A stretch of 64,000 nucleotides of DNA from Geothermobacter ehrlichii (GTDB taxonomy: Bacteria > Desulfobacterota > Desulfuromonadia > Desulfuromonadales > Geothermobacteraceae): contig NZ_VNIB01000001.1 of NCBI RefSeq assembly GCF_008124615.1, positions 62,001 to 126,000 on the forward strand, read 5' to 3'. Both the position numbers and the translations under genes were made by a program. Positions 1 to 64,000 of the stretch are shown piece by piece. Every line of letters starts with the position of its first letter. Position 1 is the first letter of the stretch. The notes beneath the pieces are model-generated. The model had not been told where the DNA came from. It was given only the letters and a program-made list of their open reading frames with translations, and searched no databases.

Positions 1-604
1 TGCGGGCGAAGGGGACGCCACGCTCGAGCAGGCGGACCAGGCGGGTCAGCGGCTCCTCGCCCATACCGTAGATCAGGAGATCGGCACCGCTTTCCGCCAG
101 GACGGTCGGCCGCAGGCTGTCCGACCAGAAATCATAATGGGTGATGCGGCGCAGGCTCGCCTCGATGCCGCCGATGACCACCGGCGTCTGCGGGTAGAGC
201 CGTTTGAGGATGCTGCTGTAGACGGTCACCGCCCGGTCGGGCCGCCGGCCGGCGCGGCCGCCGGGCGTGTAGGCGTCGTCTGAGCGCCGCCGCCGGTTGG
301 CAGTATAGTGGTTGACCATCGAATCCATGCAGCCGGCGGTCACCGCGAAAAAGAGGCGGGGAGCGCCCAGCTTGCGGAAATCTCGCAGGTCGTCCTGCCA
401 GTTCGGCTGTGGCAGGATGGCCACGCGCAGGCCCAGGGATTCGAGCAGCCGGCCGACGATGGCGGTGCCGAAGGCGGGATGATCGACGTAGGCGTCGCCG
501 GTGACGACGATGACGTCGGCCTGGTCCCAGCCGCGCGCCGCCATTTCGGCGCGGCTGGCCGGAAGCCAGGCGCTCAGGGGAATGTCACGGGGAATGTCGG
601 TCAT
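1..604 (-). CDS. ygiQ: YgiQ-family radical SAM protein, N-terminal part (runs off the window)
   Basis: Reading down from an ATG at 604 gives about 201 codons with no stop before the window edge. The translation carries motifs of the YgiQ (UPF0313) family: VTGDAYVDHPAFGTA, FFAVTAGCMDSMVNHYTA, DDAYTPGGRAGRRPDRA and IGGIEASLRRITHYDFWSD. These belong to the N-terminal B12-binding-like region of this radical SAM family; the CxxxCxxC cluster site would lie outside the window. A GGAAGGGA ribosome site precedes the ATG. The biochemical role of YgiQ is not settled. The identification is by motif memory, and the segment is clearly conserved in order and spacing with YgiQ. Confidence 0.9.
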   Translation of the reverse strand, partial: MTDIPRDIPLSAWLPASRAEMAARGWDQADVIVVTGDAYVDHPAFGTAIVGRLLESLGLRVAILPQPNWQDDLRDFRKLGAPRLFFAVTAGCMDSMVNHYTANRRRRSDDAYTPGGRAGRRPDRAVTVYSSILKRLYPQTPVVIGGIEASLRRITHYDFWSDSLRPTVLAESGADLLIYGMGEEPLTRLVRLLERGVPFAR

Positions 605-698
605 CCTTGGTCCCTTCCGCCGGTTGCCGTTCTTGCCAGGGTGCCGAAAAAACTATTGCGGTTGGCGATACGGCGTTGAAAACAGCCTCCAAATGCTC

Positions 699-716
699 GT
701 TTACTGGTATGTAAAC
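699..716. promoter_or_regulatory. Perfect palindrome GTTTAC-N6-GTAAAC upstream of ygiQ
   Basis: The arms GTTTAC and GTAAAC are separated by six bases, forming an 18-bp operator-like site about 95 bp upstream of the ygiQ start. The 222-bp stretch 605-826 lies between ygiQ and the 3' end of the LysE gene and contains no gene. Spacing and symmetry resemble a TetR-type operator, but no cognate regulator is identified here. Confidence 0.4.
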
Positions 717-826
717 TGCGCTTTGTCGGCCGTTTTCGCCTTGTTTCGCCTGCCCTCATCACGTTATTCAACCCCCTGTTACACTCCGAACTTAACGGGG
801 ACGGGGGACGGCGGTCAAGTCACGGC

Positions 827-1450
827 TCAGTTGCGGGCCAGGCGCAGGCCGAAACCGAGCAGGGCGAAACCGAGCAGTCGGCGGATAGCGGGTTCGAAGC
901 GGTTCAGCCGTGGCGCCAGGCGCGGTTCGCTCAGCAGCAGGGCGACCAGACCGTACCAGGCGAGGGAGATGGCGAACATGGCCAGGTTCAGGCCGATCTT
1001 GATAGCCAGTGGGATGTCCGGACGGCTTACGAGGGTGAACAGGCTGAGGTAGAAGGCCCAGGCCTTGGGATTGGTCAGGTTGGTCAGCAGGCCGAGACGC
1101 CAGGCGCGCCCGCAGGAGAGCCGCTCGCCGGTGCCGGCCCGTTTGGAGTCGGCCGTTTCCCGTTTGCCGAACAGCATGGCCAGGCCGAGCCAGGTCAGGT
1201 ATCCGGCCCCCAGCCACTGCCAGATGTGGGCGATGGCCGGCAGGGAGCCGACCAGAACGAGCAGGCCGGTCAGCCCGGCCAGGGCGAACAGGCCGCTGCC
1301 GGTGGCGATGCCCAGGGCGACGCAGAGGCCGGCACGGCGGGAATCGCTCAGGGCGGTCTTGCTGACCAGGATGAAGTTGGGCCCCGGACTGACGATGGCC
1401 AGGACGAAGACCGACAGAAAGGTGAGGACGGGAAGCGTCGATGCGTTCAT
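827..1450 (-). CDS. LysE/RhtB-family amino acid exporter
   Basis: The 207-residue product is almost entirely hydrophobic, with about six predicted membrane segments. It carries the family hallmark near the N-terminus (SPGPNFILVSKTAL, residues about 19-32) and the central LTNLTNPKAWAFYLSLF segment. The family exports amino acids such as lysine, threonine or homoserine lactones through the inner membrane; the substrate cannot be read from sequence. I chose the ATG at 1450 because the family motif sits at the usual distance from it. The longer in-frame start at 1555 would add a non-conserved tail and run through the inverted repeat at 1541-1578. It is divergent from the receiver-PilZ gene. Confidence 0.88.
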   Translation of the reverse strand: MNASTLPVLTFLSVFVLAIVSPGPNFILVSKTALSDSRRAGLCVALGIATGSGLFALAGLTGLLVLVGSLPAIAHIWQWLGAGYLTWLGLAMLFGKRETADSKRAGTGERLSCGRAWRLGLLTNLTNPKAWAFYLSLFTLVSRPDIPLAIKIGLNLAMFAISLAWYGLVALLLSEPRLAPRLNRFEPAIRRLLGFALLGFGLRLARN

Positions 1451-1540
1451 GGCCCATAACTTATAGAGGTAAACGGGGGTGTCTGGCAAGGGGGGGCTGC
1501 GGCATGGCTGTCGTTGACTCGTGTCGATCAAATCAGGTAG

Positions 1541-1578
1541 TTTCATGAAAGACAAACGTGAATTTGTCTTGCATGAAA
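1541..1578. repeat. 38-bp near-perfect inverted repeat next to the receiver-PilZ ribosome site
   Basis: Two 16-base arms (1541-1556 and 1563-1578) pair at 15 of 16 positions around a six-base loop CGTGAA. The arms are AT-rich and there is no U-tract, so it is not a classical terminator. It lies in the divergent region between the exporter (start 1450) and the receiver-PilZ gene (start 1597). It ends one base before the AGGAGGG ribosome site of the latter. It could be a dimeric operator or an mRNA stem that controls ribosome access. Confidence 0.75.
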
Positions 1579-1596
1579 AGGAGGGTTTTCTTGGGA

Positions 1597-2340
1597 ATGA
1601 ACCGACTGATCGTACTCGTCGACGACAGCAAGACCTTCTCCATGTACATTGGCTTGCTGCTCAAGCGCATGGGGTTCGATGTCGTGCCGGCGGAGACCGT
1701 CGAAATCGGTCTGAAGATGGTGCGGGTGCTCAAGCCCGACCTCGTCCTGGTCGACCGCTTCATGCCGGGGGTCGACGGCACCGAGCTGATCAGGCTGCTC
1801 AAGGGCGATCCGGCGCTGGCGGAGATTCCGGTCGTGCTGGTGTCCGCCTCCGAAGAGCGCGGACTGGAGGCCGAGGCCCGGAAATATCGGGCCGACGGCT
1901 ACCTGCTCAAGCCGATCACCCCCTATGCGCTGCACCGGGTTCTTACCCGGATTTTCGGCCGGCGGGACGGTCCGACCCGGCAGCGGTTGCGCTGCTCCTA
2001 CCGGGAGAAGGTCGGGCTGCTGCATGCCGGTTCCGGCATGTCGTTGCCGGCGGTCAGCCTGTCCGAAGGGGGGATCTACCTGCGCCATCCCGATCCCTTG
2101 CCGGTCGGCAGCGAGGTGGAGCTTCTGCTGCCGCTTCCCGAAGGAGAGCTGCGGCTTTCCGGGCGGGTGATCTACCAGAAGGACGTTTTTCGCGACAGTC
2201 TGCGTATCGAGCCGGGGATGGCGATTCTTTTCGAGAATGTCGATGACGGAACGCGCGAGCGGCTGCGCAGCGTGATTTCCGATCTGCTCGCCGGCGACCT
2301 GGTCGAGGAGCAGCAGGAGGGTATTCTTTCCCTCGATTGA
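1597..2340 (+). CDS. Response regulator: receiver domain fused to PilZ domain
   Basis: Residues 1-120 form a CheY-like receiver with the acidic pair D9-D10, phospho-acceptor D53 (LVLVD) and the conserved K in YLLKPIT. Residues about 125-235 resemble a PilZ domain: an Arg-rich entry (RQRLRCSYREK) and an SLSEGGIYL segment at the place of the usual [DN]xSxxG motif. The first Asp/Asn is replaced by Ser here, so binding of c-di-GMP is plausible but not assured. The ATG at 1597 is preceded by GGAGGG; a TTG two codons upstream is an alternative start. The gene stands alone, with a strong terminator just downstream. A kinase partner is not adjacent. Confidence 0.85.
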   Translation: MNRLIVLVDDSKTFSMYIGLLLKRMGFDVVPAETVEIGLKMVRVLKPDLVLVDRFMPGVDGTELIRLLKGDPALAEIPVVLVSASEERGLEAEARKYRADGYLLKPITPYALHRVLTRIFGRRDGPTRQRLRCSYREKVGLLHAGSGMSLPAVSLSEGGIYLRHPDPLPVGSEVELLLPLPEGELRLSGRVIYQKDVFRDSLRIEPGMAILFENVDDGTRERLRSVISDLLAGDLVEEQQEGILSLD

Positions 2341-2357
2341 CGAAAGGAAGGGAGCGC

Positions 2358-2391
2358 ACAGAAAAGCCCTGCTGCAGCAGGGCTTTTCTGT
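2358..2391. terminator. Bidirectional rho-independent terminator
   Basis: A perfect 17-bp inverted repeat (ACAGAAAAGCCCTGCTG and its complement, with no loop bases left over). It carries an A-run on the left and a T-run on the right of the GC core. It lies between the convergent receiver-PilZ gene and the small minus-strand gene ending at 2409. Confidence 0.85.
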
Positions 2392-2408
2392 CAGGTCGCC
2401 GGCGCGGC

Positions 2409-2582
2409 TCACTGGGTTCGGGTGTGACACCTGGCGCAGGGAAAGGTGTCGATGTCCTGGTCGTTGTAGCGGCAGCTGTCACAGGTCATGTCCGGGTCGG
2501 ACCAGACAGGTCTGAACGGGTTGGGTCGGGATGGCGGAGATTCCATGCCGTCGGTTGCGCGCTCGAAGCGTTCCTTTTCCAT
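2409..2582 (-). CDS. Small protein with C-terminal four-cysteine motif
   Basis: A 57-residue product. The charged, Pro-rich N-terminus is followed by MTCDSCRYNDQDIDTFPCARCH, a CxxC-N11-CxxC pattern (C34, C37, C49, C52) suited to one zinc ion or iron. I recognise no named family. The ATG at 2582 has a textbook AAGGAGG site seven bases upstream, which makes translation likely. It follows another tiny Cys-rich gene (2711-2890) on the same strand, with a terminator between the two. The function is unknown. Confidence 0.65.
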   Translation of the reverse strand: MEKERFERATDGMESPPSRPNPFRPVWSDPDMTCDSCRYNDQDIDTFPCARCHTRTQ

Positions 2583-2651
2583 AGGCACCTCCTTCCCGGA
2601 AAAACCGCTTGTACCATCCACTCTATCGGTGTCCGGTCCGAATGCAAGCGG

Positions 2652-2680
2652 AAAAAGCCGCCGGCGAAAGAGCCGGCGGC
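2652..2680 (-). terminator. Rho-independent terminator of the 59-residue gene
   Basis: The stem GCCGCCGGC/GCCGGCGGC (2657-2665 with 2672-2680) has a six-base loop and is followed on the minus strand by five Ts. It begins about 30 bases after the stop codon at 2711. Confidence 0.75.
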
Positions 2681-2710
2681 GGGCGAAGGCGGATATTCGC
2701 GGGCTGTCGG

Positions 2711-2890
2711 TCAGAGGGGCTTGGGGACGCAGACGTTGGCGCTTTTGTTGACCTTGACGCCGCAGTTGACGCAGACGAACTGCGGATTTTCGAACAGTTT
2801 GTCCAGCTCGGGATGTCGCTCCTTGGCGGAGAGCTGACAGATGTGCAGATCGCAGTGTTCTTCCGGGTTTTGGCAACTGAATTCGGTCAT
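2711..2890 (-). CDS. Small cysteine-rich protein of unknown function
   Basis: Reading from the ATG at 2890 gives 59 residues ending in a stop at 2711. Cysteines sit at C6, C13, C18, C40, C43 and C53; CVNCG (40-44) is a typical metal knuckle, while the early Cys/His group (CQNPEEHCDLHIC) could complete a site. The ribosome site AAGGAG lies about ten bases before the ATG. A terminator follows directly. No family is recognised; a metal-binding or redox role is inference only. It is short enough to be missed by gene callers with a 60-codon cutoff. Confidence 0.6.
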   Translation of the reverse strand: MTEFSCQNPEEHCDLHICQLSAKERHPELDKLFENPQFVCVNCGVKVNKSANVCVPKPL

Positions 2891-3221
2891 CTTTCCGGCT
2901 CCTTTTCTTTTCCTGCATCAAGTGGGCTCGTCACCGGCGGATGGTGCAAGTCGATGACCTGCACTTTCCATCCGGCACAAACTTGCCGTTTCGGGTGTCC
3001 GATGTCGCCCGGCGGGGCGTCACCGGCGGCTTCTGTCATTCATTCTAGCAAAATTAGCCGGGCCGCGCCGCTTTCGGCCGTTAAGTCGTTGAACCGCAGG
3101 AACGATTTCTGTACACTCAGCCACGTCTTCTGAACCCGGATGCGTCTTCTCGCCGTCACCGGCCTGTCGGGAAGGAGGGCTCCGGGCATTGCCAATACTG
3201 TGTTTTTGCAAAGGGTATCTG
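2891..3221. other. 331-base stretch without a recognised gene
   Basis: The stretch lies between the divergent 59-residue gene and the dNMP-kinase-like gene and presumably holds both promoters. A GGCAC-N4-TTGC block near 2974-2986 resembles a sigma-54 element, but its GG-to-GC distance is nine, not ten. Short reading frames here have no ribosome sites and no recognisable product. Confidence 0.5.
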
Positions 3222-3866
3222 ATGATCATCGGTTTTGCCGGCAAGGCCGCTTCGGGCAAGACGACCGCCGCCCGCCACCTCGCCTCCCTGGCCAGGGGAG
3301 AAACCCGCATCATTCCAATGGCGCAGGCCCTGCGCGACGAGGTCGAGTCCTTTTTACGCCGGGCCGGCGCGAGCGAACATGTTCCTCTCGTTTACGGCGA
3401 CCAGGACGACAAGGTCCGCGTCTTCTACATTGACACCGTCCGTGCCGGGGCCGCCTGCGACCGATGGCCCCACTTCGTGCAGACCCATGGCGACATCCAG
3501 GACCGGACAGGCATGACGGCGGTCACCGTCCGCCGCCTCCTGCAGTGGTGGGGAACCGAATACCGTCGCGCCCAGGATCCGGACTACTGGACCAAGGCCT
3601 GGGAGCGGCAGCTTGCCGGTTACGACCTCGACCGGGTCCACGTTCTGGTCGACGACGTGCGTTTCATGAATGAAATCGAGGTCATCGGCCGGCACGGCGG
3701 CCGTTTTGTCCGGATCATCCGCCCAGGGGTCGCCGCCGCCGGCAACCATGCCAGTGAAATCTCGCTCGACGGTTTTGCCGACTGGGACGAAGAGATCCTC
3801 AACGACGGCACGCTCGACGACTTCCTCGTCCAGGTCGCCCGGCTGCAGCAGCGCTACCGACTCTGA
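3222..3866 (+). CDS. Deoxynucleoside monophosphate kinase-like P-loop protein
   Basis: A 214-residue product with a Walker A loop at the very N-terminus (GFAGKAASGKTT, residues 4-15). It goes on with segments such as RRLLQWWGTEYRRAQDPDYWTKAWERQL and VLVDDVRFMNEIEVI. This layout matches the dNMP kinase family best known from T4-like phages, which phosphorylates dNMPs; related chromosomal copies exist. I chose the ATG at 3222 because it places the P-loop at the family position. The preceding AAAGGG is a modest ribosome site. It is separate from the next gene by 43 bases. The specific nucleotide substrate is unknown. Confidence 0.7.
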   Translation: MIIGFAGKAASGKTTAARHLASLARGETRIIPMAQALRDEVESFLRRAGASEHVPLVYGDQDDKVRVFYIDTVRAGAACDRWPHFVQTHGDIQDRTGMTAVTVRRLLQWWGTEYRRAQDPDYWTKAWERQLAGYDLDRVHVLVDDVRFMNEIEVIGRHGGRFVRIIRPGVAAAGNHASEISLDGFADWDEEILNDGTLDDFLVQVARLQQRYRL

Positions 3867-3909
3867 GCGGGGCGGCATTCCGTGCTAGAATGTCTGAAGG
3901 GTTTCGACC

Positions 3910-4686
3910 ATGGCCGAACTTTTGCGTGACAATCCGCTGAGCCGTTTCGCCAGAGGCTTCTTCTACCCGTTCCGTGGCGGGCGTTTTCTGTTGAAAACCC
4001 CCCGGCTCTGGCAATATGTGCTGATCCCCTTTCTGATCAACACCCTGGTCTTTTCCCTGGCTGTTTGGCTCGGGCTCGACTTCTTCGATACCCGGATCGA
4101 GTCGATGATCCCCAGCGGGGAGGGGTGGTACTGGCTGCTCCTCTACTATCTGCTCTGGGTGGTCGCGGTGCTGCTGACGGCGATACTGGTCTTCTTCTCC
4201 TTCACCGTGGTCGGCAATCTCATCGCCTCGCCCTTCAACGAAATCCTTTCCGAGCGGACCGAAGCCCTGGTTACCGGTCGGGCGGTTTCCGTCCGCTTCT
4301 CCCTGCGCGAGGCCTGGCGGGTGCTGGTCGACGAAAGCAGGAAAATGCTGCTGTTCGTTATCGGCATGGGCCTGCTGCTGTTGCTGAACCTGATCCCGGG
4401 ATTCGGAACCCTGGTCTATTCGATTCTTTCCTTTTTTCTGACTGTCTATTTTCTGGTCATCGAGTACACCGGTTACGTCTTCAGCCGCAAGGGGCAGGGA
4501 TTTTCCGAGCAGCGGCGGTTCCTGCGCGGGCGGCGGTTTCTGGCTCTGGGCTTCGGCGTCGGCGTCCTTTGTCTGCTGGCCATTCCGTTCCTGCAGTTTT
4601 TCGCCATTCCGCTGGGAGTGGTCGGGGCGACCCTGCTTTGGTGCGATTGCCGGCAGGAGGCGGCCGACCGGGAGGAAATATCGTGA
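3910..4686 (+). CDS. EI24/CysZ-like integral membrane protein
   Basis: 258 residues with about four to five long hydrophobic segments (near 38-58, 76-105, 150-190, 215-240). It has the conserved block FTVVGNLIASPFNEILSERTE, typical of the EI24 domain that includes bacterial CysZ (a sulfate permease). The match supports membership of the domain family only; sulfate transport is not shown because no sulfur-assimilation gene is adjacent. The stop overlaps the GTG start of the next gene (GTGA), so the two are probably translationally coupled. Confidence 0.75.
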   Translation: MAELLRDNPLSRFARGFFYPFRGGRFLLKTPRLWQYVLIPFLINTLVFSLAVWLGLDFFDTRIESMIPSGEGWYWLLLYYLLWVVAVLLTAILVFFSFTVVGNLIASPFNEILSERTEALVTGRAVSVRFSLREAWRVLVDESRKMLLFVIGMGLLLLLNLIPGFGTLVYSILSFFLTVYFLVIEYTGYVFSRKGQGFSEQRRFLRGRRFLALGFGVGVLCLLAIPFLQFFAIPLGVVGATLLWCDCRQEAADREEIS

Positions 4687-5456
4687 GAAATATCGCGCAA
4701 CAGGCGGCAGAGGCCGGCGGCAAGGTGCTGCTCGAGCATTTCGGTTCCATTCTGCGTGTCGATTACAAGGGGGAGGTCGATCTGGTCACCGAGGCCGACC
4801 GGCGGGCCGAGGAGACCATCGTCGGCCTGCTGCGCAAGACCTTTCCCCGGCACGACGTTCTGGCCGAGGAAGGCGATTATGGCGAGCGCGATTCCGATTA
4901 CTGCTGGATTGTCGACCCCCTGGACGGGACGACCAACTATGCGCACGGTCTTCCCTGGTGGGCGGTTTCCATCGCCCTGACTTGCCGGGGCGAGACCATC
5001 CTCGGCGTCATTTACGTACCTTGCATGGGAGAGATGTTCGTTGCCGAAAAGGGGAAGGGCTGCCGGCTCAATGATCACCCGATCAGGGTGTCGGAGACCG
5101 ACCGGCTCGACAAAGCCCTGCTGGCGACGGGCTTTCCCTATGACCGGCGGACCAGCCGGGCCAACAACTTCGATCACTTCGTCAATTTTCAGACAAAGGC
5201 CCGTGCCTGCCGGCGGGCCGGTTCCGCCTGCCTCGACCTGGCCTATACCGCTTGCGGCCGTTTTGACGGCTTCTGGGAGATGAAGCTGAAGCCCTGGGAT
5301 GTCGCCGCCGGTCTGCTGATGGTGGCCGAGGCCGGCGGCCGGGTCAGCGATTTCGCCGGCGGCCGGGTCGAGCTGCAGGGAAAGGAATTCCTCGCCAGCA
5401 ACGGACGCATCCACCAGGACATGATCGATGTCCTGGCTCTGGGACAAAGGCCATGA
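4683..5456 (+). CDS. suhB: Inositol monophosphatase family protein
   Basis: 257 residues starting at a GTG that overlaps the upstream stop and follows GGAGGAAATATC. It carries the Mg-binding motifs of the family: LAEEG (60-64), DPLDGTTNY (78-86) and KPWDVAAG near the C-terminus. The family hydrolyses inositol-1-phosphate or related phosphoesters. In bacteria SuhB also helps rRNA transcription, and FBPase or NADP-phosphatase activities are known. A dedicated class I FBPase lies at 7726-8667. The next gene starts inside its stop codon (ATGA). The gene symbol is by homology and its physiological substrate is open. Confidence 0.85.
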   Translation: MRNIAQQAAEAGGKVLLEHFGSILRVDYKGEVDLVTEADRRAEETIVGLLRKTFPRHDVLAEEGDYGERDSDYCWIVDPLDGTTNYAHGLPWWAVSIALTCRGETILGVIYVPCMGEMFVAEKGKGCRLNDHPIRVSETDRLDKALLATGFPYDRRTSRANNFDHFVNFQTKARACRRAGSACLDLAYTACGRFDGFWEMKLKPWDVAAGLLMVAEAGGRVSDFAGGRVELQGKEFLASNGRIHQDMIDVLALGQRP

Positions 5457-6685
5457 TCTTTTGCCGTCTTTTCATCCTCTGCCTGCTTCTTCTATTTGCT
5501 GCTCCGGCTTTTGCCGACCTGAACCCCGGTCAGCTCAACCTGCTGGGCAAGAAGGCTTTCGATGCCGGACGCTATCTCGAGGCGCTCGACTACCTGCGCC
5601 GGGCCAGTCAGGGCAATCCCTACGACGAGACCATCCGTCGCAATCTGGCCGAGGGGATGCTGGCGGCCAGTCGCCAGCTGGCGGAGGGCGGCCGCTGGGA
5701 CGAGGCCGTGAAGCTGTTGCGGGAAGGGGAGGAGAGGTACGGGGACGATATCCGCTTTCCGCTCTTTCTGGCCGAAAACCTGCTGGCGCTGGACCGGACC
5801 GCCGAAGCCGAGGTCGAACTCGGGCAGGCATTGGGAATCGATCCCGACTCGGCGATGGCGAAGACCCTGCTCGGCCGGGTCTACTACCGGACAGGCAGGT
5901 TGCGCGACGCCATCGACATCTGGCGGCAAGCGGCGGCGGCCAGGCCCGACGACGCCAACCTGGCCGACATGCTGGCCAAGGCCGAGCGCGAATACCGGGT
6001 CGAGGCCGACATGGAACGGGATTATGCTCCGGGATTCGTGCTCTCCTACGATGGCGAAATCCACGCCGATATCGGCCGGCAGATCCTCGATGTGCTCAAC
6101 GATGCCTATATCGACATCGGCGGCTATTTTTCCTACTTTCCCCAGAAAAAGGTCGAAGTGCTGCTCTACACCAGCAGGGATTTCTCCGAAACGACCAAGT
6201 CTCCCGACTGGGCCGGCGGACTCTACGACGGCAAGGTGCGCATCCCCCTCGGCGGTGTGCACGAGATCAGTCCGCATCTGCGGGCGCTGCTCTATCACGA
6301 ATACGCTCATGTGGTGGTGCGCGGTCTGGCGCGGGGCCGCTGTCCTACCTGGCTGAACGAGGGGATCGCCGAGGTGATGGAACGCAGCCAATTCGATCCT
6401 CCCCTCAGGTACCTGCCCCGCGCCGAAAAGCTGATTCCCTTTGCACGGCTGGCCGGCAACTGGGGGAGCCTGCCGGCGCAGCAGGCAAGACTGGCCTATG
6501 AACAGAGCTACTCCTTCGTCCGTTACCTGGGGGAATACTACGGCTGGTACCTGGTGGGCGACCTGCTGGCCGGATACGCGCAGGGAGAAAGCACCGAGGA
6601 GGTTTTCGCCAGGGTCTTCGGTTCTTATGGTTTAGATTTCGCGGCGTTGCAGAACAATTGGCGGCAGAGCCTCGGCCGGTTCTGA
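5453..6685 (+). CDS. Secreted TPR protein with MA-type metallopeptidase domain
   Basis: 410 residues. A signal peptide (residues 1-21, ending APAFA) is followed by tetratricopeptide-like repeats (about 25-180) and then a gluzincin domain. The zinc motif is HEYAH (282-286) and the downstream glutamate helix is WLNEGIAEV about 20 residues later. This is the layout of peptidase MA-like proteins. The likely location is the periplasm. Its start overlaps the preceding phosphatase stop by four bases, so it forms a three-gene unit with the EI24 and phosphatase genes. The substrate is unknown. Confidence 0.8.
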   Translation: MIFCRLFILCLLLLFAAPAFADLNPGQLNLLGKKAFDAGRYLEALDYLRRASQGNPYDETIRRNLAEGMLAASRQLAEGGRWDEAVKLLREGEERYGDDIRFPLFLAENLLALDRTAEAEVELGQALGIDPDSAMAKTLLGRVYYRTGRLRDAIDIWRQAAAARPDDANLADMLAKAEREYRVEADMERDYAPGFVLSYDGEIHADIGRQILDVLNDAYIDIGGYFSYFPQKKVEVLLYTSRDFSETTKSPDWAGGLYDGKVRIPLGGVHEISPHLRALLYHEYAHVVVRGLARGRCPTWLNEGIAEVMERSQFDPPLRYLPRAEKLIPFARLAGNWGSLPAQQARLAYEQSYSFVRYLGEYYGWYLVGDLLAGYAQGESTEEVFARVFGSYGLDFAALQNNWRQSLGRF

Positions 6686-6726
6686 AAATCCCGCAGCCGG
6701 CAACTGCTGCGCAGGGCGGCAGCTTC

Positions 6727-6754
6727 TTGCCTCCGGCCGGGTCGCGGGTATAAT
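6727..6754 (+). promoter_or_regulatory. Sigma-70-type promoter
   Basis: TTGCCT (6727-6732), a 16-base spacer and a consensus TATAAT (6749-6754) preceded by GGG. It lies about 90 bases upstream of the 70-residue gene at 6843. Confidence 0.6.
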
Positions 6755-6842
6755 ATGAAAATAACCCACCCGTACTTCATCCGGTTAACCACCTGGCCGG
6801 TTCTTCACTGGCCGGCCGCAACCGATGCAAAAAGGAGGCAGT

Positions 6843-7055
6843 ATGACCGTGATGAACCGTGCAGGAAATCCTGGCAACCCCCGTCTTCAGGAACGTATCG
6901 AGGTGATCGACCAGACCATCGACATCATGGAGCGGCATGCTGCGAGCATGTCGGCGGCCGAGGACGAACTGATCGAGGAGATGCGTCGTTGGGACAGGGA
7001 ATACAAGGATGAGCATCTGCACAGCGTCCCCCGGTCACGCAAGCACGTTCGCTGA
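6843..7055 (+). CDS. Small charged protein of unknown function
   Basis: A 70-residue, highly charged, probably helical product (RLQERIEVIDQTIDIMERH, EDELIEEMRRWDREYKDEH). The ATG at 6843 follows AAAGGAGG with good spacing. A consensus -10 box lies upstream and a strong terminator directly downstream, so it looks like a single-gene transcript. No membrane segment, cysteine cluster or known domain is seen. The function is unknown. Confidence 0.65.
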   Translation: MTVMNRAGNPGNPRLQERIEVIDQTIDIMERHAASMSAAEDELIEEMRRWDREYKDEHLHSVPRSRKHVR

Positions 7056-7080
7056 AAAGTAACCTGTAAATTTCTTTAAA

Positions 7081-7121
7081 AGCAGAGAGGGCTCCCGGCA
7101 AAACCGGGAGCCCTCTCTGCT
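7081..7121. terminator. Bidirectional terminator with 18-bp stem
   Basis: A perfect stem (7081-7098 pairs with 7104-7121) with loop CAAAA, between two convergent genes. On the minus strand it is followed by TTTAAAG. On the plus strand a weaker pyrimidine tract (TCTC) follows. Confidence 0.85.
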
Positions 7122-7123
7122 TC

Positions 7124-7573
7124 TCAGGCGGTGCCGGCGGGCGGTTCCGCCTGCTCCTTCTCTTCGGGCGTCTCCTGGGTGCGGATGGCGATGATCTCTT
7201 CCTCCAGTGTCGCCGCCTGATGCCGCAGATCGGTCAGGTGCGCCAGCAGGCCGGAAACTTCGGCGTTGTTCAGGATCTCTCTTTCGCCGCGCTGGTGCAG
7301 ATCGTCGATCATCTTCCCCAGTTCGGTGTGTGCCGAGGAGATCTTCTTGTGCAGCGAGTTCAGGTCGATCTTCTTCTGCACCAGGCGGCTGTACTTGGCT
7401 GCCTTGAAAGTCGCTGTATGCCAGGTGTCGACGGTCGCGTCCCAGAATTTCTCCATGGTCCGGCGGGAATGCTCCTCCGCCGCTTCCTGTTGTTCCTGCT
7501 TTTCTTCCGGTCTTTCTTCCGGTCTTTCTTCCGGTCTTTCTTCCGGTCTTTCTTCCGGTCTTTCCTCAGTCAT
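7124..7573 (-). CDS. Coiled-coil protein with an N-terminal ERPE repeat
   Basis: 149 residues. The first 24 are built from five tandem EERP/ERPE units encoded by a 12-bp DNA repeat. A charged helical body follows (residues 40-130, with heptad-like LNSLHKKISSAHTELGKMIDDLHQ and LRHQAATLEEEIIAI). There is no signal peptide or membrane segment. The ATG at 7573 is preceded by a GGAGG site. The body resembles small conserved coiled-coil proteins of unknown function; I cannot name a family. Because the repeat unit is a multiple of three, copy-number change would lengthen or shorten the N-terminus without a frameshift. Confidence 0.65.
   Translation of the reverse strand: MTEERPEERPEERPEERPEERPEEKQEQQEAAEEHSRRTMEKFWDATVDTWHTATFKAAKYSRLVQKKIDLNSLHKKISSAHTELGKMIDDLHQRGEREILNNAEVSGLLAHLTDLRHQAATLEEEIIAIRTQETPEEKEQAEPPAGTA
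7501..7560. repeat. Five exact copies of a 12-bp tandem repeat
   Basis: The unit TTTCTTCCGGTC occurs five times without a mismatch and is followed by a degenerate sixth start (TTTCCTCAGTC). It encodes the acidic/proline N-terminus of the minus-strand coiled-coil protein. Confidence 0.95.
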
Positions 7574-7657
7574 GGTGTCACCTCCATGAAACTTTGGTTC
7601 AGCTTCGAGCTTATCAGGGGATGTCCCGGCGTCAAGGGGGGGGCGAAAGCAAAAAAC

Positions 7658-7686
7658 TTGCCCGATGTCTGAGGCTGGTCTAAACT
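7658..7686 (+). promoter_or_regulatory. Putative sigma-70 promoter of fbp
   Basis: TTGCCC (7658-7663), a 17-base spacer and TAAACT (7681-7686). It lies 40 bases upstream of the fbp start codon. Confidence 0.45.
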
Positions 7687-7725
7687 TGTCGACGGTTTTT
7701 CAATTCCAATGACAAGGAGGCTTTC

Positions 7726-8667
7726 ATGGTCGCACGCGAACCGGGGACGACGCCGTTTCAGATCGATCTGCGCCGTCATCTGCGCGAGAATGAAGAGGAC
7801 CGGGACCTGACCCGGGTCATCTGCGAGATTGCCACAGCGTCCCGCTATGTCATCCATTCCATCCGGACCGGTGAGCTCGGTGTGGCCGGGACGTCCAACC
7901 TCTACGGCGAGGAACAGCTGGCTCTCGATGTCCTCTCCGACCGCATTTTGCGCAAGCGGCTGGTCCATTCCGGGGTCGTTTCCTCTATCGCCTCCGAGGA
8001 ATCCTCGGAGATTCTCAGCGTCAACCTGACCGGCAAGTACGCCGTCGTCTACGACCCGCTCGACGGCTCCTCTCTGGTCGATGTCAACCTGGCCGTCGGC
8101 ACCATCGTCGGCATCTACCGCGGCGAGGACATCCTGCAGCGGGGCCGCAATCTGGTCGCCGCCCTGTACATTCTCTACGGACCGCGCTGTACCCTGGTCT
8201 ATTCGACGGGGAACGGGGTGCACGAGTTCGCCATGAACGCCCTGATGGAATACACCCTGGTGCAGGAGAACATCCGCATGAAACCTTCCGGTACCATCTA
8301 TTCGCCGGGCGGCCAGCGCAACAAGTACACGCCGGGAGTCGAGAAGCTGGTGCAGGCCCTCGAAGCGAAGGGCTCCAAGCTGCGCTACAGCGGCGGTTTC
8401 GTGCCCGATATCAACCAGATTCTGATCAAGGGGCAGGGGCTGTTCCTCTATCCGCATCTGCAGGACAAGCCGGAAGGCAAGCTGAGGCTGCTCTACGAGC
8501 TGAATCCGATGGCGTTTCTCATCGAGCAGGCCGGCGGTGCCGCCTCCAACGGCCGGGAGCGGATTCTCGACATCGATCCGAAGGCGATCGACCACCGCGA
8601 GCCGGTCTTCATTGGCAGCAAGGAGGATGTTGCCATGGCGGAGAAGTTCGTGCAGGAGTTCGGCTGA
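7726..8667 (+). CDS. fbp: Fructose-1,6-bisphosphatase, class I
   Basis: 313 residues. It hydrolyses fructose-1,6-bisphosphate to fructose-6-phosphate, the committed step of gluconeogenesis, in the cytoplasm. Family motifs are clear: SNLYGEEQLALD, IASEESSEI, YDPLDGSSLVDVN (metal and phosphate binding), the KYTPGVEKLV region, RYSGGFVPDINQIL and the C-terminal ELNPMAFLIEQAGG. AAGGAGG precedes the ATG. It is transcribed alone between a promoter at 7658 and a strong terminator at 8699. For an acetate-using anaerobe this enzyme supports sugar synthesis from TCA intermediates. Confidence 0.95.
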   Translation: MVAREPGTTPFQIDLRRHLRENEEDRDLTRVICEIATASRYVIHSIRTGELGVAGTSNLYGEEQLALDVLSDRILRKRLVHSGVVSSIASEESSEILSVNLTGKYAVVYDPLDGSSLVDVNLAVGTIVGIYRGEDILQRGRNLVAALYILYGPRCTLVYSTGNGVHEFAMNALMEYTLVQENIRMKPSGTIYSPGGQRNKYTPGVEKLVQALEAKGSKLRYSGGFVPDINQILIKGQGLFLYPHLQDKPEGKLRLLYELNPMAFLIEQAGGAASNGRERILDIDPKAIDHREPVFIGSKEDVAMAEKFVQEFG

Positions 8668-8698
8668 GCCGGCCTTGCTCTTGTCCCGAGGGTGCAAC

Positions 8699-8735
8699 AA
8701 AAAAGCCCGGAAGCTGTCGCTTCCGGGCTTTTTTT
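8699..8735. terminator. Bidirectional terminator between fbp and korC
   Basis: The stem GCCCGGAAGC/GCTTCCGGGC (8705-8714 with 8719-8728) has a four-base loop. It is preceded by six As and followed by seven Ts, so it serves both convergent transcripts. Confidence 0.92.
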
Positions 8736-8757
8736 CGGACGTTGCCGTAGCCAGCCG

Positions 8758-9309
8758 TCAGGAGGCCATGGCCGCCTTGACGGTTTCGAAGCCGAGGTTG
8801 TAGGCCTTTTCGTTCAGCTCCTTGAAGGCGGCCGGCACGCGGGACAGAACCGCCTTCAGGCCCGATTCGCGCTTGACGACATCGGTCAGGGCGATCATGG
8901 CGCCCAGGGCGACGACGTTGGCGACGATGGCCCGGCCGATCTCCTCCTGGGCGATGCGCATGATGGGAATTCGGACCACCCGGAAGTCACCTTCCGGCAC
9001 GTTGGGCACGAAATCCTCATCGAGCAGCAGCAGGCCACCAGGCTTGATGCCGTTGGCGTATTTGTCGCAGGCTTCCTGGGTCATGGCCAGGCAGGCGTCG
9101 ACGATGGTCGCCTTCGGATAGTCGATGGGGCCGTCGGAGATGATGACCTCTGACTTGGAGGCGCCGCCGCGGGCCTCAGGGCCGTAGCTCTGGGACTGAA
9201 CGGCGCTCTTGCCTTCGACGATGGTCGCCGCCTCGGCGAGAATGATGCCGGCGGTGATCAGACCCTGACCACCCGCACCGGAAAACCGAATTTCATAACG
9301 TTCAGACAT
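8758..9309 (-). CDS. korC: 2-oxoglutarate:ferredoxin oxidoreductase, gamma subunit
   Basis: 183 residues. The GAGGQGLITAG motif at residues 11-21 and SYGPEARGGASKSEV are typical of the gamma domain of 2-oxoacid:ferredoxin oxidoreductases. It is the last gene of a korD-korA-korB-korC operon. The complex oxidatively decarboxylates 2-oxoglutarate with CoA to succinyl-CoA and passes electrons to ferredoxin, and is reversible. The ribosome site GGAGGAGAA is strong. A 28-base gap separates it from korB. The substrate choice (2-oxoglutarate rather than pyruvate or branched 2-oxoacids) is inferred from the four-gene layout and the neighbouring TCA genes. Confidence 0.9.
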   Translation of the reverse strand: MSERYEIRFSGAGGQGLITAGIILAEAATIVEGKSAVQSQSYGPEARGGASKSEVIISDGPIDYPKATIVDACLAMTQEACDKYANGIKPGGLLLLDEDFVPNVPEGDFRVVRIPIMRIAQEEIGRAIVANVVALGAMIALTDVVKRESGLKAVLSRVPAAFKELNEKAYNLGFETVKAAMAS

Positions 9310-9337
9310 GGTTTTCTCCTCCTGTGGTGGATGGTGA

Positions 9338-10153
9338 TCAGGCGCCCTGCGCCCGCTCGATGACCTGCTGATACTGGGCGGTGTACTCGGGGCGCTCTTC
9401 CTTGAACAGCACGCCGGTCAGGATCTTGCCCTCGAGCTGCTCTGCGCTCATCTTGCTGGCGGCCGCGACCGGCACCGTCATGTCCTTCAGACGTTTCATC
9501 ATGTCGACCACCGAACGGAACTTGTTGCGCCGCCCGTAGGTCGTCGGGCAGTCGTCGATGATCTCGATGACCGCCATCCCCTTGTGCCGGATGCCCTCGG
9601 CGATCAGCTTGTCGATCTGGGTGGCGTGGAAGGCGGTGGTGCGGGCGACGAAGGTGGCGCCGGCGCCGATGGCCAGTTTGCTGATGTCGAAGGTCGGATC
9701 AGGGTTGCCGTAGGGGGTGGTGGAGGCCATGTCCCCGGTCGGCGTGGTCGGCGAGAACTGGCCGCCGGTCATGCCGTAGATGTAGTTGTTCATGACGACA
9801 TAGGTCATGTCGATGTTGCGCCGGCAGGCATGGATGAAGTGGTTGCCTCCGATGGCGGTGCCGTCGCCGTCACCACCGACGACGATGACGGTCATATCGG
9901 GGCGGGCCATCTTGACGCCGGTGGCGAAGGCCGCGGCGCGACCGTGCGCGGTGTGCAGGGTGCAGGCGTCCAGGTAGCCGGGCATGCGGCTGGCGCAGCC
10001 GATGCCGGAAACGATGGCAGTCTTGCTGCGATCGAGCTCGCAGGCGTCCATGGCCCGGATCAGGCCCTTCATGACAATGCCGTGACCGCAGCCGGGGCAC
10101 CAGATGTGCGGCAGCTTGCCCGGGCGGATCGATTTTTCGTAATCGTATGCCAT
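9338..10153 (-). CDS. korB: 2-oxoglutarate:ferredoxin oxidoreductase, beta subunit (TPP-binding)
   Basis: 271 residues. WCPGCGHG (residues 18-25) and the thiamine-pyrophosphate motif VVGGDGDGTAIGGNHFIHACRRN are diagnostic of the beta subunit, which carries TPP and an iron-sulfur cluster. Its start overlaps the korA stop by one base (TAATG) and GGAGG lies upstream, so translation is coupled. It works with korA, korC and korD as a cytoplasmic ferredoxin-reducing complex. Confidence 0.93.
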   Translation of the reverse strand: MAYDYEKSIRPGKLPHIWCPGCGHGIVMKGLIRAMDACELDRSKTAIVSGIGCASRMPGYLDACTLHTAHGRAAAFATGVKMARPDMTVIVVGGDGDGTAIGGNHFIHACRRNIDMTYVVMNNYIYGMTGGQFSPTTPTGDMASTTPYGNPDPTFDISKLAIGAGATFVARTTAFHATQIDKLIAEGIRHKGMAVIEIIDDCPTTYGRRNKFRSVVDMMKRLKDMTVPVAAASKMSAEQLEGKILTGVLFKEERPEYTAQYQQVIERAQGA

Positions 10154-11286
10154 TAGAGTACCTCCTTGACCCGGTCCATGATCTGGCCGGGATTGATCGG
10201 TTCACCGTCGACCCGGTTGATGCCGGTAATGGTGCAGGCGTCCTTGGCGACGCGCTCGACCTCGTAGATCATCTGTCCCAGGTTCAGCTCGGGAACGATG
10301 ATCGCCTTGGCCTGCCGGGCCAGTTCGGCGGTCCGCTTCTCCGGGAAGGGCCAGAGGGTGATGGGACGGAACAGGCCGGCCTTGATGCCTTCCTTGCGCA
10401 GCTCGTTGACCGCGTAGCGGGCGGAACGGGAGGTGGAGCCGAAGGCCCAGATGATGACATCGGCGTCCTCGGTCTGGTACTCCTCGTTCTTCTCGATTTC
10501 GTCCACGTGGTCCATGACCTTGGCGATCTGCCGGCGCTCCTCGGCGTCGACCAGTTCGGCCTTGGTGGTGGGGAAGCCGTCGGGAGCCTTGTTCAGGCCG
10601 GTGACGTGGAACTTGTAGCCGGAGCCGAAGGCGGCCAGGGGCGGAACCTGACCCTGGGTCGGGTCGTAGGGCTTGTAGTCTTCGGCGGCAACGGTCGGAG
10701 CGCTGCGGTCGATGACTTCCAGTTCGCCCGGTTCGGGGAACTCGACCCGCTCGCGCATGTGGCCGACGATCTCATCGTAGAGAATCTGTACCGGCATGCG
10801 GAACTTTTCGGCCAGGTTGAAGGCGCGGACGGTTTCCTCGAAGATCTCCTGGCAGGAGGCCGGGGCGACGGCGATGGCGGCGTGGTCGCCATGGGTGCCC
10901 CACTTGGCCTGCATGACGTCGGACTGGCCGGGACCGGTCGGCATGCCGGTCGAGGGACCGCCGCGCATGACGTTGACGATGACGATGGGAACCTCGGCGA
11001 TGCAGGCATAGCCGATCAGTTCCTGCTTGAGGGACATGCCGGGGCCCGAAGTGGCGGTCAGGGCCTTGGACCCGGCCAGGGAAGCGCCGATGACCGAAGC
11101 GATGGCGCCGATTTCGTCTTCCATCTGAATGAACTTGCCACCGACTTTCGGCAGTTCTCCCGACAGCACTTCCGCCACCTCGGTCGACGGGGTGATCGGA
11201 TAGCCGCCGAAGAACTTGCAGCCGGCGTAAATGGCGCCATGGGCGCACGCGTCGTTCCCCTGAAGGAGTGCAACTTTCTTTGCCAC
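10153..11286 (-). CDS. korA: 2-oxoglutarate:ferredoxin oxidoreductase, alpha subunit
   Basis: 377 residues starting at GTG (11286) after GGAGGA. The N-terminal LQGNDACAHGAIYAGCKFFGGYPITPSTEV and TSGPGMSLKQELIGYA segments match the pyrimidine-binding/CoA-site domain of the alpha subunit. It pairs with korB to form the catalytic core. It lies 22 bases downstream of the ferredoxin subunit gene. In related anaerobes this enzyme replaces the NAD-linked 2-oxoglutarate dehydrogenase. Confidence 0.93.
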   Translation of the reverse strand: MAKKVALLQGNDACAHGAIYAGCKFFGGYPITPSTEVAEVLSGELPKVGGKFIQMEDEIGAIASVIGASLAGSKALTATSGPGMSLKQELIGYACIAEVPIVIVNVMRGGPSTGMPTGPGQSDVMQAKWGTHGDHAAIAVAPASCQEIFEETVRAFNLAEKFRMPVQILYDEIVGHMRERVEFPEPGELEVIDRSAPTVAAEDYKPYDPTQGQVPPLAAFGSGYKFHVTGLNKAPDGFPTTKAELVDAEERRQIAKVMDHVDEIEKNEEYQTEDADVIIWAFGSTSRSARYAVNELRKEGIKAGLFRPITLWPFPEKRTAELARQAKAIIVPELNLGQMIYEVERVAKDACTITGINRVDGEPINPGQIMDRVKEVL

Positions 11287-11308
11287 TGGATCCTTCCTCC
11301 TCTATGAA

Positions 11309-11509
11309 TTAAGCAACCTTGGTGACTTTGATGGCGAAGTCGGGGCAGCGCAGTTCGCACTGCATGCAGGCGATACAGGCTTCCGGCTTGGCGGCTTTGA
11401 CGACAAAGAGATCCATCTCGAGTACCTTGGTCGGGCAGAATTCGACACAGATGCTGCAGCCCTTGCAGTATTTCTCGATGATCTCGACTTCTCCTTTGGC
11501 CTTGCTCAT
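11309..11509 (-). CDS. korD: 2-oxoglutarate:ferredoxin oxidoreductase, ferredoxin-like delta subunit
   Basis: 66 residues with two [4Fe-4S] motifs: CKGCSICVEFCP and CIACMQCELRCP. It transfers electrons from the TPP-bearing core to ferredoxin. It is the first gene of the kor operon; AAAGGAG precedes its ATG. A degenerate copy of the palindromic operator found before mdh and icd lies about 90 bases upstream, at the same distance as in those genes. Confidence 0.92.
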   Translation of the reverse strand: MSKAKGEVEIIEKYCKGCSICVEFCPTKVLEMDLFVVKAAKPEACIACMQCELRCPDFAIKVTKVA

Positions 11510-11597
11510 TCCGGTCTATCTCCTTTGGTTTGATAACCGCCCGACGGCGGCAACTTAAAGCGGCGGAATGTTACCACAAGCGGCGGATTGGTGCCAG

Positions 11598-11612
11598 GGT
11601 ATATTGTCTACG
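11598..11612 (-). promoter_or_regulatory. Degenerate TCA-type operator before korDABC
   Basis: On the minus strand the site reads C-GTAGAC-A-ATATAC-C, matching the 13-base core GTATAC-A-GTATAC at 11 positions. A weak -10 (TATACC, 11603-11598) with a TGTCGA 17 bases upstream overlaps it. The site ends 89 bases before the korD ATG, compared with 92 for mdh and 91 for icd. The -35 register seen in the other three promoters is not kept. Confidence 0.4.
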
Positions 11613-11672
11613 TCATTTTTTCGACAGACTGCAAAAAACGTTGAGGCAGACTGAATTTTTCTCCGGGCGAAA

Positions 11673-11703
11673 AAGGAAGAAGGGCAATGTCGCCATTGCC
11701 CTT
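11673..11703 (-). terminator. Rho-independent terminator of mdh
   Basis: The stem AAGGGCAATG/CATTGCCCTT (11680-11689 with 11694-11703) has a TCGC-type loop. On the minus strand it is followed by CTTCCTTTTTC. It begins about 30 bases after the mdh stop. Confidence 0.8.
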
Positions 11704-11733
11704 CCTGTCAGCCGATGTGGTTACGACAGGGCA

Positions 11734-12834
<1,101 letters not shown>

Positions 12835-12954
12835 TTAGCCTTTTTGCCCTGCGGGCGGCAACGAAAATCGTTGTCCGTCGCCTTGCGGGCCGCCGGTTTC
12901 CGGTCCGTTGTTTCGTTGCTGACGCAATCACGGCGGCAAAAGCGGCCGAATGCA

Positions 12955-12982
12955 GAAAGACCCGCCGGCAGGCGGGTCTTTC
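12955..12982 (-). terminator. Terminator after icd
   Basis: The stem GAAAGACCCGCC/GGCGGGTCTTTC (12955-12966 with 12971-12982) has a four-base loop and begins 18 bases past the icd stop. The T-run on the minus strand is short, so efficiency is uncertain. Confidence 0.65.
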
Positions 12983-13000
12983 CGTTTTTCATTTATCGGT

Positions 13001-15359
<2,359 letters not shown>

Positions 15360-15448
15360 GGAAAAATGCGGACGGTGGCAGTAGAGGAAAAGGGGGCGTG
15401 ATGACTGGCGCGGCCGGGAAGTTTTCGCTGCCGTATCGCCAGCCGCAA

Positions 15449-15474
15449 CCGTTTTTCGGAACCCTGAAAAACGG
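15449..15474. other. Hairpin downstream of the LysM gene
   Basis: CCGTTTTTC and GAAAAACGG pair perfectly around an eight-base loop, 28 bases past the LysM gene stop. There is no T-run after the stem, so a terminator role is doubtful. Confidence 0.35.
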
Positions 15475-15501
15475 ACCCGGAAAACGGGGAGAATGGCGGG
15501 C

Positions 15502-16179
15502 TCAGTCCTTTCTGAGTCGACCGAAGAAAGGGCTTTTTTCCGCTTCCGAGCGGGCCGCCTTCAGGTCGCCCGGTTCGAAGTCGCGGGGCACCGACAGCTC
15601 CTGGCCCGGGTAGATCTTTCGCGGGTCGGTGAGCTGGTCCCGGTTGGCCTTGTAGAGCAGCGGCCAGAGGAAGGGGTCGCCGTAGACTTCCGGTCTGGCG
15701 GCGATGGCCGGCAGGGTGTCCCCCCTGACGACCCGGTAGCGGGTGACCTTTTTCGGGGTCGGGGGTTTCGGCTTGACGGTCTTGTGTTTGACGGTCTTCT
15801 TGCGGGTGGTGGCTTCGGTGCGGCGGCGGGCCTCTTCTTCCTTCTTGCGCCGCTCTTCCCTTTCCTTTTGGATCCGGGCGAGTTCCTCTTCGGCCCGATT
15901 CTTGCGGGCCTGCCTGGCGGCCAGACGTGCCTGCGCCGTGGCGAAAGGAAGGAGTTTCTGCGCCGCTTCGTACTTGCCGTCGGCAACCAGATCTTCCGCT
16001 TTCTCCAGTGCCGCCTTGGCGGCCTGGTATTCCTGGCCGGCGTACCGGGGAGCGCCGGCGGCGTAGGCGCGGGCCATGGCGCTCCGGGCGGCATCAAGTT
16101 CCCTGACCGGCGGCCTTGCGCAGCCGCCGGTCAGCAGAATCAGCAGAAGCAGAAGGGATGTCGCGGCAAGACGAGCCAT
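15502..16179 (-). CDS. LysM-domain lipoprotein
   Basis: 225 residues. The signal peptide ends in a lipobox LLTGGC, followed by an Ala-rich helical region (about 30-100) and a long Lys/Glu/Arg-rich charged stretch (about 100-150). A C-terminal LysM domain follows (TRYRVVRGDTLPAIA ... YPGQELSVP, about 150-200) that would bind peptidoglycan. It is likely anchored in a membrane with the LysM reaching the wall. I chose ATG 16179 because it starts the signal peptide directly. It begins 13 bases after the aspS stop and is probably in the same transcript. Confidence 0.82.
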   Translation of the reverse strand: MARLAATSLLLLLILLTGGCARPPVRELDAARSAMARAYAAGAPRYAGQEYQAAKAALEKAEDLVADGKYEAAQKLLPFATAQARLAARQARKNRAEEELARIQKEREERRKKEEEARRRTEATTRKKTVKHKTVKPKPPTPKKVTRYRVVRGDTLPAIAARPEVYGDPFLWPLLYKANRDQLTDPRKIYPGQELSVPRDFEPGDLKAARSEAEKSPFFGRLRKD

Positions 16180-16192
16180 GGCGTTTGTCAGC

Positions 16193-17989
16193 TCAGTCCG
16201 ATTTTTTCGCCCGTGCGGCCAGCCGGATGCCGAGTTCGCGCAACTGGGCCTCATCCACCGGTCCCGGCGCCTCGGAAAGAAGGCAGGTGGCCTTCTGGGT
16301 TTTCGGGAAGGCGATGACGTCGCGGATCGAGTCGGTGCCGGCCAGGATCATGGTCAGCCGGTCGAGGCCGAAAGCGATGCCGCCGTGCGGAGGTGCGCCG
16401 TACTTGAGGGCGTCGAGCAGGAAGCCGAACTTGGCCCGGGCCTCTTCTTCGCCGATGCCGAGCAGTTCGAACATCCGCTGCTGGATGCTCTGGTCGTGGA
16501 TACGGATCGAGCCGCCGCCGATCTCGCTGCCGTTGAGCACCAGGTCGTAGGCCTTGGCCCGCGCCCTGCCCGGGTCGGAGTCGAGCAGGGGGATATCCTC
16601 GTCCATGGGAGCGGTGAAGGGGTGGTGGACGGCGACGTAGCGCTTTTCCTCCTCGTCCCATTCGAAGAGGGGGAAGTCGGTGATCCAGACAAAGCGGAAA
16701 TCGTCCTTCTTCGCCAGCCCCAGTTTCTGGCCGAGATGCTGGCGCAGCCTGCCGAGGGCCTCGTTGGCGATGGCGGCCGTGTCGGCGACGAAGAGGAGCA
16801 GGTCGCCCTTTTCGGCCTGCAGCGCCTGTTCGATCGCTTTCAGCTCGTCCGGCTGGAAGAACTTTGCGATGGGGGACTGCCAGCCGTCGTCCGTCATCTT
16901 GACCCAGGCCAGCCCCTTGGCGCCATAGATGGCGACGAAGGCGGTCAGGTCGTCCAGCTCCTTGCGGGAGAAGCTGGCGCCGCCGGGAACCCGGATCGCC
17001 TTGACCAGCCCGCCCTTGCCGGCGACATCGGCGAACACCTTGAAGCCGCATCCGCGGACGATCTCCGTCAGGTCGACCAGCTCGAGGCCGAAGCGCAGGT
17101 CGGGATTGTCGACACCGTAGCGGTCGAGGGCCTCGGCGTAGGTCATGCGCGGCATCGGCAGGGGAACCTCGACTCCGATGCATTCGCTGAAGACCCGGGC
17201 GATCATCCCTTCCATGATCGCCATGACGTCATCCCGGTCGACGAAGCTCATTTCGCAGTCGATCTGGGTGAATTCGGGCTGCCGGTCGGCCCGCAGATCC
17301 TCGTCGCGGAAGCACTTGACGATCTGGGCGTAGCGGTCGAAACCGGACACCATCAGCAGCTGCTTGAAGATCTGGGGCGACTGCGGCAGGGCGTAGAAGG
17401 TGCCCGGGTTGACCCGGCTCGGCACCAGGTAGTCACGGGCACCTTCTGGCGTGCTCTTGGTCAGGACCGGCGTCTCGATGTCGAGAAAGCCGTTCTCGTC
17501 CAGGTAGTTGCGTACCGTGCGTGTGACCTTGTGCCGCAGCATCAGGCAGTTCTGGACGGCGGGCCGGCGCAGGTCGAGGTAGCGGTATTTCAGCCGCAGG
17601 TTTTCCGCGACCTCGGTGTACTCGTCGAGCATGAAAGGCGGGGTTTCGGCTCGGTTGAGGATGCGCAGTTCCGAAACCTCGATCTCGACTTCTCCGGTCT
17701 TCATTTTCGGATTGACCGTCCCCTCGGGACGGGGCGAGACCTTGCCCAGGGCCGCCACCACCCACTCGTTGCGGACCTTGTCAGCCTTGGCGTGCGCCTC
17801 GGGATCGCGGTCTGGATCGAGGGCGAGCTGCACGATGCCGGTGCGGTCGCGAAGATCGATGAAAATCAGGCCGCCGTGGTCGCGGCGGCGCTGGACCCAG
17901 CCCATGAGGCAGACCTGCTCGCCGATGTGGGAGGCGTTGAGGTCCCCGCAGTAATGGGTGCGTTTCCAGGAGCCAAGAATGTCGTTCAC
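16193..17989 (-). CDS. aspS: Aspartyl-tRNA synthetase
   Basis: 598 residues, the length of bacterial AspRS with its GAD insert. It has the N-terminal anticodon-binding OB fold ([25 protein letters not shown]), class II motif 2 ([23 protein letters not shown]) and motif 3 ([15 protein letters not shown]). It charges tRNA-Asp (and possibly tRNA-Asn in organisms lacking AsnRS, which cannot be judged here). It follows hisS on the same strand after 133 bases without a gene. Confidence 0.97.
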
Positions 17990-18122
17990 GGAATGTCGTC
18001 CTCCGAATGGTTCTGTGAAAGATATTGGAAAAAACTGCCCGCCAAGTTCGCGGCCCTCGGCTGGGCGATGGGCTGCTTCCTGGACCGAAACAGGAAATTA
18101 TAGGAACGGCCGCAGCGCAGCG

Positions 18123-19385
18123 TCAAGCGTTGCTCTTCAATTCGTTCAGAAGATTCAGCCCTTTCGGGTCGAGCCGGATGTCGCGCTGGCTGCCGTCGTT
18201 CATGTCGCGCAACGGCGCGCTGCCCCGGCCCAGTTCGTCTTCGCCCAGAATCAGCACCCGCCGGGCCTGCAGCTTGTCGGCCCGCCTGAGCTGCGACTTG
18301 AGGCTGCCGCAGCGATAGTCCATTTCGGCCCGGATGCCGTTGCGCTGCAGCAGGGACATGAGGCGAAAGGCTTCCCTGGCCGCGTCCTCGCCCAGAGCGG
18401 CGATGAAAATCTCCGGTCCTTCCGGCTTCAGGCCGTCCGTTCCCTTGAGCAGGGCGAGGCGCTCTACTCCCATGGCGAAGCCGATGCCGGGCAGGTCGGG
18501 TCCGCCCAGCTGCCGAATGAGGCCGTCGTAGCGGCCGCCGGCGGCGACGGCGCTCTGGGCGCCGAGGTGGCGGGTGACCAGTTCGAAGGTGGTCTTGGTG
18601 TAGTAGTCGAGGCCGCGCACCATGCGGGGGTTGACGCTGAACGGCAGCCGCAGGCTTTCCAGGTGCAGCCTGACCTGCCGGAAGTGCTCCTCGCAGTCGG
18701 AGCAGAGATGGTCGAGCACCGAGGACGCTTCCGCCGTCGCCGCCAGGCAACCCGGGACCTTGCAATCGAGAACCCGCAGGGGATTGGTGACGTAGCGGCG
18801 GCGGCAGTCGTCACACAGCTGGTCGAGGCGCTGCTCGATGAAGCGGATCAGGTTGTCGCGGTAGTCCGGGCGGCACTGCGGGCAGCCGAGGGAGTTGATC
18901 TGCAGCTCGACGTCGAGCAGCCCGATGCTGTCGAAATAGTGCAGCAGCATGGCCAGCACCTGGGCGTCGATCTTCGGATCGTCGATGCCGATGACCTCGG
19001 CGCCGATCTGGTGGAACTGGCGGTAACGCCCTTTCTGCGGTCGTTCGTAGCGGAACATGGGGCCGCAGTAGAAGAGCTTGGCCACCTGGTCCACGGCGTG
19101 CATGCGGTGCTGGATGTAGGACCGCATGACCGGTGCCGTCCCTTCCGGCCGCAGGGTCAGGGATTGGCCGTTGCGGTCCTCGAAGGTGTACATCTCCTTT
19201 TCGACGATGTCGGTCGTCTCGCCGATGGAGCGGCAGAAGAGTTCGGTCTTTTCGACGATGGGGGTGCGGATCTCCCGGAAACCGTAGAAAGAGAAGACCC
19301 GCCGGGCCGTCGCCTCCAGCTCCTGCCAGAGGGGCGTTTCCGCCGGCAGGATGTCGTTCATGCCCTTGACGCCTGCAATGCTCAC
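18123..19385 (-). CDS. hisS: Histidyl-tRNA synthetase
   Basis: 420 residues. It opens with VKGMNDILPAETPLWQ and has class II motif 2 (FRYERPQKGRYRQFHQIGAEVIG), the histidine motif RMVRGLDYYTKTTFEL and a C-terminal anticodon-binding domain. The ATG overlaps the stop of the upstream adenylate cyclase gene by four bases, so its expression is tied to the signalling genes at 19382-24714. This pairing of a tRNA synthetase with cyclic-nucleotide enzymes in one run is unusual. Confidence 0.97.
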   Translation of the reverse strand: MSIAGVKGMNDILPAETPLWQELEATARRVFSFYGFREIRTPIVEKTELFCRSIGETTDIVEKEMYTFEDRNGQSLTLRPEGTAPVMRSYIQHRMHAVDQVAKLFYCGPMFRYERPQKGRYRQFHQIGAEVIGIDDPKIDAQVLAMLLHYFDSIGLLDVELQINSLGCPQCRPDYRDNLIRFIEQRLDQLCDDCRRRYVTNPLRVLDCKVPGCLAATAEASSVLDHLCSDCEEHFRQVRLHLESLRLPFSVNPRMVRGLDYYTKTTFELVTRHLGAQSAVAAGGRYDGLIRQLGGPDLPGIGFAMGVERLALLKGTDGLKPEGPEIFIAALGEDAAREAFRLMSLLQRNGIRAEMDYRCGSLKSQLRRADKLQARRVLILGEDELGRGSAPLRDMNDGSQRDIRLDPKGLNLLNELKSNA

Positions 19386-20872
19386 GAATCGGCTCCTTGT
19401 CTGCGATCGTTGTGCCGCGATTCCGGCAGCGGGCGGCTATCATCCTTCCAGCCGGTCGCGTTGTCAAGACTTTCGACCACCAGGCGAAGCCCGGTGACCC
19501 GGTAGAGGGAGACGGGTTTTTCCTTCCCCTTAAGCTGGATCGGGGGCATCGCTTCGGCCTCGACCGCCTGCTCGACCTGGCGCCAGGTCTGTTCCGAGAT
19601 CAGGATCTCTCCCGGGCCGGCCAGACCCTGCAGGCGGGCGGCGACATTGACGGTGTCACCGATGACCGTGTACTCCATGCGGCTCGAAGAGCCGATATTG
19701 CCGGCGATCACCGGCCCGGTATTGATGCCGATGCCCACCTCCAGCGGCGGCAGTCCTTTCCTTTTCTGTTCGATGTTGAAGTCGACGATGGCCCGCTGCA
19801 TGTCGAGGGCGCACTGCACGGCGCGCAGGGGGTCGTCGCCGAGAGAGACCGGCGCTCCGAACAGGGCCATGACCGAATCGCCCATCAGCTTGTCGACCAT
19901 GCCTCCGTTGGCGGCGATGACATCGATCATGGTGGAGAAATAGGCGTTCAGCAACTCGAGGATCCGGGCCGGCGGCAGCTTTTCCGCCAGCGGTGTGAAG
20001 CGGCGGATGTCGGCGAAGAGGACGCTGACCACCTTTTCCTCGCCGCCCAGTTCGATGGCGTCCCTGTGTTCGAGTATGATGTCGGTCAGCGGCTTGCTCA
20101 TGTAGCGTTCGAAGGTGTTCTTGATGAATTCCTTTTCCCGCAGGCTGGCCGCCATTTCGTTGAAGGCCGAGGTCAGGATGCCGATTTCGTCCCGTCGCCT
20201 GATGTCGATATGCTGGTCGAGGTTGCCGCGGCCGATCTGCTTGACCGCCTCGACCAGGGCCAGGACCGGCCGTACGGAAACGCCGGCCAGCAGGTAGGCG
20301 GCGATGCTCCCCAAAAGCAGGGCGGCCAGGGCCAGACCGGCCAGCCGGTAGCGCATGGCAAGAATTTCCCGCTGGATCGGCGCCTCGGAAAGACCGAGAT
20401 GGATGCTGCCGAGATAGATGGGAGGATCGGCGACCGAGTAGATCGGCACCCGCAGTTCGAGCAGCGGCTCCGGCATTTTGTCGATTTTCGCGACCTGGTA
20501 GTCGGCGGTTTTGGTCAGCAGTTTGCCGCGGAAGCCGGTATCCGGCCTGTTGCCGACCAGGGACAGGTCGTCCGCCGCCCGGATGGTGCCGTCCCGGCCG
20601 ACGATGCGGGCGTAGCGGATGCCGGGAGCCTTGCGGGTGTTGCGCACCGCCGAGAAGAGGTAGAGGTCATCGCCGGTCAGCAGCGGATCCTCGGCGTTGA
20701 AGGCGATGGCGCGGGCGATGCCGAGGCCCTTGTCGATGTTCTCCCGGTAGAGCGACTGGCGGAAGTTGTGCTCCAGCATCAGCATGACGATCGTCATCAG
20801 CAGGCCGCTGAAGACGGCCAGCAGCAGGGCAAAGCGAAATCGCAGGCTGGAAAAGAGTCCGGGTTCAGTCAT
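19382..20872 (-). CDS. Membrane-bound class III adenylate cyclase with HAMP domain
   Basis: 496 residues. The order is TM1 (about 13-32), an extracytoplasmic sensor of about 130 residues, TM2 (about 175-197), HAMP (about 197-250) and a class III cyclase domain (about 285-445). Catalytic features are visible: metal Asp in VLFADIRRFT and KLMGDSVMALFG, adenine-type Lys in VDKLMGD, and the Asn/Arg pair in GDTVNVAARL. It would make cAMP from ATP in response to an outside signal. It overlaps both the TPR gene upstream (8 bases) and hisS downstream (4 bases). Activity on GTP cannot be excluded from sequence. Confidence 0.88.
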   Translation of the reverse strand: MTEPGLFSSLRFRFALLLAVFSGLLMTIVMLMLEHNFRQSLYRENIDKGLGIARAIAFNAEDPLLTGDDLYLFSAVRNTRKAPGIRYARIVGRDGTIRAADDLSLVGNRPDTGFRGKLLTKTADYQVAKIDKMPEPLLELRVPIYSVADPPIYLGSIHLGLSEAPIQREILAMRYRLAGLALAALLLGSIAAYLLAGVSVRPVLALVEAVKQIGRGNLDQHIDIRRRDEIGILTSAFNEMAASLREKEFIKNTFERYMSKPLTDIILEHRDAIELGGEEKVVSVLFADIRRFTPLAEKLPPARILELLNAYFSTMIDVIAANGGMVDKLMGDSVMALFGAPVSLGDDPLRAVQCALDMQRAIVDFNIEQKRKGLPPLEVGIGINTGPVIAGNIGSSSRMEYTVIGDTVNVAARLQGLAGPGEILISEQTWRQVEQAVEAEAMPPIQLKGKEKPVSLYRVTGLRLVVESLDNATGWKDDSRPLPESRHNDRRQGADS

Positions 20873-23339
20873 GCCTGAAGCTCTCGATCTGGCTCAGCTT
20901 GCGCCGGGCCTTTTCGATGTTCATCCGCGCCTTTTCGTGATCGGGGTCGAGATTGAGAACCTGCCGCCAGGTCCGTACCGCTTCTTCGTAGTGCCCTCGG
21001 GTGTAGAGGTCGATCCCCTCGAGATAGAGCCTGGGGACGTCCTTGGGAGTCAGTCCCGTCCGCCGCAGCTCGCGCAGCCGTTTAAGTTTTTCCTTGGTCG
21101 CCGTGCTGTAGGGGTCGAGGGCGAGCGCCTGGCGAAGCCTTGCCTCCGCTTCCTGATAATCGCCCCGGCCGATGGCTTTCTCGCCCGCTGTCAGCAGGCC
21201 GGCGAGCTGCTTCTTCAGGTCGGCCCGCTCCCGGCGCAGGCCGGCGAGCGCCGTTGCGCTGTCCGGCTCCAGGTCGAGCACCCGGCGATAGGCGGCCAGG
21301 GCGCCGGCATGGTCCTGCTTCTGCTGCAGGGCCGCTGCCTGCTGCAGCAGGGCGTCGACTCTTTCCCGGACCCGGACTTCCAGCACCGCCCGTTGCCGGC
21401 GTACCTCCGGGTGCTCCGGGGCGATCGCTTCGGCCCGGGCGAGAATGCTCCTGGCATGGGCGAATTTTTGCGCCTCCATGGCCCGGTCTCCGGCGGTCAG
21501 CAGCTCCCGGATGCGGTGGTCGCTCTGGGCTTCGAATTCGCTCAGTTCCTCGCGGATGTCGGCCCGGTCGCTCAGGGTCAGGGCCTTCTGGTAGTGTTCT
21601 CTGGCCTGGGCCAGGTGGCCTGTCTGTCGGGCCCGGCGTGCCCATTGCAGCTCTTCCCCGACCAGTGAGGCGACCATGGCCTCCGTTCGGTCCAGTCCCC
21701 TGCGGGCTTCTTCGCTGGTCGGATCGAGGGCGAGGGCCGCCCGGAAGGCTTCCCGTGCGCCGGCCAGGTGCCCGGCTTCCAGGGCCTTGTCGCCGTCGGC
21801 CAGGTAGCGTTTGACCCGCTCGAGACGTTCGTGACTGATCTGTTGCAGACCCGCCCGGGCTTCCTCGCGGTCGGGGTCGAGGGCCAGCACCTGCCGGAAG
21901 AGGGCTTCTGCTTCCCTGTCGCTTCCCGCTGACAGCAGGGTCTGGGCGTCGGTCAGCAGGTTTTCGATCTGCCGGCCGAGGGCGGCGACCGCCGCCCGCT
22001 CGAGTTCGCGGGCGACCGGATCGTCGGGTCGCAGCCCGAGAGCCTGCCGCGTCCGTTCGAGGGCGGTTTGTGGATCTCCTCCGGACATGGCGTCGCGGCT
22101 TTCGGCGAGAAGCTTTCGGAATTTCTGCTCAAGATCCTCACGGCTTTGCTCGAGATAGCTGCGCGCCATGGTGTGATTGGGATTGATGGCCAGAGCCGCC
22201 TGCAGCTGGTCGATGGCCGCCCGGTAGTCCCCCTGCCGGTAGAGTCGACGTCCCGCCTGGTACAGGGTCTCGGCGGCTCCCTGGTCAGCCTTGACCAGGT
22301 TGAGGATGGCTTCCGGGTTGCCCGGCTGTTGCTCCAGTACCAGCTGGAACTCCCGGCGGGCTTCGCTGTATTCCTTCAGGGCGAGGTGGATGTTGCCGGC
22401 CAGAAAATGCGCCTGTACCGCCGTGGTTTTCGAATCCGCCAGCAGTTCGACCGCCGGCCGGGCTGCCAGCGGTTTGCCCTGCTCGAGGAGAGTGGCGGCG
22501 CAGTTGTAGACCATGGCGTTCAGGCTTTCGCGGGCCGATCCCGGCAGTTCGGGAGCGGCGTCGCGCAACAGGGACAGCGCCTGTTCCCAGTCCTGCCGCT
22601 GATAGGCCAGGTATCCCAGATAATAGCGGGCCAGGGATGACTGGGAATCGGTTGCGAGGGCCAGGCGAAAGGCCGTTTCGGCTTCGACGGGTTTCTTTTC
22701 GTTGAGGGCTGCGAGCCCCCGGTTGAAGCGGATGGTGAACAGGTAATCGCGGGCGGTTTCGTCGTCGGGGCGGGCCGCGAGCACCTGCTGCCATTGCTGT
22801 TCGGCCAGCCGGTCCCGTCCCTGGCGCAGGTAGATGTCTCCCAGCAGCCGCCTGGCCTCGATCTGCGGTCCGCCCAGGGCGAGGACCTTTCGCAGCAGCT
22901 TTTCCGCTTCGGCGAGATCGTCACGGTCGAGGCAGACAAGGGCCAGATTGAACGCGAGGCTGGCCAGCGGGTAGAGCTCAGGCTGCCCGGCGGCGCCCAG
23001 TTCCTCGGCCCGGTTGAGATAGATCTGGGCGCTGTCGACGTCGCCGGTGCGGCTCAGGGCCAGGGCCAGGTTGTAGTTGGCTTCGACCGAATCGGCAAGG
23101 TCCCGGTAGGCGCGGCGCAGTTCCTCCACCGCCTCGCCGTTGAGCCCGCGGTTGAGCAGGGCGACGCCGAGGTAGTAGTGCAGCATGCTGTTGTCGGAGT
23201 CGACGTTGAGGGCCTGCCGGTAACGTTCGATCGCCAGGTTCTGCAGGCTGTCTTCCGGGGATGCGGCGAAAACGGGGCCGGCGGCCAGGAGAATCGACAG
23301 CAGGAGCGGGATGACGATCCGCAACGAAACCATGGCCAT
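20865..23339 (-). CDS. Large exported TPR-repeat protein
   Basis: 824 residues. A signal peptide (MAMVSLRIVIPLLLSILLAA ... AASPED) is followed by tetratricopeptide repeats nearly end to end, with typical YRQALALDPDS- and AREAFRAALALDPTS-like units. No catalytic domain is seen, so it is probably a periplasmic scaffold. The start lies four bases after the stop of the GGDEF gene (ATG 23339, or 23333 as the alternative), and its stop overlaps the adenylate cyclase start. The ribosome site is weak, consistent with translational coupling. It may organise a complex with its neighbours; this is inference. Confidence 0.82.
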   Translation of the reverse strand: MAMVSLRIVIPLLLSILLAAGPVFAASPEDSLQNLAIERYRQALNVDSDNSMLHYYLGVALLNRGLNGEAVEELRRAYRDLADSVEANYNLALALSRTGDVDSAQIYLNRAEELGAAGQPELYPLASLAFNLALVCLDRDDLAEAEKLLRKVLALGGPQIEARRLLGDIYLRQGRDRLAEQQWQQVLAARPDDETARDYLFTIRFNRGLAALNEKKPVEAETAFRLALATDSQSSLARYYLGYLAYQRQDWEQALSLLRDAAPELPGSARESLNAMVYNCAATLLEQGKPLAARPAVELLADSKTTAVQAHFLAGNIHLALKEYSEARREFQLVLEQQPGNPEAILNLVKADQGAAETLYQAGRRLYRQGDYRAAIDQLQAALAINPNHTMARSYLEQSREDLEQKFRKLLAESRDAMSGGDPQTALERTRQALGLRPDDPVARELERAAVAALGRQIENLLTDAQTLLSAGSDREAEALFRQVLALDPDREEARAGLQQISHERLERVKRYLADGDKALEAGHLAGAREAFRAALALDPTSEEARRGLDRTEAMVASLVGEELQWARRARQTGHLAQAREHYQKALTLSDRADIREELSEFEAQSDHRIRELLTAGDRAMEAQKFAHARSILARAEAIAPEHPEVRRQRAVLEVRVRERVDALLQQAAALQQKQDHAGALAAYRRVLDLEPDSATALAGLRRERADLKKQLAGLLTAGEKAIGRGDYQEAEARLRQALALDPYSTATKEKLKRLRELRRTGLTPKDVPRLYLEGIDLYTRGHYEEAVRTWRQVLNLDPDHEKARMNIEKARRKLSQIESFRHD

Positions 23340-23343
23340 CGTT

Positions 23344-24714
23344 TCAGAGATCGAGGTGTTCGACGCCACGGGTGATGTTGCGCTCCTTCTTGCCGAGGTA
23401 CATGGCGTTGTCGGCCAGCTGCAGGATCTGGCGCTTGGTATCGGCGTCGGTCGGATAGGTGGCATAGCCGATGCTCGCCGTCAGGCGGAAATCCTGCTCC
23501 AGCTCCCTGAGGAAGACGTGCTGTTCGATGGTCCGCCGGATACGTTCGGCGACGACCGCCGCTCCCTTTTGTCCGGTTTCGACCAGCAGGGCGGTGAACT
23601 CGTCGCCGCCGTAGCGGAAGGGGATGTCGACTTCGCGGATGCTCTTGCGCAACAGCTGGGCCACCTCCTTCAGGGCGCGGCTGCCGGAGAGGTGGCCGTG
23701 GGTGTCGTTGACCTTCTTGAAATGGTCGATGTCGATAAAGATGACGGAAAACTCGAGGCCGTAGCGCTCGGCGCGGCGGATCTCCTGGTCGAGGGCGATG
23801 TCGAGATAACGCTGGTTGTACAGCCCGGTCAGGTCGTCGGTGTAGATCAGCTCCCGCGCCCCCTGGTAGCGAAAGGCGTTGTCGAAGCCGAGATTGGTCT
23901 GTTCGGCGAGAAACTGCAGGTTCTTTTCCGGCAGAGGTTCGGGAAAATCGCTGCTTACGGCGTTGATCAGCACCAGCCCGCCCTTGCATTCCTTCTGGCT
24001 GACGAGCGGAAAGAACAGGGCCTGCCGACAGTCGGGCGGCAGGTTTTCGCTGTCGGTTCCGAACGGCCGGTCGAGTCGGGTCAGCCCCGTTGCCTGCCGG
24101 ATGCGGGCCAGCAGCCGGGTGGCCAGAAAGCGGGCGTGGTAGTCCTCCATCCCTTCGGTCGTCAGGATCTTTTCGACGTTCAGTTTGCCGGCGAGAAAGG
24201 CGAATCCCCTGGCGGCGCCGATCTCCCGGACCAGGATGGCGGTGGCCCGGACGAGAAGCCGGTCGAGTTCGATCTGGCTGGCCAGGTCCTGCCCCTTGCG
24301 AAAGAGTTGCAGCTGGCTTTTGAGCAGGCTGTTCTCGTTCAGCAGTCGTCGCTGTTCGAGGCAGGTATGGACCAGGTGTTTCAGTTCTTCGGGATTGCAG
24401 GGCTTGATCAGATAGTCGCGGGCGCCGTTCTTCAGGGCCTGGACCGCGGTTTCGAGGGTGGCGTTGCCGGTGACCAGAACCACGTCGGGAGGATTGTCCA
24501 TCTCGCGGGCCTGCCGCAGGACCTCGAGACCGTCGACACCGGGCATGACCAGGTCGCTGAGCACGAGGTCGACGCCGCCTTGGCGGATGCGGTCGATAGC
24601 GGCTTGGCCGGAGTCGACGGTTTCGACCTGGCAGCCTTCTTCGCCCAGGATGTCGGAAAAGAGGCGGCGGAAGAAAAGTTCGTCGTCAGCCACCAGAACA
24701 ATCGGCGCAGGCAT
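23344..24714 (-). CDS. REC-GAF-GGDEF response regulator, Hypr (cGAMP-type) dinucleotide cyclase candidate
   Basis: 456 residues. A receiver domain (D54 phospho-acceptor) is followed by a GAF-like region (about 140-290) and a GGDEF domain (about 295-450, signature GGDEF at 369-373). An inhibitory I-site RxxD is present (R360-D363). The residue that pairs with guanine in c-di-GMP-only enzymes (Asp344 of PleD, within GHxxGD) is Ser345 here: GHLSGS. That same change defines the hybrid promiscuous GGDEF enzymes, such as GacA (GSU1658) of Geobacter sulfurreducens, which make 3',3'-cGAMP. Asn336 is kept. It is the first gene of the GGDEF-TPR-cyclase-hisS run. Confidence 0.88.
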   Translation of the reverse strand: MPAPIVLVADDELFFRRLFSDILGEEGCQVETVDSGQAAIDRIRQGGVDLVLSDLVMPGVDGLEVLRQAREMDNPPDVVLVTGNATLETAVQALKNGARDYLIKPCNPEELKHLVHTCLEQRRLLNENSLLKSQLQLFRKGQDLASQIELDRLLVRATAILVREIGAARGFAFLAGKLNVEKILTTEGMEDYHARFLATRLLARIRQATGLTRLDRPFGTDSENLPPDCRQALFFPLVSQKECKGGLVLINAVSSDFPEPLPEKNLQFLAEQTNLGFDNAFRYQGARELIYTDDLTGLYNQRYLDIALDQEIRRAERYGLEFSVIFIDIDHFKKVNDTHGHLSGSRALKEVAQLLRKSIREVDIPFRYGGDEFTALLVETGQKGAAVVAERIRRTIEQHVFLRELEQDFRLTASIGYATYPTDADTKRQILQLADNAMYLGKKERNITRGVEHLDL

Positions 24715-24766
24715 TCTGCTCCCTCCTGTCAGGAAGAATCAAAGTTAGCGAAATCGGGGATTTATG

Positions 24767-27112
24767 TCAATTGAAAAGCCCGGTGTCGCGTCGCCAGCCG
24801 TCGCCGGTCGCCGTCAGCCGGATGCAGCCGTCACGGTCGGTGCGCAGCAGCGTAACCCCCAGTTTCCGGCAGCTGGCGACAACGGTCGGGGCGGGAAGGT
24901 GGTAGGGGTTGTCGCGCCCGACCGAAACCAGGGCGAGGCGCGGTCGCAACCGCTCGAGCAGGCGGTCTGTCGCCGAATGCCGGCTGCCGTGGTGCGGCAG
25001 TTTGAGCAGGGTCACCGGCTTGTCGGGCAGGCTGTCGAGAAGCCGGGTGACGCCCGTGGCTTCGAGGTCGCCGGTGAGCAGGGCGCCGCTGTTTCCGGCG
25101 CGCAGGTAGACGGCCAGCGACCGGTCGTTGACCGAGGGTGCCGATTGCGGCGGCACCCAGATGCGCAGTTCCATGTCGGCATTCTGCTCCAGCAGGTGCC
25201 AGCCGGGTGCCAGTTGCCGTTGTCGTGTTTCCTGACGGATGGCGGCGCGGATCTCTTCCGGCAGCTCGTCGGCGGAGAGCGCCGAATAGAAGCTGTCGAC
25301 AGGGATGTGTCGCAGAATGGCGGCCAGGCCGAGGTAGTGGTCGGGATGGGGATGGGTCAGGATGACGCCGGTCAGCCGGTGGACGCCGAGACGGCCCAGC
25401 GCCGGGGCGACCAGCCTCTGGCCGATGTCGAACCGGGATTTGCGCAGTCCCCCGCCGTCGATCAGGTAGCTGTTGCCGCCGGGCATCTCTACCAGCAGCG
25501 ATTCTCCCTGGCCGACGGCGAAGGCGGTCAGCCGCAGCGGCCGGTCGGTTGCCAGGCGCGGCCAGGCCAGCAGCACGACGGCCAGCGCGGCCGCGGCGAC
25601 AAAGGGTTTCGTTCGCCCCCTGCTCAGGGCCGGCAGGGCGACGATGAGGACGGCGGAGGCCAGCAGCTGGAACGGATCCGGAAACCAGTCCCGGGCGCGC
25701 AGAGGTGGCCAGGTGGCGATCGTCTCGCTCAGCCAGAGGGTCTTTTCGGCCAGCAGACCGGCGAGATCCAGCAGGTATCCACTGCCGGGCAGATGGAGAA
25801 TGTGCCCCAGCACGGCGGCCAGGCCGAGGGGAAGGGCGGCGAAACCGATCAGGGGCACGGCGAAGAGATTGGTGACCAGCCCGGCCGGAACGATCTGATG
25901 GAAGTGCAGGCCGACCAGGGGAAAGGTCGCCAGGGAGGCGGCGGCCGTGGCCAGGGGAAGGTCGAGCAGCCTGCGCATCCGGGAGAAGAATCCGGAAAGC
26001 CTGGCGTGCCACGCCGGCAGAAAGAGGAGAATGCCGGCGGCTCCGGCCGCCGACAGCTGCAGTCCCGGTTCCCACAGGGCGAGGGGCTGAACGAGCAGCA
26101 TCAGCAGCAGGGCGAGCAGCAGAACGTCCGTCGGTCGCCGCCGTTCGCCGAACGCCAGCAGCAGTGCGGCGAAGGTCCAGACCAGCAGTGCGCGCAGGGT
26201 CGACAGGGCCTGCCCGGTGACCAGGGTGTAGAGAGCGAGCGGCGGGGTCAACAGCAGGGGCAGCATGCGGCCGGGAGGCTGCCAGAGCAACAGGCGTTCG
26301 CTGCGCCGCCAGGCGAAAAGTCCGAGCCGGTAGAGAAACCAGCCGAGCAGGCCGAGGTGCAGGCCGGAGATGGCCAGCAGGTGGGCCAGGCCGGCTCCGG
26401 CGACCCGTTGCCGCAGCCGTTCCGGAAAGGCGTCGCGGTTGCCGAGAACCAGTGCTTTGAGCAGACTGGCCCTGACCGGCGGCAGCCGGCTGTCGATCCA
26501 GTCGGACAGCTGTTGTCGCAGCCGGGCCAGACGCAGGCGAGGGGATGGTCCGCCCTTGGGAGCGAGGCGGGCCAGGCCGCGCTCGTTAGGCAGGTAGGCG
26601 GTTGCAAAGACGCCTTGCGCCGCCAGGTGCCGCGGATAGTCGAATTCACCCGGGTTGCCGAAGCGGGCCGGCCGCCGCAACCTGGCGCTGAACTGCACCC
26701 GCTCGCCGGGCAGCCAACTGTCTTTGGTCCGGTCGACGGTCAATCGCAGGTTGCCCGCAAGCGCGCGGATGGTCCCCTTGTCGTGCAGCTGCAGATCGCC
26801 CAGGTTCAGCCGCGACCGTCCATATTCGTCCTTTCGGGCCTGGATGACGGTGCCCGACAGCCGGTGCCTCTTGCCGTCGGTCAGCGCGAGCAGCCCCTCG
26901 GCTCCGGGTGGGGGATGGCCGGCATGCTGGTAGAGACCGATGCCGAGCAGGACCAGGGCAACGACCAGCAGAGGCTGCCCTTTCCGTGTGACGGGCAACA
27001 GTCCGGCGGTGGCCGTCAGTCCGGCGGCGAAAAGCCAGACGCCACTGTCGGGAACGACTGTTCCGAGCAGCAGGCCGGTGACCAGGGCCGTCAGGAACAG
27101 GGCCGGAAACAC
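24767..27112 (-). CDS. comEC: ComEC/Rec2-family DNA-uptake channel
   Basis: 781 residues starting at GTG. The N-terminal membrane segments enclose a soluble DUF4131-like domain. The competence core follows (AISGLHLGLLGWFLYRLG and LSTLRALLVWTFAALLLAFG), then a C-terminal metallo-beta-lactamase domain from about residue 530 with THPHPDHYLG and KLPHHGSRHS. ComEC carries single-stranded DNA across the inner membrane during natural transformation; the C-terminal domain may degrade the other strand. It starts seven bases after the stop of the secreted protein gene upstream. Type IV pilus genes elsewhere in the window could supply the uptake fibre. Confidence 0.93.
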   Translation of the reverse strand: MFPALFLTALVTGLLLGTVVPDSGVWLFAAGLTATAGLLPVTRKGQPLLVVALVLLGIGLYQHAGHPPPGAEGLLALTDGKRHRLSGTVIQARKDEYGRSRLNLGDLQLHDKGTIRALAGNLRLTVDRTKDSWLPGERVQFSARLRRPARFGNPGEFDYPRHLAAQGVFATAYLPNERGLARLAPKGGPSPRLRLARLRQQLSDWIDSRLPPVRASLLKALVLGNRDAFPERLRQRVAGAGLAHLLAISGLHLGLLGWFLYRLGLFAWRRSERLLLWQPPGRMLPLLLTPPLALYTLVTGQALSTLRALLVWTFAALLLAFGERRRPTDVLLLALLLMLLVQPLALWEPGLQLSAAGAAGILLFLPAWHARLSGFFSRMRRLLDLPLATAAASLATFPLVGLHFHQIVPAGLVTNLFAVPLIGFAALPLGLAAVLGHILHLPGSGYLLDLAGLLAEKTLWLSETIATWPPLRARDWFPDPFQLLASAVLIVALPALSRGRTKPFVAAAALAVVLLAWPRLATDRPLRLTAFAVGQGESLLVEMPGGNSYLIDGGGLRKSRFDIGQRLVAPALGRLGVHRLTGVILTHPHPDHYLGLAAILRHIPVDSFYSALSADELPEEIRAAIRQETRQRQLAPGWHLLEQNADMELRIWVPPQSAPSVNDRSLAVYLRAGNSGALLTGDLEATGVTRLLDSLPDKPVTLLKLPHHGSRHSATDRLLERLRPRLALVSVGRDNPYHLPAPTVVASCRKLGVTLLRTDRDGCIRLTATGDGWRRDTGLFN

Positions 27113-27119
27113 GGCGGAT

Positions 27120-28241
27120 TCAGCGTGGAAGCATGAAGCTGTTGAGCAGTTCGAGGGTGCGGTCGAGATCCGCCGGTTCCGGCGGATCGGCCGTTTGCAG
27201 GCCGCTCAGCCGGAGATAGTCCTCGTCCCGGTCCGACAGGGGGGTGAGAAGCAGGGCGTCGATGCCGCCGCGCGGCGGCAGGGTGATTTCGAGGCGGTGC
27301 TTGCCGCCGGCGAGATACAGGCTGGCCCAGGTTCGGGCCTGCAGGTAGGGAGGAAAGTCAAAGTCGGTCAGGTAACGGCCGTCGAGTTCGGCACGGACGG
27401 TGCCTTTGCCGGTGCCGCGCAACGCCAGCCGGTAGACGCCGGGTGCCGGCGGGGTGAAGTCGAGGACGACGCGCGTCACGCCGGCCCGGGCCCGGAGCCA
27501 GGCGCCGCCGCTCGGATGGCCGAGATGGGTGATCCGGGTGATTTCGGCATCGCCGGTGTCGCTCGCGGTTTCCGCCTCGATGCGTACCGTTTCGCCGGCC
27601 TGCGGCAGACAGTTTTCGAGCTGGAGGGCCTTGATGACGGTTGCCGCCAGGTCGGCTTTTCGCAGCGGCCTGTCCGGCCGCCAGCCGCCTGGGGGCGCAA
27701 TGGGCGGGTAGGCCGGCGCCTGCAGCTCGAGGTAATCGAGGGAGCCGTTGGCCGGCAGGGTGACGGCGATCTCGTTTTCGCCGGCGACCAGTTCGGTTTG
27801 CGCCACCACGACGGTGGTGAAGCCGGTGCCGCCGTCGGCGGTGAACTCCTGGCCGCCGATGGTGAACCGGTGTCCCGGCAGCCGCAGGCGGGCCCGGATC
27901 TCGTAGCGGCCGCCGATGGGAAGGAGAAATCTCAGGTGGGCGGTGGTCGGCCTGGCGATGCCGCTGACCCAGCCCTCGCCGCTGAAGTCGCCGTAGATCC
28001 GGTAGTTCTTGACCGCGACCAGATCCTCGGGCTGGATGGCTTCTTCGGCCTCGATGTGCAGCCGGCGCCCGCCGTCGACGACGGCCAGGTAGTCGGCGTC
28101 CTGCGGATTGTCCGGCAGTCCGAAGCTCCAGCCGAGGCCGTCGACCAGGTTGATCAGCCAGTCGCGCTGGGTGGGGGGGGCGGCCAGGGCCTGGCCGGAC
28201 GCGAGGAGAAGGCACAGCAAAAGCAGGGACAGACGCAACAC
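27120..28241 (-). CDS. Secreted protein with two jelly-roll-like domains, function unknown
   Basis: 373 residues from a GTG at 28241 with AAGGAG seven bases upstream. The signal peptide (VLRLSLLLLCLLLASGQALA) is followed by two beta-rich segments. Each has features of carbohydrate-binding-module-like folds: YRIYGDFSGEGWVSGIA with RYEIRARLRLPGHRF (about 80-150), and VRIEAETASDTGDAEITRI with GVYRLALRGTGKG (about 240-330). No catalytic signature is seen. It is tightly linked upstream of comEC (seven-base gap), a partnership I do not recognise. Periplasmic or surface location is likely. Confidence 0.6.
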   Translation of the reverse strand: MLRLSLLLLCLLLASGQALAAPPTQRDWLINLVDGLGWSFGLPDNPQDADYLAVVDGGRRLHIEAEEAIQPEDLVAVKNYRIYGDFSGEGWVSGIARPTTAHLRFLLPIGGRYEIRARLRLPGHRFTIGGQEFTADGGTGFTTVVVAQTELVAGENEIAVTLPANGSLDYLELQAPAYPPIAPPGGWRPDRPLRKADLAATVIKALQLENCLPQAGETVRIEAETASDTGDAEITRITHLGHPSGGAWLRARAGVTRVVLDFTPPAPGVYRLALRGTGKGTVRAELDGRYLTDFDFPPYLQARTWASLYLAGGKHRLEITLPPRGGIDALLLTPLSDRDEDYLRLSGLQTADPPEPADLDRTLELLNSFMLPR

Positions 28242-28330
28242 GATCCGGTCTCCTTGCGGGACGTTGGGTTGTCGACGATCCGGGAACCCCGTCATGGGGA
28301 TTGTCCCTCATGGCGTTTCACAAACAATGT

Positions 28331-28585
28331 CTACCACAACTGCCGGCCCGATGGTAAGACTTTCGCGCTGCGGGCGGGTCTCGTCGCCATCGCCCCGCAG
28401 CGAGTGTGCGTCGCGAGGCGGATGCCGACGCGGCGGCGGTGGCAGGTTTCGCCATGACGACGCGGCGGATGGGGGACGAAACGCCGGTTGCGGCGGCCGG
28501 CCGATGAGTGCCGGTCGGGAGCTTCCGGCAACAGGGGACTGAAGCCGATGATGAGTAGGCAGGCGAGCAGCATCAGTTCGAACAT
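28331..28585 (-). CDS. Possible small membrane protein with basic tail
   Basis: An 84-residue frame from ATG 28585, which has an excellent AAGGAGTG ribosome site. A single hydrophobic segment (MFELMLLACLLIIGFSPLL) is followed by an Arg/His-rich tail. There is no family match that I know. It lies in the 625-base stretch 28242-28866 between the secreted protein gene and acnB. The rest of that stretch holds only the acnB promoter. The highly basic, low-complexity tail leaves real doubt. Confidence 0.35.
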   Translation of the reverse strand: MFELMLLACLLIIGFSPLLPEAPDRHSSAGRRNRRFVPHPPRRHGETCHRRRVGIRLATHTRCGAMATRPARSAKVLPSGRQLW

Positions 28586-28720
28586 GGCATCACTCCTTGA
28601 CGACGAGTTGACGACGAAGGGCATCGGCGAGATCCGGGATCGATTTCAGTCTGCCTTTGCTGTATGTCAGAATAAGTCACTCGACAGCGGGCGGGCGGCT
28701 CGGTCCGGGGGGAATTGAAA

Positions 28721-28754
28721 TTGACAGGATGGGGGTGATCGTATACAGTATGCA
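28721..28754 (+). promoter_or_regulatory. acnB promoter with palindromic operator
   Basis: TTGACA (28721-28726) and a 15-base spacer precede the operator 28740-28754 (CGTATAC-A-GTATGCA), which differs from the mdh/icd 15-mer at two positions. It sits in exactly the same register to the -35 box as at mdh and icd, 113 bases before the acnB ATG. Confidence 0.75.
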
Positions 28755-28866
28755 ACGCTCGGGGTTTGCCCGGGCCCAGCCAACTTTCGATGATACAAGA
28801 AGAAAATGAGGGGAAGGGAGGTCGCTTGCGACCTCCCGTTTTGACCCGGCAATCTGGAGGAGAGAG

Positions 28867-31407
28867 ATGATCGAAGCCTATCTGCGCCATGAAGAAGAGA
28901 GAAAAGCCCAGGGCATTCCGGCCCTGCCGCTCAATCCCGAGCAGACGACACAGCTTTGCGAACTGCTGCAGAATCCGCCGGCGGGCAAGGAAGAGTTCCT
29001 GCTGCATCTGTTCACCGAGCGCATTTCGCCCGGTGTCGATCCCGCCGCCAGGGTCAAGGCCGAGTTCCTCGATGCGATTCTGAAGGGGAGCAAGAGTTCG
29101 CCGCTGATCGACCGGAACAAGGCGGTTGAAATTCTCGGCACCATGATCGGCGGCTACAACGTGCAGCCGCTCATCGACACCCTCGGAGACGCCGAACTGG
29201 CGGACGCGGCCGCCTGCGCCCTGTCCGGGCTGACCTATGTCTACGACGCCGCCGGCCAGATCATCGAGCTGGCCAAGAGCAACGCCGCCGCCAAGAAGGT
29301 GGTGGAAAGCTGGGCCAACGCCGAGTGGTTCACCAGTCGTCCCGAGATTCCCGAAACCATCACCGTCAAGGTGTTCAAGGTCGAAGGCGAAATCAACACC
29401 GACGATTTCTCTCCCGCCGGTGACGCCTGGAGCCGTCCCGACATTCCGCTGCATGCCCTGGCCATGGGCAAGACCCGCTTCCCCGGCGGTATCGAGCAGA
29501 TCGCCAAGTGGCGCGCCGAAGGGCACCAGGTCGCCTTTGTCGGCGACGTGGTCGGCACCGGCTCCAGCCGCAAGTCGGCCTGCAACAGCGTGCTCTGGCA
29601 CATCGGCGAGGACATTCCGCATGTGCCGAACAAGCGGCGTGGCGGCGTCATCATCGGCGGCGTCATCGCCCCGATCTTCTTCAACACCGCCCAGGATTCC
29701 GGCGCCCTGCCGCTGCGGATGGATGTCACCAAGATGAACATGGGCGATGTCATCACCATCAATACCGTCAAAGGTGAGGTGACCAACGAGGCCGGCGAGG
29801 TGATCTCCACCTTCGAAATCAAGCCAAACACCTTGCGTGACGAGTACCGGGCCGGCGGCCGCATCCCGCTGATCATCGGCCGCAGCATTACCAACCAGGC
29901 CCGCGAGGCCCTGGGCATGGGCGAGGCCGATATCTTCGCCAAGCCGGACAACCCGACGCCGAAGCCGGGTCAGGGCTATTCGCTGGCTCAGAAGATGGTC
30001 GGCCGTGCCTGCGGCGTCGAGGGGGTTCTGCCCGGAACCGCCTGCGAGCCGAAGATGACCACCGTCGGCTCCCAGGACACCACCGGCCCGATGACCGCCG
30101 ACGAGCTGAAGGAGCTGGCCTGCCTGAAGTTCCAGTCACCGATGTTCATGCAGTCCTTCTGTCACACCGCCGCCTATCCGAAGCCGGCCGACGTGAAGAT
30201 GCACCAGACCCTGCCGCAGTTCATCGCCGAGCGTGAAGGTGTCGCCTTGCGTCCCGGCGACGGCGTCATCCACAGCTGGCTGAACCGGCTGCTGGTCCCC
30301 GACACCGTCGGCACCGGCGGCGACTCGCACACCCGTTTCCCCATCGGCATCAGCTTTCCCGCCGGCTCCGGTCTGGTGGCTTTCGCCGGCGCTCTCGGCT
30401 TCATGCCGCTCGACATGCCCGAGTCGGTGCTGGTTCGGTTCAAGGGCGAGCTCAACCCCGGCATCACCCTGCGTGACGTGGTCAACGCCATCCCCTACTA
30501 TGCCATCAAGCAGGGGCTGCTGACCGTGCCGAAGAAGAACAAGATCAACGTCTTCAACGGCCGCATTCTCGAGATGGAGGGGCTGCCCAACCTGACCGTC
30601 GAGCAGGCCTTCGAGCTGACCGATGCCGCCGCCGAGCGCAGTGCCGCCGCCGGCTGCATCCAGCTTTCCGAGGAGAGCGTCTGCACCTACCTGCGCTCCA
30701 ACATCGCCCTGATGGAGAAGATGATCGAAGAAGGCTACCGGCACGCCGATACCCTGCGCAAGCGGATTGAGGCGGTCAAGGAATGGCTCAAGGAGCCGAA
30801 GCTGCTCAAGGCCGACAGTAACGCCGAGTACGCCGCGGTCATCGAAATCGACCTGGCCGATATCAAGGAACCGATCCTTGCCTGCCCCAACGATCCCGAT
30901 GACGTGCGGCTCCTTTCCGAGGTGGCCGGCACCCCGGTGCAGGACGTCTTTCTCGGCTCCTGCATGACCAACATCGGGCATTTCCGTGCCGCCGGCGAGA
31001 TCTGGCGCGGTCAGAAGTTCAATCCGAATGTCCGCACCTGGATCTGCCCGCCGACCCGCATGGACCAGGAAAAGCTGAAGGAAGAAGCTTACTTCTCCGT
31101 CTTCAGCGCCGTCGGCGCCCGCATCGAGATCGCCGGCTGCTCCCTCTGCATGGGCAACCAGGCCCGGGTGCCGGACGGCTCGACGGTCTTTTCGACCTCG
31201 ACCCGCAACTTCGACGACCGCATGGGCGACGGCGCCCAGGTCTATCTCGGCAGCGCCGAGCTGGGAGCGGTGGTCAGCACCATGGGCAAGCTGCCGACCC
31301 CCGAGGAATACTTCGCCGTCTACAACGAGAAGGTGGCGCCCAAGGCCGACCAGATCTACCGTTACCTGCAGTTCGACGAGATGGAGGGTTACGGCAAGTC
31401 CGCCTGA
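28867..31407 (+). CDS. acnB: Aconitate hydratase B
   Basis: 846 residues, the usual AcnB length. It has the N-terminal HEAT-like domain, the swivel segment (EGEINTDDFSPAGDAWSRPDIPLH, residues about 176-200), DTTGPMTADELKELACL, and the iron-sulfur cysteines in the FLGSCMTNIGHFRAAGE and GCSLCMGNQARV blocks. It isomerises citrate and isocitrate in the TCA cycle. GGAGGAGAGAG lies directly before the ATG. It is single, with its own operator-promoter and terminator. Confidence 0.97.
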   Translation: MIEAYLRHEEERKAQGIPALPLNPEQTTQLCELLQNPPAGKEEFLLHLFTERISPGVDPAARVKAEFLDAILKGSKSSPLIDRNKAVEILGTMIGGYNVQPLIDTLGDAELADAAACALSGLTYVYDAAGQIIELAKSNAAAKKVVESWANAEWFTSRPEIPETITVKVFKVEGEINTDDFSPAGDAWSRPDIPLHALAMGKTRFPGGIEQIAKWRAEGHQVAFVGDVVGTGSSRKSACNSVLWHIGEDIPHVPNKRRGGVIIGGVIAPIFFNTAQDSGALPLRMDVTKMNMGDVITINTVKGEVTNEAGEVISTFEIKPNTLRDEYRAGGRIPLIIGRSITNQAREALGMGEADIFAKPDNPTPKPGQGYSLAQKMVGRACGVEGVLPGTACEPKMTTVGSQDTTGPMTADELKELACLKFQSPMFMQSFCHTAAYPKPADVKMHQTLPQFIAEREGVALRPGDGVIHSWLNRLLVPDTVGTGGDSHTRFPIGISFPAGSGLVAFAGALGFMPLDMPESVLVRFKGELNPGITLRDVVNAIPYYAIKQGLLTVPKKNKINVFNGRILEMEGLPNLTVEQAFELTDAAAERSAAAGCIQLSEESVCTYLRSNIALMEKMIEEGYRHADTLRKRIEAVKEWLKEPKLLKADSNAEYAAVIEIDLADIKEPILACPNDPDDVRLLSEVAGTPVQDVFLGSCMTNIGHFRAAGEIWRGQKFNPNVRTWICPPTRMDQEKLKEEAYFSVFSAVGARIEIAGCSLCMGNQARVPDGSTVFSTSTRNFDDRMGDGAQVYLGSAELGAVVSTMGKLPTPEEYFAVYNEKVAPKADQIYRYLQFDEMEGYGKSA

Positions 31408-31436
31408 TTTGAGCCTGCTGATTTGTGAGCAATTCT

Positions 31437-31464
31437 GGGCCGCCTTTCGGGGCGGCCTTTTTTT
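31437..31464 (+). terminator. Rho-independent terminator of acnB
   Basis: The stem GGCCGCC/GGCGGCC (31438-31444 with 31451-31457) is followed by seven Ts, 30 bases after the acnB stop. Confidence 0.9.
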
Positions 31465-31598
31465 GTGCCCGGAATCCTGGTCCCCGGGAAAAAACGGCTG
31501 CCGGAGCCACAACCAGCTGAAACTGAAAGGAAAAGGGTAAAGTTCCGGATGTGGATGGTCGATAGGTAGGGCAGAACCAGTATCCGGATGGGAGGATC

Positions 31599-33545
31599 AT
31601 GGCCGATACCGCAACGAAAGAGAGAAAGCCGGCCAGGCAGACCCGATCGGAACAGGATGGCAAGGATCTGCAAGTCAGTCCTTTACCGTCGAGTGCCGAT
31701 ATCCTGGCCTCTTTTCTGATCAAGCACGGGCTTCTCACCCCCGGGCAGCTGCAGTATGCCCGCCGGGTGCAGGAAAAGCTGGCGACTCCGAAGACCCTGT
31801 TGCAGGTCCTCTATGATCTTGAATTCCTGAAGGAGAGTCAGCTGCGACAGGCGATGCAGCAGGACCGGGTCGGCATGCGGGTCGGCGACTTGCTGGTGGA
31901 ACTCGGATATCTGCGGCCGCAGGACCTGCAGACGGCCCTGGCCCGACAGCGGGAGCTGAAAAACAGCAAAAAACTGGGCGAAATCCTGGTCGAGGACCAT
32001 CTGATCGAGGAACACCGCTTCATCGAGGTTTTGGCCTACCAGATGGGCATCCCGGCGGTGGACCTTGACGCGGAGCAGCTTGACCGGACGCTCTTCTCCA
32101 AGGCTCCCGTCAACTATTATCAACGTCACAAGTTCGTTCCGGTCAAACAGGAAGAGGGGGCGGTTCTCATCGCCTTCGCCGATCCTTCCGACGAAGTGGA
32201 TCTGCGGGCGGCCCGGGAGTTCTTCGGCAGCAATATTCGGGTCGGAATCGCCCCGGCGCGGGCCATCGACGAGTGGGTCGAGCGTTACCAGCGCGTGCGC
32301 TCGGCTTCGAAGGTTGCCTGCGATGAACGTACCATCGTCGGCCTGATCAACAAGCTCCTCGACGATGCCGTAGCCCACAATGCCAGCGACATCCACATCG
32401 AACCGATGAAGGACCGGTTGCGGATTCGCTTCCGCTGCGACGGGGTTCTGCTGCAATACCAGACGTTCAGTCTCGATCTCGCCGCCCCCATCGTCAGTCG
32501 TCTGAAGGTCTTGGCCAAGGCGGATATCGCCGAAAAGCGGCGGCACCAGGGTGGACGCATCCTCTACGAAAGTCCGACCACCGGTTCGACCCTTGATCTG
32601 CGGGTCTCCTTCTATGTGACCATTTACGGGGAAAAGGTGGTGCTGCGGCTGCTCAACCAGAAGGGGGAACTGCTCGAACTGAAGGATATCGGCATGGCGC
32701 CGAAGGTGCTGGAGCGCTTCCGCTTCGATGCCCTCGATTTGCCAAGCGGCGTACTGATCGTCACCGGGCCGACGGGGTCGGGCAAGACCACGACCCTGTA
32801 TGGCTGTGTCAATTACCTGAACACCATTGAGACAAGCATTGTCACCGCCGAGGATCCGGTGGAGTACATTGTCGAAGGTATTTCCCAGTGCTCCATCAAT
32901 CCGAAGATCGGCGTGACCTTCGAGGAGACTCTGCGCCACATCGTGCGTCAGGATCCGGATGTCATCGTTCTCGGGGAGATCCGGGATCACTTTTCGGCTG
33001 AAACCGCCATCCAGGCGGCTCTGACCGGACACAAGGTTCTGACGACTTTTCACACCGAGGACAGTATCGGCGGTCTGTTGCGCCTGATGAACATGGAGAT
33101 AGAGGCTTTTCTCATCTCTTCAACGGTGGTGTGCGTTCTGGCCCAGCGTCTTTTGCGCAAGGTCTGTTCCGACTGCGCCGAACCGCAACAGCTCACCCCG
33201 GTCGAATTGCGCCGCCTCGGCTATAAGCCGGCCGATCTGGCCGGCGCCCGGTTCATGGCCGGGCGTGGTTGTCCGCGCTGCCGCTTCACCGGCCACCGCG
33301 GCAGGGTGGGGATCTTCGAGCTGTTGATCCTCAATGAGCAGGTCAAGGATGCCATTCTGCGGCGCAAGACCTCATACGAGATCCGCCGCATCAGTGTCGA
33401 GACCAGCGGTCTGGTCACCCTGTTCGAGGACGGCCTGGTCAAGGCGGCGCGCGGCCAGGTGTCGGTTCAGGATGTGTTGAGGCATTTGCCCAGGCTGGGC
33501 CGGCCGCGCAGCCTGCCGGAGCTGTACCGCATGCTGGGAGAGTGA
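31599..33545 (+). CDS. GspE/PilB-like secretion ATPase, not in a pilus operon
   Basis: 648 residues. The N-terminal 230 residues hold MshEN-like motifs (VGDLLVELGYLRPQDLQTALARQ, and KKLGEILVEDHLIEE leading to AYQMGIP), which in MshE bind c-di-GMP. The ATPase core has SDIHIEP, Walker A GPTGSGKTTTL (about 389-399), Asp box, Walker B DPDVIVLGEIRD, and a zinc pair CSDC/CPRC. It is distinct from the PilB at 52790. The HDOD gene starts four bases after its stop. It may power a second type II/IV system or act as a regulator; no platform protein or pilin is adjacent. Confidence 0.85.
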   Translation: MADTATKERKPARQTRSEQDGKDLQVSPLPSSADILASFLIKHGLLTPGQLQYARRVQEKLATPKTLLQVLYDLEFLKESQLRQAMQQDRVGMRVGDLLVELGYLRPQDLQTALARQRELKNSKKLGEILVEDHLIEEHRFIEVLAYQMGIPAVDLDAEQLDRTLFSKAPVNYYQRHKFVPVKQEEGAVLIAFADPSDEVDLRAAREFFGSNIRVGIAPARAIDEWVERYQRVRSASKVACDERTIVGLINKLLDDAVAHNASDIHIEPMKDRLRIRFRCDGVLLQYQTFSLDLAAPIVSRLKVLAKADIAEKRRHQGGRILYESPTTGSTLDLRVSFYVTIYGEKVVLRLLNQKGELLELKDIGMAPKVLERFRFDALDLPSGVLIVTGPTGSGKTTTLYGCVNYLNTIETSIVTAEDPVEYIVEGISQCSINPKIGVTFEETLRHIVRQDPDVIVLGEIRDHFSAETAIQAALTGHKVLTTFHTEDSIGGLLRLMNMEIEAFLISSTVVCVLAQRLLRKVCSDCAEPQQLTPVELRRLGYKPADLAGARFMAGRGCPRCRFTGHRGRVGIFELLILNEQVKDAILRRKTSYEIRRISVETSGLVTLFEDGLVKAARGQVSVQDVLRHLPRLGRPRSLPELYRMLGE

Positions 33546-33548
33546 ACG

Positions 33549-34400
33549 ATGAGCGATCAGTCCCTTCTTGCCATGGTGCAGCAGGCTCTCGAAGCCAAGG
33601 ATCTGAAACTGCCGGTTTTCAACCGTACGGCCCTGGAGCTGCAGCGCGCCCTGCAAAAGGACGATTTCGACCTGGCAAAATGCGCCGCCCTGATCAGCCG
33701 TGATCAGGCCCTGGTCAGCGAGGTGCTCAAAGAGGCCAATTCGAGCTTTTACAGTGGTTTGAAAAAGGTCGTGACCATCCAGGACGCCATGGTGCGACTG
33801 GGGGCCAAGGAAGTTTTGCGGCTGACGGTCCAGATAACCCAACGCGGTCTCTACCGCAGCAAAATCAAGGGATTGCAGATTCTGATGGAGCGGCTCTGGA
33901 AACACGCTCTGGGGACGGCTCTCGGCGCCTTCTGGCTGGCTCGGCATGCCGGTTACCAGAATCTGATGCAGGAAGCCTTTCTTGGCGGCCTGATGCACGA
34001 TATCGGACAGCTCTTTTTGCTCAAGGTGCTCGAGGATGTCAGGCGTGCCAATCCGCAGGTCAGCCTCTCAGAGGCCCTGGTCATGGAGGTGCTGGTGACC
34101 CTGCACGTGGAGCAGGGATATCGGCTGATGCAGCACTGGGGGTTGCCCGAGGAATACGCCGATATCGTTCGCTATCATCATCACGACGAGCCGCCTATCG
34201 ATTCCCCCCTGCTCAGCCTGGTGATGCTGGCCAATCAGGCCTGCCGCAAGCTGGGTATTTCCCTGCGGCATGAGCCGGAGCTGATTCTGGCCACCACCCG
34301 TGAGGCACAGTTGCTCGGCATCAAGGAAACCACTCTGGCACAACTCGAAATCGCCCTTGAAGACAAGTTCTTCCCCAAGCAGCCGTCGGCCGTCGACTGA
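33549..34400 (+). CDS. HDOD-domain signalling protein
   Basis: 283 residues. The HDOD core (about 15-220) includes the segments LISRDQALVSEVLKEANSSFYSGLKKVVTIQDAMVRLG, a degenerate HD site (GLMHDIGQLFLL) and YHHHDEP. HDOD proteins are regulatory relatives of HD-GYP phosphodiesterases, usually without catalysis. It starts four bases after the secretion-ATPase stop, so the two are coupled. The pairing suggests regulated assembly of a surface machine; the ligand is unknown. Confidence 0.88.
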   Translation: MSDQSLLAMVQQALEAKDLKLPVFNRTALELQRALQKDDFDLAKCAALISRDQALVSEVLKEANSSFYSGLKKVVTIQDAMVRLGAKEVLRLTVQITQRGLYRSKIKGLQILMERLWKHALGTALGAFWLARHAGYQNLMQEAFLGGLMHDIGQLFLLKVLEDVRRANPQVSLSEALVMEVLVTLHVEQGYRLMQHWGLPEEYADIVRYHHHDEPPIDSPLLSLVMLANQACRKLGISLRHEPELILATTREAQLLGIKETTLAQLEIALEDKFFPKQPSAVD

Positions 34401-34406
34401 TCCTGT

Positions 34407-35294
34407 TCAGTCTTCGTCCAGGAATCGTTTCAGCAGATCACCGTAACATTCGATCCGCCGGTCGCGCAAAAAGGGCCAGATACGGCGGACTTCCTCGCTG
34501 CGGCGCGGATCGATCTCCACCAGCAGATCGGCCTCTTCCGTTCCTCCGGATGCCAGAATTTCTCCCTGCGGACCACAGGCGAAACTGTTGCCCCAGAAAT
34601 CGATGCCAGGGGTTGCTCCGGCAGGATCCTGCTCCTGACCGACCCGATTGACCGCCACCAGAGGCAGACCGTTGGCGACGGCGTGCCCGCGCTGCACCGT
34701 CAGCCAGGCCTGAAGCTGGCGTTCCTTTTCCCTGTCATCGTCCCGCGGATCCCAGCCGATGGCCGTCGGGTAGACGAGCAGGTCTGCGCCGCCCAGGGCC
34801 ATCAACCGGGCGGCTTCCGGATACCACTGGTCCCAGCAGACCAGCACGCCGAGGTTGCCGATGGAGGTTCTGATGGGTCGAAAGCCGAGATCGCCGGGGG
34901 TGAAATAGAATTTTTCATAAAACCCGGGGTCGTCCGGAATATGCATCTTCCGGTAGCGGCCGGCCAGACGGCCGTCGCTGTCGATCACTACCGCCGTGTT
35001 GTGATAGAGGCCGGGGGCGCGGCGCTCGAACAGGGACAGCACCAGGACTACCTTCCGTTCGGCGGCGATGCGGGAGAAGAAGACGGTGCTCGGTCCGGGG
35101 ATGGGTTCGGCCAGATCGAAGTTGACGACATCTTCCTGCTGGCAGAAGTAGGGGCCGTTGTGCAGTTCAGGAAGAACGACCAGCCCGGCACCCCGATCGG
35201 CGGCGCGATGGATGGCATCGGCGCATTTCTCTCTCGCCTCGGCCGGCGGCAGGTTGCATTCTTGCTGAATCAGGGCGGTCTTGACCGGTTTCAT
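34407..35294 (-). CDS. aguB: N-carbamoylputrescine amidase
   Basis: 295 residues of the nitrilase superfamily with the Glu-Lys-Cys triad: E43 in VVLPELHNGPYF, the Lys in YRKMHIPDD, and the Cys in GVLVCWDQWYPEAARLM. It hydrolyses N-carbamoylputrescine to putrescine, CO2 and ammonia. Its start overlaps the stop of agmatine deiminase by four bases, which fixes the pathway assignment (agmatine to putrescine). It converges with the HDOD gene with only six bases between stops. Confidence 0.93.
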   Translation of the reverse strand: MKPVKTALIQQECNLPPAEAREKCADAIHRAADRGAGLVVLPELHNGPYFCQQEDVVNFDLAEPIPGPSTVFFSRIAAERKVVLVLSLFERRAPGLYHNTAVVIDSDGRLAGRYRKMHIPDDPGFYEKFYFTPGDLGFRPIRTSIGNLGVLVCWDQWYPEAARLMALGGADLLVYPTAIGWDPRDDDREKERQLQAWLTVQRGHAVANGLPLVAVNRVGQEQDPAGATPGIDFWGNSFACGPQGEILASGGTEEADLLVEIDPRRSEEVRRIWPFLRDRRIECYGDLLKRFLDED

Positions 35295-36316
35295 GGCAGA
35301 ACTCCTTGTGGCAGCTGCATGGTCAGGCAGTGGATGGCTCCCCCCTGGGTGATCAGCGGCCGGGCGTCGATGCCGATGATCTCCCGGCCGGGGTAGGCCT
35401 CGGCGATAACTTCCAGGGCGCGTTCATCCGCCGGATCGTCGTAGAGAGGCACCAGCACCGCGTCATTGATGATCAGAAAATTGGCGTAGGAAGCCGGCAG
35501 TCTTCTGTTCCGGTCGTAAACGGCCCGGGGCCAGGGCAGGGGAAGGAGGCGGTAGGGGGCGCCGCTGCGGGTTCTCAGCCGCGCCAGCTCGCCGGCCATG
35601 GTCGCCAGATCTGCATAATGTTCGTCCTGCGGGTCGTCGCAGGCGATGTGAACGATGGTGTCGTTCGGGGCGAACCGGGCCAGGGTGTCGATGTGGGCGT
35701 CGGTGTCGTCGCCGGCCAGCCAGCCGTGATCGAGCCAGTGGACGCGGTCGATGCCGAGCTGGCTGCACAGCCGGGCCTCGATCTCGCCGCGGCTCAGGTG
35801 CGGATTGCGGTTGGGGTTCAGCAGGCAGCGGCTGGTGGTCAGCAGGGTACCGGCGCCGTCGGTTTCGATGCTCCCCCCTTCGAGAACCAGTCCCTGCACC
35901 GACAGGGGCGTATCGCCGAAAAAGCCCAGCCGGTGCAGACGACGGGTGACCTGGTTGTCGAGATCGGCGGCGAACTTCAGTCCCCAGGCGTTGAAGCCGA
36001 AGTCGAGCAGTTGCGGTCCGGTTTCCCGCAGGATGGTGACTGGACCGAAGTCGCGGCACCAGGTGTCGTTGGTCGGTACCTTTGCCAGTCGGACCCGGTC
36101 GGGAGCGATGCCGGCCTGAGCCAGCCGTTTTTTCACCCGCTCCGGTTCGGGAGTCGCGACCAGCAGGGTTTCGCGGGCGCAGATGGCGCGGGCCAGTTCG
36201 ATAAACACCGGTTCGACCCGGTCGAGACAGTCCGCCCAGTCGGTGGCGGCGTGCGGCCAGGCGATGAGAACGCCGTCCTGACGTTCCCACTCGGCGGGGA
36301 GACGGATGGATGACAT
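35291..36316 (-). CDS. aguA: Agmatine deiminase
   Basis: 341 residues. The family segments are PAEWERQDGVLIAWPH, TNDTWCRDFGPVTI, LEGGSIETDGAGTLLTT, NPHLSRGEIE and the C-terminal nucleophile Cys330 in GGAIHCLTMQ. It converts agmatine to N-carbamoylputrescine and ammonia. With aguB it forms a two-gene polyamine unit. The arginine decarboxylase that would make agmatine is not in the window. GGAGCTGTCAG lies ahead of the ATG. Confidence 0.95.
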   Translation of the reverse strand: MSSIRLPAEWERQDGVLIAWPHAATDWADCLDRVEPVFIELARAICARETLLVATPEPERVKKRLAQAGIAPDRVRLAKVPTNDTWCRDFGPVTILRETGPQLLDFGFNAWGLKFAADLDNQVTRRLHRLGFFGDTPLSVQGLVLEGGSIETDGAGTLLTTSRCLLNPNRNPHLSRGEIEARLCSQLGIDRVHWLDHGWLAGDDTDAHIDTLARFAPNDTIVHIACDDPQDEHYADLATMAGELARLRTRSGAPYRLLPLPWPRAVYDRNRRLPASYANFLIINDAVLVPLYDDPADERALEVIAEAYPGREIIGIDARPLITQGGAIHCLTMQLPQGVLP

Positions 36317-36418
36317 CTGACAGCTCCGGTTTCAGCTTTCGGTTTTCTGCCGGGAAAGATTCAGGGCAAGACTGCCATCGACCTGGTCATGGACCGCGTT
36401 GGCGAATTGAGCCATTCC

Positions 36419-36757
36419 TCAGAGAGTCTTTTCATGAAGGGACTCTCCCTGGCTGACGATCGTCCGGGAAGACTGACTGCCCATGGCCACGAATTTTCGG
36501 TGCATGGTTTTGGCGTGGGCAATCAGGTCGATGGGCATCTCTTTTTCCAGTTCGGCAATGACGCCGGCAAAGCGCAGGTAGATGGCGTTTTTTTCGGCAG
36601 AGGAACGTGGCAGGGAGTCGTCCTCGGTCACGACGGGCAGGTCGATATCGCTTTCCGGTCCCGCCGGACCGCGAGCATGCGACCCAAACAGAATGATTTT
36701 GTGAGGATCGATCTGCCGCAATTTTTCGACAAGTCGTTGCTTGAGATCCTCATGCAT
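36419..36757 (-). CDS. MNT-type nucleotidyltransferase domain protein
   Basis: 112 residues with the minimal nucleotidyltransferase signature: GSHARG, then SDIDLPVV. Such proteins are usually antitoxins of HEPN/MNT modules that AMPylate the HEPN toxin. No HEPN frame is visible on either side, so it is an orphan here. The ATG at 36757 has AGGAG at good distance; a GTG one codon upstream is possible. The P in SDIDLPVV replaces the more usual Leu or Val. Confidence 0.75.
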   Translation of the reverse strand: MHEDLKQRLVEKLRQIDPHKIILFGSHARGPAGPESDIDLPVVTEDDSLPRSSAEKNAIYLRFAGVIAELEKEMPIDLIAHAKTMHRKFVAMGSQSSRTIVSQGESLHEKTL

Positions 36758-36856
36758 CACGAAATCTCCTGGTTTGCCGGTAGATTAACTCTGCAGTCTG
36801 CCATTTCCGAATTGGCGAGTCAAACGTGAATCCGGCAGGTTGTCGTGACGGGAATT

Positions 36857-37459
36857 CTATTTCCGCCTGCGGCGGAGCTTGGCCCAGAGAACAGTCAACA
36901 GAAGCGCCGCCAGGATCAGCAGGCTGAATCGGCCGGTCCAGCGCTGCACATTCTGCCAGCTGACTCCTGCCAGCCAGCCGAGTCCGGGATAGGTCAGTCC
37001 CCAGAGCAGGGCACTGACGAGGGCGAAGGTGGTGAACAGGGCCGGTGACATGCCGGCGCCGCCGGCGACAAAGGGGACGAATCCCCGTATCGGTCCGAAG
37101 AAGCGACCGAAAAGGACGCTCTTGCCGCCGTGCTCGGCGAAAAAGATCTCGGCCTTGCGCACCAGGTCGACTCTCCGGTTCAGCAGTGGATGTTTCAGCA
37201 GCTCGCCGCCGAAACGGGCGCCGAACAGATAGCTGATGAGGTCTCCACAAAAGGCCCCCAGGGTGGCGACGCCGATGAGAGGGAGGATTTCTCCCTTGCC
37301 GTGCAGGGCGAGAAAGCCGGCGAAGACGCAGAGGGTGCTGCCGGGCAGCAGCAGGCCGATCCCGACCAGGGATTCACCGAGGGCGATCAGGCCGATGAGC
37401 AGGTAATAGAGGCCGCCTTCGGGAAGAAACCGAAAAAAGATTTTCAGCCAGTCTTCCAT
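36857..37459 (-). CDS. DedA-family membrane protein
   Basis: 200 residues with about five hydrophobic segments. The DedA/VTT hallmarks are present: E29 in GLIALGESLVGIGLLLPGS, GAFCGDLISYLFGARFGG, and FGRFFGPIRGFVPFVAGGAGM. Family members act as lipid scramblases or flippases for undecaprenyl phosphate or phospholipids. The gene is 22 bases downstream of the lipoprotein gene on the same strand, so likely part of the ferredoxin-lipoprotein-DedA transcript. Confidence 0.88.
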   Translation of the reverse strand: MEDWLKIFFRFLPEGGLYYLLIGLIALGESLVGIGLLLPGSTLCVFAGFLALHGKGEILPLIGVATLGAFCGDLISYLFGARFGGELLKHPLLNRRVDLVRKAEIFFAEHGGKSVLFGRFFGPIRGFVPFVAGGAGMSPALFTTFALVSALLWGLTYPGLGWLAGVSWQNVQRWTGRFSLLILAALLLTVLWAKLRRRRK

Positions 37460-37481
37460 GATTCTTGCGTCCTGCTCCTGT

Positions 37482-38042
37482 TCAGTCGTTCAGCGGGCTG
37501 AAGCTGGATGTCACCTCGTCGAACAGGGAACGGGCCGCGTCAAAATCCTCCGGTCGGGTGAACAGGCCGAGCTGGTAGAGCCGGGAGCCGGAGAGGATGT
37601 AGCGAACCAGGAAAGTCGAACGGCCGGTGTGCCCGAGGATCTCCCATTGTGGTCTCCCCCGGTTCGGCGATTCGCTGAAAGCTGTCAGTTCGAATCCCGG
37701 AAGCTGGCGGCGCAGCAGCTGCATAAGCCTTTCCCGGTCCGGACGGCCCCGACCGGGAAAGGCAGCCGCTTCGATCAGGACCCGGATGTTGCCGTTGTTC
37801 GGGGCGCAATCCCAGCGGACGGCGTAGGGGGCGGTCGATTCCGGTGGAGGGATGATGAAGGTTCTTTTCCAGCGGCCGGAAACCGTCAGGCTTAAACCGA
37901 GGTTGGCATCGAAATAGAGCGTTTTCGGGCCGCTGTCGGCGATGTCCTGCCTGCCGGCATTGCCCAGACAGCCGGCCAGAAGAACGCATAGCAGCAACGC
38001 TGCAACATGTCGCAGCAGGTGTTCTGTCTTCGTCCGGGTCAC
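37482..38042 (-). CDS. Lipoprotein of unknown function
   Basis: 186 residues from a GTG with GGAGAAG upstream. The signal peptide ends in the lipobox LLAGC (Cys near residue 25). The rest is a mixed alpha/beta domain (FDANLGLSLTVSGRWKRTF ... STFLVRYILSGSRLYQLGLFTR) similar in feel to small proteins that assist secretion or stress tolerance; I recognise no family. It lies between the ferredoxin (18-base gap) and DedA genes. Confidence 0.65.
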   Translation of the reverse strand: MTRTKTEHLLRHVAALLLCVLLAGCLGNAGRQDIADSGPKTLYFDANLGLSLTVSGRWKRTFIIPPPESTAPYAVRWDCAPNNGNIRVLIEAAAFPGRGRPDRERLMQLLRRQLPGFELTAFSESPNRGRPQWEILGHTGRSTFLVRYILSGSRLYQLGLFTRPEDFDAARSLFDEVTSSFSPLND

Positions 38043-38060
38043 CTGTGCGCTTCTCCGGGA

Positions 38061-38282
38061 TCAGTCTTCCCAGTAGATACAGGCCGCGGGACAGGCGTCC
38101 ATGGCCTGTTCGATCTTCTCCTCCGGCGCTCCGGTCGGATTGTAGACCTCTGATTTGTGATCGTGATGGTCGTGTCCGTGTCCTTCCTCTTCGCCTTCCA
38201 TGCGGAAGACTTCCGGGCAGATCTGGGTACAGACTTCGCAACTGATACAGCATTGCTGATCGACGACGGGGGTGCGTGGCAT
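38061..38282 (-). CDS. Single-cluster [4Fe-4S] ferredoxin with histidine-rich insert
   Basis: 73 residues. Cysteines in CCISCEVCTQICPEVF and the C-terminal ACPAACI fit a one-cluster ferredoxin (3 + 1 ligands), with two extra cysteines. Between them lies an acidic, His-rich loop (EGEEEGHGHDHHDHKSE, about residues 29-45). That is not typical of this fold and could bind Ni, Zn or Cu. The ribosome site AAGGAG is clear. It heads a run with the lipoprotein and DedA genes. The redox partner is unknown. Confidence 0.82.
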   Translation of the reverse strand: MPRTPVVDQQCCISCEVCTQICPEVFRMEGEEEGHGHDHHDHKSEVYNPTGAPEEKIEQAMDACPAACIYWED

Positions 38283-38476
38283 GGAGACTCCTTGTTGTCC
38301 GGGTTCTTTAGGTTCTGGTCGTTCTGCCCGGCAGCTCGGGCATCATGACTGGTTGCTTCAGAATCTTAGCATGACCCCTGCCCCCTGCAACAGGGTGGTT
38401 GGCCGGTGATGTGAATTTAACCCTGTTAATTTTCTCAGGTTTTGATAGATTGATGGCGAACGTGGAGCCCTTTTTC

Positions 38477-40018
38477 ATGAATTCATTGTCCATGCGGGAG
38501 CGGATGCGCGACATCTCTGGCAAGTTCAGATGGCAGCCCGGTGTGCGTCAGGAAGTCGCCAGTTTGCTGCTGGCTCTCGTTCTTCCGTCAGTTCTGGCCG
38601 CGACCCTGATGCTGGGCAGTTTTTTTCAGCACCAGCAGCTTCGCCAGCAGCAGAAAAACCTGGTGGCGGTTGCCGATTCGGTCAGCCGCATCCTGTCGGC
38701 GAAGCTGTCTGCCGACAGTCTGGACCGGAATGCGATGGAAGGGACGCTGAAGACCCTTCTGGAGCCCTGGGGTGATATCGCGGTTCTGCGCCACTGGCGG
38801 TACGAAACCGGGAATCGGAAGATTCTCTCTGCCGACCGCAGGGAGTCTTTCGGTTCGGTACTGACCGGCATGGTGCCCGAAAGTCGTCTGCGCTACAACC
38901 CCTGGCCGCTCCGTTTCGGTTTGTCCACGGAGGTGGAGCTGGTTGTCGCCGTCCCTCTTTTGCATGGCGGGGTTCCGGCTCAGCGGTTGCTGCTGACATT
39001 TTCCCTGGCGTCGACAGCGAAAGAACTGGCGGCGCTGCAGCGAACTCTCTTTATTCTGGCCGCCCTCTACGGCCTGGCGGTCATGGGGATTCTCTACCTT
39101 GTTCTGGGCAAGAGAATCGTCAGGCCGCTGCGAGCCCTGCAAACCCGTCTGGTCGATGTGTCGCGAGCCGGCGGGGCACCGCTTCATCTCGACGGGCCAC
39201 GGGAGATTGCGGATTTGGCGCGCAGCTTCAACGACATGATCAAGGCACTGGCGGCAAGCGAGGAACGTCTGCGGGCCAACCTGCAGTCCCTCGAGCGGTC
39301 GAACGCCGAGCTGCGGCAGGCGAGGGAGGAGCTGATTCGCAGCGAAAGGCTCTCCGCCGTGGGGCATCTTGCCGCCGGCATGGCCCATGAAATCGGTAAT
39401 CCACTGGGTGCGGTCATCGGCTATCTCGACGTGCTTTCCTCGGAGCGGTTGCCGGAATCGTCGCACGGGATGGTCGAGGCGGCGCTGAAGGAATGCGCCC
39501 GTATCGATCGTCTGGTCAGGGAACTGCTCGAATTTGCGCGGCCGGAAGCGGACGCGGACCTGCAGTGCCGTCTGTCGGACGTGGTTGGGGAAGCTCTCGA
39601 CTTTCTTGGCAACCAGGGCGCACTCAAGGGGATCGAGCTGTCCGTCGATTGTCGGGATGACACGCCGGTTCGCGGCAGTTTTCACCGGCTGCTGCAGGTG
39701 GCGGTCAACCTGCTGCTGAACGCCCGGGATGCCTGCGAAGATCGCGGACGAATCGAAGTCAGAACCGGCAGGCGGGAAAAAGAGGCCTTTTTCGAAATCC
39801 GGGATTCGGGTTCGGGGATTGATCCCGACCAGCGGAAGCATATTTTCGATCCATTCTTTACCACCAAGCAGCCCGGCCGGGGATGGGGACTCGGACTCAG
39901 CATCTGTCACCGGATTGTCGACCAGTACGGCGGCCGGATCGAAGTCGAATCGGCTGTCGGACAGGGAAGCCGGTTCAGGGTTTTCTTGCCGGCGGCTGCG
40001 GATGAAGGGGTGGAATGA
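38477..40018 (+). CDS. Sensor histidine kinase of a sigma-54 two-component pair
   Basis: 513 residues from ATG 38477 (GTGGAG nine bases upstream; an in-frame ATG at 38453 is possible). TM1 lies near residues 25-48 and TM2 near 187-210, enclosing a periplasmic sensor of about 140 residues. HAMP, a coiled linker, HisKA (AAGMAHEIGNPLGAVIGYLDVL, phospho-His) and HATPase (LLLNARDACED, SGSGIDPD, GRGWGLGL) follow. It overlaps the response regulator start by four bases. A short palindrome TTAAC-CCT-GTTAA at 38417-38429 lies in its leader. The location before the minor-pilin operon suggests control of that operon. Confidence 0.9.
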   Translation: MNSLSMRERMRDISGKFRWQPGVRQEVASLLLALVLPSVLAATLMLGSFFQHQQLRQQQKNLVAVADSVSRILSAKLSADSLDRNAMEGTLKTLLEPWGDIAVLRHWRYETGNRKILSADRRESFGSVLTGMVPESRLRYNPWPLRFGLSTEVELVVAVPLLHGGVPAQRLLLTFSLASTAKELAALQRTLFILAALYGLAVMGILYLVLGKRIVRPLRALQTRLVDVSRAGGAPLHLDGPREIADLARSFNDMIKALAASEERLRANLQSLERSNAELRQAREELIRSERLSAVGHLAAGMAHEIGNPLGAVIGYLDVLSSERLPESSHGMVEAALKECARIDRLVRELLEFARPEADADLQCRLSDVVGEALDFLGNQGALKGIELSVDCRDDTPVRGSFHRLLQVAVNLLLNARDACEDRGRIEVRTGRREKEAFFEIRDSGSGIDPDQRKHIFDPFFTTKQPGRGWGLGLSICHRIVDQYGGRIEVESAVGQGSRFRVFLPAAADEGVE

Positions 40019-41376
40019 TGCGCGTGTTGGTGGTTGATGATGATTCGGGCATGCGCCAGATGCTGCGGCTCATGCTTGAAAAGAACGGCTATGAAGTCGA
40101 AGAAGCCGGTGACGGGCGCGAGGCGATCGCGCTGCTGGCCCAAAGGCGTTGCCCGCTTGTTCTCTGCGATGTGCGCATGCCGGATGTCGATGGCCTGGCG
40201 TTTCTCGATCTTCTCGAACAGGAAGAAGTGAGCGCCACCGTCATCATGATGAGCGCCTACGGCAGCATCGAGACGGCTATCGAGTGCCTCAAGCGCGGCG
40301 CCTACGATTACATTTCCAAACCGTTCAAGACCGACGAGGTCGTTCTCACCCTGAAGAAGGCCGAAGAACGGCTGCGCCTGCTGCGTGAAAACGCGCTGCT
40401 CAGGGCACAGATTTCGGCACCCAGGCTGCCCGACATCATCTACAGAAGCCGGACAATGGCCGAACTGATGGATCTGGTGCGCAGGGCCGCCGCCAGCGAC
40501 AGTCCGGTACTGGTGACCGGAGAGACCGGGACCGGCAAGGAGCTCGTGGCCCGCGCTCTTCATGATGCCGGCCCCCGGCGCGAGGGTCCTTTCGTGCCGG
40601 TCAACTGCAGCGCCATCGCTTCGGGACTGCTCGAAAGCGAGCTGTTCGGCCATGCCAGGGGAGCCTTCACCGGTGCCGACCGTGCCCGGGACGGTCTTTT
40701 TCTTGCGGCGGATGGAGGAACGCTCTTTCTCGACGAGATCGGGGAATTGCCTCTCGAGCTCCAGCCCAAGCTTCTGCGTGTTCTGCAGGAAAAAGAGGTA
40801 CGACGGGTGGGGGATGCAAAGGCCCGGCCGGTGAACGTCAGGGTTGTCGCCGCCACGGCCAGGAATCTGTGGAAGGAAGTCGAGGCCGGGCGTTTTCGCG
40901 ACGATCTCTATTTCCGGCTGGCGGTGGTCGAGCTGGCGATTCCACCACTACGGGAGCGGCCCGATGATATTCCGGTTTTGGCCCGATTCTTTCTCGAACG
41001 GCATGCCGCCAGGGAAGGCAGGCCGACGCCGGAGCTGACCGGGGACGCGATGGCCCTGCTGCAGAGCTACTCCTGGCCGGGCAATGTCAGGGAACTGGAG
41101 AATTTCATGGCCAGGATCCTGATTTTCTGCCGGGGAAGCAGGATCGGCAGGGACGACATGCCCTGGGATCTGCGGCGCAGCGATCGTTCCCGCGAGAACG
41201 ACTTTTCGCTGAAGAAGGCGACGGAAAGGCTCGAAAAGGAGTACATTCGCAAGGCACTGGCCGCGACCGGCGGCAACCGGACGAAAGCGGCCAGGTTGCT
41301 TGAAATCAGCCTGCGGGCGCTGATGTACAAGATCAAGGATCATGGTCTGGGGGGGGATGAAAAGAATGCATCCTGA
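40015..41376 (+). CDS. NtrC-family sigma-54 response regulator
   Basis: 453 residues: receiver (phospho-Asp in LVLCDVRMPDVDG), AAA+ domain with Walker A GETGTGKE, an intact GAFTGA loop that contacts sigma-54, Walker B GGTLFLDEIGELP, and a C-terminal FIS-type helix-turn-helix (NRTKAARLLEISLRALMYKIKDHG). It must activate RpoN promoters. A -24/-12 element stands 90 bases downstream of its stop, right before the minor-pilin genes. A 15-bp palindrome that could be its binding site begins three bases past its stop codon. It is distinct from PilR (58642). Confidence 0.93.
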   Translation: MMRVLVVDDDSGMRQMLRLMLEKNGYEVEEAGDGREAIALLAQRRCPLVLCDVRMPDVDGLAFLDLLEQEEVSATVIMMSAYGSIETAIECLKRGAYDYISKPFKTDEVVLTLKKAEERLRLLRENALLRAQISAPRLPDIIYRSRTMAELMDLVRRAAASDSPVLVTGETGTGKELVARALHDAGPRREGPFVPVNCSAIASGLLESELFGHARGAFTGADRARDGLFLAADGGTLFLDEIGELPLELQPKLLRVLQEKEVRRVGDAKARPVNVRVVAATARNLWKEVEAGRFRDDLYFRLAVVELAIPPLRERPDDIPVLARFFLERHAAREGRPTPELTGDAMALLQSYSWPGNVRELENFMARILIFCRGSRIGRDDMPWDLRRSDRSRENDFSLKKATERLEKEYIRKALAATGGNRTKAARLLEISLRALMYKIKDHGLGGDEKNAS

Positions 41377-41378
41377 TC

Positions 41379-41393
41379 GTGCAATATTTGCAC
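41379..41393. promoter_or_regulatory. 15-bp palindrome, candidate upstream activator site
   Basis: GTGCAA-TAT-TTGCAC is a perfect inverted repeat about 100 bases upstream of the predicted sigma-54 start, a normal enhancer distance. A related partial repeat (GTGCATTGCAT) follows at about 41414-41424. Confidence 0.55.
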
Positions 41394-41466
41394 GTGCGAT
41401 GAAGCTGTGGATGTGCATTGCATGGGCCCGATGGCCCGAGAGGCCGGAATGACGCTGATCCCGCGG

Positions 41467-41483
41467 TTGGTTCGGGTTTTGCA
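41467..41483 (+). promoter_or_regulatory. Sigma-54 (-24/-12) promoter of the minor-pilin operon
   Basis: TTGGTTCGGGTTTTGCA has GG (41469-41470) and GC (41481-41482) exactly ten bases apart. It matches the consensus TTGGCACG-N4-TTGCA at all but two fixed positions. Transcription would start near 41494, about 47 bases before the first pilin start codon. Confidence 0.7.
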
Positions 41484-41540
41484 AAATGACAGGTTGCCGG
41501 ATGACTTTGGCTCATGGAGATCGAGACGAGAGACGACGAA

Positions 41541-41963
41541 ATGAAGAAGATGACTGGCACGCAAGAGGCGCGGCGAAGACCGGCCGGAGGAGATCGGGGT
41601 TTTACCCTGATCGAACTCATGGTGGCCATGGTGATCTTTCTGATCGTATCCATGGGAGCCTTGCCGCTGATGATTTCGAACATGCATCTCAATCAGCGCA
41701 ACGCCATGCGCAACGTGGCCATCGAGGTGGCCGGCAGGTGGGTCGAATGGCTGCACAGCCAGAAGTGGCGCCCCACGGATACGGCCGACCTGAACGTTCC
41801 CGACGTGGCGGCGACGGCGGATACCATCGATCCCCGGTTTTCTTATGCCATTAATTGCAATGAAGTCGTCAATGACAGGCGGTATGACTGCCGGGTTACT
41901 GTAACCTGGAACTACAGAGGACAGGCCTACAGCTATGCGGTTGATACCATTGTTGTCGAATGA
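41541..41963 (+). CDS. Type IV minor prepilin, PilV-like
   Basis: 140 residues. The prepilin leader ends at DRG|FTLIELMVAMVIFLIVSMGALPLM, with Glu at mature position 5 and the hydrophobic N-terminal helix. The product is processed by prepilin peptidase and would join the pilus tip complex. GAGAGA lies ahead of ATG 41541; an upstream ATG at 41514 would lengthen the leader. The next gene starts 29 bases before its stop, showing tight packing. The PilV label rests on position and size. Confidence 0.82.
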   Translation: MKKMTGTQEARRRPAGGDRGFTLIELMVAMVIFLIVSMGALPLMISNMHLNQRNAMRNVAIEVAGRWVEWLHSQKWRPTDTADLNVPDVAATADTIDPRFSYAINCNEVVNDRRYDCRVTVTWNYRGQAYSYAVDTIVVE

Positions 41964-42990
41964 ATCCCCGTCCGTGAAGTGGACGCGGCCTGAGAGCTCG
42001 CAGGCGGGATTCAGCCTGATCGAGGTGATGATCGCCCTGTGCATCATGGGCATTCTGGCCGCTTTCATGTTTCCCGCCTTCTGGGAGTTTCAGAAGCAGG
42101 GGTTGCGGGAAATCTGCAAGAACGACCTCTACGACCGGGCCGAACGGCTGAAGATCTTTGTTGGCGACGAAATCAAGATGGCCGGTTTTCTGGTCGGACG
42201 CAATTTTTCCACCGATCTCAGTATTGGCGGCAACACCTACCCGACCTCGATTGTCGTGACCGACAACGACAATGCCGACGACGAGATCTCCTTCATCAAG
42301 GGAGAGGAGAGTTTTCCGCCGATCTTCGTGCTCGACACGCTGGCCGGGCCGCCGGTCCAGGTTCGCACCTGCGTCGCCCAGGATTCGCTGGCCGGCCTGA
42401 GTTCGAATGACAAGAGGGCACGGCTGGGGCTGGAGGGCGGTACGGTCCACGACCGGATCGCCTTTGCCAACCAGAAGCGGATCTACCAGATTTTCGACGA
42501 CGTCAACGACGGTGTCAGTTTCGGGGCCGTGGTGACGGCCGGCAATGCTCCCTGCAACAAGACGTTCGACACACAGCTCGTCACCATCAGCCTGACAACC
42601 TCCCTGATCGACGATGTGCCGGAAGGGACCGAAATCTTTCCGGTGCGGGTGCGCAGGTTCCATATCGTGAAATCGGGGAGCGAAAGCCAGTTGCGTTACA
42701 GTGATCTCGACCAGGACGAGATCATCGATCGTCAGGTCGACGGCCTGCAGCTGCAGTATCTGGTCGACGGCAACTGGGTCGATGCCCCGGGCGCGACCGA
42801 GGACATCCGTGCCGTGCGGTTCTATCTGCTGGTGCGGGCGCTGGCCCCCGACCAGGGGTTGATCAACACCGTCGACTATTCCTCACAGATGGGTAACGCT
42901 GTGTCCAATACCTATGGACCTTACAACGATGCATTCCGGCGGATCGTCGTCGTCGGTGAAGTCGAGGTGAAGAACTATGTTACGCGATGA
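41935..42990 (+). CDS. Type IV minor prepilin, PilW-like
   Basis: 351 residues. After a 24-residue leader the cleavage motif SQAG|FSLIEVMIALCIMGILAAFMFP is clear. A large C-terminal domain follows with acidic turns such as SDLDQDEIIDRQVDG, suggestive of Ca binding. PilW proteins in other bacteria sit in the minor-pilin tip complex with PilX and PilY1. The start overlaps the upstream gene and is not certain; it may begin at a downstream TTG or GTG codon. Its stop overlaps the PilX-like gene by 14 bases. Confidence 0.82.
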   Translation: MRLIPLLSNESPSVKWTRPESSQAGFSLIEVMIALCIMGILAAFMFPAFWEFQKQGLREICKNDLYDRAERLKIFVGDEIKMAGFLVGRNFSTDLSIGGNTYPTSIVVTDNDNADDEISFIKGEESFPPIFVLDTLAGPPVQVRTCVAQDSLAGLSSNDKRARLGLEGGTVHDRIAFANQKRIYQIFDDVNDGVSFGAVVTAGNAPCNKTFDTQLVTISLTTSLIDDVPEGTEIFPVRVRRFHIVKSGSESQLRYSDLDQDEIIDRQVDGLQLQYLVDGNWVDAPGATEDIRAVRFYLLVRALAPDQGLINTVDYSSQMGNAVSNTYGPYNDAFRRIVVVGEVEVKNYVTR

Positions 42991-43588
42991 CAGGGGAATC
43001 GCCCTGGTGACCGTGATCATGATGACAGCCTGCATCATGGCCATCGTCACCCTGGTCGCCTACAAGGTGCTGAGGTCGACGACCGACAGTGTCGCCGTCA
43101 AGAGCAAGGCGCAGACTTATCATAATGCCAACGCCGGGCTCGAAAATGCCCGGCTGATACTGAACGACCAGTACAAGTCCAGCGAATTCTGGCACTATTT
43201 TCTCGACCCGGACAGCGATCCGAACTACAGCGGACCGGCAACCGACCCGGACCAGAACAAGAACCTCTTTCTTCGGGCCACCGGCCTGGTTCCGGCCAAC
43301 TTCGGCAACGATCCCGATCTGAGCATCGACGTGTTCGTCAAGGACAACGACGACGGGGACGGGACCAACGCCGTCGATACCGACCAGCTGATTCTGGTCA
43401 ATGTCAGGGCGCAGCGGACCGACGGTGCCGTGACCATGATCGAAAGCCGCCTGCTCTTCGACGACAGCGAGGATTCCTACAGCCAGGCGGGCGGCGGTCC
43501 TGGGAAGGAACACTACCGCAACGTCAGTGGTATCGGCGACGCGGCAAATCTGGGTACGAGCACCGAATCGTTCAAGCTGGGCGATTGA
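42977..43588 (+). CDS. PilX-like minor pilin assembly protein
   Basis: 203 residues. The N-terminus (DDRGIALVTVIMMTACIMAIVTLVAYKVL) is PilX-like: Gly before the mature end, but no Glu5, as in many PilX proteins. The C-terminal domain has an acidic loop (KDNDDGDGTNAVDTDQ) that may bind Ca. It overlaps the PilW-like gene and precedes PilY1 by 18 bases, the order seen in other minor-pilin operons. Confidence 0.82.
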   Translation: MLRDDRGIALVTVIMMTACIMAIVTLVAYKVLRSTTDSVAVKSKAQTYHNANAGLENARLILNDQYKSSEFWHYFLDPDSDPNYSGPATDPDQNKNLFLRATGLVPANFGNDPDLSIDVFVKDNDDGDGTNAVDTDQLILVNVRAQRTDGAVTMIESRLLFDDSEDSYSQAGGGPGKEHYRNVSGIGDAANLGTSTESFKLGD

Positions 43589-43606
43589 GAAGCAGGGGAG
43601 GTCGAT

Positions 43607-46600
43607 ATGAAAGGGATCGGTAAATTTCTGGCTCTGATCGTGGTCATCCTGGCCATGGCGGCATCACCGGCCCGGGCGGCCAAGATGAGTTTTCCGGCCG
43701 GATCGCTCATTGTGCCCATGGACCCCTGTTGGCAGCCGAACAACGACCCCAATCTCAACGCTGTCTTCCGGTCGACGGGCTGTGACGCGGACCTGAACGA
43801 CAATGGACTGTACCAGGCCTACGGCATGATCTACGAGATTCTGCGCAGCGGCGCCAAGGTGGCCTGGGTGGTGCGTCCCGACAAGGTGACGCCGGACGAC
43901 GTCGACTTCACCATCGCCGGCCAGCCCGACCTGACGACCGGCGACATCATTCCGCCGGTGAAGAAGGTGGACCGGACCAAGACCGACCCGGCCAACTGGC
44001 CGGATATCGATCCGCCCGCGCGAACCCTCAGCTGGACGGACAACGCCGGCACCAGCGTCACCGAGAATTTCGACGCCCATGTCATCGATTACCGGGGCGG
44101 TCCCTTCGTCATCCACAAGAAGTTTCTTACCACCGAAGTGTTGCAGATCGTCAACGCCTTCGCCGACGTCAAGGTGCATTCGGCCAATGTCAGCTTCTCG
44201 GCCCCGATCGACAAGGTGCTCGACAAGGTGCCGCCCAAGCTCGCCATTCTCGGTTCCGGCAAGGTCGATATTCTGCGTTCCTACCTGCAGGCGGCCGGCC
44301 TGCTCGGTCTCGAAACGCTGGTCTTCAACGAGGTGACGGTACCCGAAATCATCGAGGACGTTCTGACCACTCCCGATGCGGACGGCAACACTTACAGCCT
44401 CTTCTGGGCGCCGCACTGGGTCATCATGGACGAGATCAACGGCCCGGTCACCCTCTCGGACGGTACGGTTCTGACGGCCGATGAGGCGCGAGTTCAGGTG
44501 CTGCAGAAGCTGCGGGCCTTCATGGAGGCGGGCAACTCGGCCTTTCTTGAGTGTGCCTCCATCGAGAGTATCGAAGGCTCCGAGGACATGGAAAAATCGG
44601 GCGGTGGCGTCGACGATGCCTCCATCGACGCCCAGGGTGGCTGGGTGACCGACAAGGCCAAGCCAGGTCCGCGTCTCTACACCGACGGCGGACTGATGGA
44701 CCCCGACCAGATCATCTACGACAAGCCGTCCGGCTTTTTGACCCAGTGCGCGGGCTGGATCTACACGCCCCAGGGCGGTCATGTCCACAATTTCAAGCCG
44801 CACGCCAACGTCGGCGGGCTCTACAACAACACGGTCGAGCGTTTTGCCCACGATCCGGACGGCGCCGGAGGGCAGGGGTACGACTACTACGTTGGCGGCC
44901 GGATCAACGGCAGCCCGTCCCAGGGGTACGTCACCTACCTGGCCGGTCACCGCTATCTGGAATGCAACAACACCTGGACGCCGCCGGGCGGGACCACGAC
45001 GACCGTGGCGACGGCACCGACCAAGCGCATCTTCGACCTGGTCATCGACGAGCCTCTCGATCCGGCGGACCAGGTGGTGCTCAGTTTCTACTATTCCGGG
45101 TCGCCGACGGCGATCGACGTCACCATGAGTCCCGACGGTTCTCTCAACTTCGCCGACGAGGACGGGGTCCTGCTTTCCGACCTGGACCAGTGGGTTTCCA
45201 GCCAGACGGCCGGCAAGACCCATCTCGAAGGCATCGCCCTCAGCAACCTGTCGCCGCTGGAGCAGACCATCGAAAAGGTGGTGGTCACCTGGCCCTCTTC
45301 GGGGGTGGCGTCCTCCTGCACTCCCTCGGGCACCTACAGCGCGGTGCTGAAATCGGAATCGAAACAGAAAGACAAGACCCTGTGCGTCAATACCCCGCCG
45401 GGCACGGTGTGCGACCCGGGGCCCCCCCTCCACCTGAAGGATTATCACAAGGACAAGAAGTGGGACAAAACACCGCCTCAGCTGGAGGTGACGGTCACCG
45501 AGAACACAGATGTCTTCCAGTTCGGTTTTCGTGTCAACGGTTCCGTTACGCCGCTTTCGTTCGAGCTCGATCTGAGCGCGGAATTCAAGCCGGCGGCGAC
45601 CGGCAACTATGACATCAAGCGGTCCGACACCATCGACCTGAAGGACGCCTCGGGGCAGGCCATTCTCTATGTCAAGCTCGACAAGGTTTCCTACAAGTTC
45701 AATTCGGACGGCAGCTTTGACAAGGTGGTCATCAAATTCAAGGAGATCTCCCGCGCCAACGGCTACACGGGGGATGTCGATCTTGACGACATGGTGGTGG
45801 ACTGGAGCTGCGTGAATGTCGTGGCGGTGCCGGGCTACACGCTCTACGAGAACGGCACGGCGGTGGCATCCGGTGAAAACGGTGCCGCCGACACCGGCAT
45901 CAACCTGACTTTGGGCGCGGTGTCCACCGGTTCCGGCAGCACGGATCCGGCGACGTCGCCCACCATCGATCCGTCCTACATCTCCTACTGCGATATCAAG
46001 AAGAACAACACCTGCGGTACGCGTTTCGTGCTGAACACGGTGCTGGGTCTGCAGTTCACGGTCATCACCAGCACCTACGTGCAGTCGTCGCCGATCATCG
46101 ACGGTTCCCTGGCCTTCCAGGGGTCCTACGAGTTCCCGACCTACCGGGGGCATTTCCAGGCGATTGACATAAGCAGCAACTGGGATGCCGCCTCGGCCAT
46201 AGTCTGGGACGCGGCCGAGGTCATGCCGCCGGCGGGCACCGGAAACCCGGCGACGATCAGTTCCTCGCCGGCCAGCCGCTACATCTTCACCAACAACGGC
46301 ACGACGAAAGTGGGCTTTGACATCAACGCCGCGACCAAGACCACCGATTACCTGCACCTGCAGATGGGGCTGGCGACGATCGAGGAAACCCAGGCCTGGA
46401 TCAACACGGTGCGCGGTCGGGACAAGGCGACGCCGTTACTGGTGGCCGGTGAAGGCGAGCGGCCGAACCGGCTCTGGGGCATCCGGACCTCGACGCCGGC
46501 CATTGTCGGTTCCTCGTCGCTGATCCAGGACGAGCATCGTGACCGCATTGCCTATGTCGGCGGCGACGACGGCATGCTGCACGCCTTCTACGCCGGCTCC

Positions 46601-47883
46601 TACGATTCCACTACCGGCAAGTACACCGCCGGTACCGGCAAGGAGATCTGGGCCTACATCCCCTCGACCCTGCTGCCTTTCCTGCAGCAGCAGGACTATG
46701 TCGATCCCAACAAGGAGCCGGTGGTGTCCGTTTCCGGTTCGCCGGCGGTGCGGGATGTCCTGATGCCGATCAAGGATGCCAACGGCAATGTCGTCGGCAC
46801 CGAGTACCGGACCATCCTGATCGCCACCGCCACTGTGGCGAAGGAGAACCGTGGACTGATCTTTGCCCTCGATGTCACCGATCCCTACACTCCCAAGGTG
46901 CTCTGGGAGACCGATCTCTCCCCGTACAATGTCGGCGATGCCAAGGGAGTGGCTCTGGGCAAGGTGCGCCTGGGTGACAGTATCGGCAACTGGGTTTTCC
47001 TGACCGCCAATTACCATCAGCCCCTCGATGCCAACGGCAACGTCGACACCAACAACGGTTCCTACGGCATCAACCTGCTGGCGCTCGACGTCTTTACCGG
47101 CCAGTTTATCTGGCAGTGGCACGACAACTATCCCGTCAACGGCAACGTTTCGGCCACGCCGGCGCCGCCGAGCCTGCTCGATTACGACAACAACGGCGTG
47201 GTCGACTACATCGTTTTCGGCGACCTGGCCGGTCGGCTGTGGCAGATTCCTTCCCGGGGACCCGAGAAGTACCAGGAATACGACCCGGATACCCAGAGCA
47301 TGGTCTGGAAGACCAAGTCCATTTCGCCCGCCTATGCAATCACGGATGCCAACGGCACTCTTCTTGGTGTGCCCATCGGCGCGCCGGTGGCTCTCTACGG
47401 CAAGACCGCCATTTTCGGTACCGGCGGTACCGATTTCGCGCCGGACAACATGCAGTACGGCCTCTATGCCGTCAAGCTGCACGATCCGCCGGGAGGCAGC
47501 CTGCTGTGGAAGGCGGAGAGCATCGACGCCGTCGGCACCGGCAACTTCCTGGCCATGGGTGAAAAGATCTGGGGCGCGCCTACCATCGATGGCCAGGGCC
47601 GGATCTACATTGCCACCGGCAAGGGCTACAGAGAGCAGGACCAGGATGCGGCCAGCACCATCGACAAAAACACCCAGAGTACGGGGCGGGTGATGGTGCT
47701 CAGCTCCAAGGGCAAGCTTCTCGGTTCGGTGACCACGGAAAGCGCGGCCGTCGGTTCGGTCGAGATCGTCGAGGGCGGAGCCGTGGCCACCGACTTCTCG
47801 GGCAACATGCTGCGTCTGGGCAATCCCACGGCCGTTGGTGACTACAAGGGGATTCGCGTCAAGGTCTTTTCCTGGAGGTTGCG

Positions 47884-47887
<4 letters not shown>
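43607..47887 (+). CDS. pilY1: PilY1-type pilus tip adhesin
   Basis: 1426 residues with a signal peptide (1-24). The C-terminal 450 residues form the PilY1 beta-propeller (GIRTSTPAIVGSS, RIAYVGGDDGMLHAFYAG, GTEYRTILIATATVAKENRGLIFALDV). It includes the calcium loop DYDNNGVVDYIVFGD starting at D1192. The N-terminal 900 residues do not look like the von Willebrand A domain of Pseudomonas PilY1; they include an FLECASIESIEG segment and repeated beta-rich parts. It would cap the pilus and act in adhesion or retraction control. RBS AGGGGAGG precedes the ATG. Confidence 0.9.
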
Positions 47888-48543
<656 letters not shown>

Positions 48544-48562
48544 CGCATCTTCTGCAGTGAAT

Positions 48563-48595
48563 GAACCCGGCTGTTTCGGCAGTCGGGTTTTTTCT
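48563..48595 (+). terminator. Terminator of the minor-pilin operon
   Basis: AACCCGGCTG pairs with CAGTCGGGTT (one G-T pair) around TTTCGG and is followed by TTTTTCTTTT. Confidence 0.8.
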
Positions 48596-48621
48596 TTTCC
48601 TCACTGGAAAATCCTGTCACT

Positions 48622-50739
48622 ATGCGTCGCATGAAACACCGCCGAAAACAGCTTCGAATTGACGAAGGAAAGGTCCTGTCCTGGCTTCAGGCCCATCCGG
48701 GGGTTCATGACGCCGGCGACATCGGCCGCGGCATCGGCATCCGGCGACATGAACGGCGGGTCTTCCTGGCGCTGCTGGTCAACCTGGCCGACCGCGGACT
48801 GGTCGAACGGCTCAAGGGAGACCGTTACCGGCTGGTGCCCCGCCGGCGATTGAGCGGCGTTCTCGCCCTGCGTCCCGAGGGATACGGCTTTCTGCGGGTG
48901 GACGGGGAAGAGGATATTTCCGTCTTTCTGCCGGCCCGCGAACTCGGCGAGGTGATGGATGGCGACCGCCTGACGGTTGTCGCCTGGCGGGACAGTCGCG
49001 GCCGCTGGGAGGGTCGGCTGGAGCGCATTCTCGAACGGGCGCGTTCGGAGGTGGTCGGAGTCTTTCATCCCGGTCGCCGGGATCATCTGGTCGTTCCCTT
49101 GGGGCGGGAGGCTCTGCCACCGGTCGTCGTGCCGCGCGGCGCCACCAGCCAGGCGCAGCCGGGGCAGGTGGTGGTCGCGGCCATCCGGCACTATCCGGAG
49201 CGGGGCAGGCCCGCACGAGGTGAAATCGTCAGGGTGCTGGGCGATGCCGACGACCCCCGGGTCGAGGTGACGGCGACGGCTATCCGCTTCGGTCTGCCGT
49301 ACGAATTTTCCCGCCCGGCGCTGGCCGAAGCCGAAACCATAGCCGAGCGGGTTTCCGAGGCGGACCTGGCCGGCAGGCGGGATCTGCGTTCCTTGCCCTT
49401 TGTCACCATCGATGGACTCTCGGCGAAGGATTTCGATGACGCGGTGCAGTGCGAACGTGTCGATGACGGCTTTCTGTTGCGGGTCGCCATTGCCGATGTG
49501 GCGCACTATGTTCGTCCCGGCAGTCCTCTCGACCGGGAAGCCCGCGAGCGGGGTACCAGCGTCTATTTTCCGGGCAGCTGCATCCCCATGTTGCCGGAAC
49601 GGCTCAGCAACGGCATCTGTTCACTCAATCCCGATGCGGACCGGCTGGTGTTGCTGGCCGAGCTCGACTTCGATAGAGAGGGGCAACGTCGGAACGTCCG
49701 CTTCAGTTCCGCCGTCATCCGCAGCGTCGCCCGCCTGACCTACACCGAGGTCCAGGCCCATCTTGACGGACGGAAACGCGAGCGTCCCGGTTGCGACCAG
49801 CTGGATGACATGGCGGCGCTGGCCCGGCTGCTGCAGCGGCGCCGGCAGGAGTTCGGAAGTCTCGATCTCGATCTGCCGGAAGCGGACATCGTTCTCGACC
49901 TGCGCGGCCGGCCCGAGGCGATTCTCAGGCGGGAGCGGCTCTTTTCCCACCGCATCATCGAAGAGTTCATGCTGGCGGCCAACCAGGCGATTGCGTCCTT
50001 TCTCGAACGGCAGGGCGAGGCCTTTCCCTACCGGATTCACGAGCCGCCTGCCATCGACCGTCTCATGGAGCTGCAGCACTACCTGGCCCATTTCGGACTC
50101 GGCTTCAACATCGACCAGGAGGGGCCGAAACCATCCGATTTCAGCGATCTGCTGCAGCAGGTTGAGGACGATGCGGTGTTGTCGCTCGTGGTCAACCAGG
50201 CTCTTTTGCGGGCCATGAAGCAGGCCCGCTACAGCGCCGACAACCTCGGGCATTTCGGTCTCGGCATGAGCCATTACTGTCACTTTACCTCACCGATCCG
50301 CCGCTATCCCGACCTGCTGGTGCACCGCGCCCTGCGCCGGGCCCTGGCGCTGGACCGGAGTCCGGCTCCCGCGGCGCTGGCCGAACTTTGCGAACAGGCT
50401 TCGCATCTGGAGCGCCGGGCCATGGAGGCCGAGCGCGATGTGCTGCAACTGAAAAAGTGCCAGTACATGGCGCGGCATATCGGAGCCGACCATGCCGGCG
50501 TGGTAGCGATGGTCCGTCCCTTCGGGCTGTTCGTGGAGCTTGACGACATCTTCGTCGAGGGGCTGGTCCATGTCAGCCGGATGGAAGATGACGTCTACTA
50601 TTTTGATGAAGATTTGCAGCGTTTGGTCGGCTATAATCGGCGCAGAATTTTCCAGATTGGCGACCGGGTTCGCGTTCGGGTCGACCGGGTCGACGTCGAA
50701 GGTCGCCGGATCGACTTTGTTTTGCTCGACGGAGAGTGA
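48622..50739 (+). CDS. rnr: Ribonuclease R (RNase II family)
   Basis: 705 residues: an N-terminal winged-helix region (about 10-65), cold-shock-like OB folds (about 70-210), RNB catalytic domain (VTIDGLSAKDFDDAVQ with the metal Asp cluster, and YCHFTSPIRRYPDLLVHR), and a C-terminal S1 domain (GADHAGVVAMVRPFGLFVELDDIFVEGLVHVSR). It degrades structured RNA 3' to 5'. The N-terminal helix-turn-helix and S1 order favour RNase R over RNase II. The start is uncertain between 48622 and 48631; the ribosome site is weak. Confidence 0.93.
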   Translation: MRRMKHRRKQLRIDEGKVLSWLQAHPGVHDAGDIGRGIGIRRHERRVFLALLVNLADRGLVERLKGDRYRLVPRRRLSGVLALRPEGYGFLRVDGEEDISVFLPARELGEVMDGDRLTVVAWRDSRGRWEGRLERILERARSEVVGVFHPGRRDHLVVPLGREALPPVVVPRGATSQAQPGQVVVAAIRHYPERGRPARGEIVRVLGDADDPRVEVTATAIRFGLPYEFSRPALAEAETIAERVSEADLAGRRDLRSLPFVTIDGLSAKDFDDAVQCERVDDGFLLRVAIADVAHYVRPGSPLDREARERGTSVYFPGSCIPMLPERLSNGICSLNPDADRLVLLAELDFDREGQRRNVRFSSAVIRSVARLTYTEVQAHLDGRKRERPGCDQLDDMAALARLLQRRRQEFGSLDLDLPEADIVLDLRGRPEAILRRERLFSHRIIEEFMLAANQAIASFLERQGEAFPYRIHEPPAIDRLMELQHYLAHFGLGFNIDQEGPKPSDFSDLLQQVEDDAVLSLVVNQALLRAMKQARYSADNLGHFGLGMSHYCHFTSPIRRYPDLLVHRALRRALALDRSPAPAALAELCEQASHLERRAMEAERDVLQLKKCQYMARHIGADHAGVVAMVRPFGLFVELDDIFVEGLVHVSRMEDDVYYFDEDLQRLVGYNRRRIFQIGDRVRVRVDRVDVEGRRIDFVLLDGE

Positions 50740-50740
50740 T

Positions 50741-51739
50741 ATGCGGGTTGTCAGAAGTATCGACGACTGCCGGATGATGGATGAGCGGACGGTTGTGACC
50801 ATCGGCAATTTCGATGGAGTCCACCTGGGCCATCGTGAAATCTTCCGCCGGGTCATCCGGGAGGCGAAACGGCTGCGGGCTCTGTCGACGGTGGTCACCT
50901 TCGATCCGCATCCCCTCAAGGTGCTGGCGCCGGAACAGGCGCCGCGCCTGCTCAATACCCGTGAAGAAAAAGAGCGCCTGATCCGCGCATCCTGCATCGA
51001 TCTGCTGGCCATCCTGCCTTTTGACCGCCATCTGGCCGCCATGGAGCCGGAAGACTTCGTGCGTGATGTTCTGGTTGAACGGCTGCGGGTTGCGAAGCTT
51101 ATTGTCGGCCATGATTACGCCTTTGGGCGCGGCCGAAAAGGAGATGTGAACTTTCTGCTGCAGGCAGGCGGTCGCCACGGTTTTGAGGTCGAGCAGATGG
51201 AACCGATTATGTATGAGGGCCAGGTTTTCAGCTCCACTCTGATTCGGCGCTGTCTCGGAGCAGGTGACGTTCGCGGCGTGGTGGCGCTTCTCGGTCGTCA
51301 TTTCAATCTCGAGGGCCGGGTCATTCGCGGCGCCAACCGGGGGCGGAAACTCGGTTTTCCAACCGCCAACCTGCTGACCGAAAAGGAGATTCTTCCCCGC
51401 CCCGGCGTCTACGCCGTCAAGGTGAAACTGGACGATACCTGTTACGACGGCGTCATGAACATCGGCTTCAATCCCACCTTCGGCCTGGAAAGGATTTCGC
51501 TGGAGGTCCACCTGCTCGATTTTGAAGGGGATCTTTACGGCCGATTGCTGCGGGTCTATTTCGTCGACCGGCTGCGGGACGAGCTGGTTTTCTCGTCGGC
51601 CGAAGAACTTGCGGCGCGAATCCGCCGGGACATCAGTGAAGCGAGACGGATTCTCGGTTCAAGCCGCATCGTCGAATACCGGGAATATCTCGACTGCGGC
51701 GCTGCAGTGGCGGCAGGGCAGGGAGGCGGAAATGACTGA
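50741..51739 (+). CDS. ribF: Bifunctional riboflavin kinase/FAD synthetase
   Basis: 332 residues. The N-terminal nucleotidyltransferase has TIGNFDGVHLGHREIF and VGHDYAFGRGRKGD with SSTLIRRCLGAGDV. The C-terminal flavokinase has GANRGRKLGFPTANL and GVMNIGFNPTFG. It makes FMN from riboflavin and then FAD. It starts one base after the rnr stop and overlaps aroE by eight bases, so rnr-ribF-aroE form one transcription unit. Confidence 0.95.
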   Translation: MRVVRSIDDCRMMDERTVVTIGNFDGVHLGHREIFRRVIREAKRLRALSTVVTFDPHPLKVLAPEQAPRLLNTREEKERLIRASCIDLLAILPFDRHLAAMEPEDFVRDVLVERLRVAKLIVGHDYAFGRGRKGDVNFLLQAGGRHGFEVEQMEPIMYEGQVFSSTLIRRCLGAGDVRGVVALLGRHFNLEGRVIRGANRGRKLGFPTANLLTEKEILPRPGVYAVKVKLDDTCYDGVMNIGFNPTFGLERISLEVHLLDFEGDLYGRLLRVYFVDRLRDELVFSSAEELAARIRRDISEARRILGSSRIVEYREYLDCGAAVAAGQGGGND

Positions 51740-52622
51740 ACTGCCGGCCGGACGGGTTCAGGTTTCGGGCCGGACGACCGTGCTCGGCATCTTCGGCGAT
51801 CCCGTCAGCCATTCCCTGTCGCCGGTGATGCAGAACGAAGCCTTGCGTCAGGCCGGCTTCGACGCCATTTATGTCCCCTTTCATGTTCCCGCGGCGCGTT
51901 TGCCGCAGGCGGTCGACGCCATTGCCGCCCTGGGCTTGCGCGGCGTCAACGTCACCATTCCGCACAAGGAGGCTGTCTGCACCCTGCTCGACGAGCTCGA
52001 TGACGAGGCGGAACTGATCGGGGCGGTCAATACGGTGGTCAACGAGGATGGCCGACTGAAAGGGTTCAATACTGACGGCGCCGGACTGGTCCGTTCCCTG
52101 CGCGAGGATCTGGCTTTTGACCCCCGGGGACGCCGGGTGCTGCTGCTTGGCGCCGGCGGCGCGGCGCGGGCAGCCATTGTCGCCCTGGCCCGGGCCGGCT
52201 GCGTTCATATCGATCTGGTCAACCGGACCAGGTCGCGGGCCGAGGAACTGAGGTTCCGCTTTCAGTCCCGTTTTTCAGGCACGCAGATTGCAACTCATGC
52301 GCTGGATGACTCCCTGCGATCCCTGTTGCCCGACAGTGACCTGGTGGTCAATACCACCTCCATCGGCCTGCGGGGAGAGGCCTTTGCCGACTTCCCCTGG
52401 GATGCGGTTTCCGGCCGCCTCAGCCTGTACGACATGGTCTATCGACCCGGTGGGACGCCGCTGGTCAACCAGGCCCGCAGGTTGGGGGTCCGGGCTGTCG
52501 ACGGACTCGGCATGCTGGCGGCCCAGGGGGAGCTGTCGTTCTGTCTCTGGATGGGGCGCATGCCGCCTTCTGGCGTCATGAAGCGACGGCTTTTGGCAGA
52601 GATTGACGATCGCAGGACCTGA
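51732..52622 (+). CDS. aroE: Shikimate dehydrogenase
   Basis: 296 residues. The shikimate-binding motif GDPVSHSLSPVMQNEAL is near the N-terminus, followed by NVTIPHKEAV (catalytic Lys), NTDGAGLVRSL, LLLGAGGAARAAIVAL (NADP Rossmann) and NTTSIGLRG. It reduces 3-dehydroshikimate to shikimate with NADPH on the way to aromatic amino acids. The start ATG 51732 overlaps the ribF stop and follows GGAGGCGGAA. Confidence 0.95.
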   Translation: MTELPAGRVQVSGRTTVLGIFGDPVSHSLSPVMQNEALRQAGFDAIYVPFHVPAARLPQAVDAIAALGLRGVNVTIPHKEAVCTLLDELDDEAELIGAVNTVVNEDGRLKGFNTDGAGLVRSLREDLAFDPRGRRVLLLGAGGAARAAIVALARAGCVHIDLVNRTRSRAEELRFRFQSRFSGTQIATHALDDSLRSLLPDSDLVVNTTSIGLRGEAFADFPWDAVSGRLSLYDMVYRPGGTPLVNQARRLGVRAVDGLGMLAAQGELSFCLWMGRMPPSGVMKRRLLAEIDDRRT

Positions 52623-52706
52623 TGGCTGCATGCGGATCGAAAACCGACGGCCTGTCATGCAGGTCGTTCGATTCAGGAGAAGTGGCTGAAATCCAAGGTG
52701 GTTTGC

Positions 52707-52733
52707 TTGACTTGCCTTAACCCGTTCTATAAG
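52707..52733 (+). promoter_or_regulatory. Possible promoter before pilB
   Basis: TTGACT (52707-52712) and TATAAG (52728-52733) are separated by 15 bases, short for sigma-70 but the best pair in the 167-base gap between aroE and pilB. No GG-N10-GC element is present in this gap. Confidence 0.4.
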
Positions 52734-52789
52734 ATGGCAGCGGTCTCAACAGAGTTTTTTCTGCCGCGAGGGGGAATTGTCCTATTACC

Positions 52790-54490
52790 ATGACAAGCAA
52801 CAGGCTCGGCGAACTGCTGGTAAAAAACAACTTGATCGATGACGCCCAGCTGGCCCGTGCTCTCGAGGAGCAGAAGGCCACCGGCGGACGTCTTGGCGCG
52901 AGCCTGATCAAGCTCGGCTTCATCAAGGAAGAGGAGCTCGCCGCCTTTCTTTCCCGCCAGTACGGCGTGCCTTCCATCAACCTGGCCGAATTCGAGATCG
53001 ACCCCAACGTCATCGCACTGATTCCGGCCGAGGTCGCCCAGAAGTACCAGATCGTTCCCGTCAATCGCGCCGGAGCGACCCTGATCGTCGCCATGAGCGA
53101 CCCGTCCAACATCTTCGCCATCGACGACATCAAGTTCATGACCGGCTACAACGTCGAGGTGGTGGTCGCGCCGGAGCAGTCGATCAAGGATGCCATCGAC
53201 AAGTACTACGACCAGAGCGCCTCGTTCGACGAGGTTCTGGGGGATCTCGAGGATATCGATCTCGAGGTGGTCGACGATTCGGACGACGTCGACGTCACCG
53301 AGCTGGAGAAGGCGAGCGAGGACGCGCCGGTCGTCAAGCTGGTCAACCTGATCCTGACCGACGCCATCAAGCGCGGGGCTTCCGATATCCACATCGAGCC
53401 GTACGAAAAGACCTTTCGCGTCCGCTACCGGATCGACGGCGTGCTCTACGAGGTGATGAAGCCGCCGATGAAGCTGAAGAACGCCATCACCTCGCGCATC
53501 AAGATCATGGCCGAAATGGATATCGCCGAGCGGCGGTTGCCCCAGGACGGCCGGATCAAGATCAAGCTGCCCGGCGGCAGGGACATGGACTACCGGGTCA
53601 ACTGCCTGCCGACCCTGTTTGGCGAGAAGGTCTGTCTGCGTCTGCTCGACAAGTCGAACCTGCAGCTCGACATGACCAAGCTCGGCTACGAGGAGCAGGC
53701 CCTGAAGTGGTTCAAGGAGCAGATCCACAAGCCCTTCGGCATGGTTCTGGTTACCGGCCCCACCGGTTCGGGCAAGACCGTTTCCCTCTACTCGGCCCTG
53801 GCCGAACTGAACAAGACGACGGAGAACATCTCCACCGCCGAGGATCCGGTCGAGTTCAACTTCGCCGGCATCAACCAGGTGCAGATGCACGAAGAGATCG
53901 GTCTCAATTTCGCCACCGCCCTGCGCGCCTTTCTGCGGCAGGACCCGGATATCATCATGATCGGCGAGATCCGTGACTTCGAGACGGCCGAGATCGGTAT
54001 CAAGGCGGCCCTGACCGGGCACCTGGTTCTGTCCACCCTGCACACCAACGATGCGCCGAGCACCATCAACCGCCTGCTCAACATGGGCATCGAGCCTTTC
54101 CTGGTCGCATCGGCGGTCAACCTGGTGACAGCCCAGCGCCTCGGACGGCGGGTCTGCAGCCAGTGCAAGGAGCCGGAAGACATTCCCAAGGAGGCCCTGA
54201 TCCAGGCCGGAGCGCCGGCCGACAAGGTTGACGACATCGTCTGCTACAAGGGGGCCGGCTGCTCCCATTGCAACCACACCGGCTACAAGGGCCGGGTCGG
54301 CATCTACCAGGTCATGCCCATGTTCGAGGAGATCCGCGAGATGGTGCTGGCCGGGGCGAACACGGCGGAAATCAAGCGCGAATCGATGCGGCTCGGGGTC
54401 AAGACCATGCGTCAGTCGGCCCTGACCAAACTCGAGGAGGGAGTCCTCTCCTTCGAGGAGGTTCTGCGCTGCACCGTCGCCGACGACTGA
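52790..54490 (+). CDS. pilB: Type IV pilus extension ATPase PilB
   Basis: 566 residues. The N-terminal MshEN-like repeats (NRLGELLVKNNLIDDAQLARALEEQ, then GRLGASLIKLGFIKEEELAAFL, residues about 4-55) match the c-di-GMP-binding pattern of MshE/PilB. The ATPase core has SDIHIEP, Walker A GPTGSGKTVSL, Walker B DPDIIMIGEIRD, HTNDAPSTINR and a zinc-binding CSQC/CSHC pair. It drives PilA polymerisation at the inner membrane. It heads the pilB-T-C-S-R series; pilT starts 69 bases later. Confidence 0.96.
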   Translation: MTSNRLGELLVKNNLIDDAQLARALEEQKATGGRLGASLIKLGFIKEEELAAFLSRQYGVPSINLAEFEIDPNVIALIPAEVAQKYQIVPVNRAGATLIVAMSDPSNIFAIDDIKFMTGYNVEVVVAPEQSIKDAIDKYYDQSASFDEVLGDLEDIDLEVVDDSDDVDVTELEKASEDAPVVKLVNLILTDAIKRGASDIHIEPYEKTFRVRYRIDGVLYEVMKPPMKLKNAITSRIKIMAEMDIAERRLPQDGRIKIKLPGGRDMDYRVNCLPTLFGEKVCLRLLDKSNLQLDMTKLGYEEQALKWFKEQIHKPFGMVLVTGPTGSGKTVSLYSALAELNKTTENISTAEDPVEFNFAGINQVQMHEEIGLNFATALRAFLRQDPDIIMIGEIRDFETAEIGIKAALTGHLVLSTLHTNDAPSTINRLLNMGIEPFLVASAVNLVTAQRLGRRVCSQCKEPEDIPKEALIQAGAPADKVDDIVCYKGAGCSHCNHTGYKGRVGIYQVMPMFEEIREMVLAGANTAEIKRESMRLGVKTMRQSALTKLEEGVLSFEEVLRCTVADD

Positions 54491-54558
54491 AATCATTGGT
54501 ATCCGGGCGCGGAGTAGCAGGGGGTTGAAAAGTTTTTCAACAGCCTGGCAGGAGAATC

Positions 54559-55698
54559 ATGAGCGAGGGAACGAAGGTCAGCATTCACCAGTTGCTCAAG
54601 ACGATGGTCGAGGCAGGCGGTTCCGACCTGCATATTACCACCGGCACGCCGCCGCAGCTGCGCATCGATGGTCAGATGGTGCCACTGAAGCTGCCGCCGC
54701 TGCAGCCGGCCGACACCAAGCAGCTCTGTTACAGTATCCTGACCGATGCCCAAAAGCGCAAATTCGAAGAGGAGAATGAGCTCGACCTCTCTTTCGGCGT
54801 CAAGGGGCTGGCCCGTTTCCGCGGCAACATCTACATGCAGCGCGGAGCTCTGGCCGGGGCTTTTCGTCTGATCCCCTACAAGTTTCTGACCTTCGATGAA
54901 CTCGGTCTGCCGCCGGTAGTGACCAAGATAGCCCAGCGGCCGCGCGGCCTGGTGCTGGTCACCGGGCCGACCGGCAGCGGCAAATCGACGACCCTCGCCT
55001 CGATCATCGACTACATCAACGAGACCCGACACGAGCACATCATCACCATCGAGGATCCGATCGAATATCTGCATCCACACAAGAAATGCGTGGTCAACCA
55101 GCGGGAGGTCGGAGCCGATACTCATTCCTTCAAAAAAGCGCTGAAGTACATCCTGCGCCAGGATCCGGATATCGTTCTGCTCGGCGAGCTGCGCGATTTG
55201 GAAACCATCGAGGCGGCCCTGACCATCGCCGAGACGGGCCATCTCTGCTTCGCCACCCTGCACACCAACTCCTGCGTGCAGACCATCAACCGCATCGTCG
55301 ACGTCTTCCCGCCTCATCAGCAGACCCAGGTACGCACCCAGCTCTCCTTCGTGCTGGAGGGAGTGCTCTCCCAGACCCTGATTCCCCGCTCCGACGGCCG
55401 CGGCCGCGCCCTGGCGGTGGAAGTGATGGTGCCCAACATGGCGATTCGCGCCTTGATCCGGGACGACAAGGTACACCAGATCTATTCGCAGATGCAGATG
55501 GGACAGGAAAAATACGGCATGCAGACCATGAACCAGGCCCTGTTCATGCTCTTTCACCAGAAGAAGATTTCACTGGAAATGGCGATGACCCGCTCCCCCG
55601 ACCCGGAGGAGCTGAAACAGATGATCGCCAATCCGTCTTCCGTGCTCAAGCGGGGGATCAAGGCGGGAACCGGAGCCAAGCCGACCGCTGCGACCTGA
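54559..55698 (+). CDS. pilT: Type IV pilus retraction ATPase PilT
   Basis: 379 residues. The N-terminal PAS-like part (GGSDLHITTGTPPQLRIDG) is followed by Walker A GPTGSGKSTTL, Walker B DPDIVLLGELRD, the LATLHTNSC-type His box, and the C-terminal AIRALIRDDKVHQI that corresponds to the AIRNLIRE motif needed for retraction. It hexamerises and depolymerises the pilus. It sits between pilB and pilC, as in Geobacter, where the copy in this position is named pilT4. Confidence 0.96.
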   Translation: MSEGTKVSIHQLLKTMVEAGGSDLHITTGTPPQLRIDGQMVPLKLPPLQPADTKQLCYSILTDAQKRKFEEENELDLSFGVKGLARFRGNIYMQRGALAGAFRLIPYKFLTFDELGLPPVVTKIAQRPRGLVLVTGPTGSGKSTTLASIIDYINETRHEHIITIEDPIEYLHPHKKCVVNQREVGADTHSFKKALKYILRQDPDIVLLGELRDLETIEAALTIAETGHLCFATLHTNSCVQTINRIVDVFPPHQQTQVRTQLSFVLEGVLSQTLIPRSDGRGRALAVEVMVPNMAIRALIRDDKVHQIYSQMQMGQEKYGMQTMNQALFMLFHQKKISLEMAMTRSPDPEELKQMIANPSSVLKRGIKAGTGAKPTAAT

Positions 55699-55709
55699 TG
55701 AGGTGAGTT

Positions 55710-56927
55710 ATGGCCAAGTTTTCCTGGGAGGGTAAGAATCGTGCCGGCAAGCTTCAGAAGGGGACCATGGAGGCCCCGGATGAAGCGGCCGTGATCGCCG
55801 CCCTGCGTCGACAGGGGATCATGCCTTCGAGCATCAAAGAGCGGGGTAAGGGACTTGACATGGAGATCAAGATCCCCGGCCTCGAGCCGAAGGTGACCAC
55901 CAAGGACCTGGTCGTCTTCACCCGGCAGTTCGCCACCATGATCGACGCCGGCCTGCCCCTGGTGCAGTGCCTCGACATTCTGGCGCGCCAGCAGGATAAC
56001 AAGACGTTCAAAAAGATCCTGACCGACGTCAAGGAGAGCGTCGAGTCGGGCTCCACCTTTGCCGACGCCTTGGCCAAGCATCCCAAGGCCTTCGACGAGC
56101 TCTACGTCAACCTGGTGGCCGCCGGCGAGGTGGGTGGCATTCTCGACACCATTCTCAACCGTCTGGCCGCCTACATCGAGAAGGCGCTCAAGCTGAAAAA
56201 ACAGGTCAAAAGCGCCATGACCTATCCGGCGACGGTTGTCGGCATCGCCATCATCGTCATTTCGGTCATCCTGGTGTTCGTCATTCCGCAGTTCGAGAAG
56301 ATGTTCCGAGATTTTGGCGGAGAGTTGCCCGCGCCGACGCAGTTAGTCATCGAGCTGAGCAATTTCTTCAAGGATTACATCGTGGCCATCATCATCGGCC
56401 TGGTGGTTTTCGTTGTCGGCTTCAAGCGGATCTACGCCACCAAAAGGGGACGTGAAGTGATCGACGATCTGTCCCTGAAGCTGCCGGTGTTCGGCATACT
56501 GTTGCGCAAGGTGGCGGTCGCCAAGTTCACCCGCACCCTCGGCACCATGATCGCCAGCGGCGTGCCGATTCTCGACGGTCTCGACATCGTCGCCAAGACC
56601 GCCGGCAACAAGACGGTGGAAAAGGCCATCTACCAGGTGCGGGCCAGCATCAGCGAGGGCAAGACCATCGCCGAGCCCCTGGAAAAATCGGGGGTCTTTC
56701 CGCCCATGGTCTGCCAGATGATCGCCGTCGGCGAGCAGTCGGGCGCCATCGACACCATGCTCAACAAGATCGCCGATTTCTACGACGACGAGGTCGACGA
56801 CGCGGTGGCCAACCTGACCTCGATGATGGAGCCGCTGCTGATGCTCTTTCTCGGCACCACGGTTGGCGGCCTGGTCATCGCCATGTACCTGCCGATCTTC
56901 AAACTGGCCGGAACCGTCGGGGGCTAG
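55710..56927 (+). CDS. pilC: Type IV pilus inner-membrane platform protein PilC
   Basis: 405 residues. Two GspF-type domains are visible: FTRQFATMIDAGLPLVQCLDIL and FTRTLGTMIASGVPILDGLDIV. Three long membrane segments lie near 165-195, 215-235 and 375-400. It forms the rotor on which PilB and PilT act. It lies 11 bases after pilT with GAGGTGAGTT before the ATG, and 12 bases before pilS. Confidence 0.96.
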   Translation: MAKFSWEGKNRAGKLQKGTMEAPDEAAVIAALRRQGIMPSSIKERGKGLDMEIKIPGLEPKVTTKDLVVFTRQFATMIDAGLPLVQCLDILARQQDNKTFKKILTDVKESVESGSTFADALAKHPKAFDELYVNLVAAGEVGGILDTILNRLAAYIEKALKLKKQVKSAMTYPATVVGIAIIVISVILVFVIPQFEKMFRDFGGELPAPTQLVIELSNFFKDYIVAIIIGLVVFVVGFKRIYATKRGREVIDDLSLKLPVFGILLRKVAVAKFTRTLGTMIASGVPILDGLDIVAKTAGNKTVEKAIYQVRASISEGKTIAEPLEKSGVFPPMVCQMIAVGEQSGAIDTMLNKIADFYDDEVDDAVANLTSMMEPLLMLFLGTTVGGLVIAMYLPIFKLAGTVGG

Positions 56928-56939
56928 AGCACTGCGGTT

Positions 56940-58586
56940 ATGGTTCTGGCCGGTCCCGAAGGCTGGAAGACGCAGCCGAGCCGTCGGCACCTGACCTGGT
57001 TTCTGCTGGCCAGAATCGCCGTCATCACCATCTTTCTTGGCGGGGCCATCTTCTTTCAGCTCAGGGCAGGCATGGCTGGCGGCCATCCGGCTCTCGGCTA
57101 TCTTTATGGCCTGATCGTCGCTTCCTACCTGCACGCCCTGGCTTCGGTCCTTTCACTGCCGCGCCTGCGGAACCTCGTCTTTTTCACCCAGACCCAGATC
57201 GCCTGGGATCTGCTCTTCTGTTTCTGCCTGATCTATGTAACCGGCGGCGTCGACAGTCTCTTTTCGTTCAGCTTCGTCTTCGTCATCATTGCCGCCAGCG
57301 TCTTCTTCAGCTGGCGGGACATTTTGCTGGTCGCCTCGGCTTCGGCCATCCTCTACGGGGGGCTGGTCGATTTCCAGTATTACGGTCAGCTCCCGGTCCT
57401 GCCGGGCTTGCCGCTGTCGCAGGAGATCACCGGCCAGCAGGCGTTCTCTTCCATCTTCGTGCATGTCGCCGGCTTTCTGCTGACGGCGCTGCTCTGCGCC
57501 GCCCTGGCCGAACGCTGGCGGCGCAGTGAGCAGGCCCTGCAGGCCCAGAAGATCGACTACGATGAACTCGAGGCCCTGAACCGGGTCATTCTCGAAAACA
57601 TCAGCAGCGGCCTGATGATCGTCAACGAGCAGGGGCGCATCCGTTCGTTCAACCGGGCGGCTGAGCAGATCACGGGTTTTGCTCTGCAACAGGTCTACAA
57701 CCGGGACGTACGGGAGCTCTTTCCCCGGCTCGATGTCTTTGGCGAAGACGGTTACCGGACACGGCAGCGGGCCGAAGCCGATATCGTCGATGCCGAGGGG
57801 CAGGTGCGCACCCTCGGCTATGCCGCCAGCCTGATCCGCGATCCCCAGGAGAGGCTGCTGGGACTGCTGGTCTCCTTTCAGGACCTGACCATGGTCAAGG
57901 AGATGGAGGAGAGGCTGCGACGGGCCGACCGTCTGGCGGCCGTCGGCCGGCTTGCGTCGGCAATGGCGCACGAGATCCGCAATCCCCTGGCATCGATCAG
58001 CGGATCGGTGCAGCTGTTGATGGAAGGCGAGAACGTCAGCGACCAGGATCGGCGGCTGATGGGCATCGTAGTGCGCGAAGCCGAACGGCTGAGCGGCCTG
58101 TTGACCGATTTTCTCGCCTATGCCCGGCCGAAGAAACCGCAGGCCGAGGTGTGCGACCTGCGGCAGCTTCTTGCCGAGGCGCTCCAGGTCTGTCGTTCCG
58201 ATCCACGTTTTGCCGCCGTCGAGGTCGAAGTCCGCTGTCCGGAAGGCGCCCGTTTTCTGCTCGACCACGACCAGATCCGGCAGGTGATCTGGGATCTGCT
58301 GATCAACGCCGCCGAGGCCATGCAGCAGCGGGGGCGCATCCGCGTCAGCGTCGATCCGGATTCGGGCGGGATCGCCGTCGAGGACGACGGACCGGGAGTG
58401 CCGGTAGAGTTGCGGGAGAGGATTTTCGAACCGTTCTTCACCACCAAACCGGGAGGCACCGGGCTCGGCCTGGCAACGGTGCACGGCATCGTCGAGGCGC
58501 ATGGCGGGCAGCTGATCGTCGGCAAGGGCGAGCTGGGCGGCGCCTGTTTTCGCATTCTTCTCGGCCGGCAGGCCGTCTTGAACTGA
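56940..58586 (+). CDS. pilS: Pilin sensor histidine kinase PilS
   Basis: 548 residues with about six N-terminal membrane segments (residues 20-190) typical of PilS, then a coiled linker and PAS (IVNEQGRIRSFNRAAEQITGFA). HisKA (ASAMAHEIRNPLASISGSVQLL) and HATPase (LLINAAEAMQQ, GTGLGLATVHGIVEAHGG) follow. In Pseudomonas PilS senses PilA in the membrane; the same arrangement is expected here. It is separated from pilC by 12 bases; pilR follows. Confidence 0.94.
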   Translation: MVLAGPEGWKTQPSRRHLTWFLLARIAVITIFLGGAIFFQLRAGMAGGHPALGYLYGLIVASYLHALASVLSLPRLRNLVFFTQTQIAWDLLFCFCLIYVTGGVDSLFSFSFVFVIIAASVFFSWRDILLVASASAILYGGLVDFQYYGQLPVLPGLPLSQEITGQQAFSSIFVHVAGFLLTALLCAALAERWRRSEQALQAQKIDYDELEALNRVILENISSGLMIVNEQGRIRSFNRAAEQITGFALQQVYNRDVRELFPRLDVFGEDGYRTRQRAEADIVDAEGQVRTLGYAASLIRDPQERLLGLLVSFQDLTMVKEMEERLRRADRLAAVGRLASAMAHEIRNPLASISGSVQLLMEGENVSDQDRRLMGIVVREAERLSGLLTDFLAYARPKKPQAEVCDLRQLLAEALQVCRSDPRFAAVEVEVRCPEGARFLLDHDQIRQVIWDLLINAAEAMQQRGRIRVSVDPDSGGIAVEDDGPGVPVELRERIFEPFFTTKPGGTGLGLATVHGIVEAHGGQLIVGKGELGGACFRILLGRQAVLN

Positions 58587-58641
58587 ATTCAGGGAAGAAA
58601 AGCATCTGGCAAACCATTTGTCTGACGTACAGGAGGCGACA

Positions 58642-60042
<1,401 letters not shown>

Positions 60043-60077
60043 GCGCAGATCGGGTGACGCTGCTTGTCACCGGGAGG

Positions 60078-60098
60078 GGGGGCGAAGGTGTCGCCCCC
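60078..60098 (+). terminator. Possible terminator after pilR
   Basis: GGGGGCGA pairs with TCGCCCCC around AGGTG, 36 bases past the pilR stop; a second stem GGTGAC/GTCACC lies just upstream (60053-60071). There is no T-run, so it may be a rho-dependent or RNA-stability element. Confidence 0.45.
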
Positions 60099-60166
60099 GT
60101 GGGGCGGTTGCCGTAAAAAGCCGGGGATTCCCGAGGTCTAGATCTCCTTAATAAATCCTTGTAAAC

Positions 60167-60183
60167 TTGGCACCGCCCTTGCT
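60167..60183 (+). promoter_or_regulatory. Sigma-54 (-24/-12) promoter of pilA
   Basis: TTGGCACCGCCCTTGCT: GG at 60169-60170 and GC at 60181-60182 are ten bases apart, with TTGGCAC and TTGC matching the consensus. The expected start is near 60194, giving a leader of about 135 bases before the pilA ATG. Confidence 0.88.
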
Positions 60184-60216
60184 ATATTGCAGGCCAAACG
60201 CAAAATGCTAAACTTT

Positions 60217-60290
60217 TCGACCGTCACGGTCGATGAAATGCACGTCAATGAATTTCGTGGTTTTGTCAACCGAGTCCTGACCGAGTCCTG
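60217..60290 (+). repeat. Hairpin and tandem direct repeat in the pilA leader
   Basis: TCGACCG-TCA-CGGTCGA (60217-60233) is a perfect seven-base hairpin. Further on, ACCGAGTCCTG occurs twice in a row (60269-60279 and 60280-60290). Both lie in the untranslated leader before the AAAGGAGAAGG ribosome site. Confidence 0.7.
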
Positions 60291-60329
60291 GAAAGGATCA
60301 ATAACCAAGCAAAAGAAAGGAGAAGGAAC

Positions 60330-60551
60330 ATGCTCAAGAAGTTCCGCAAGAACCAGAAGGGTTTCACCCTCATCGAGCTGCTGATCGTCGTGGCGATCAT
60401 CGGCATCCTGGCCGCCATCGCCATCCCGCAGTTCGCACAATATCGCCAGAAGGCCTACAACAGCGCAGCTCAGTCGGATCTGAAAAACAGTAAAACCAAT
60501 TTGGAATCGTACTACGCTGATTTTCAGCATTACCCCGATACCGACTCCTAA
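60330..60551 (+). CDS. pilA: Short type IV pilin PilA, aromatic-rich (PilA-N)
   Basis: 73 residues: an 11-residue leader ([11 protein letters not shown]) and a 62-residue mature pilin starting [20 protein letters not shown] with Glu5. The mature part has aromatics F1, F24, Y27, Y32, Y50, Y51, F54 and Y57, i.e. 8 of 62. The length, lack of a globular domain and the [16 protein letters not shown] segment match Geobacter PilA. The gene follows pilR and a sigma-54 promoter. It may form pili or, with the next protein, a two-chain pseudopilus; electrical conduction is disputed in the literature and cannot be read from sequence. Confidence 0.95.
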
Positions 60552-60601
60552 ACAGAGGATAGGCTGTTGGACACAAACGTAAACGAACTGTGGAGGATAT
60601 G

Positions 60602-60937
60602 ATGAAAAAAATAGCACTTCTTGCTGCTTTGATGATGGTGTTTTCAACTGGTTTTGCCATGGCTGCGACCTGGAAAAGTGGGGATTTTGCCCTGACTGAT
60701 ACCAACGATGACGACCTGACTATCAAGCTTTCCAATAATGTCAGTCTCAATTACGACGCTGCAACCAATGGACTTGGTTACTCAGTTGCAACCTATCATT
60801 CCAGCGGTACCCGAACCTTCGCCAGTTCCTCGGGGGATGCCCAGATCTTCTGGTATGATGGCACTCAACAGGATCCGCCGAGTGCCCCCACCGGAACAGC
60901 GTCGGCAGCTTTTGACAGCAACTGGAATGCGCTCTGA
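60602..60937 (+). CDS. Secreted partner of PilA (split-pilin C-terminal half, PilA-C/Spc-like)
   Basis: 111 residues with a Sec signal peptide (cleavage after about residue 21, FAMAAT) and a small beta-rich domain full of Asp, Asn, Ser and Thr (WKSGDFALTDTNDDDLTIKLSNN). It starts 51 bases after pilA, with GGAGG before the ATG. Position, size and composition fit the GSU1497 (Spc/PilA-C) product of Geobacter, which pairs with the short PilA like the missing globular half of a normal pilin. Base composition is visibly lower in GC than pilA or pilR. A strong terminator follows. Confidence 0.72.
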   Translation: MKKIALLAALMMVFSTGFAMAATWKSGDFALTDTNDDDLTIKLSNNVSLNYDAATNGLGYSVATYHSSGTRTFASSSGDAQIFWYDGTQQDPPSAPTGTASAAFDSNWNAL

Positions 60938-60961
60938 GCTTTGTTAGAGTCTGTGGTTTGT

Positions 60962-60999
60962 CCGAAACGGGGTGCACACTGGTGCACCCCGTTTCAGTT
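60962..60999 (+). terminator. Terminator of the pilA transcript
   Basis: A 14-bp perfect stem (60964-60977 with 60982-60995), loop ACTG, followed by AGTTTG. Confidence 0.75.
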
Positions 61000-61018
61000 T
61001 GCCTTTGAATTGACTCAC

Positions 61019-61816
61019 ATGCTGAAAGAAATCATCAAAATAACATTGAAAGGCGCGGTGCGCGATCGGGTACTCCACTCTTTGCTTGTAACCGCATTGT
61101 TGATGGTGCTATTAACCCCAGTGCTCAGTTTGTTTTCAATGCGCCAAGTTCGGGAACTCTCTATTACACTCTCCCTGAGTATGATGTCTTTTGTTCTGTT
61201 GATTTTGGCAACGTTGATGGGGGCATCAGCAATCTGGCGTGACGTTGAAAAACGTTATACGGCTACTCTCCTGGGATTGCCTTTGCCGCGGGCAATTTAT
61301 TTATGTGGCCGATTTGTTGGTTTGGCGCTGTTTTTGTTGATGACAGGTGTGCTGCTCGGATCGATGGTTTGTATGGTGGTTGCTATTTGTCGAGGGGAGA
61401 TGTCTTCGGCATTGAACTTTAGCTGGTTTAACCTGTTAATTGCGATTACTGGCGATGTTCTGAAATACATCTTACTGGCTGCTGTTGCCTTTGTCTTTTC
61501 AGCCCTGAGCACGTCTTTTTTTCTGCCTATTTTCGGAACCATTGCTGTTTATCTTGCTGGTACTGCTTCGCAGGAAGTACTCGAATATTTGGCAACCGAG
61601 GCAGGGCGTCAACTTCCCGCCTTGTTGCGTGTTGCTACTCAGTTCTTTTGTTACCTGTTGCCTAATTTTGCCGTCTTTGATTTCAAGGTACAGGCCATTT
61701 ACGGCCTGACAATTCCCGTGAAAGGGTTGCTGTACGCCGCGATTTATTTCGTGGTTTACACCGGCATTCTTCTTGTCTTGGCGGTCAAGGTTTTCGATCG
61801 CAGGGAACTGCAATGA
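61019..61816 (+). CDS. ABC-2-type transporter permease
   Basis: 265 residues with about six hydrophobic segments (near 25-45, 58-78, 103-130, 145-180, 195-215 and 235-258). It has the cytoplasmic motif IWRDVEKRYTATLLGLPLPRAIYLCGRF, typical of ABC-2 permeases. Counted on two 60-base lines the GC content is 40% and 47%, well below the flanking genes, so it may be foreign or atypical. The start is chosen at MLKEIIKITLKG; no clear ribosome site is seen. It overlaps the next gene by four bases and works with the ATPase at 62670. The substrate is unknown. Confidence 0.8.
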   Translation: MLKEIIKITLKGAVRDRVLHSLLVTALLMVLLTPVLSLFSMRQVRELSITLSLSMMSFVLLILATLMGASAIWRDVEKRYTATLLGLPLPRAIYLCGRFVGLALFLLMTGVLLGSMVCMVVAICRGEMSSALNFSWFNLLIAITGDVLKYILLAAVAFVFSALSTSFFLPIFGTIAVYLAGTASQEVLEYLATEAGRQLPALLRVATQFFCYLLPNFAVFDFKVQAIYGLTIPVKGLLYAAIYFVVYTGILLVLAVKVFDRRELQ

Positions 61817-62673
61817 AGAGCTGGATTCCCCTTGTTCTGTTGGTGTCCATTTATGCGGCGCTTCTGCTGCCGCTGAAGCAGTACATGGATACCAGGCCGG
61901 TAGCGGTCAAGCTTGGCTACCTACCGGAAGGAACGGTTCTGCGTTATACGGTGGGCGACCAGAAGCCGCTGGTGGCCGAGATGGCGGTGCTGAAGGTTCT
62001 GTTCTATTTCGGATCGCTGATCGAGCAGTGGCAGAACCGGGTTGTCATCCCGCCTGAATACTACAACATGTACCGCATGATCGAGACTGCGATAAGACTC
62101 GATCCATACAACATGGATGCCTACTATTTCGCTCAGGCGGCCTTTACCTGGGAGGTTGGACACGCCAGGGATGTCAACCGTCTGCTCGCTTACGGCATGA
62201 AATACCGCACCTGGGACTGGTACCTGCCGTTTTTCCGGGCGTTCAATGCCGCTTATTTTCTCAAGGATTATCGGACCGCCGGTGATGACATGAAACGGGC
62301 GGCCGAGTTGTCGGGCAGTTCGCTTTTTACCAAACTGGCGGCACGTTATTTTTACGAGGCGGGACACAATGAGCTGGGGATCGTTTTTTTGCGCTCGATG
62401 GTCAAAAAGGAGCGGGACCCCAAGGTGAAAAAGGCATTTGCCATGCGGCTGGAGGCCCTGGAGAAGGTTCAGCGACTGGAGGCGGCCGTCGATTCCTTTC
62501 GTCAGCGTTTCAGTCGGCTTCCGGGCAATCTGGATGAGCTCGTCACAACCGGTTTGATCGATGCGATTCCGGACGACCCCTATGGTGGCCGGTTCTATCT
62601 CGAGCCGAACGGCAAAGTGCGTTCGACCAGTTCCTTTGCTTCCGTCCAAAAGAAGTACGAGCATCAGCCATGA
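61813..62673 (+). CDS. Membrane-anchored TPR-like protein
   Basis: 286 residues. One N-terminal membrane segment (SWIPLVLLVSIYAALLLPL) is followed by an extracytoplasmic helical-repeat domain (TPR-like: YRMIETAIRLDPYNMDAYYFAQAAF, YRTAGDDMKRAAELSG). A C-terminal LPGNLDELVTTGLIDAIPDDPYGGRFYLEPNGKV segment resembles the tail of GspG-like pseudopilins. It lies between an ABC permease and its ATPase with four-base overlaps on both sides, so the three are one unit. A role in pilus or exopolysaccharide export is possible; I do not recognise a named family. Confidence 0.65.
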   Translation: MKSWIPLVLLVSIYAALLLPLKQYMDTRPVAVKLGYLPEGTVLRYTVGDQKPLVAEMAVLKVLFYFGSLIEQWQNRVVIPPEYYNMYRMIETAIRLDPYNMDAYYFAQAAFTWEVGHARDVNRLLAYGMKYRTWDWYLPFFRAFNAAYFLKDYRTAGDDMKRAAELSGSSLFTKLAARYFYEAGHNELGIVFLRSMVKKERDPKVKKAFAMRLEALEKVQRLEAAVDSFRQRFSRLPGNLDELVTTGLIDAIPDDPYGGRFYLEPNGKVRSTSSFASVQKKYEHQP

Positions 62674-63551
62674 ACGCCATCGATATCGAACGTCTCTGCA
62701 AAACCTATCGCGGCAAGCGTGGGGCCAGGGTTGTCGCTCTCACCGATTTGACGTTGCATGTCGCTGCCGGTGAAGTCTTCGGTTTTCTCGGGCCCAATGG
62801 CGCCGGCAAGAGCACCACGATCAAGATTCTCACCGGGCAGATTCGTCCCGGTGCCGGCGATGCGAAAATTTTCGGTGTGCCGGCCGTCTCGCCGGAAGCT
62901 CGAGGCCGGGTGGGCTACCTGCCTGAAAACCCGTCTTTTTTTCACTTCATGACCGCCCTTGAATACCTGGATCTTGTTGGCCGCGTCTATGGCATGAACA
63001 AACAGGATATCCGCCGGGAGTCGGAACGGGTTCTTTCATTGCTCGAGCTGGAGCAGGCCGCCAGGCGGCCCATTCGGGGTTACAGCAAGGGCATGGTGCA
63101 GCGTCTCGGACTGGCCCAGGCTTTGTTGCATGACCCCGATCTGTATATTCTCGACGAACCAATGAGCGGCCTCGATCCGGTCGGTCGGGCGCTGGTCAAA
63201 AAAATTATCCGGGAACTGAAAAAGAAAGGGAAAACGGTTTTTTTCAGCACCCACATCACTGCCGATGTCGAGGAAGTCTGTGACCGGTTGGCTGTTCTGG
63301 CCGGGGGGCGTTTGCGGGCCCTGGAATCGGTCGATTCCCTGCTTCACGAGCGGATCGAAGGATATCGCATCCATGGGAGCTCCCCAGGCGACGAACACAG
63401 CCAGCGACTGGTTTCGCCGTCCGAGCTGAAAACGACCCTCGAGACTCTGCTGCAGGCCGATTTTCAGGTCGAGCGCATCGAGCCGGTGCGGCAGAACCTG
63501 GAAGACTTTTTTCTGGAAACGATCAGGGGAGACTCGGATGCGAATAAGTAG
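62670..63551 (+). CDS. ABC transporter ATP-binding protein
   Basis: 293 residues: Walker A GPNGAGKST (about 41-49), Q-loop region, signature YSKGMVQRLGLAQAL, Walker B LYILDEPMSGLDP and the His switch in FFSTHITADVEEVCDRL, plus a C-terminal extension. It is the ABC-2 exporter type (CcmA/NatA-like) and pairs with the permease at 61019. Its 3' end overlaps the next gene by 14 bases. Similar exporters follow pilA in Geobacter genomes as I recall. Confidence 0.92.
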   Translation: MNAIDIERLCKTYRGKRGARVVALTDLTLHVAAGEVFGFLGPNGAGKSTTIKILTGQIRPGAGDAKIFGVPAVSPEARGRVGYLPENPSFFHFMTALEYLDLVGRVYGMNKQDIRRESERVLSLLELEQAARRPIRGYSKGMVQRLGLAQALLHDPDLYILDEPMSGLDPVGRALVKKIIRELKKKGKTVFFSTHITADVEEVCDRLAVLAGGRLRALESVDSLLHERIEGYRIHGSSPGDEHSQRLVSPSELKTTLETLLQADFQVERIEPVRQNLEDFFLETIRGDSDANK

Positions 63552-64000
63552 GGGCTTCCAGCTTCTCTTTCTTGTTTTTGTCGTTTGCGGTGTTTTCTAC
63601 CCGGCCATCTTTGCCGGCATCAATTCGGTCGATGACTGGCGCATGTTCTACGATCTCGAGGTGATGGCCGAGAAGAGCCCCTGGGCGCTTTTTTTGCCGA
63701 CGCCGGGGTTTTACTACCGCCCTCTGCTGATGTTGACCTTTGTGGTCGACTACATGTTGTGGGGGCAGGAACCTTCCTTCTATCATCTTGTCAACATCCT
63801 GATTCACGCCGCCAATGCCTGCCTGATTTTTCTTTTGACGGAGTCCTTGCTGAAGGTCGGGGATGAAGAGGGAGAGCCCGGACCCTGGCCGTTGCTCGCC
63901 GGATTGCTGTTTGCCGTTCATCCGATCGTGACCGAGTCGGTCGACTGGATTTCCGGTCGTACCGATCTGCTCGGATGCTTTTTTGTGCTTCTGGCGACCC
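63538..64000 (+). CDS. Glycosyltransferase-like multi-pass membrane protein (partial at the window end)
   Basis: The first 154 codons of a frame that runs off the window. The N-terminal membrane segment and loop (INSVDDWRMFYDLEVM), FYYRPLLMLTFVVDYMLWG, FYHLVNILIHAANACLIFLL and LLFAVHPIVTESVDWISGRTDLL are typical of the GT39/TMTC-like family of multi-pass glycosyltransferases, often with C-terminal TPRs. Such enzymes use lipid-linked sugars to glycosylate proteins. Adjacent to pilA, pilin or surface glycosylation is a reasonable guess. The start ATG 63538 overlaps the ABC ATPase gene. Confidence 0.75.
   Translation, partial: MRISRGFQLLFLVFVVCGVFYPAIFAGINSVDDWRMFYDLEVMAEKSPWALFLPTPGFYYRPLLMLTFVVDYMLWGQEPSFYHLVNILIHAANACLIFLLTESLLKVGDEEGEPGPWPLLAGLLFAVHPIVTESVDWISGRTDLLGCFFVLLAT

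Follow-up and report, generated by a model that had tools for sequence, protein, structure and literature searches.

A GacA-family Hypr cyclase is retained in a Geothermobacter genome in which no GEMM-I riboswitch was detected

The window, which is the whole stretch of Geothermobacter ehrlichii DNA that was analyzed (64,000 nucleotides), carries on its minus strand a gacA orthologue (23344..24714, stop codon included) for a 456-aa REC-GAF-GGDEF cyclase of the Hypr type, an assignment based on the open reading frame, Pfam, the PDB match, orthologues, a tree and the predicted fold. The reading frame begins with ATG and has AGGAGGGAGCAG upstream. Pfam places a REC domain (Response_reg) at residues 6-115 (24370..24699, minus strand), and its phosphoacceptor, Asp54, is kept in 50 of the 52 aligned GacA orthologues. 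The GGDEF catalytic domain, residues 291-445 (23380..23844, minus strand), was located by Pfam, the PDB match and the fold, and it is preceded by a divergent GAF domain, which together with the helices on either side of it spans residues 142-292 (23839..24291, minus strand). Pfam made no GAF call in this protein and makes one in just 3 of 30 orthologues. When the middle domain was modelled alone with 30 orthologues, the model reached a pLDDT of 90.9 and its structural matches were nearly all GAF domains, led by 2w3g with Z 12.7, and therefore the REC-GAF-GGDEF architecture, which is that of GacA and had been proposed in the preliminary description, is correct, with REC and GGDEF coming from Pfam and GAF from the predicted structure.

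The key residues of the catalytic domain, all on the minus strand, were located by alignment or motif position. The motif NDTHGHLSGS has Asn at 336, GHLSGS at 340-345 and, at 345, the Hypr selectivity residue Ser (codon 23680..23682), which corresponds to Ser348 of GacA from G. metallireducens (GmGacA). The GGDEF motif itself occupies residues 369-373 (23596..23610), and the orthologue alignment places the I-site RxxD at R360xxD363 (23626..23637). The cross-dimer position, Arg in canonical diguanylate cyclases and Tyr304 in GmGacA, is Gln301 (codon 23812..23814). The replacement of Asp by Ser345 alongside intact Asn336, GGDEF and RxxD, as claimed previously, was thus recovered in full.

Downstream of gacA on the same strand lie genes for a TPR protein of 824 aa with a signal-peptide-like N-terminus (20865..23339), whose start codon is 4 bases past the gacA stop codon, for a HAMP class III adenylate cyclase (19382..20872), which overlaps both the TPR gene and hisS as in a coupled operon, and for hisS (18123..19385), a conserved neighbour by Pfam and synteny. 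On the other side is a comEC-like competence gene (24767..27112, minus strand), the conserved upstream neighbour by the same evidence. The TPR, adenylate cyclase and hisS genes named earlier are therefore all present, and it is only the "giant TPR" that needed adjustment, its start being revised to 23339 for a product of 824 aa.

The best PDB sequence match of the protein is the GGDEF domain of GmGacA (6d9m, E 6e-61), which is ahead by more than 50 bits of the next match (3e-43), and 6d9m is also the top fold match of the predicted GGDEF structure (Z 28.8; 167 residues superposed with an rmsd of 0.9 A and 60% identity). The structure and mutants of GmGacA indicate that Ser348 and Asn339 contact the base, that the Ser is functional only with GGDEF and not with GGEEF (the "Goldilocks" rule: GGDE[F/Y], never GGEEF), and that enzymes with Tyr, as in GmGacA, or with Ser, Ala or Gln in place of the canonical cross-dimer Arg make mostly cGAMP (PMC6456294). 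The window protein has Ser345 and not Asp at the base-contacting position, where Ser or Thr marks a Hypr enzyme, has Gln301 and not Arg at the cross-dimer position, and combines its Ser with GGDEF, as do all 52 orthologues. In the tree, the sampled Ser-type domains form one clade (98/96), to which both GmGacA and the window protein belong and from which only a divergent GGDDY protein of the same genome (L020) is excepted; GmGacA falls among the GacA rows, at a node with support of 91/97. A Ser at this position is rare elsewhere: among 89 GGDEF stretches from diverse unrelated genomes, taken from a scan of other genomes' contigs and mostly generic GGDEF matches, the residue is Asp in 80, Asn in 6, Ser in 2 (both from Bdellovibrionota) and Arg in 1, and that scan yielded one named GacA orthologue only (L111, from MAG J078). 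The alignable GGDEF domains of the window genome (G000) comprise 15 with Asp, 3 with Ser and 1 with Asn. Judged by its sequence, the window enzyme is a member of the GacA family of Hypr enzymes, and its residues predict that it produces cGAMP; the Hypr class given in the preliminary description agrees with every sequence feature that could be examined, including Gln301, which had not been named there.

A GacA homologue of essentially the same architecture was found in 52 of the 58 genomes of the order examined, two of the 52 being recovered as partial sequences. None of the 52 departs from the Ser, the Asn, RxxD or GGDEF, and position 301 is Tyr in 29, His in 15, Gln in 4, and Leu, Val, Phe and Ser in one each, but never Arg. 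Relative to the orthologue of G001, the only congener compared (genome 84% complete), dN is 0.17 and dS 0.87, and the GGDEF domains are 86% identical. The window gacA is a vertically inherited, strongly conserved GacA orthologue under constraint.

Most of the genomes sampled also carry a second subfamily of GAF-GGDEF proteins, about 310-380 aa long, with the Ser and an intact GGDEF, in which the cross-dimer position is mostly Ala, Ser or Gly. In the tree this subfamily is sister to GacA (support of 100/99 for the subfamily and 98/96 for the clade that unites the two); the relatives examined were L231, L232, L239, L246-L256, L258, L259, L261 and L262. Its representative in the window genome is at C8:68518-68988 on the minus strand (L014, ORF 1483-2418, minus strand), and it is present even in a family that lacks gacA (G021, G035, G043 and G052). 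Because this Ser has been reported in G. sulfurreducens only in GacA and GSU1937 (PMC8835794), the second subfamily seems to be a further kind besides the two known from that species. Its members are possible further cGAMP synthases.

GEMM-I riboswitches are the established receptors of the Hypr pathway in Geobacter. A search with RF01051 found none in the complete window genome (best match 17.3 bits, inside a flgA-like ORF) and none in the congener G001 (13.2 bits at most, at a site within an ATP synthase beta-like ORF); these genome searches scored shortlists, in G000 the best 150 of 220 candidates, so that a strongly divergent GEMM could escape. The best matches in the two genomes were of 13-17 bits, and the three examined overlap long ORFs (flgA-like, aminopeptidase-like and ATP synthase beta-like). 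The 17.3-bit match was considered as a degenerate riboswitch and rejected on account of its overlap with the flgA-like reading frame. By comparison, the same search of the relatives returned 1-39 GEMM-I in 51 of 58 genomes, with 16 in G002, 3 in G003 and about 5 in G004, the three further members of the family (as with all riboswitch counts here, these are lower bounds). A lineage-specific model (R1), built from the riboswitches of 30 relatives, reached 15.9 bits in G000, in overlap with long reading frames, whereas in G003 it scored 88 bits and in G007 56-83 bits. No c-di-GMP-II riboswitch was found in G000 either. The pathway from GacA through cGAMP to GEMM that is known from Geobacter consequently does not transfer to this genome as the preliminary description would have it, since neither it nor its congener yielded a GEMM-I of any sort.

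To recognize cGAMP-type riboswitches we used two patterns with A at position 20, based on the report that G20A switches GEMM-I towards cGAMP and that the Geobacter cGAMP riboswitch has A14 there (PMC6274999), with position 20 aligned to the present sequences by eye. These patterns matched nothing in G000 or G001 and ten sites in G002. Across the order, A20 riboswitches were detected in 36 of the 52 genomes with GacA, versus 1 of the 6 without it, and were not found by these strict patterns in the other 16 GacA-bearing genomes, of which four (G000, G001, G006 and G009) have no GEMM-I match at all in the RF01051 search. The co-occurrence of GacA and A20 riboswitches is suggestive, in a comparison that is blurred by relatedness and incomplete genomes. 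The cGAMP-type (A20) GEMM-I expected of the Geobacter pathway was thus found in the window genome by none of RF01051, R1 and the two patterns, all of which had positives in relatives. Two arrangements in the same family may be recorded here: in G002, a cGAMP-type (A20) GEMM-I (C24:30196-30272, L096) lies upstream of an ORF overlapping a PilZ match, and in G003 a tandem array of three near-identical G20-type GEMM-I, spaced at 254 bp, lies upstream of an ORF that contains Fn3-like sequence (C2:145876-146461).

GacA is promiscuous in vitro, and we infer the activity, product ratio and activation of the window enzyme by carrying them over from it. Phosphorylation of REC by some kinase, or ligand binding by GAF, would drive dimerization; each GGDEF half-site would bind GTP or ATP through Ser345 and Asn336, with Glu372 as the putative cross-dimer base; and 3',3'-cGAMP would be the main product, accompanied by c-di-GMP as a by-product that would inhibit the enzyme by feedback through the I-site. 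In view of the fact that GacA is retained without detectable riboswitches, we infer that the cGAMP signal in this genome is probably read by a protein receptor. PilZ proteins, which usually bind c-di-GMP, would be obvious candidates for reading it in place of a riboswitch. By its own terms, the preliminary description would be refuted if the genome had no riboswitch or receptor of the cGAMP type; the riboswitch half of this has been borne out, and for the receptor half there remain the 11 PilZ matches of G000, which stand beside 9 HD-GYP matches and include one HD-GYP-PilZ protein. The latter pairs both domains in one 848-aa frame (G000:C7:49055-49939), and similar match pairs occur in G002 and G003. 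The window itself contains a PilZ domain at 1975-2274 on the plus strand, within a 263-aa frame.

Taken together, we consider it very probable that the locus encodes a GacA-orthologous, response-regulator Hypr enzyme that makes mostly cGAMP, read by a protein in the absence of riboswitches. Two of the rival readings concern the riboswitches and the product. If riboswitches were present and merely too divergent for the models, the pathway would be the same as in Geobacter, and the scoring of shortlists in each genome, together with a vaguely GEMM-like string in the best Rfam match in G000, gives this some room; however, that match sits in the flgA-like frame, the R1 model that scored high in G003 and G007 found only low-scoring sites over long reading frames here, and both A20 patterns drew a blank in the two congeners, and we therefore regard such hidden riboswitches as highly improbable. 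It is also conceivable that the Ser has been kept in an enzyme that is mainly a c-di-GMP synthase in the cell, so that the loss of all detectable GEMM-I riboswitches from this lineage would be a loss of cGAMP signalling; GacA and Bd0367 do also produce c-di-GMP (PMC6456294; PMC9140294). Against this, an enzyme needed for c-di-GMP alone could regain the Asp through substitution, but the Ser is invariant in all 52 orthologues, including the four without a GEMM-I match, and Gln301 goes with a bias towards cGAMP, which makes a mainly c-di-GMP role quite unlikely.

A third alternative concerns the locus as a whole, which had been described as an unusual signalling unit. The genes for GacA, the TPR protein, the cyclase and HisS adjoin or overlap one another in the manner of an operon with translational coupling, and 9 of the 21 loci examined in relatives likewise have the cyclase and TPR pair between gacA and hisS. 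On these grounds GacA could act together with the TPR protein and the cyclase in a dedicated cyclic-nucleotide unit. Conversely, in 11 of the 21 loci, including that of G002 from the same family, gacA adjoins hisS with neither gene detected between them (the remaining locus has the TPR gene only), and hisS, aspS and comEC have housekeeping or general functions. All 21 loci preserve the series comEC-gacA-hisS-aspS, which is hence the usual arrangement in the order, with the cyclase and TPR pair in about half of the loci, so the description as unusual is not upheld and we judge a dedicated unit to be unlikely.

What makes the enzyme of interest is that a constrained Hypr synthase has been retained where its sole established receptor class appears to be missing. 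A genome with an intact GacA and no detected GEMM-I is a clean place to seek a protein receptor, which output through riboswitches should not mask there. It is also important to note that the presence of a Hypr enzyme does not equate to the presence of a Geobacter-like riboswitch regulon, as is evident from the GacA-bearing genomes in which the patterns used found no cGAMP-type GEMM-I and from the four with no GEMM-I match. We speculate, with somewhat less than even confidence, that in several lineages of the order GacA, with the second Ser-type subfamily beside it in most sampled genomes, signals via a novel protein receptor and not via GEMM-I. If so, the conserved core would be the pathway with the protein receptor, to which the riboswitch regulon would be added as an optional output.

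Of the systems already described, GacA of Geobacter (GSU1658 in G. sulfurreducens, and Gmet_1914 in G. metallireducens with the structure 6d9m) shares with the window protein its described domain architecture and, by comparison with 6d9m, the selectivity Ser, the Asn, GGDEF and the I-site, and differs in having Tyr where the window protein has Gln. The output side differs as well: G. sulfurreducens has 13 GEMM-Ib riboswitches (PMC8835794), and none was detected in the window genome. Canonical diguanylate cyclases such as PleD and WspR have the GGDEF fold, catalytic residues, REC input and I-site in common with the window protein, but they have Asp where it has Ser and, usually, Arg where it has Gln301. 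GSU1937 (TM-HAMP, GGDDF) has the selectivity Ser as well, but is a membrane protein with a degenerate motif, and its likely counterpart in the window genome is a separate gene: a TM-HAMP-GGDDY protein with the Hypr Ser that resembles GSU1937 is encoded at G000:C7:96861-97160 (L020, ORF 727-2043). Finally, Bd0367 of Bdellovibrio bacteriovorus and GacA/GacB of Myxococcus xanthus are Hypr-type enzymes of different lineages, likened here through their descriptions, whose cGAMP output was not ascribed to a riboswitch (PMC9140294 and PMC8844925, respectively) and whose receptor those reports did not identify; the idea of a Hypr pathway without riboswitches would thus not be a new one.
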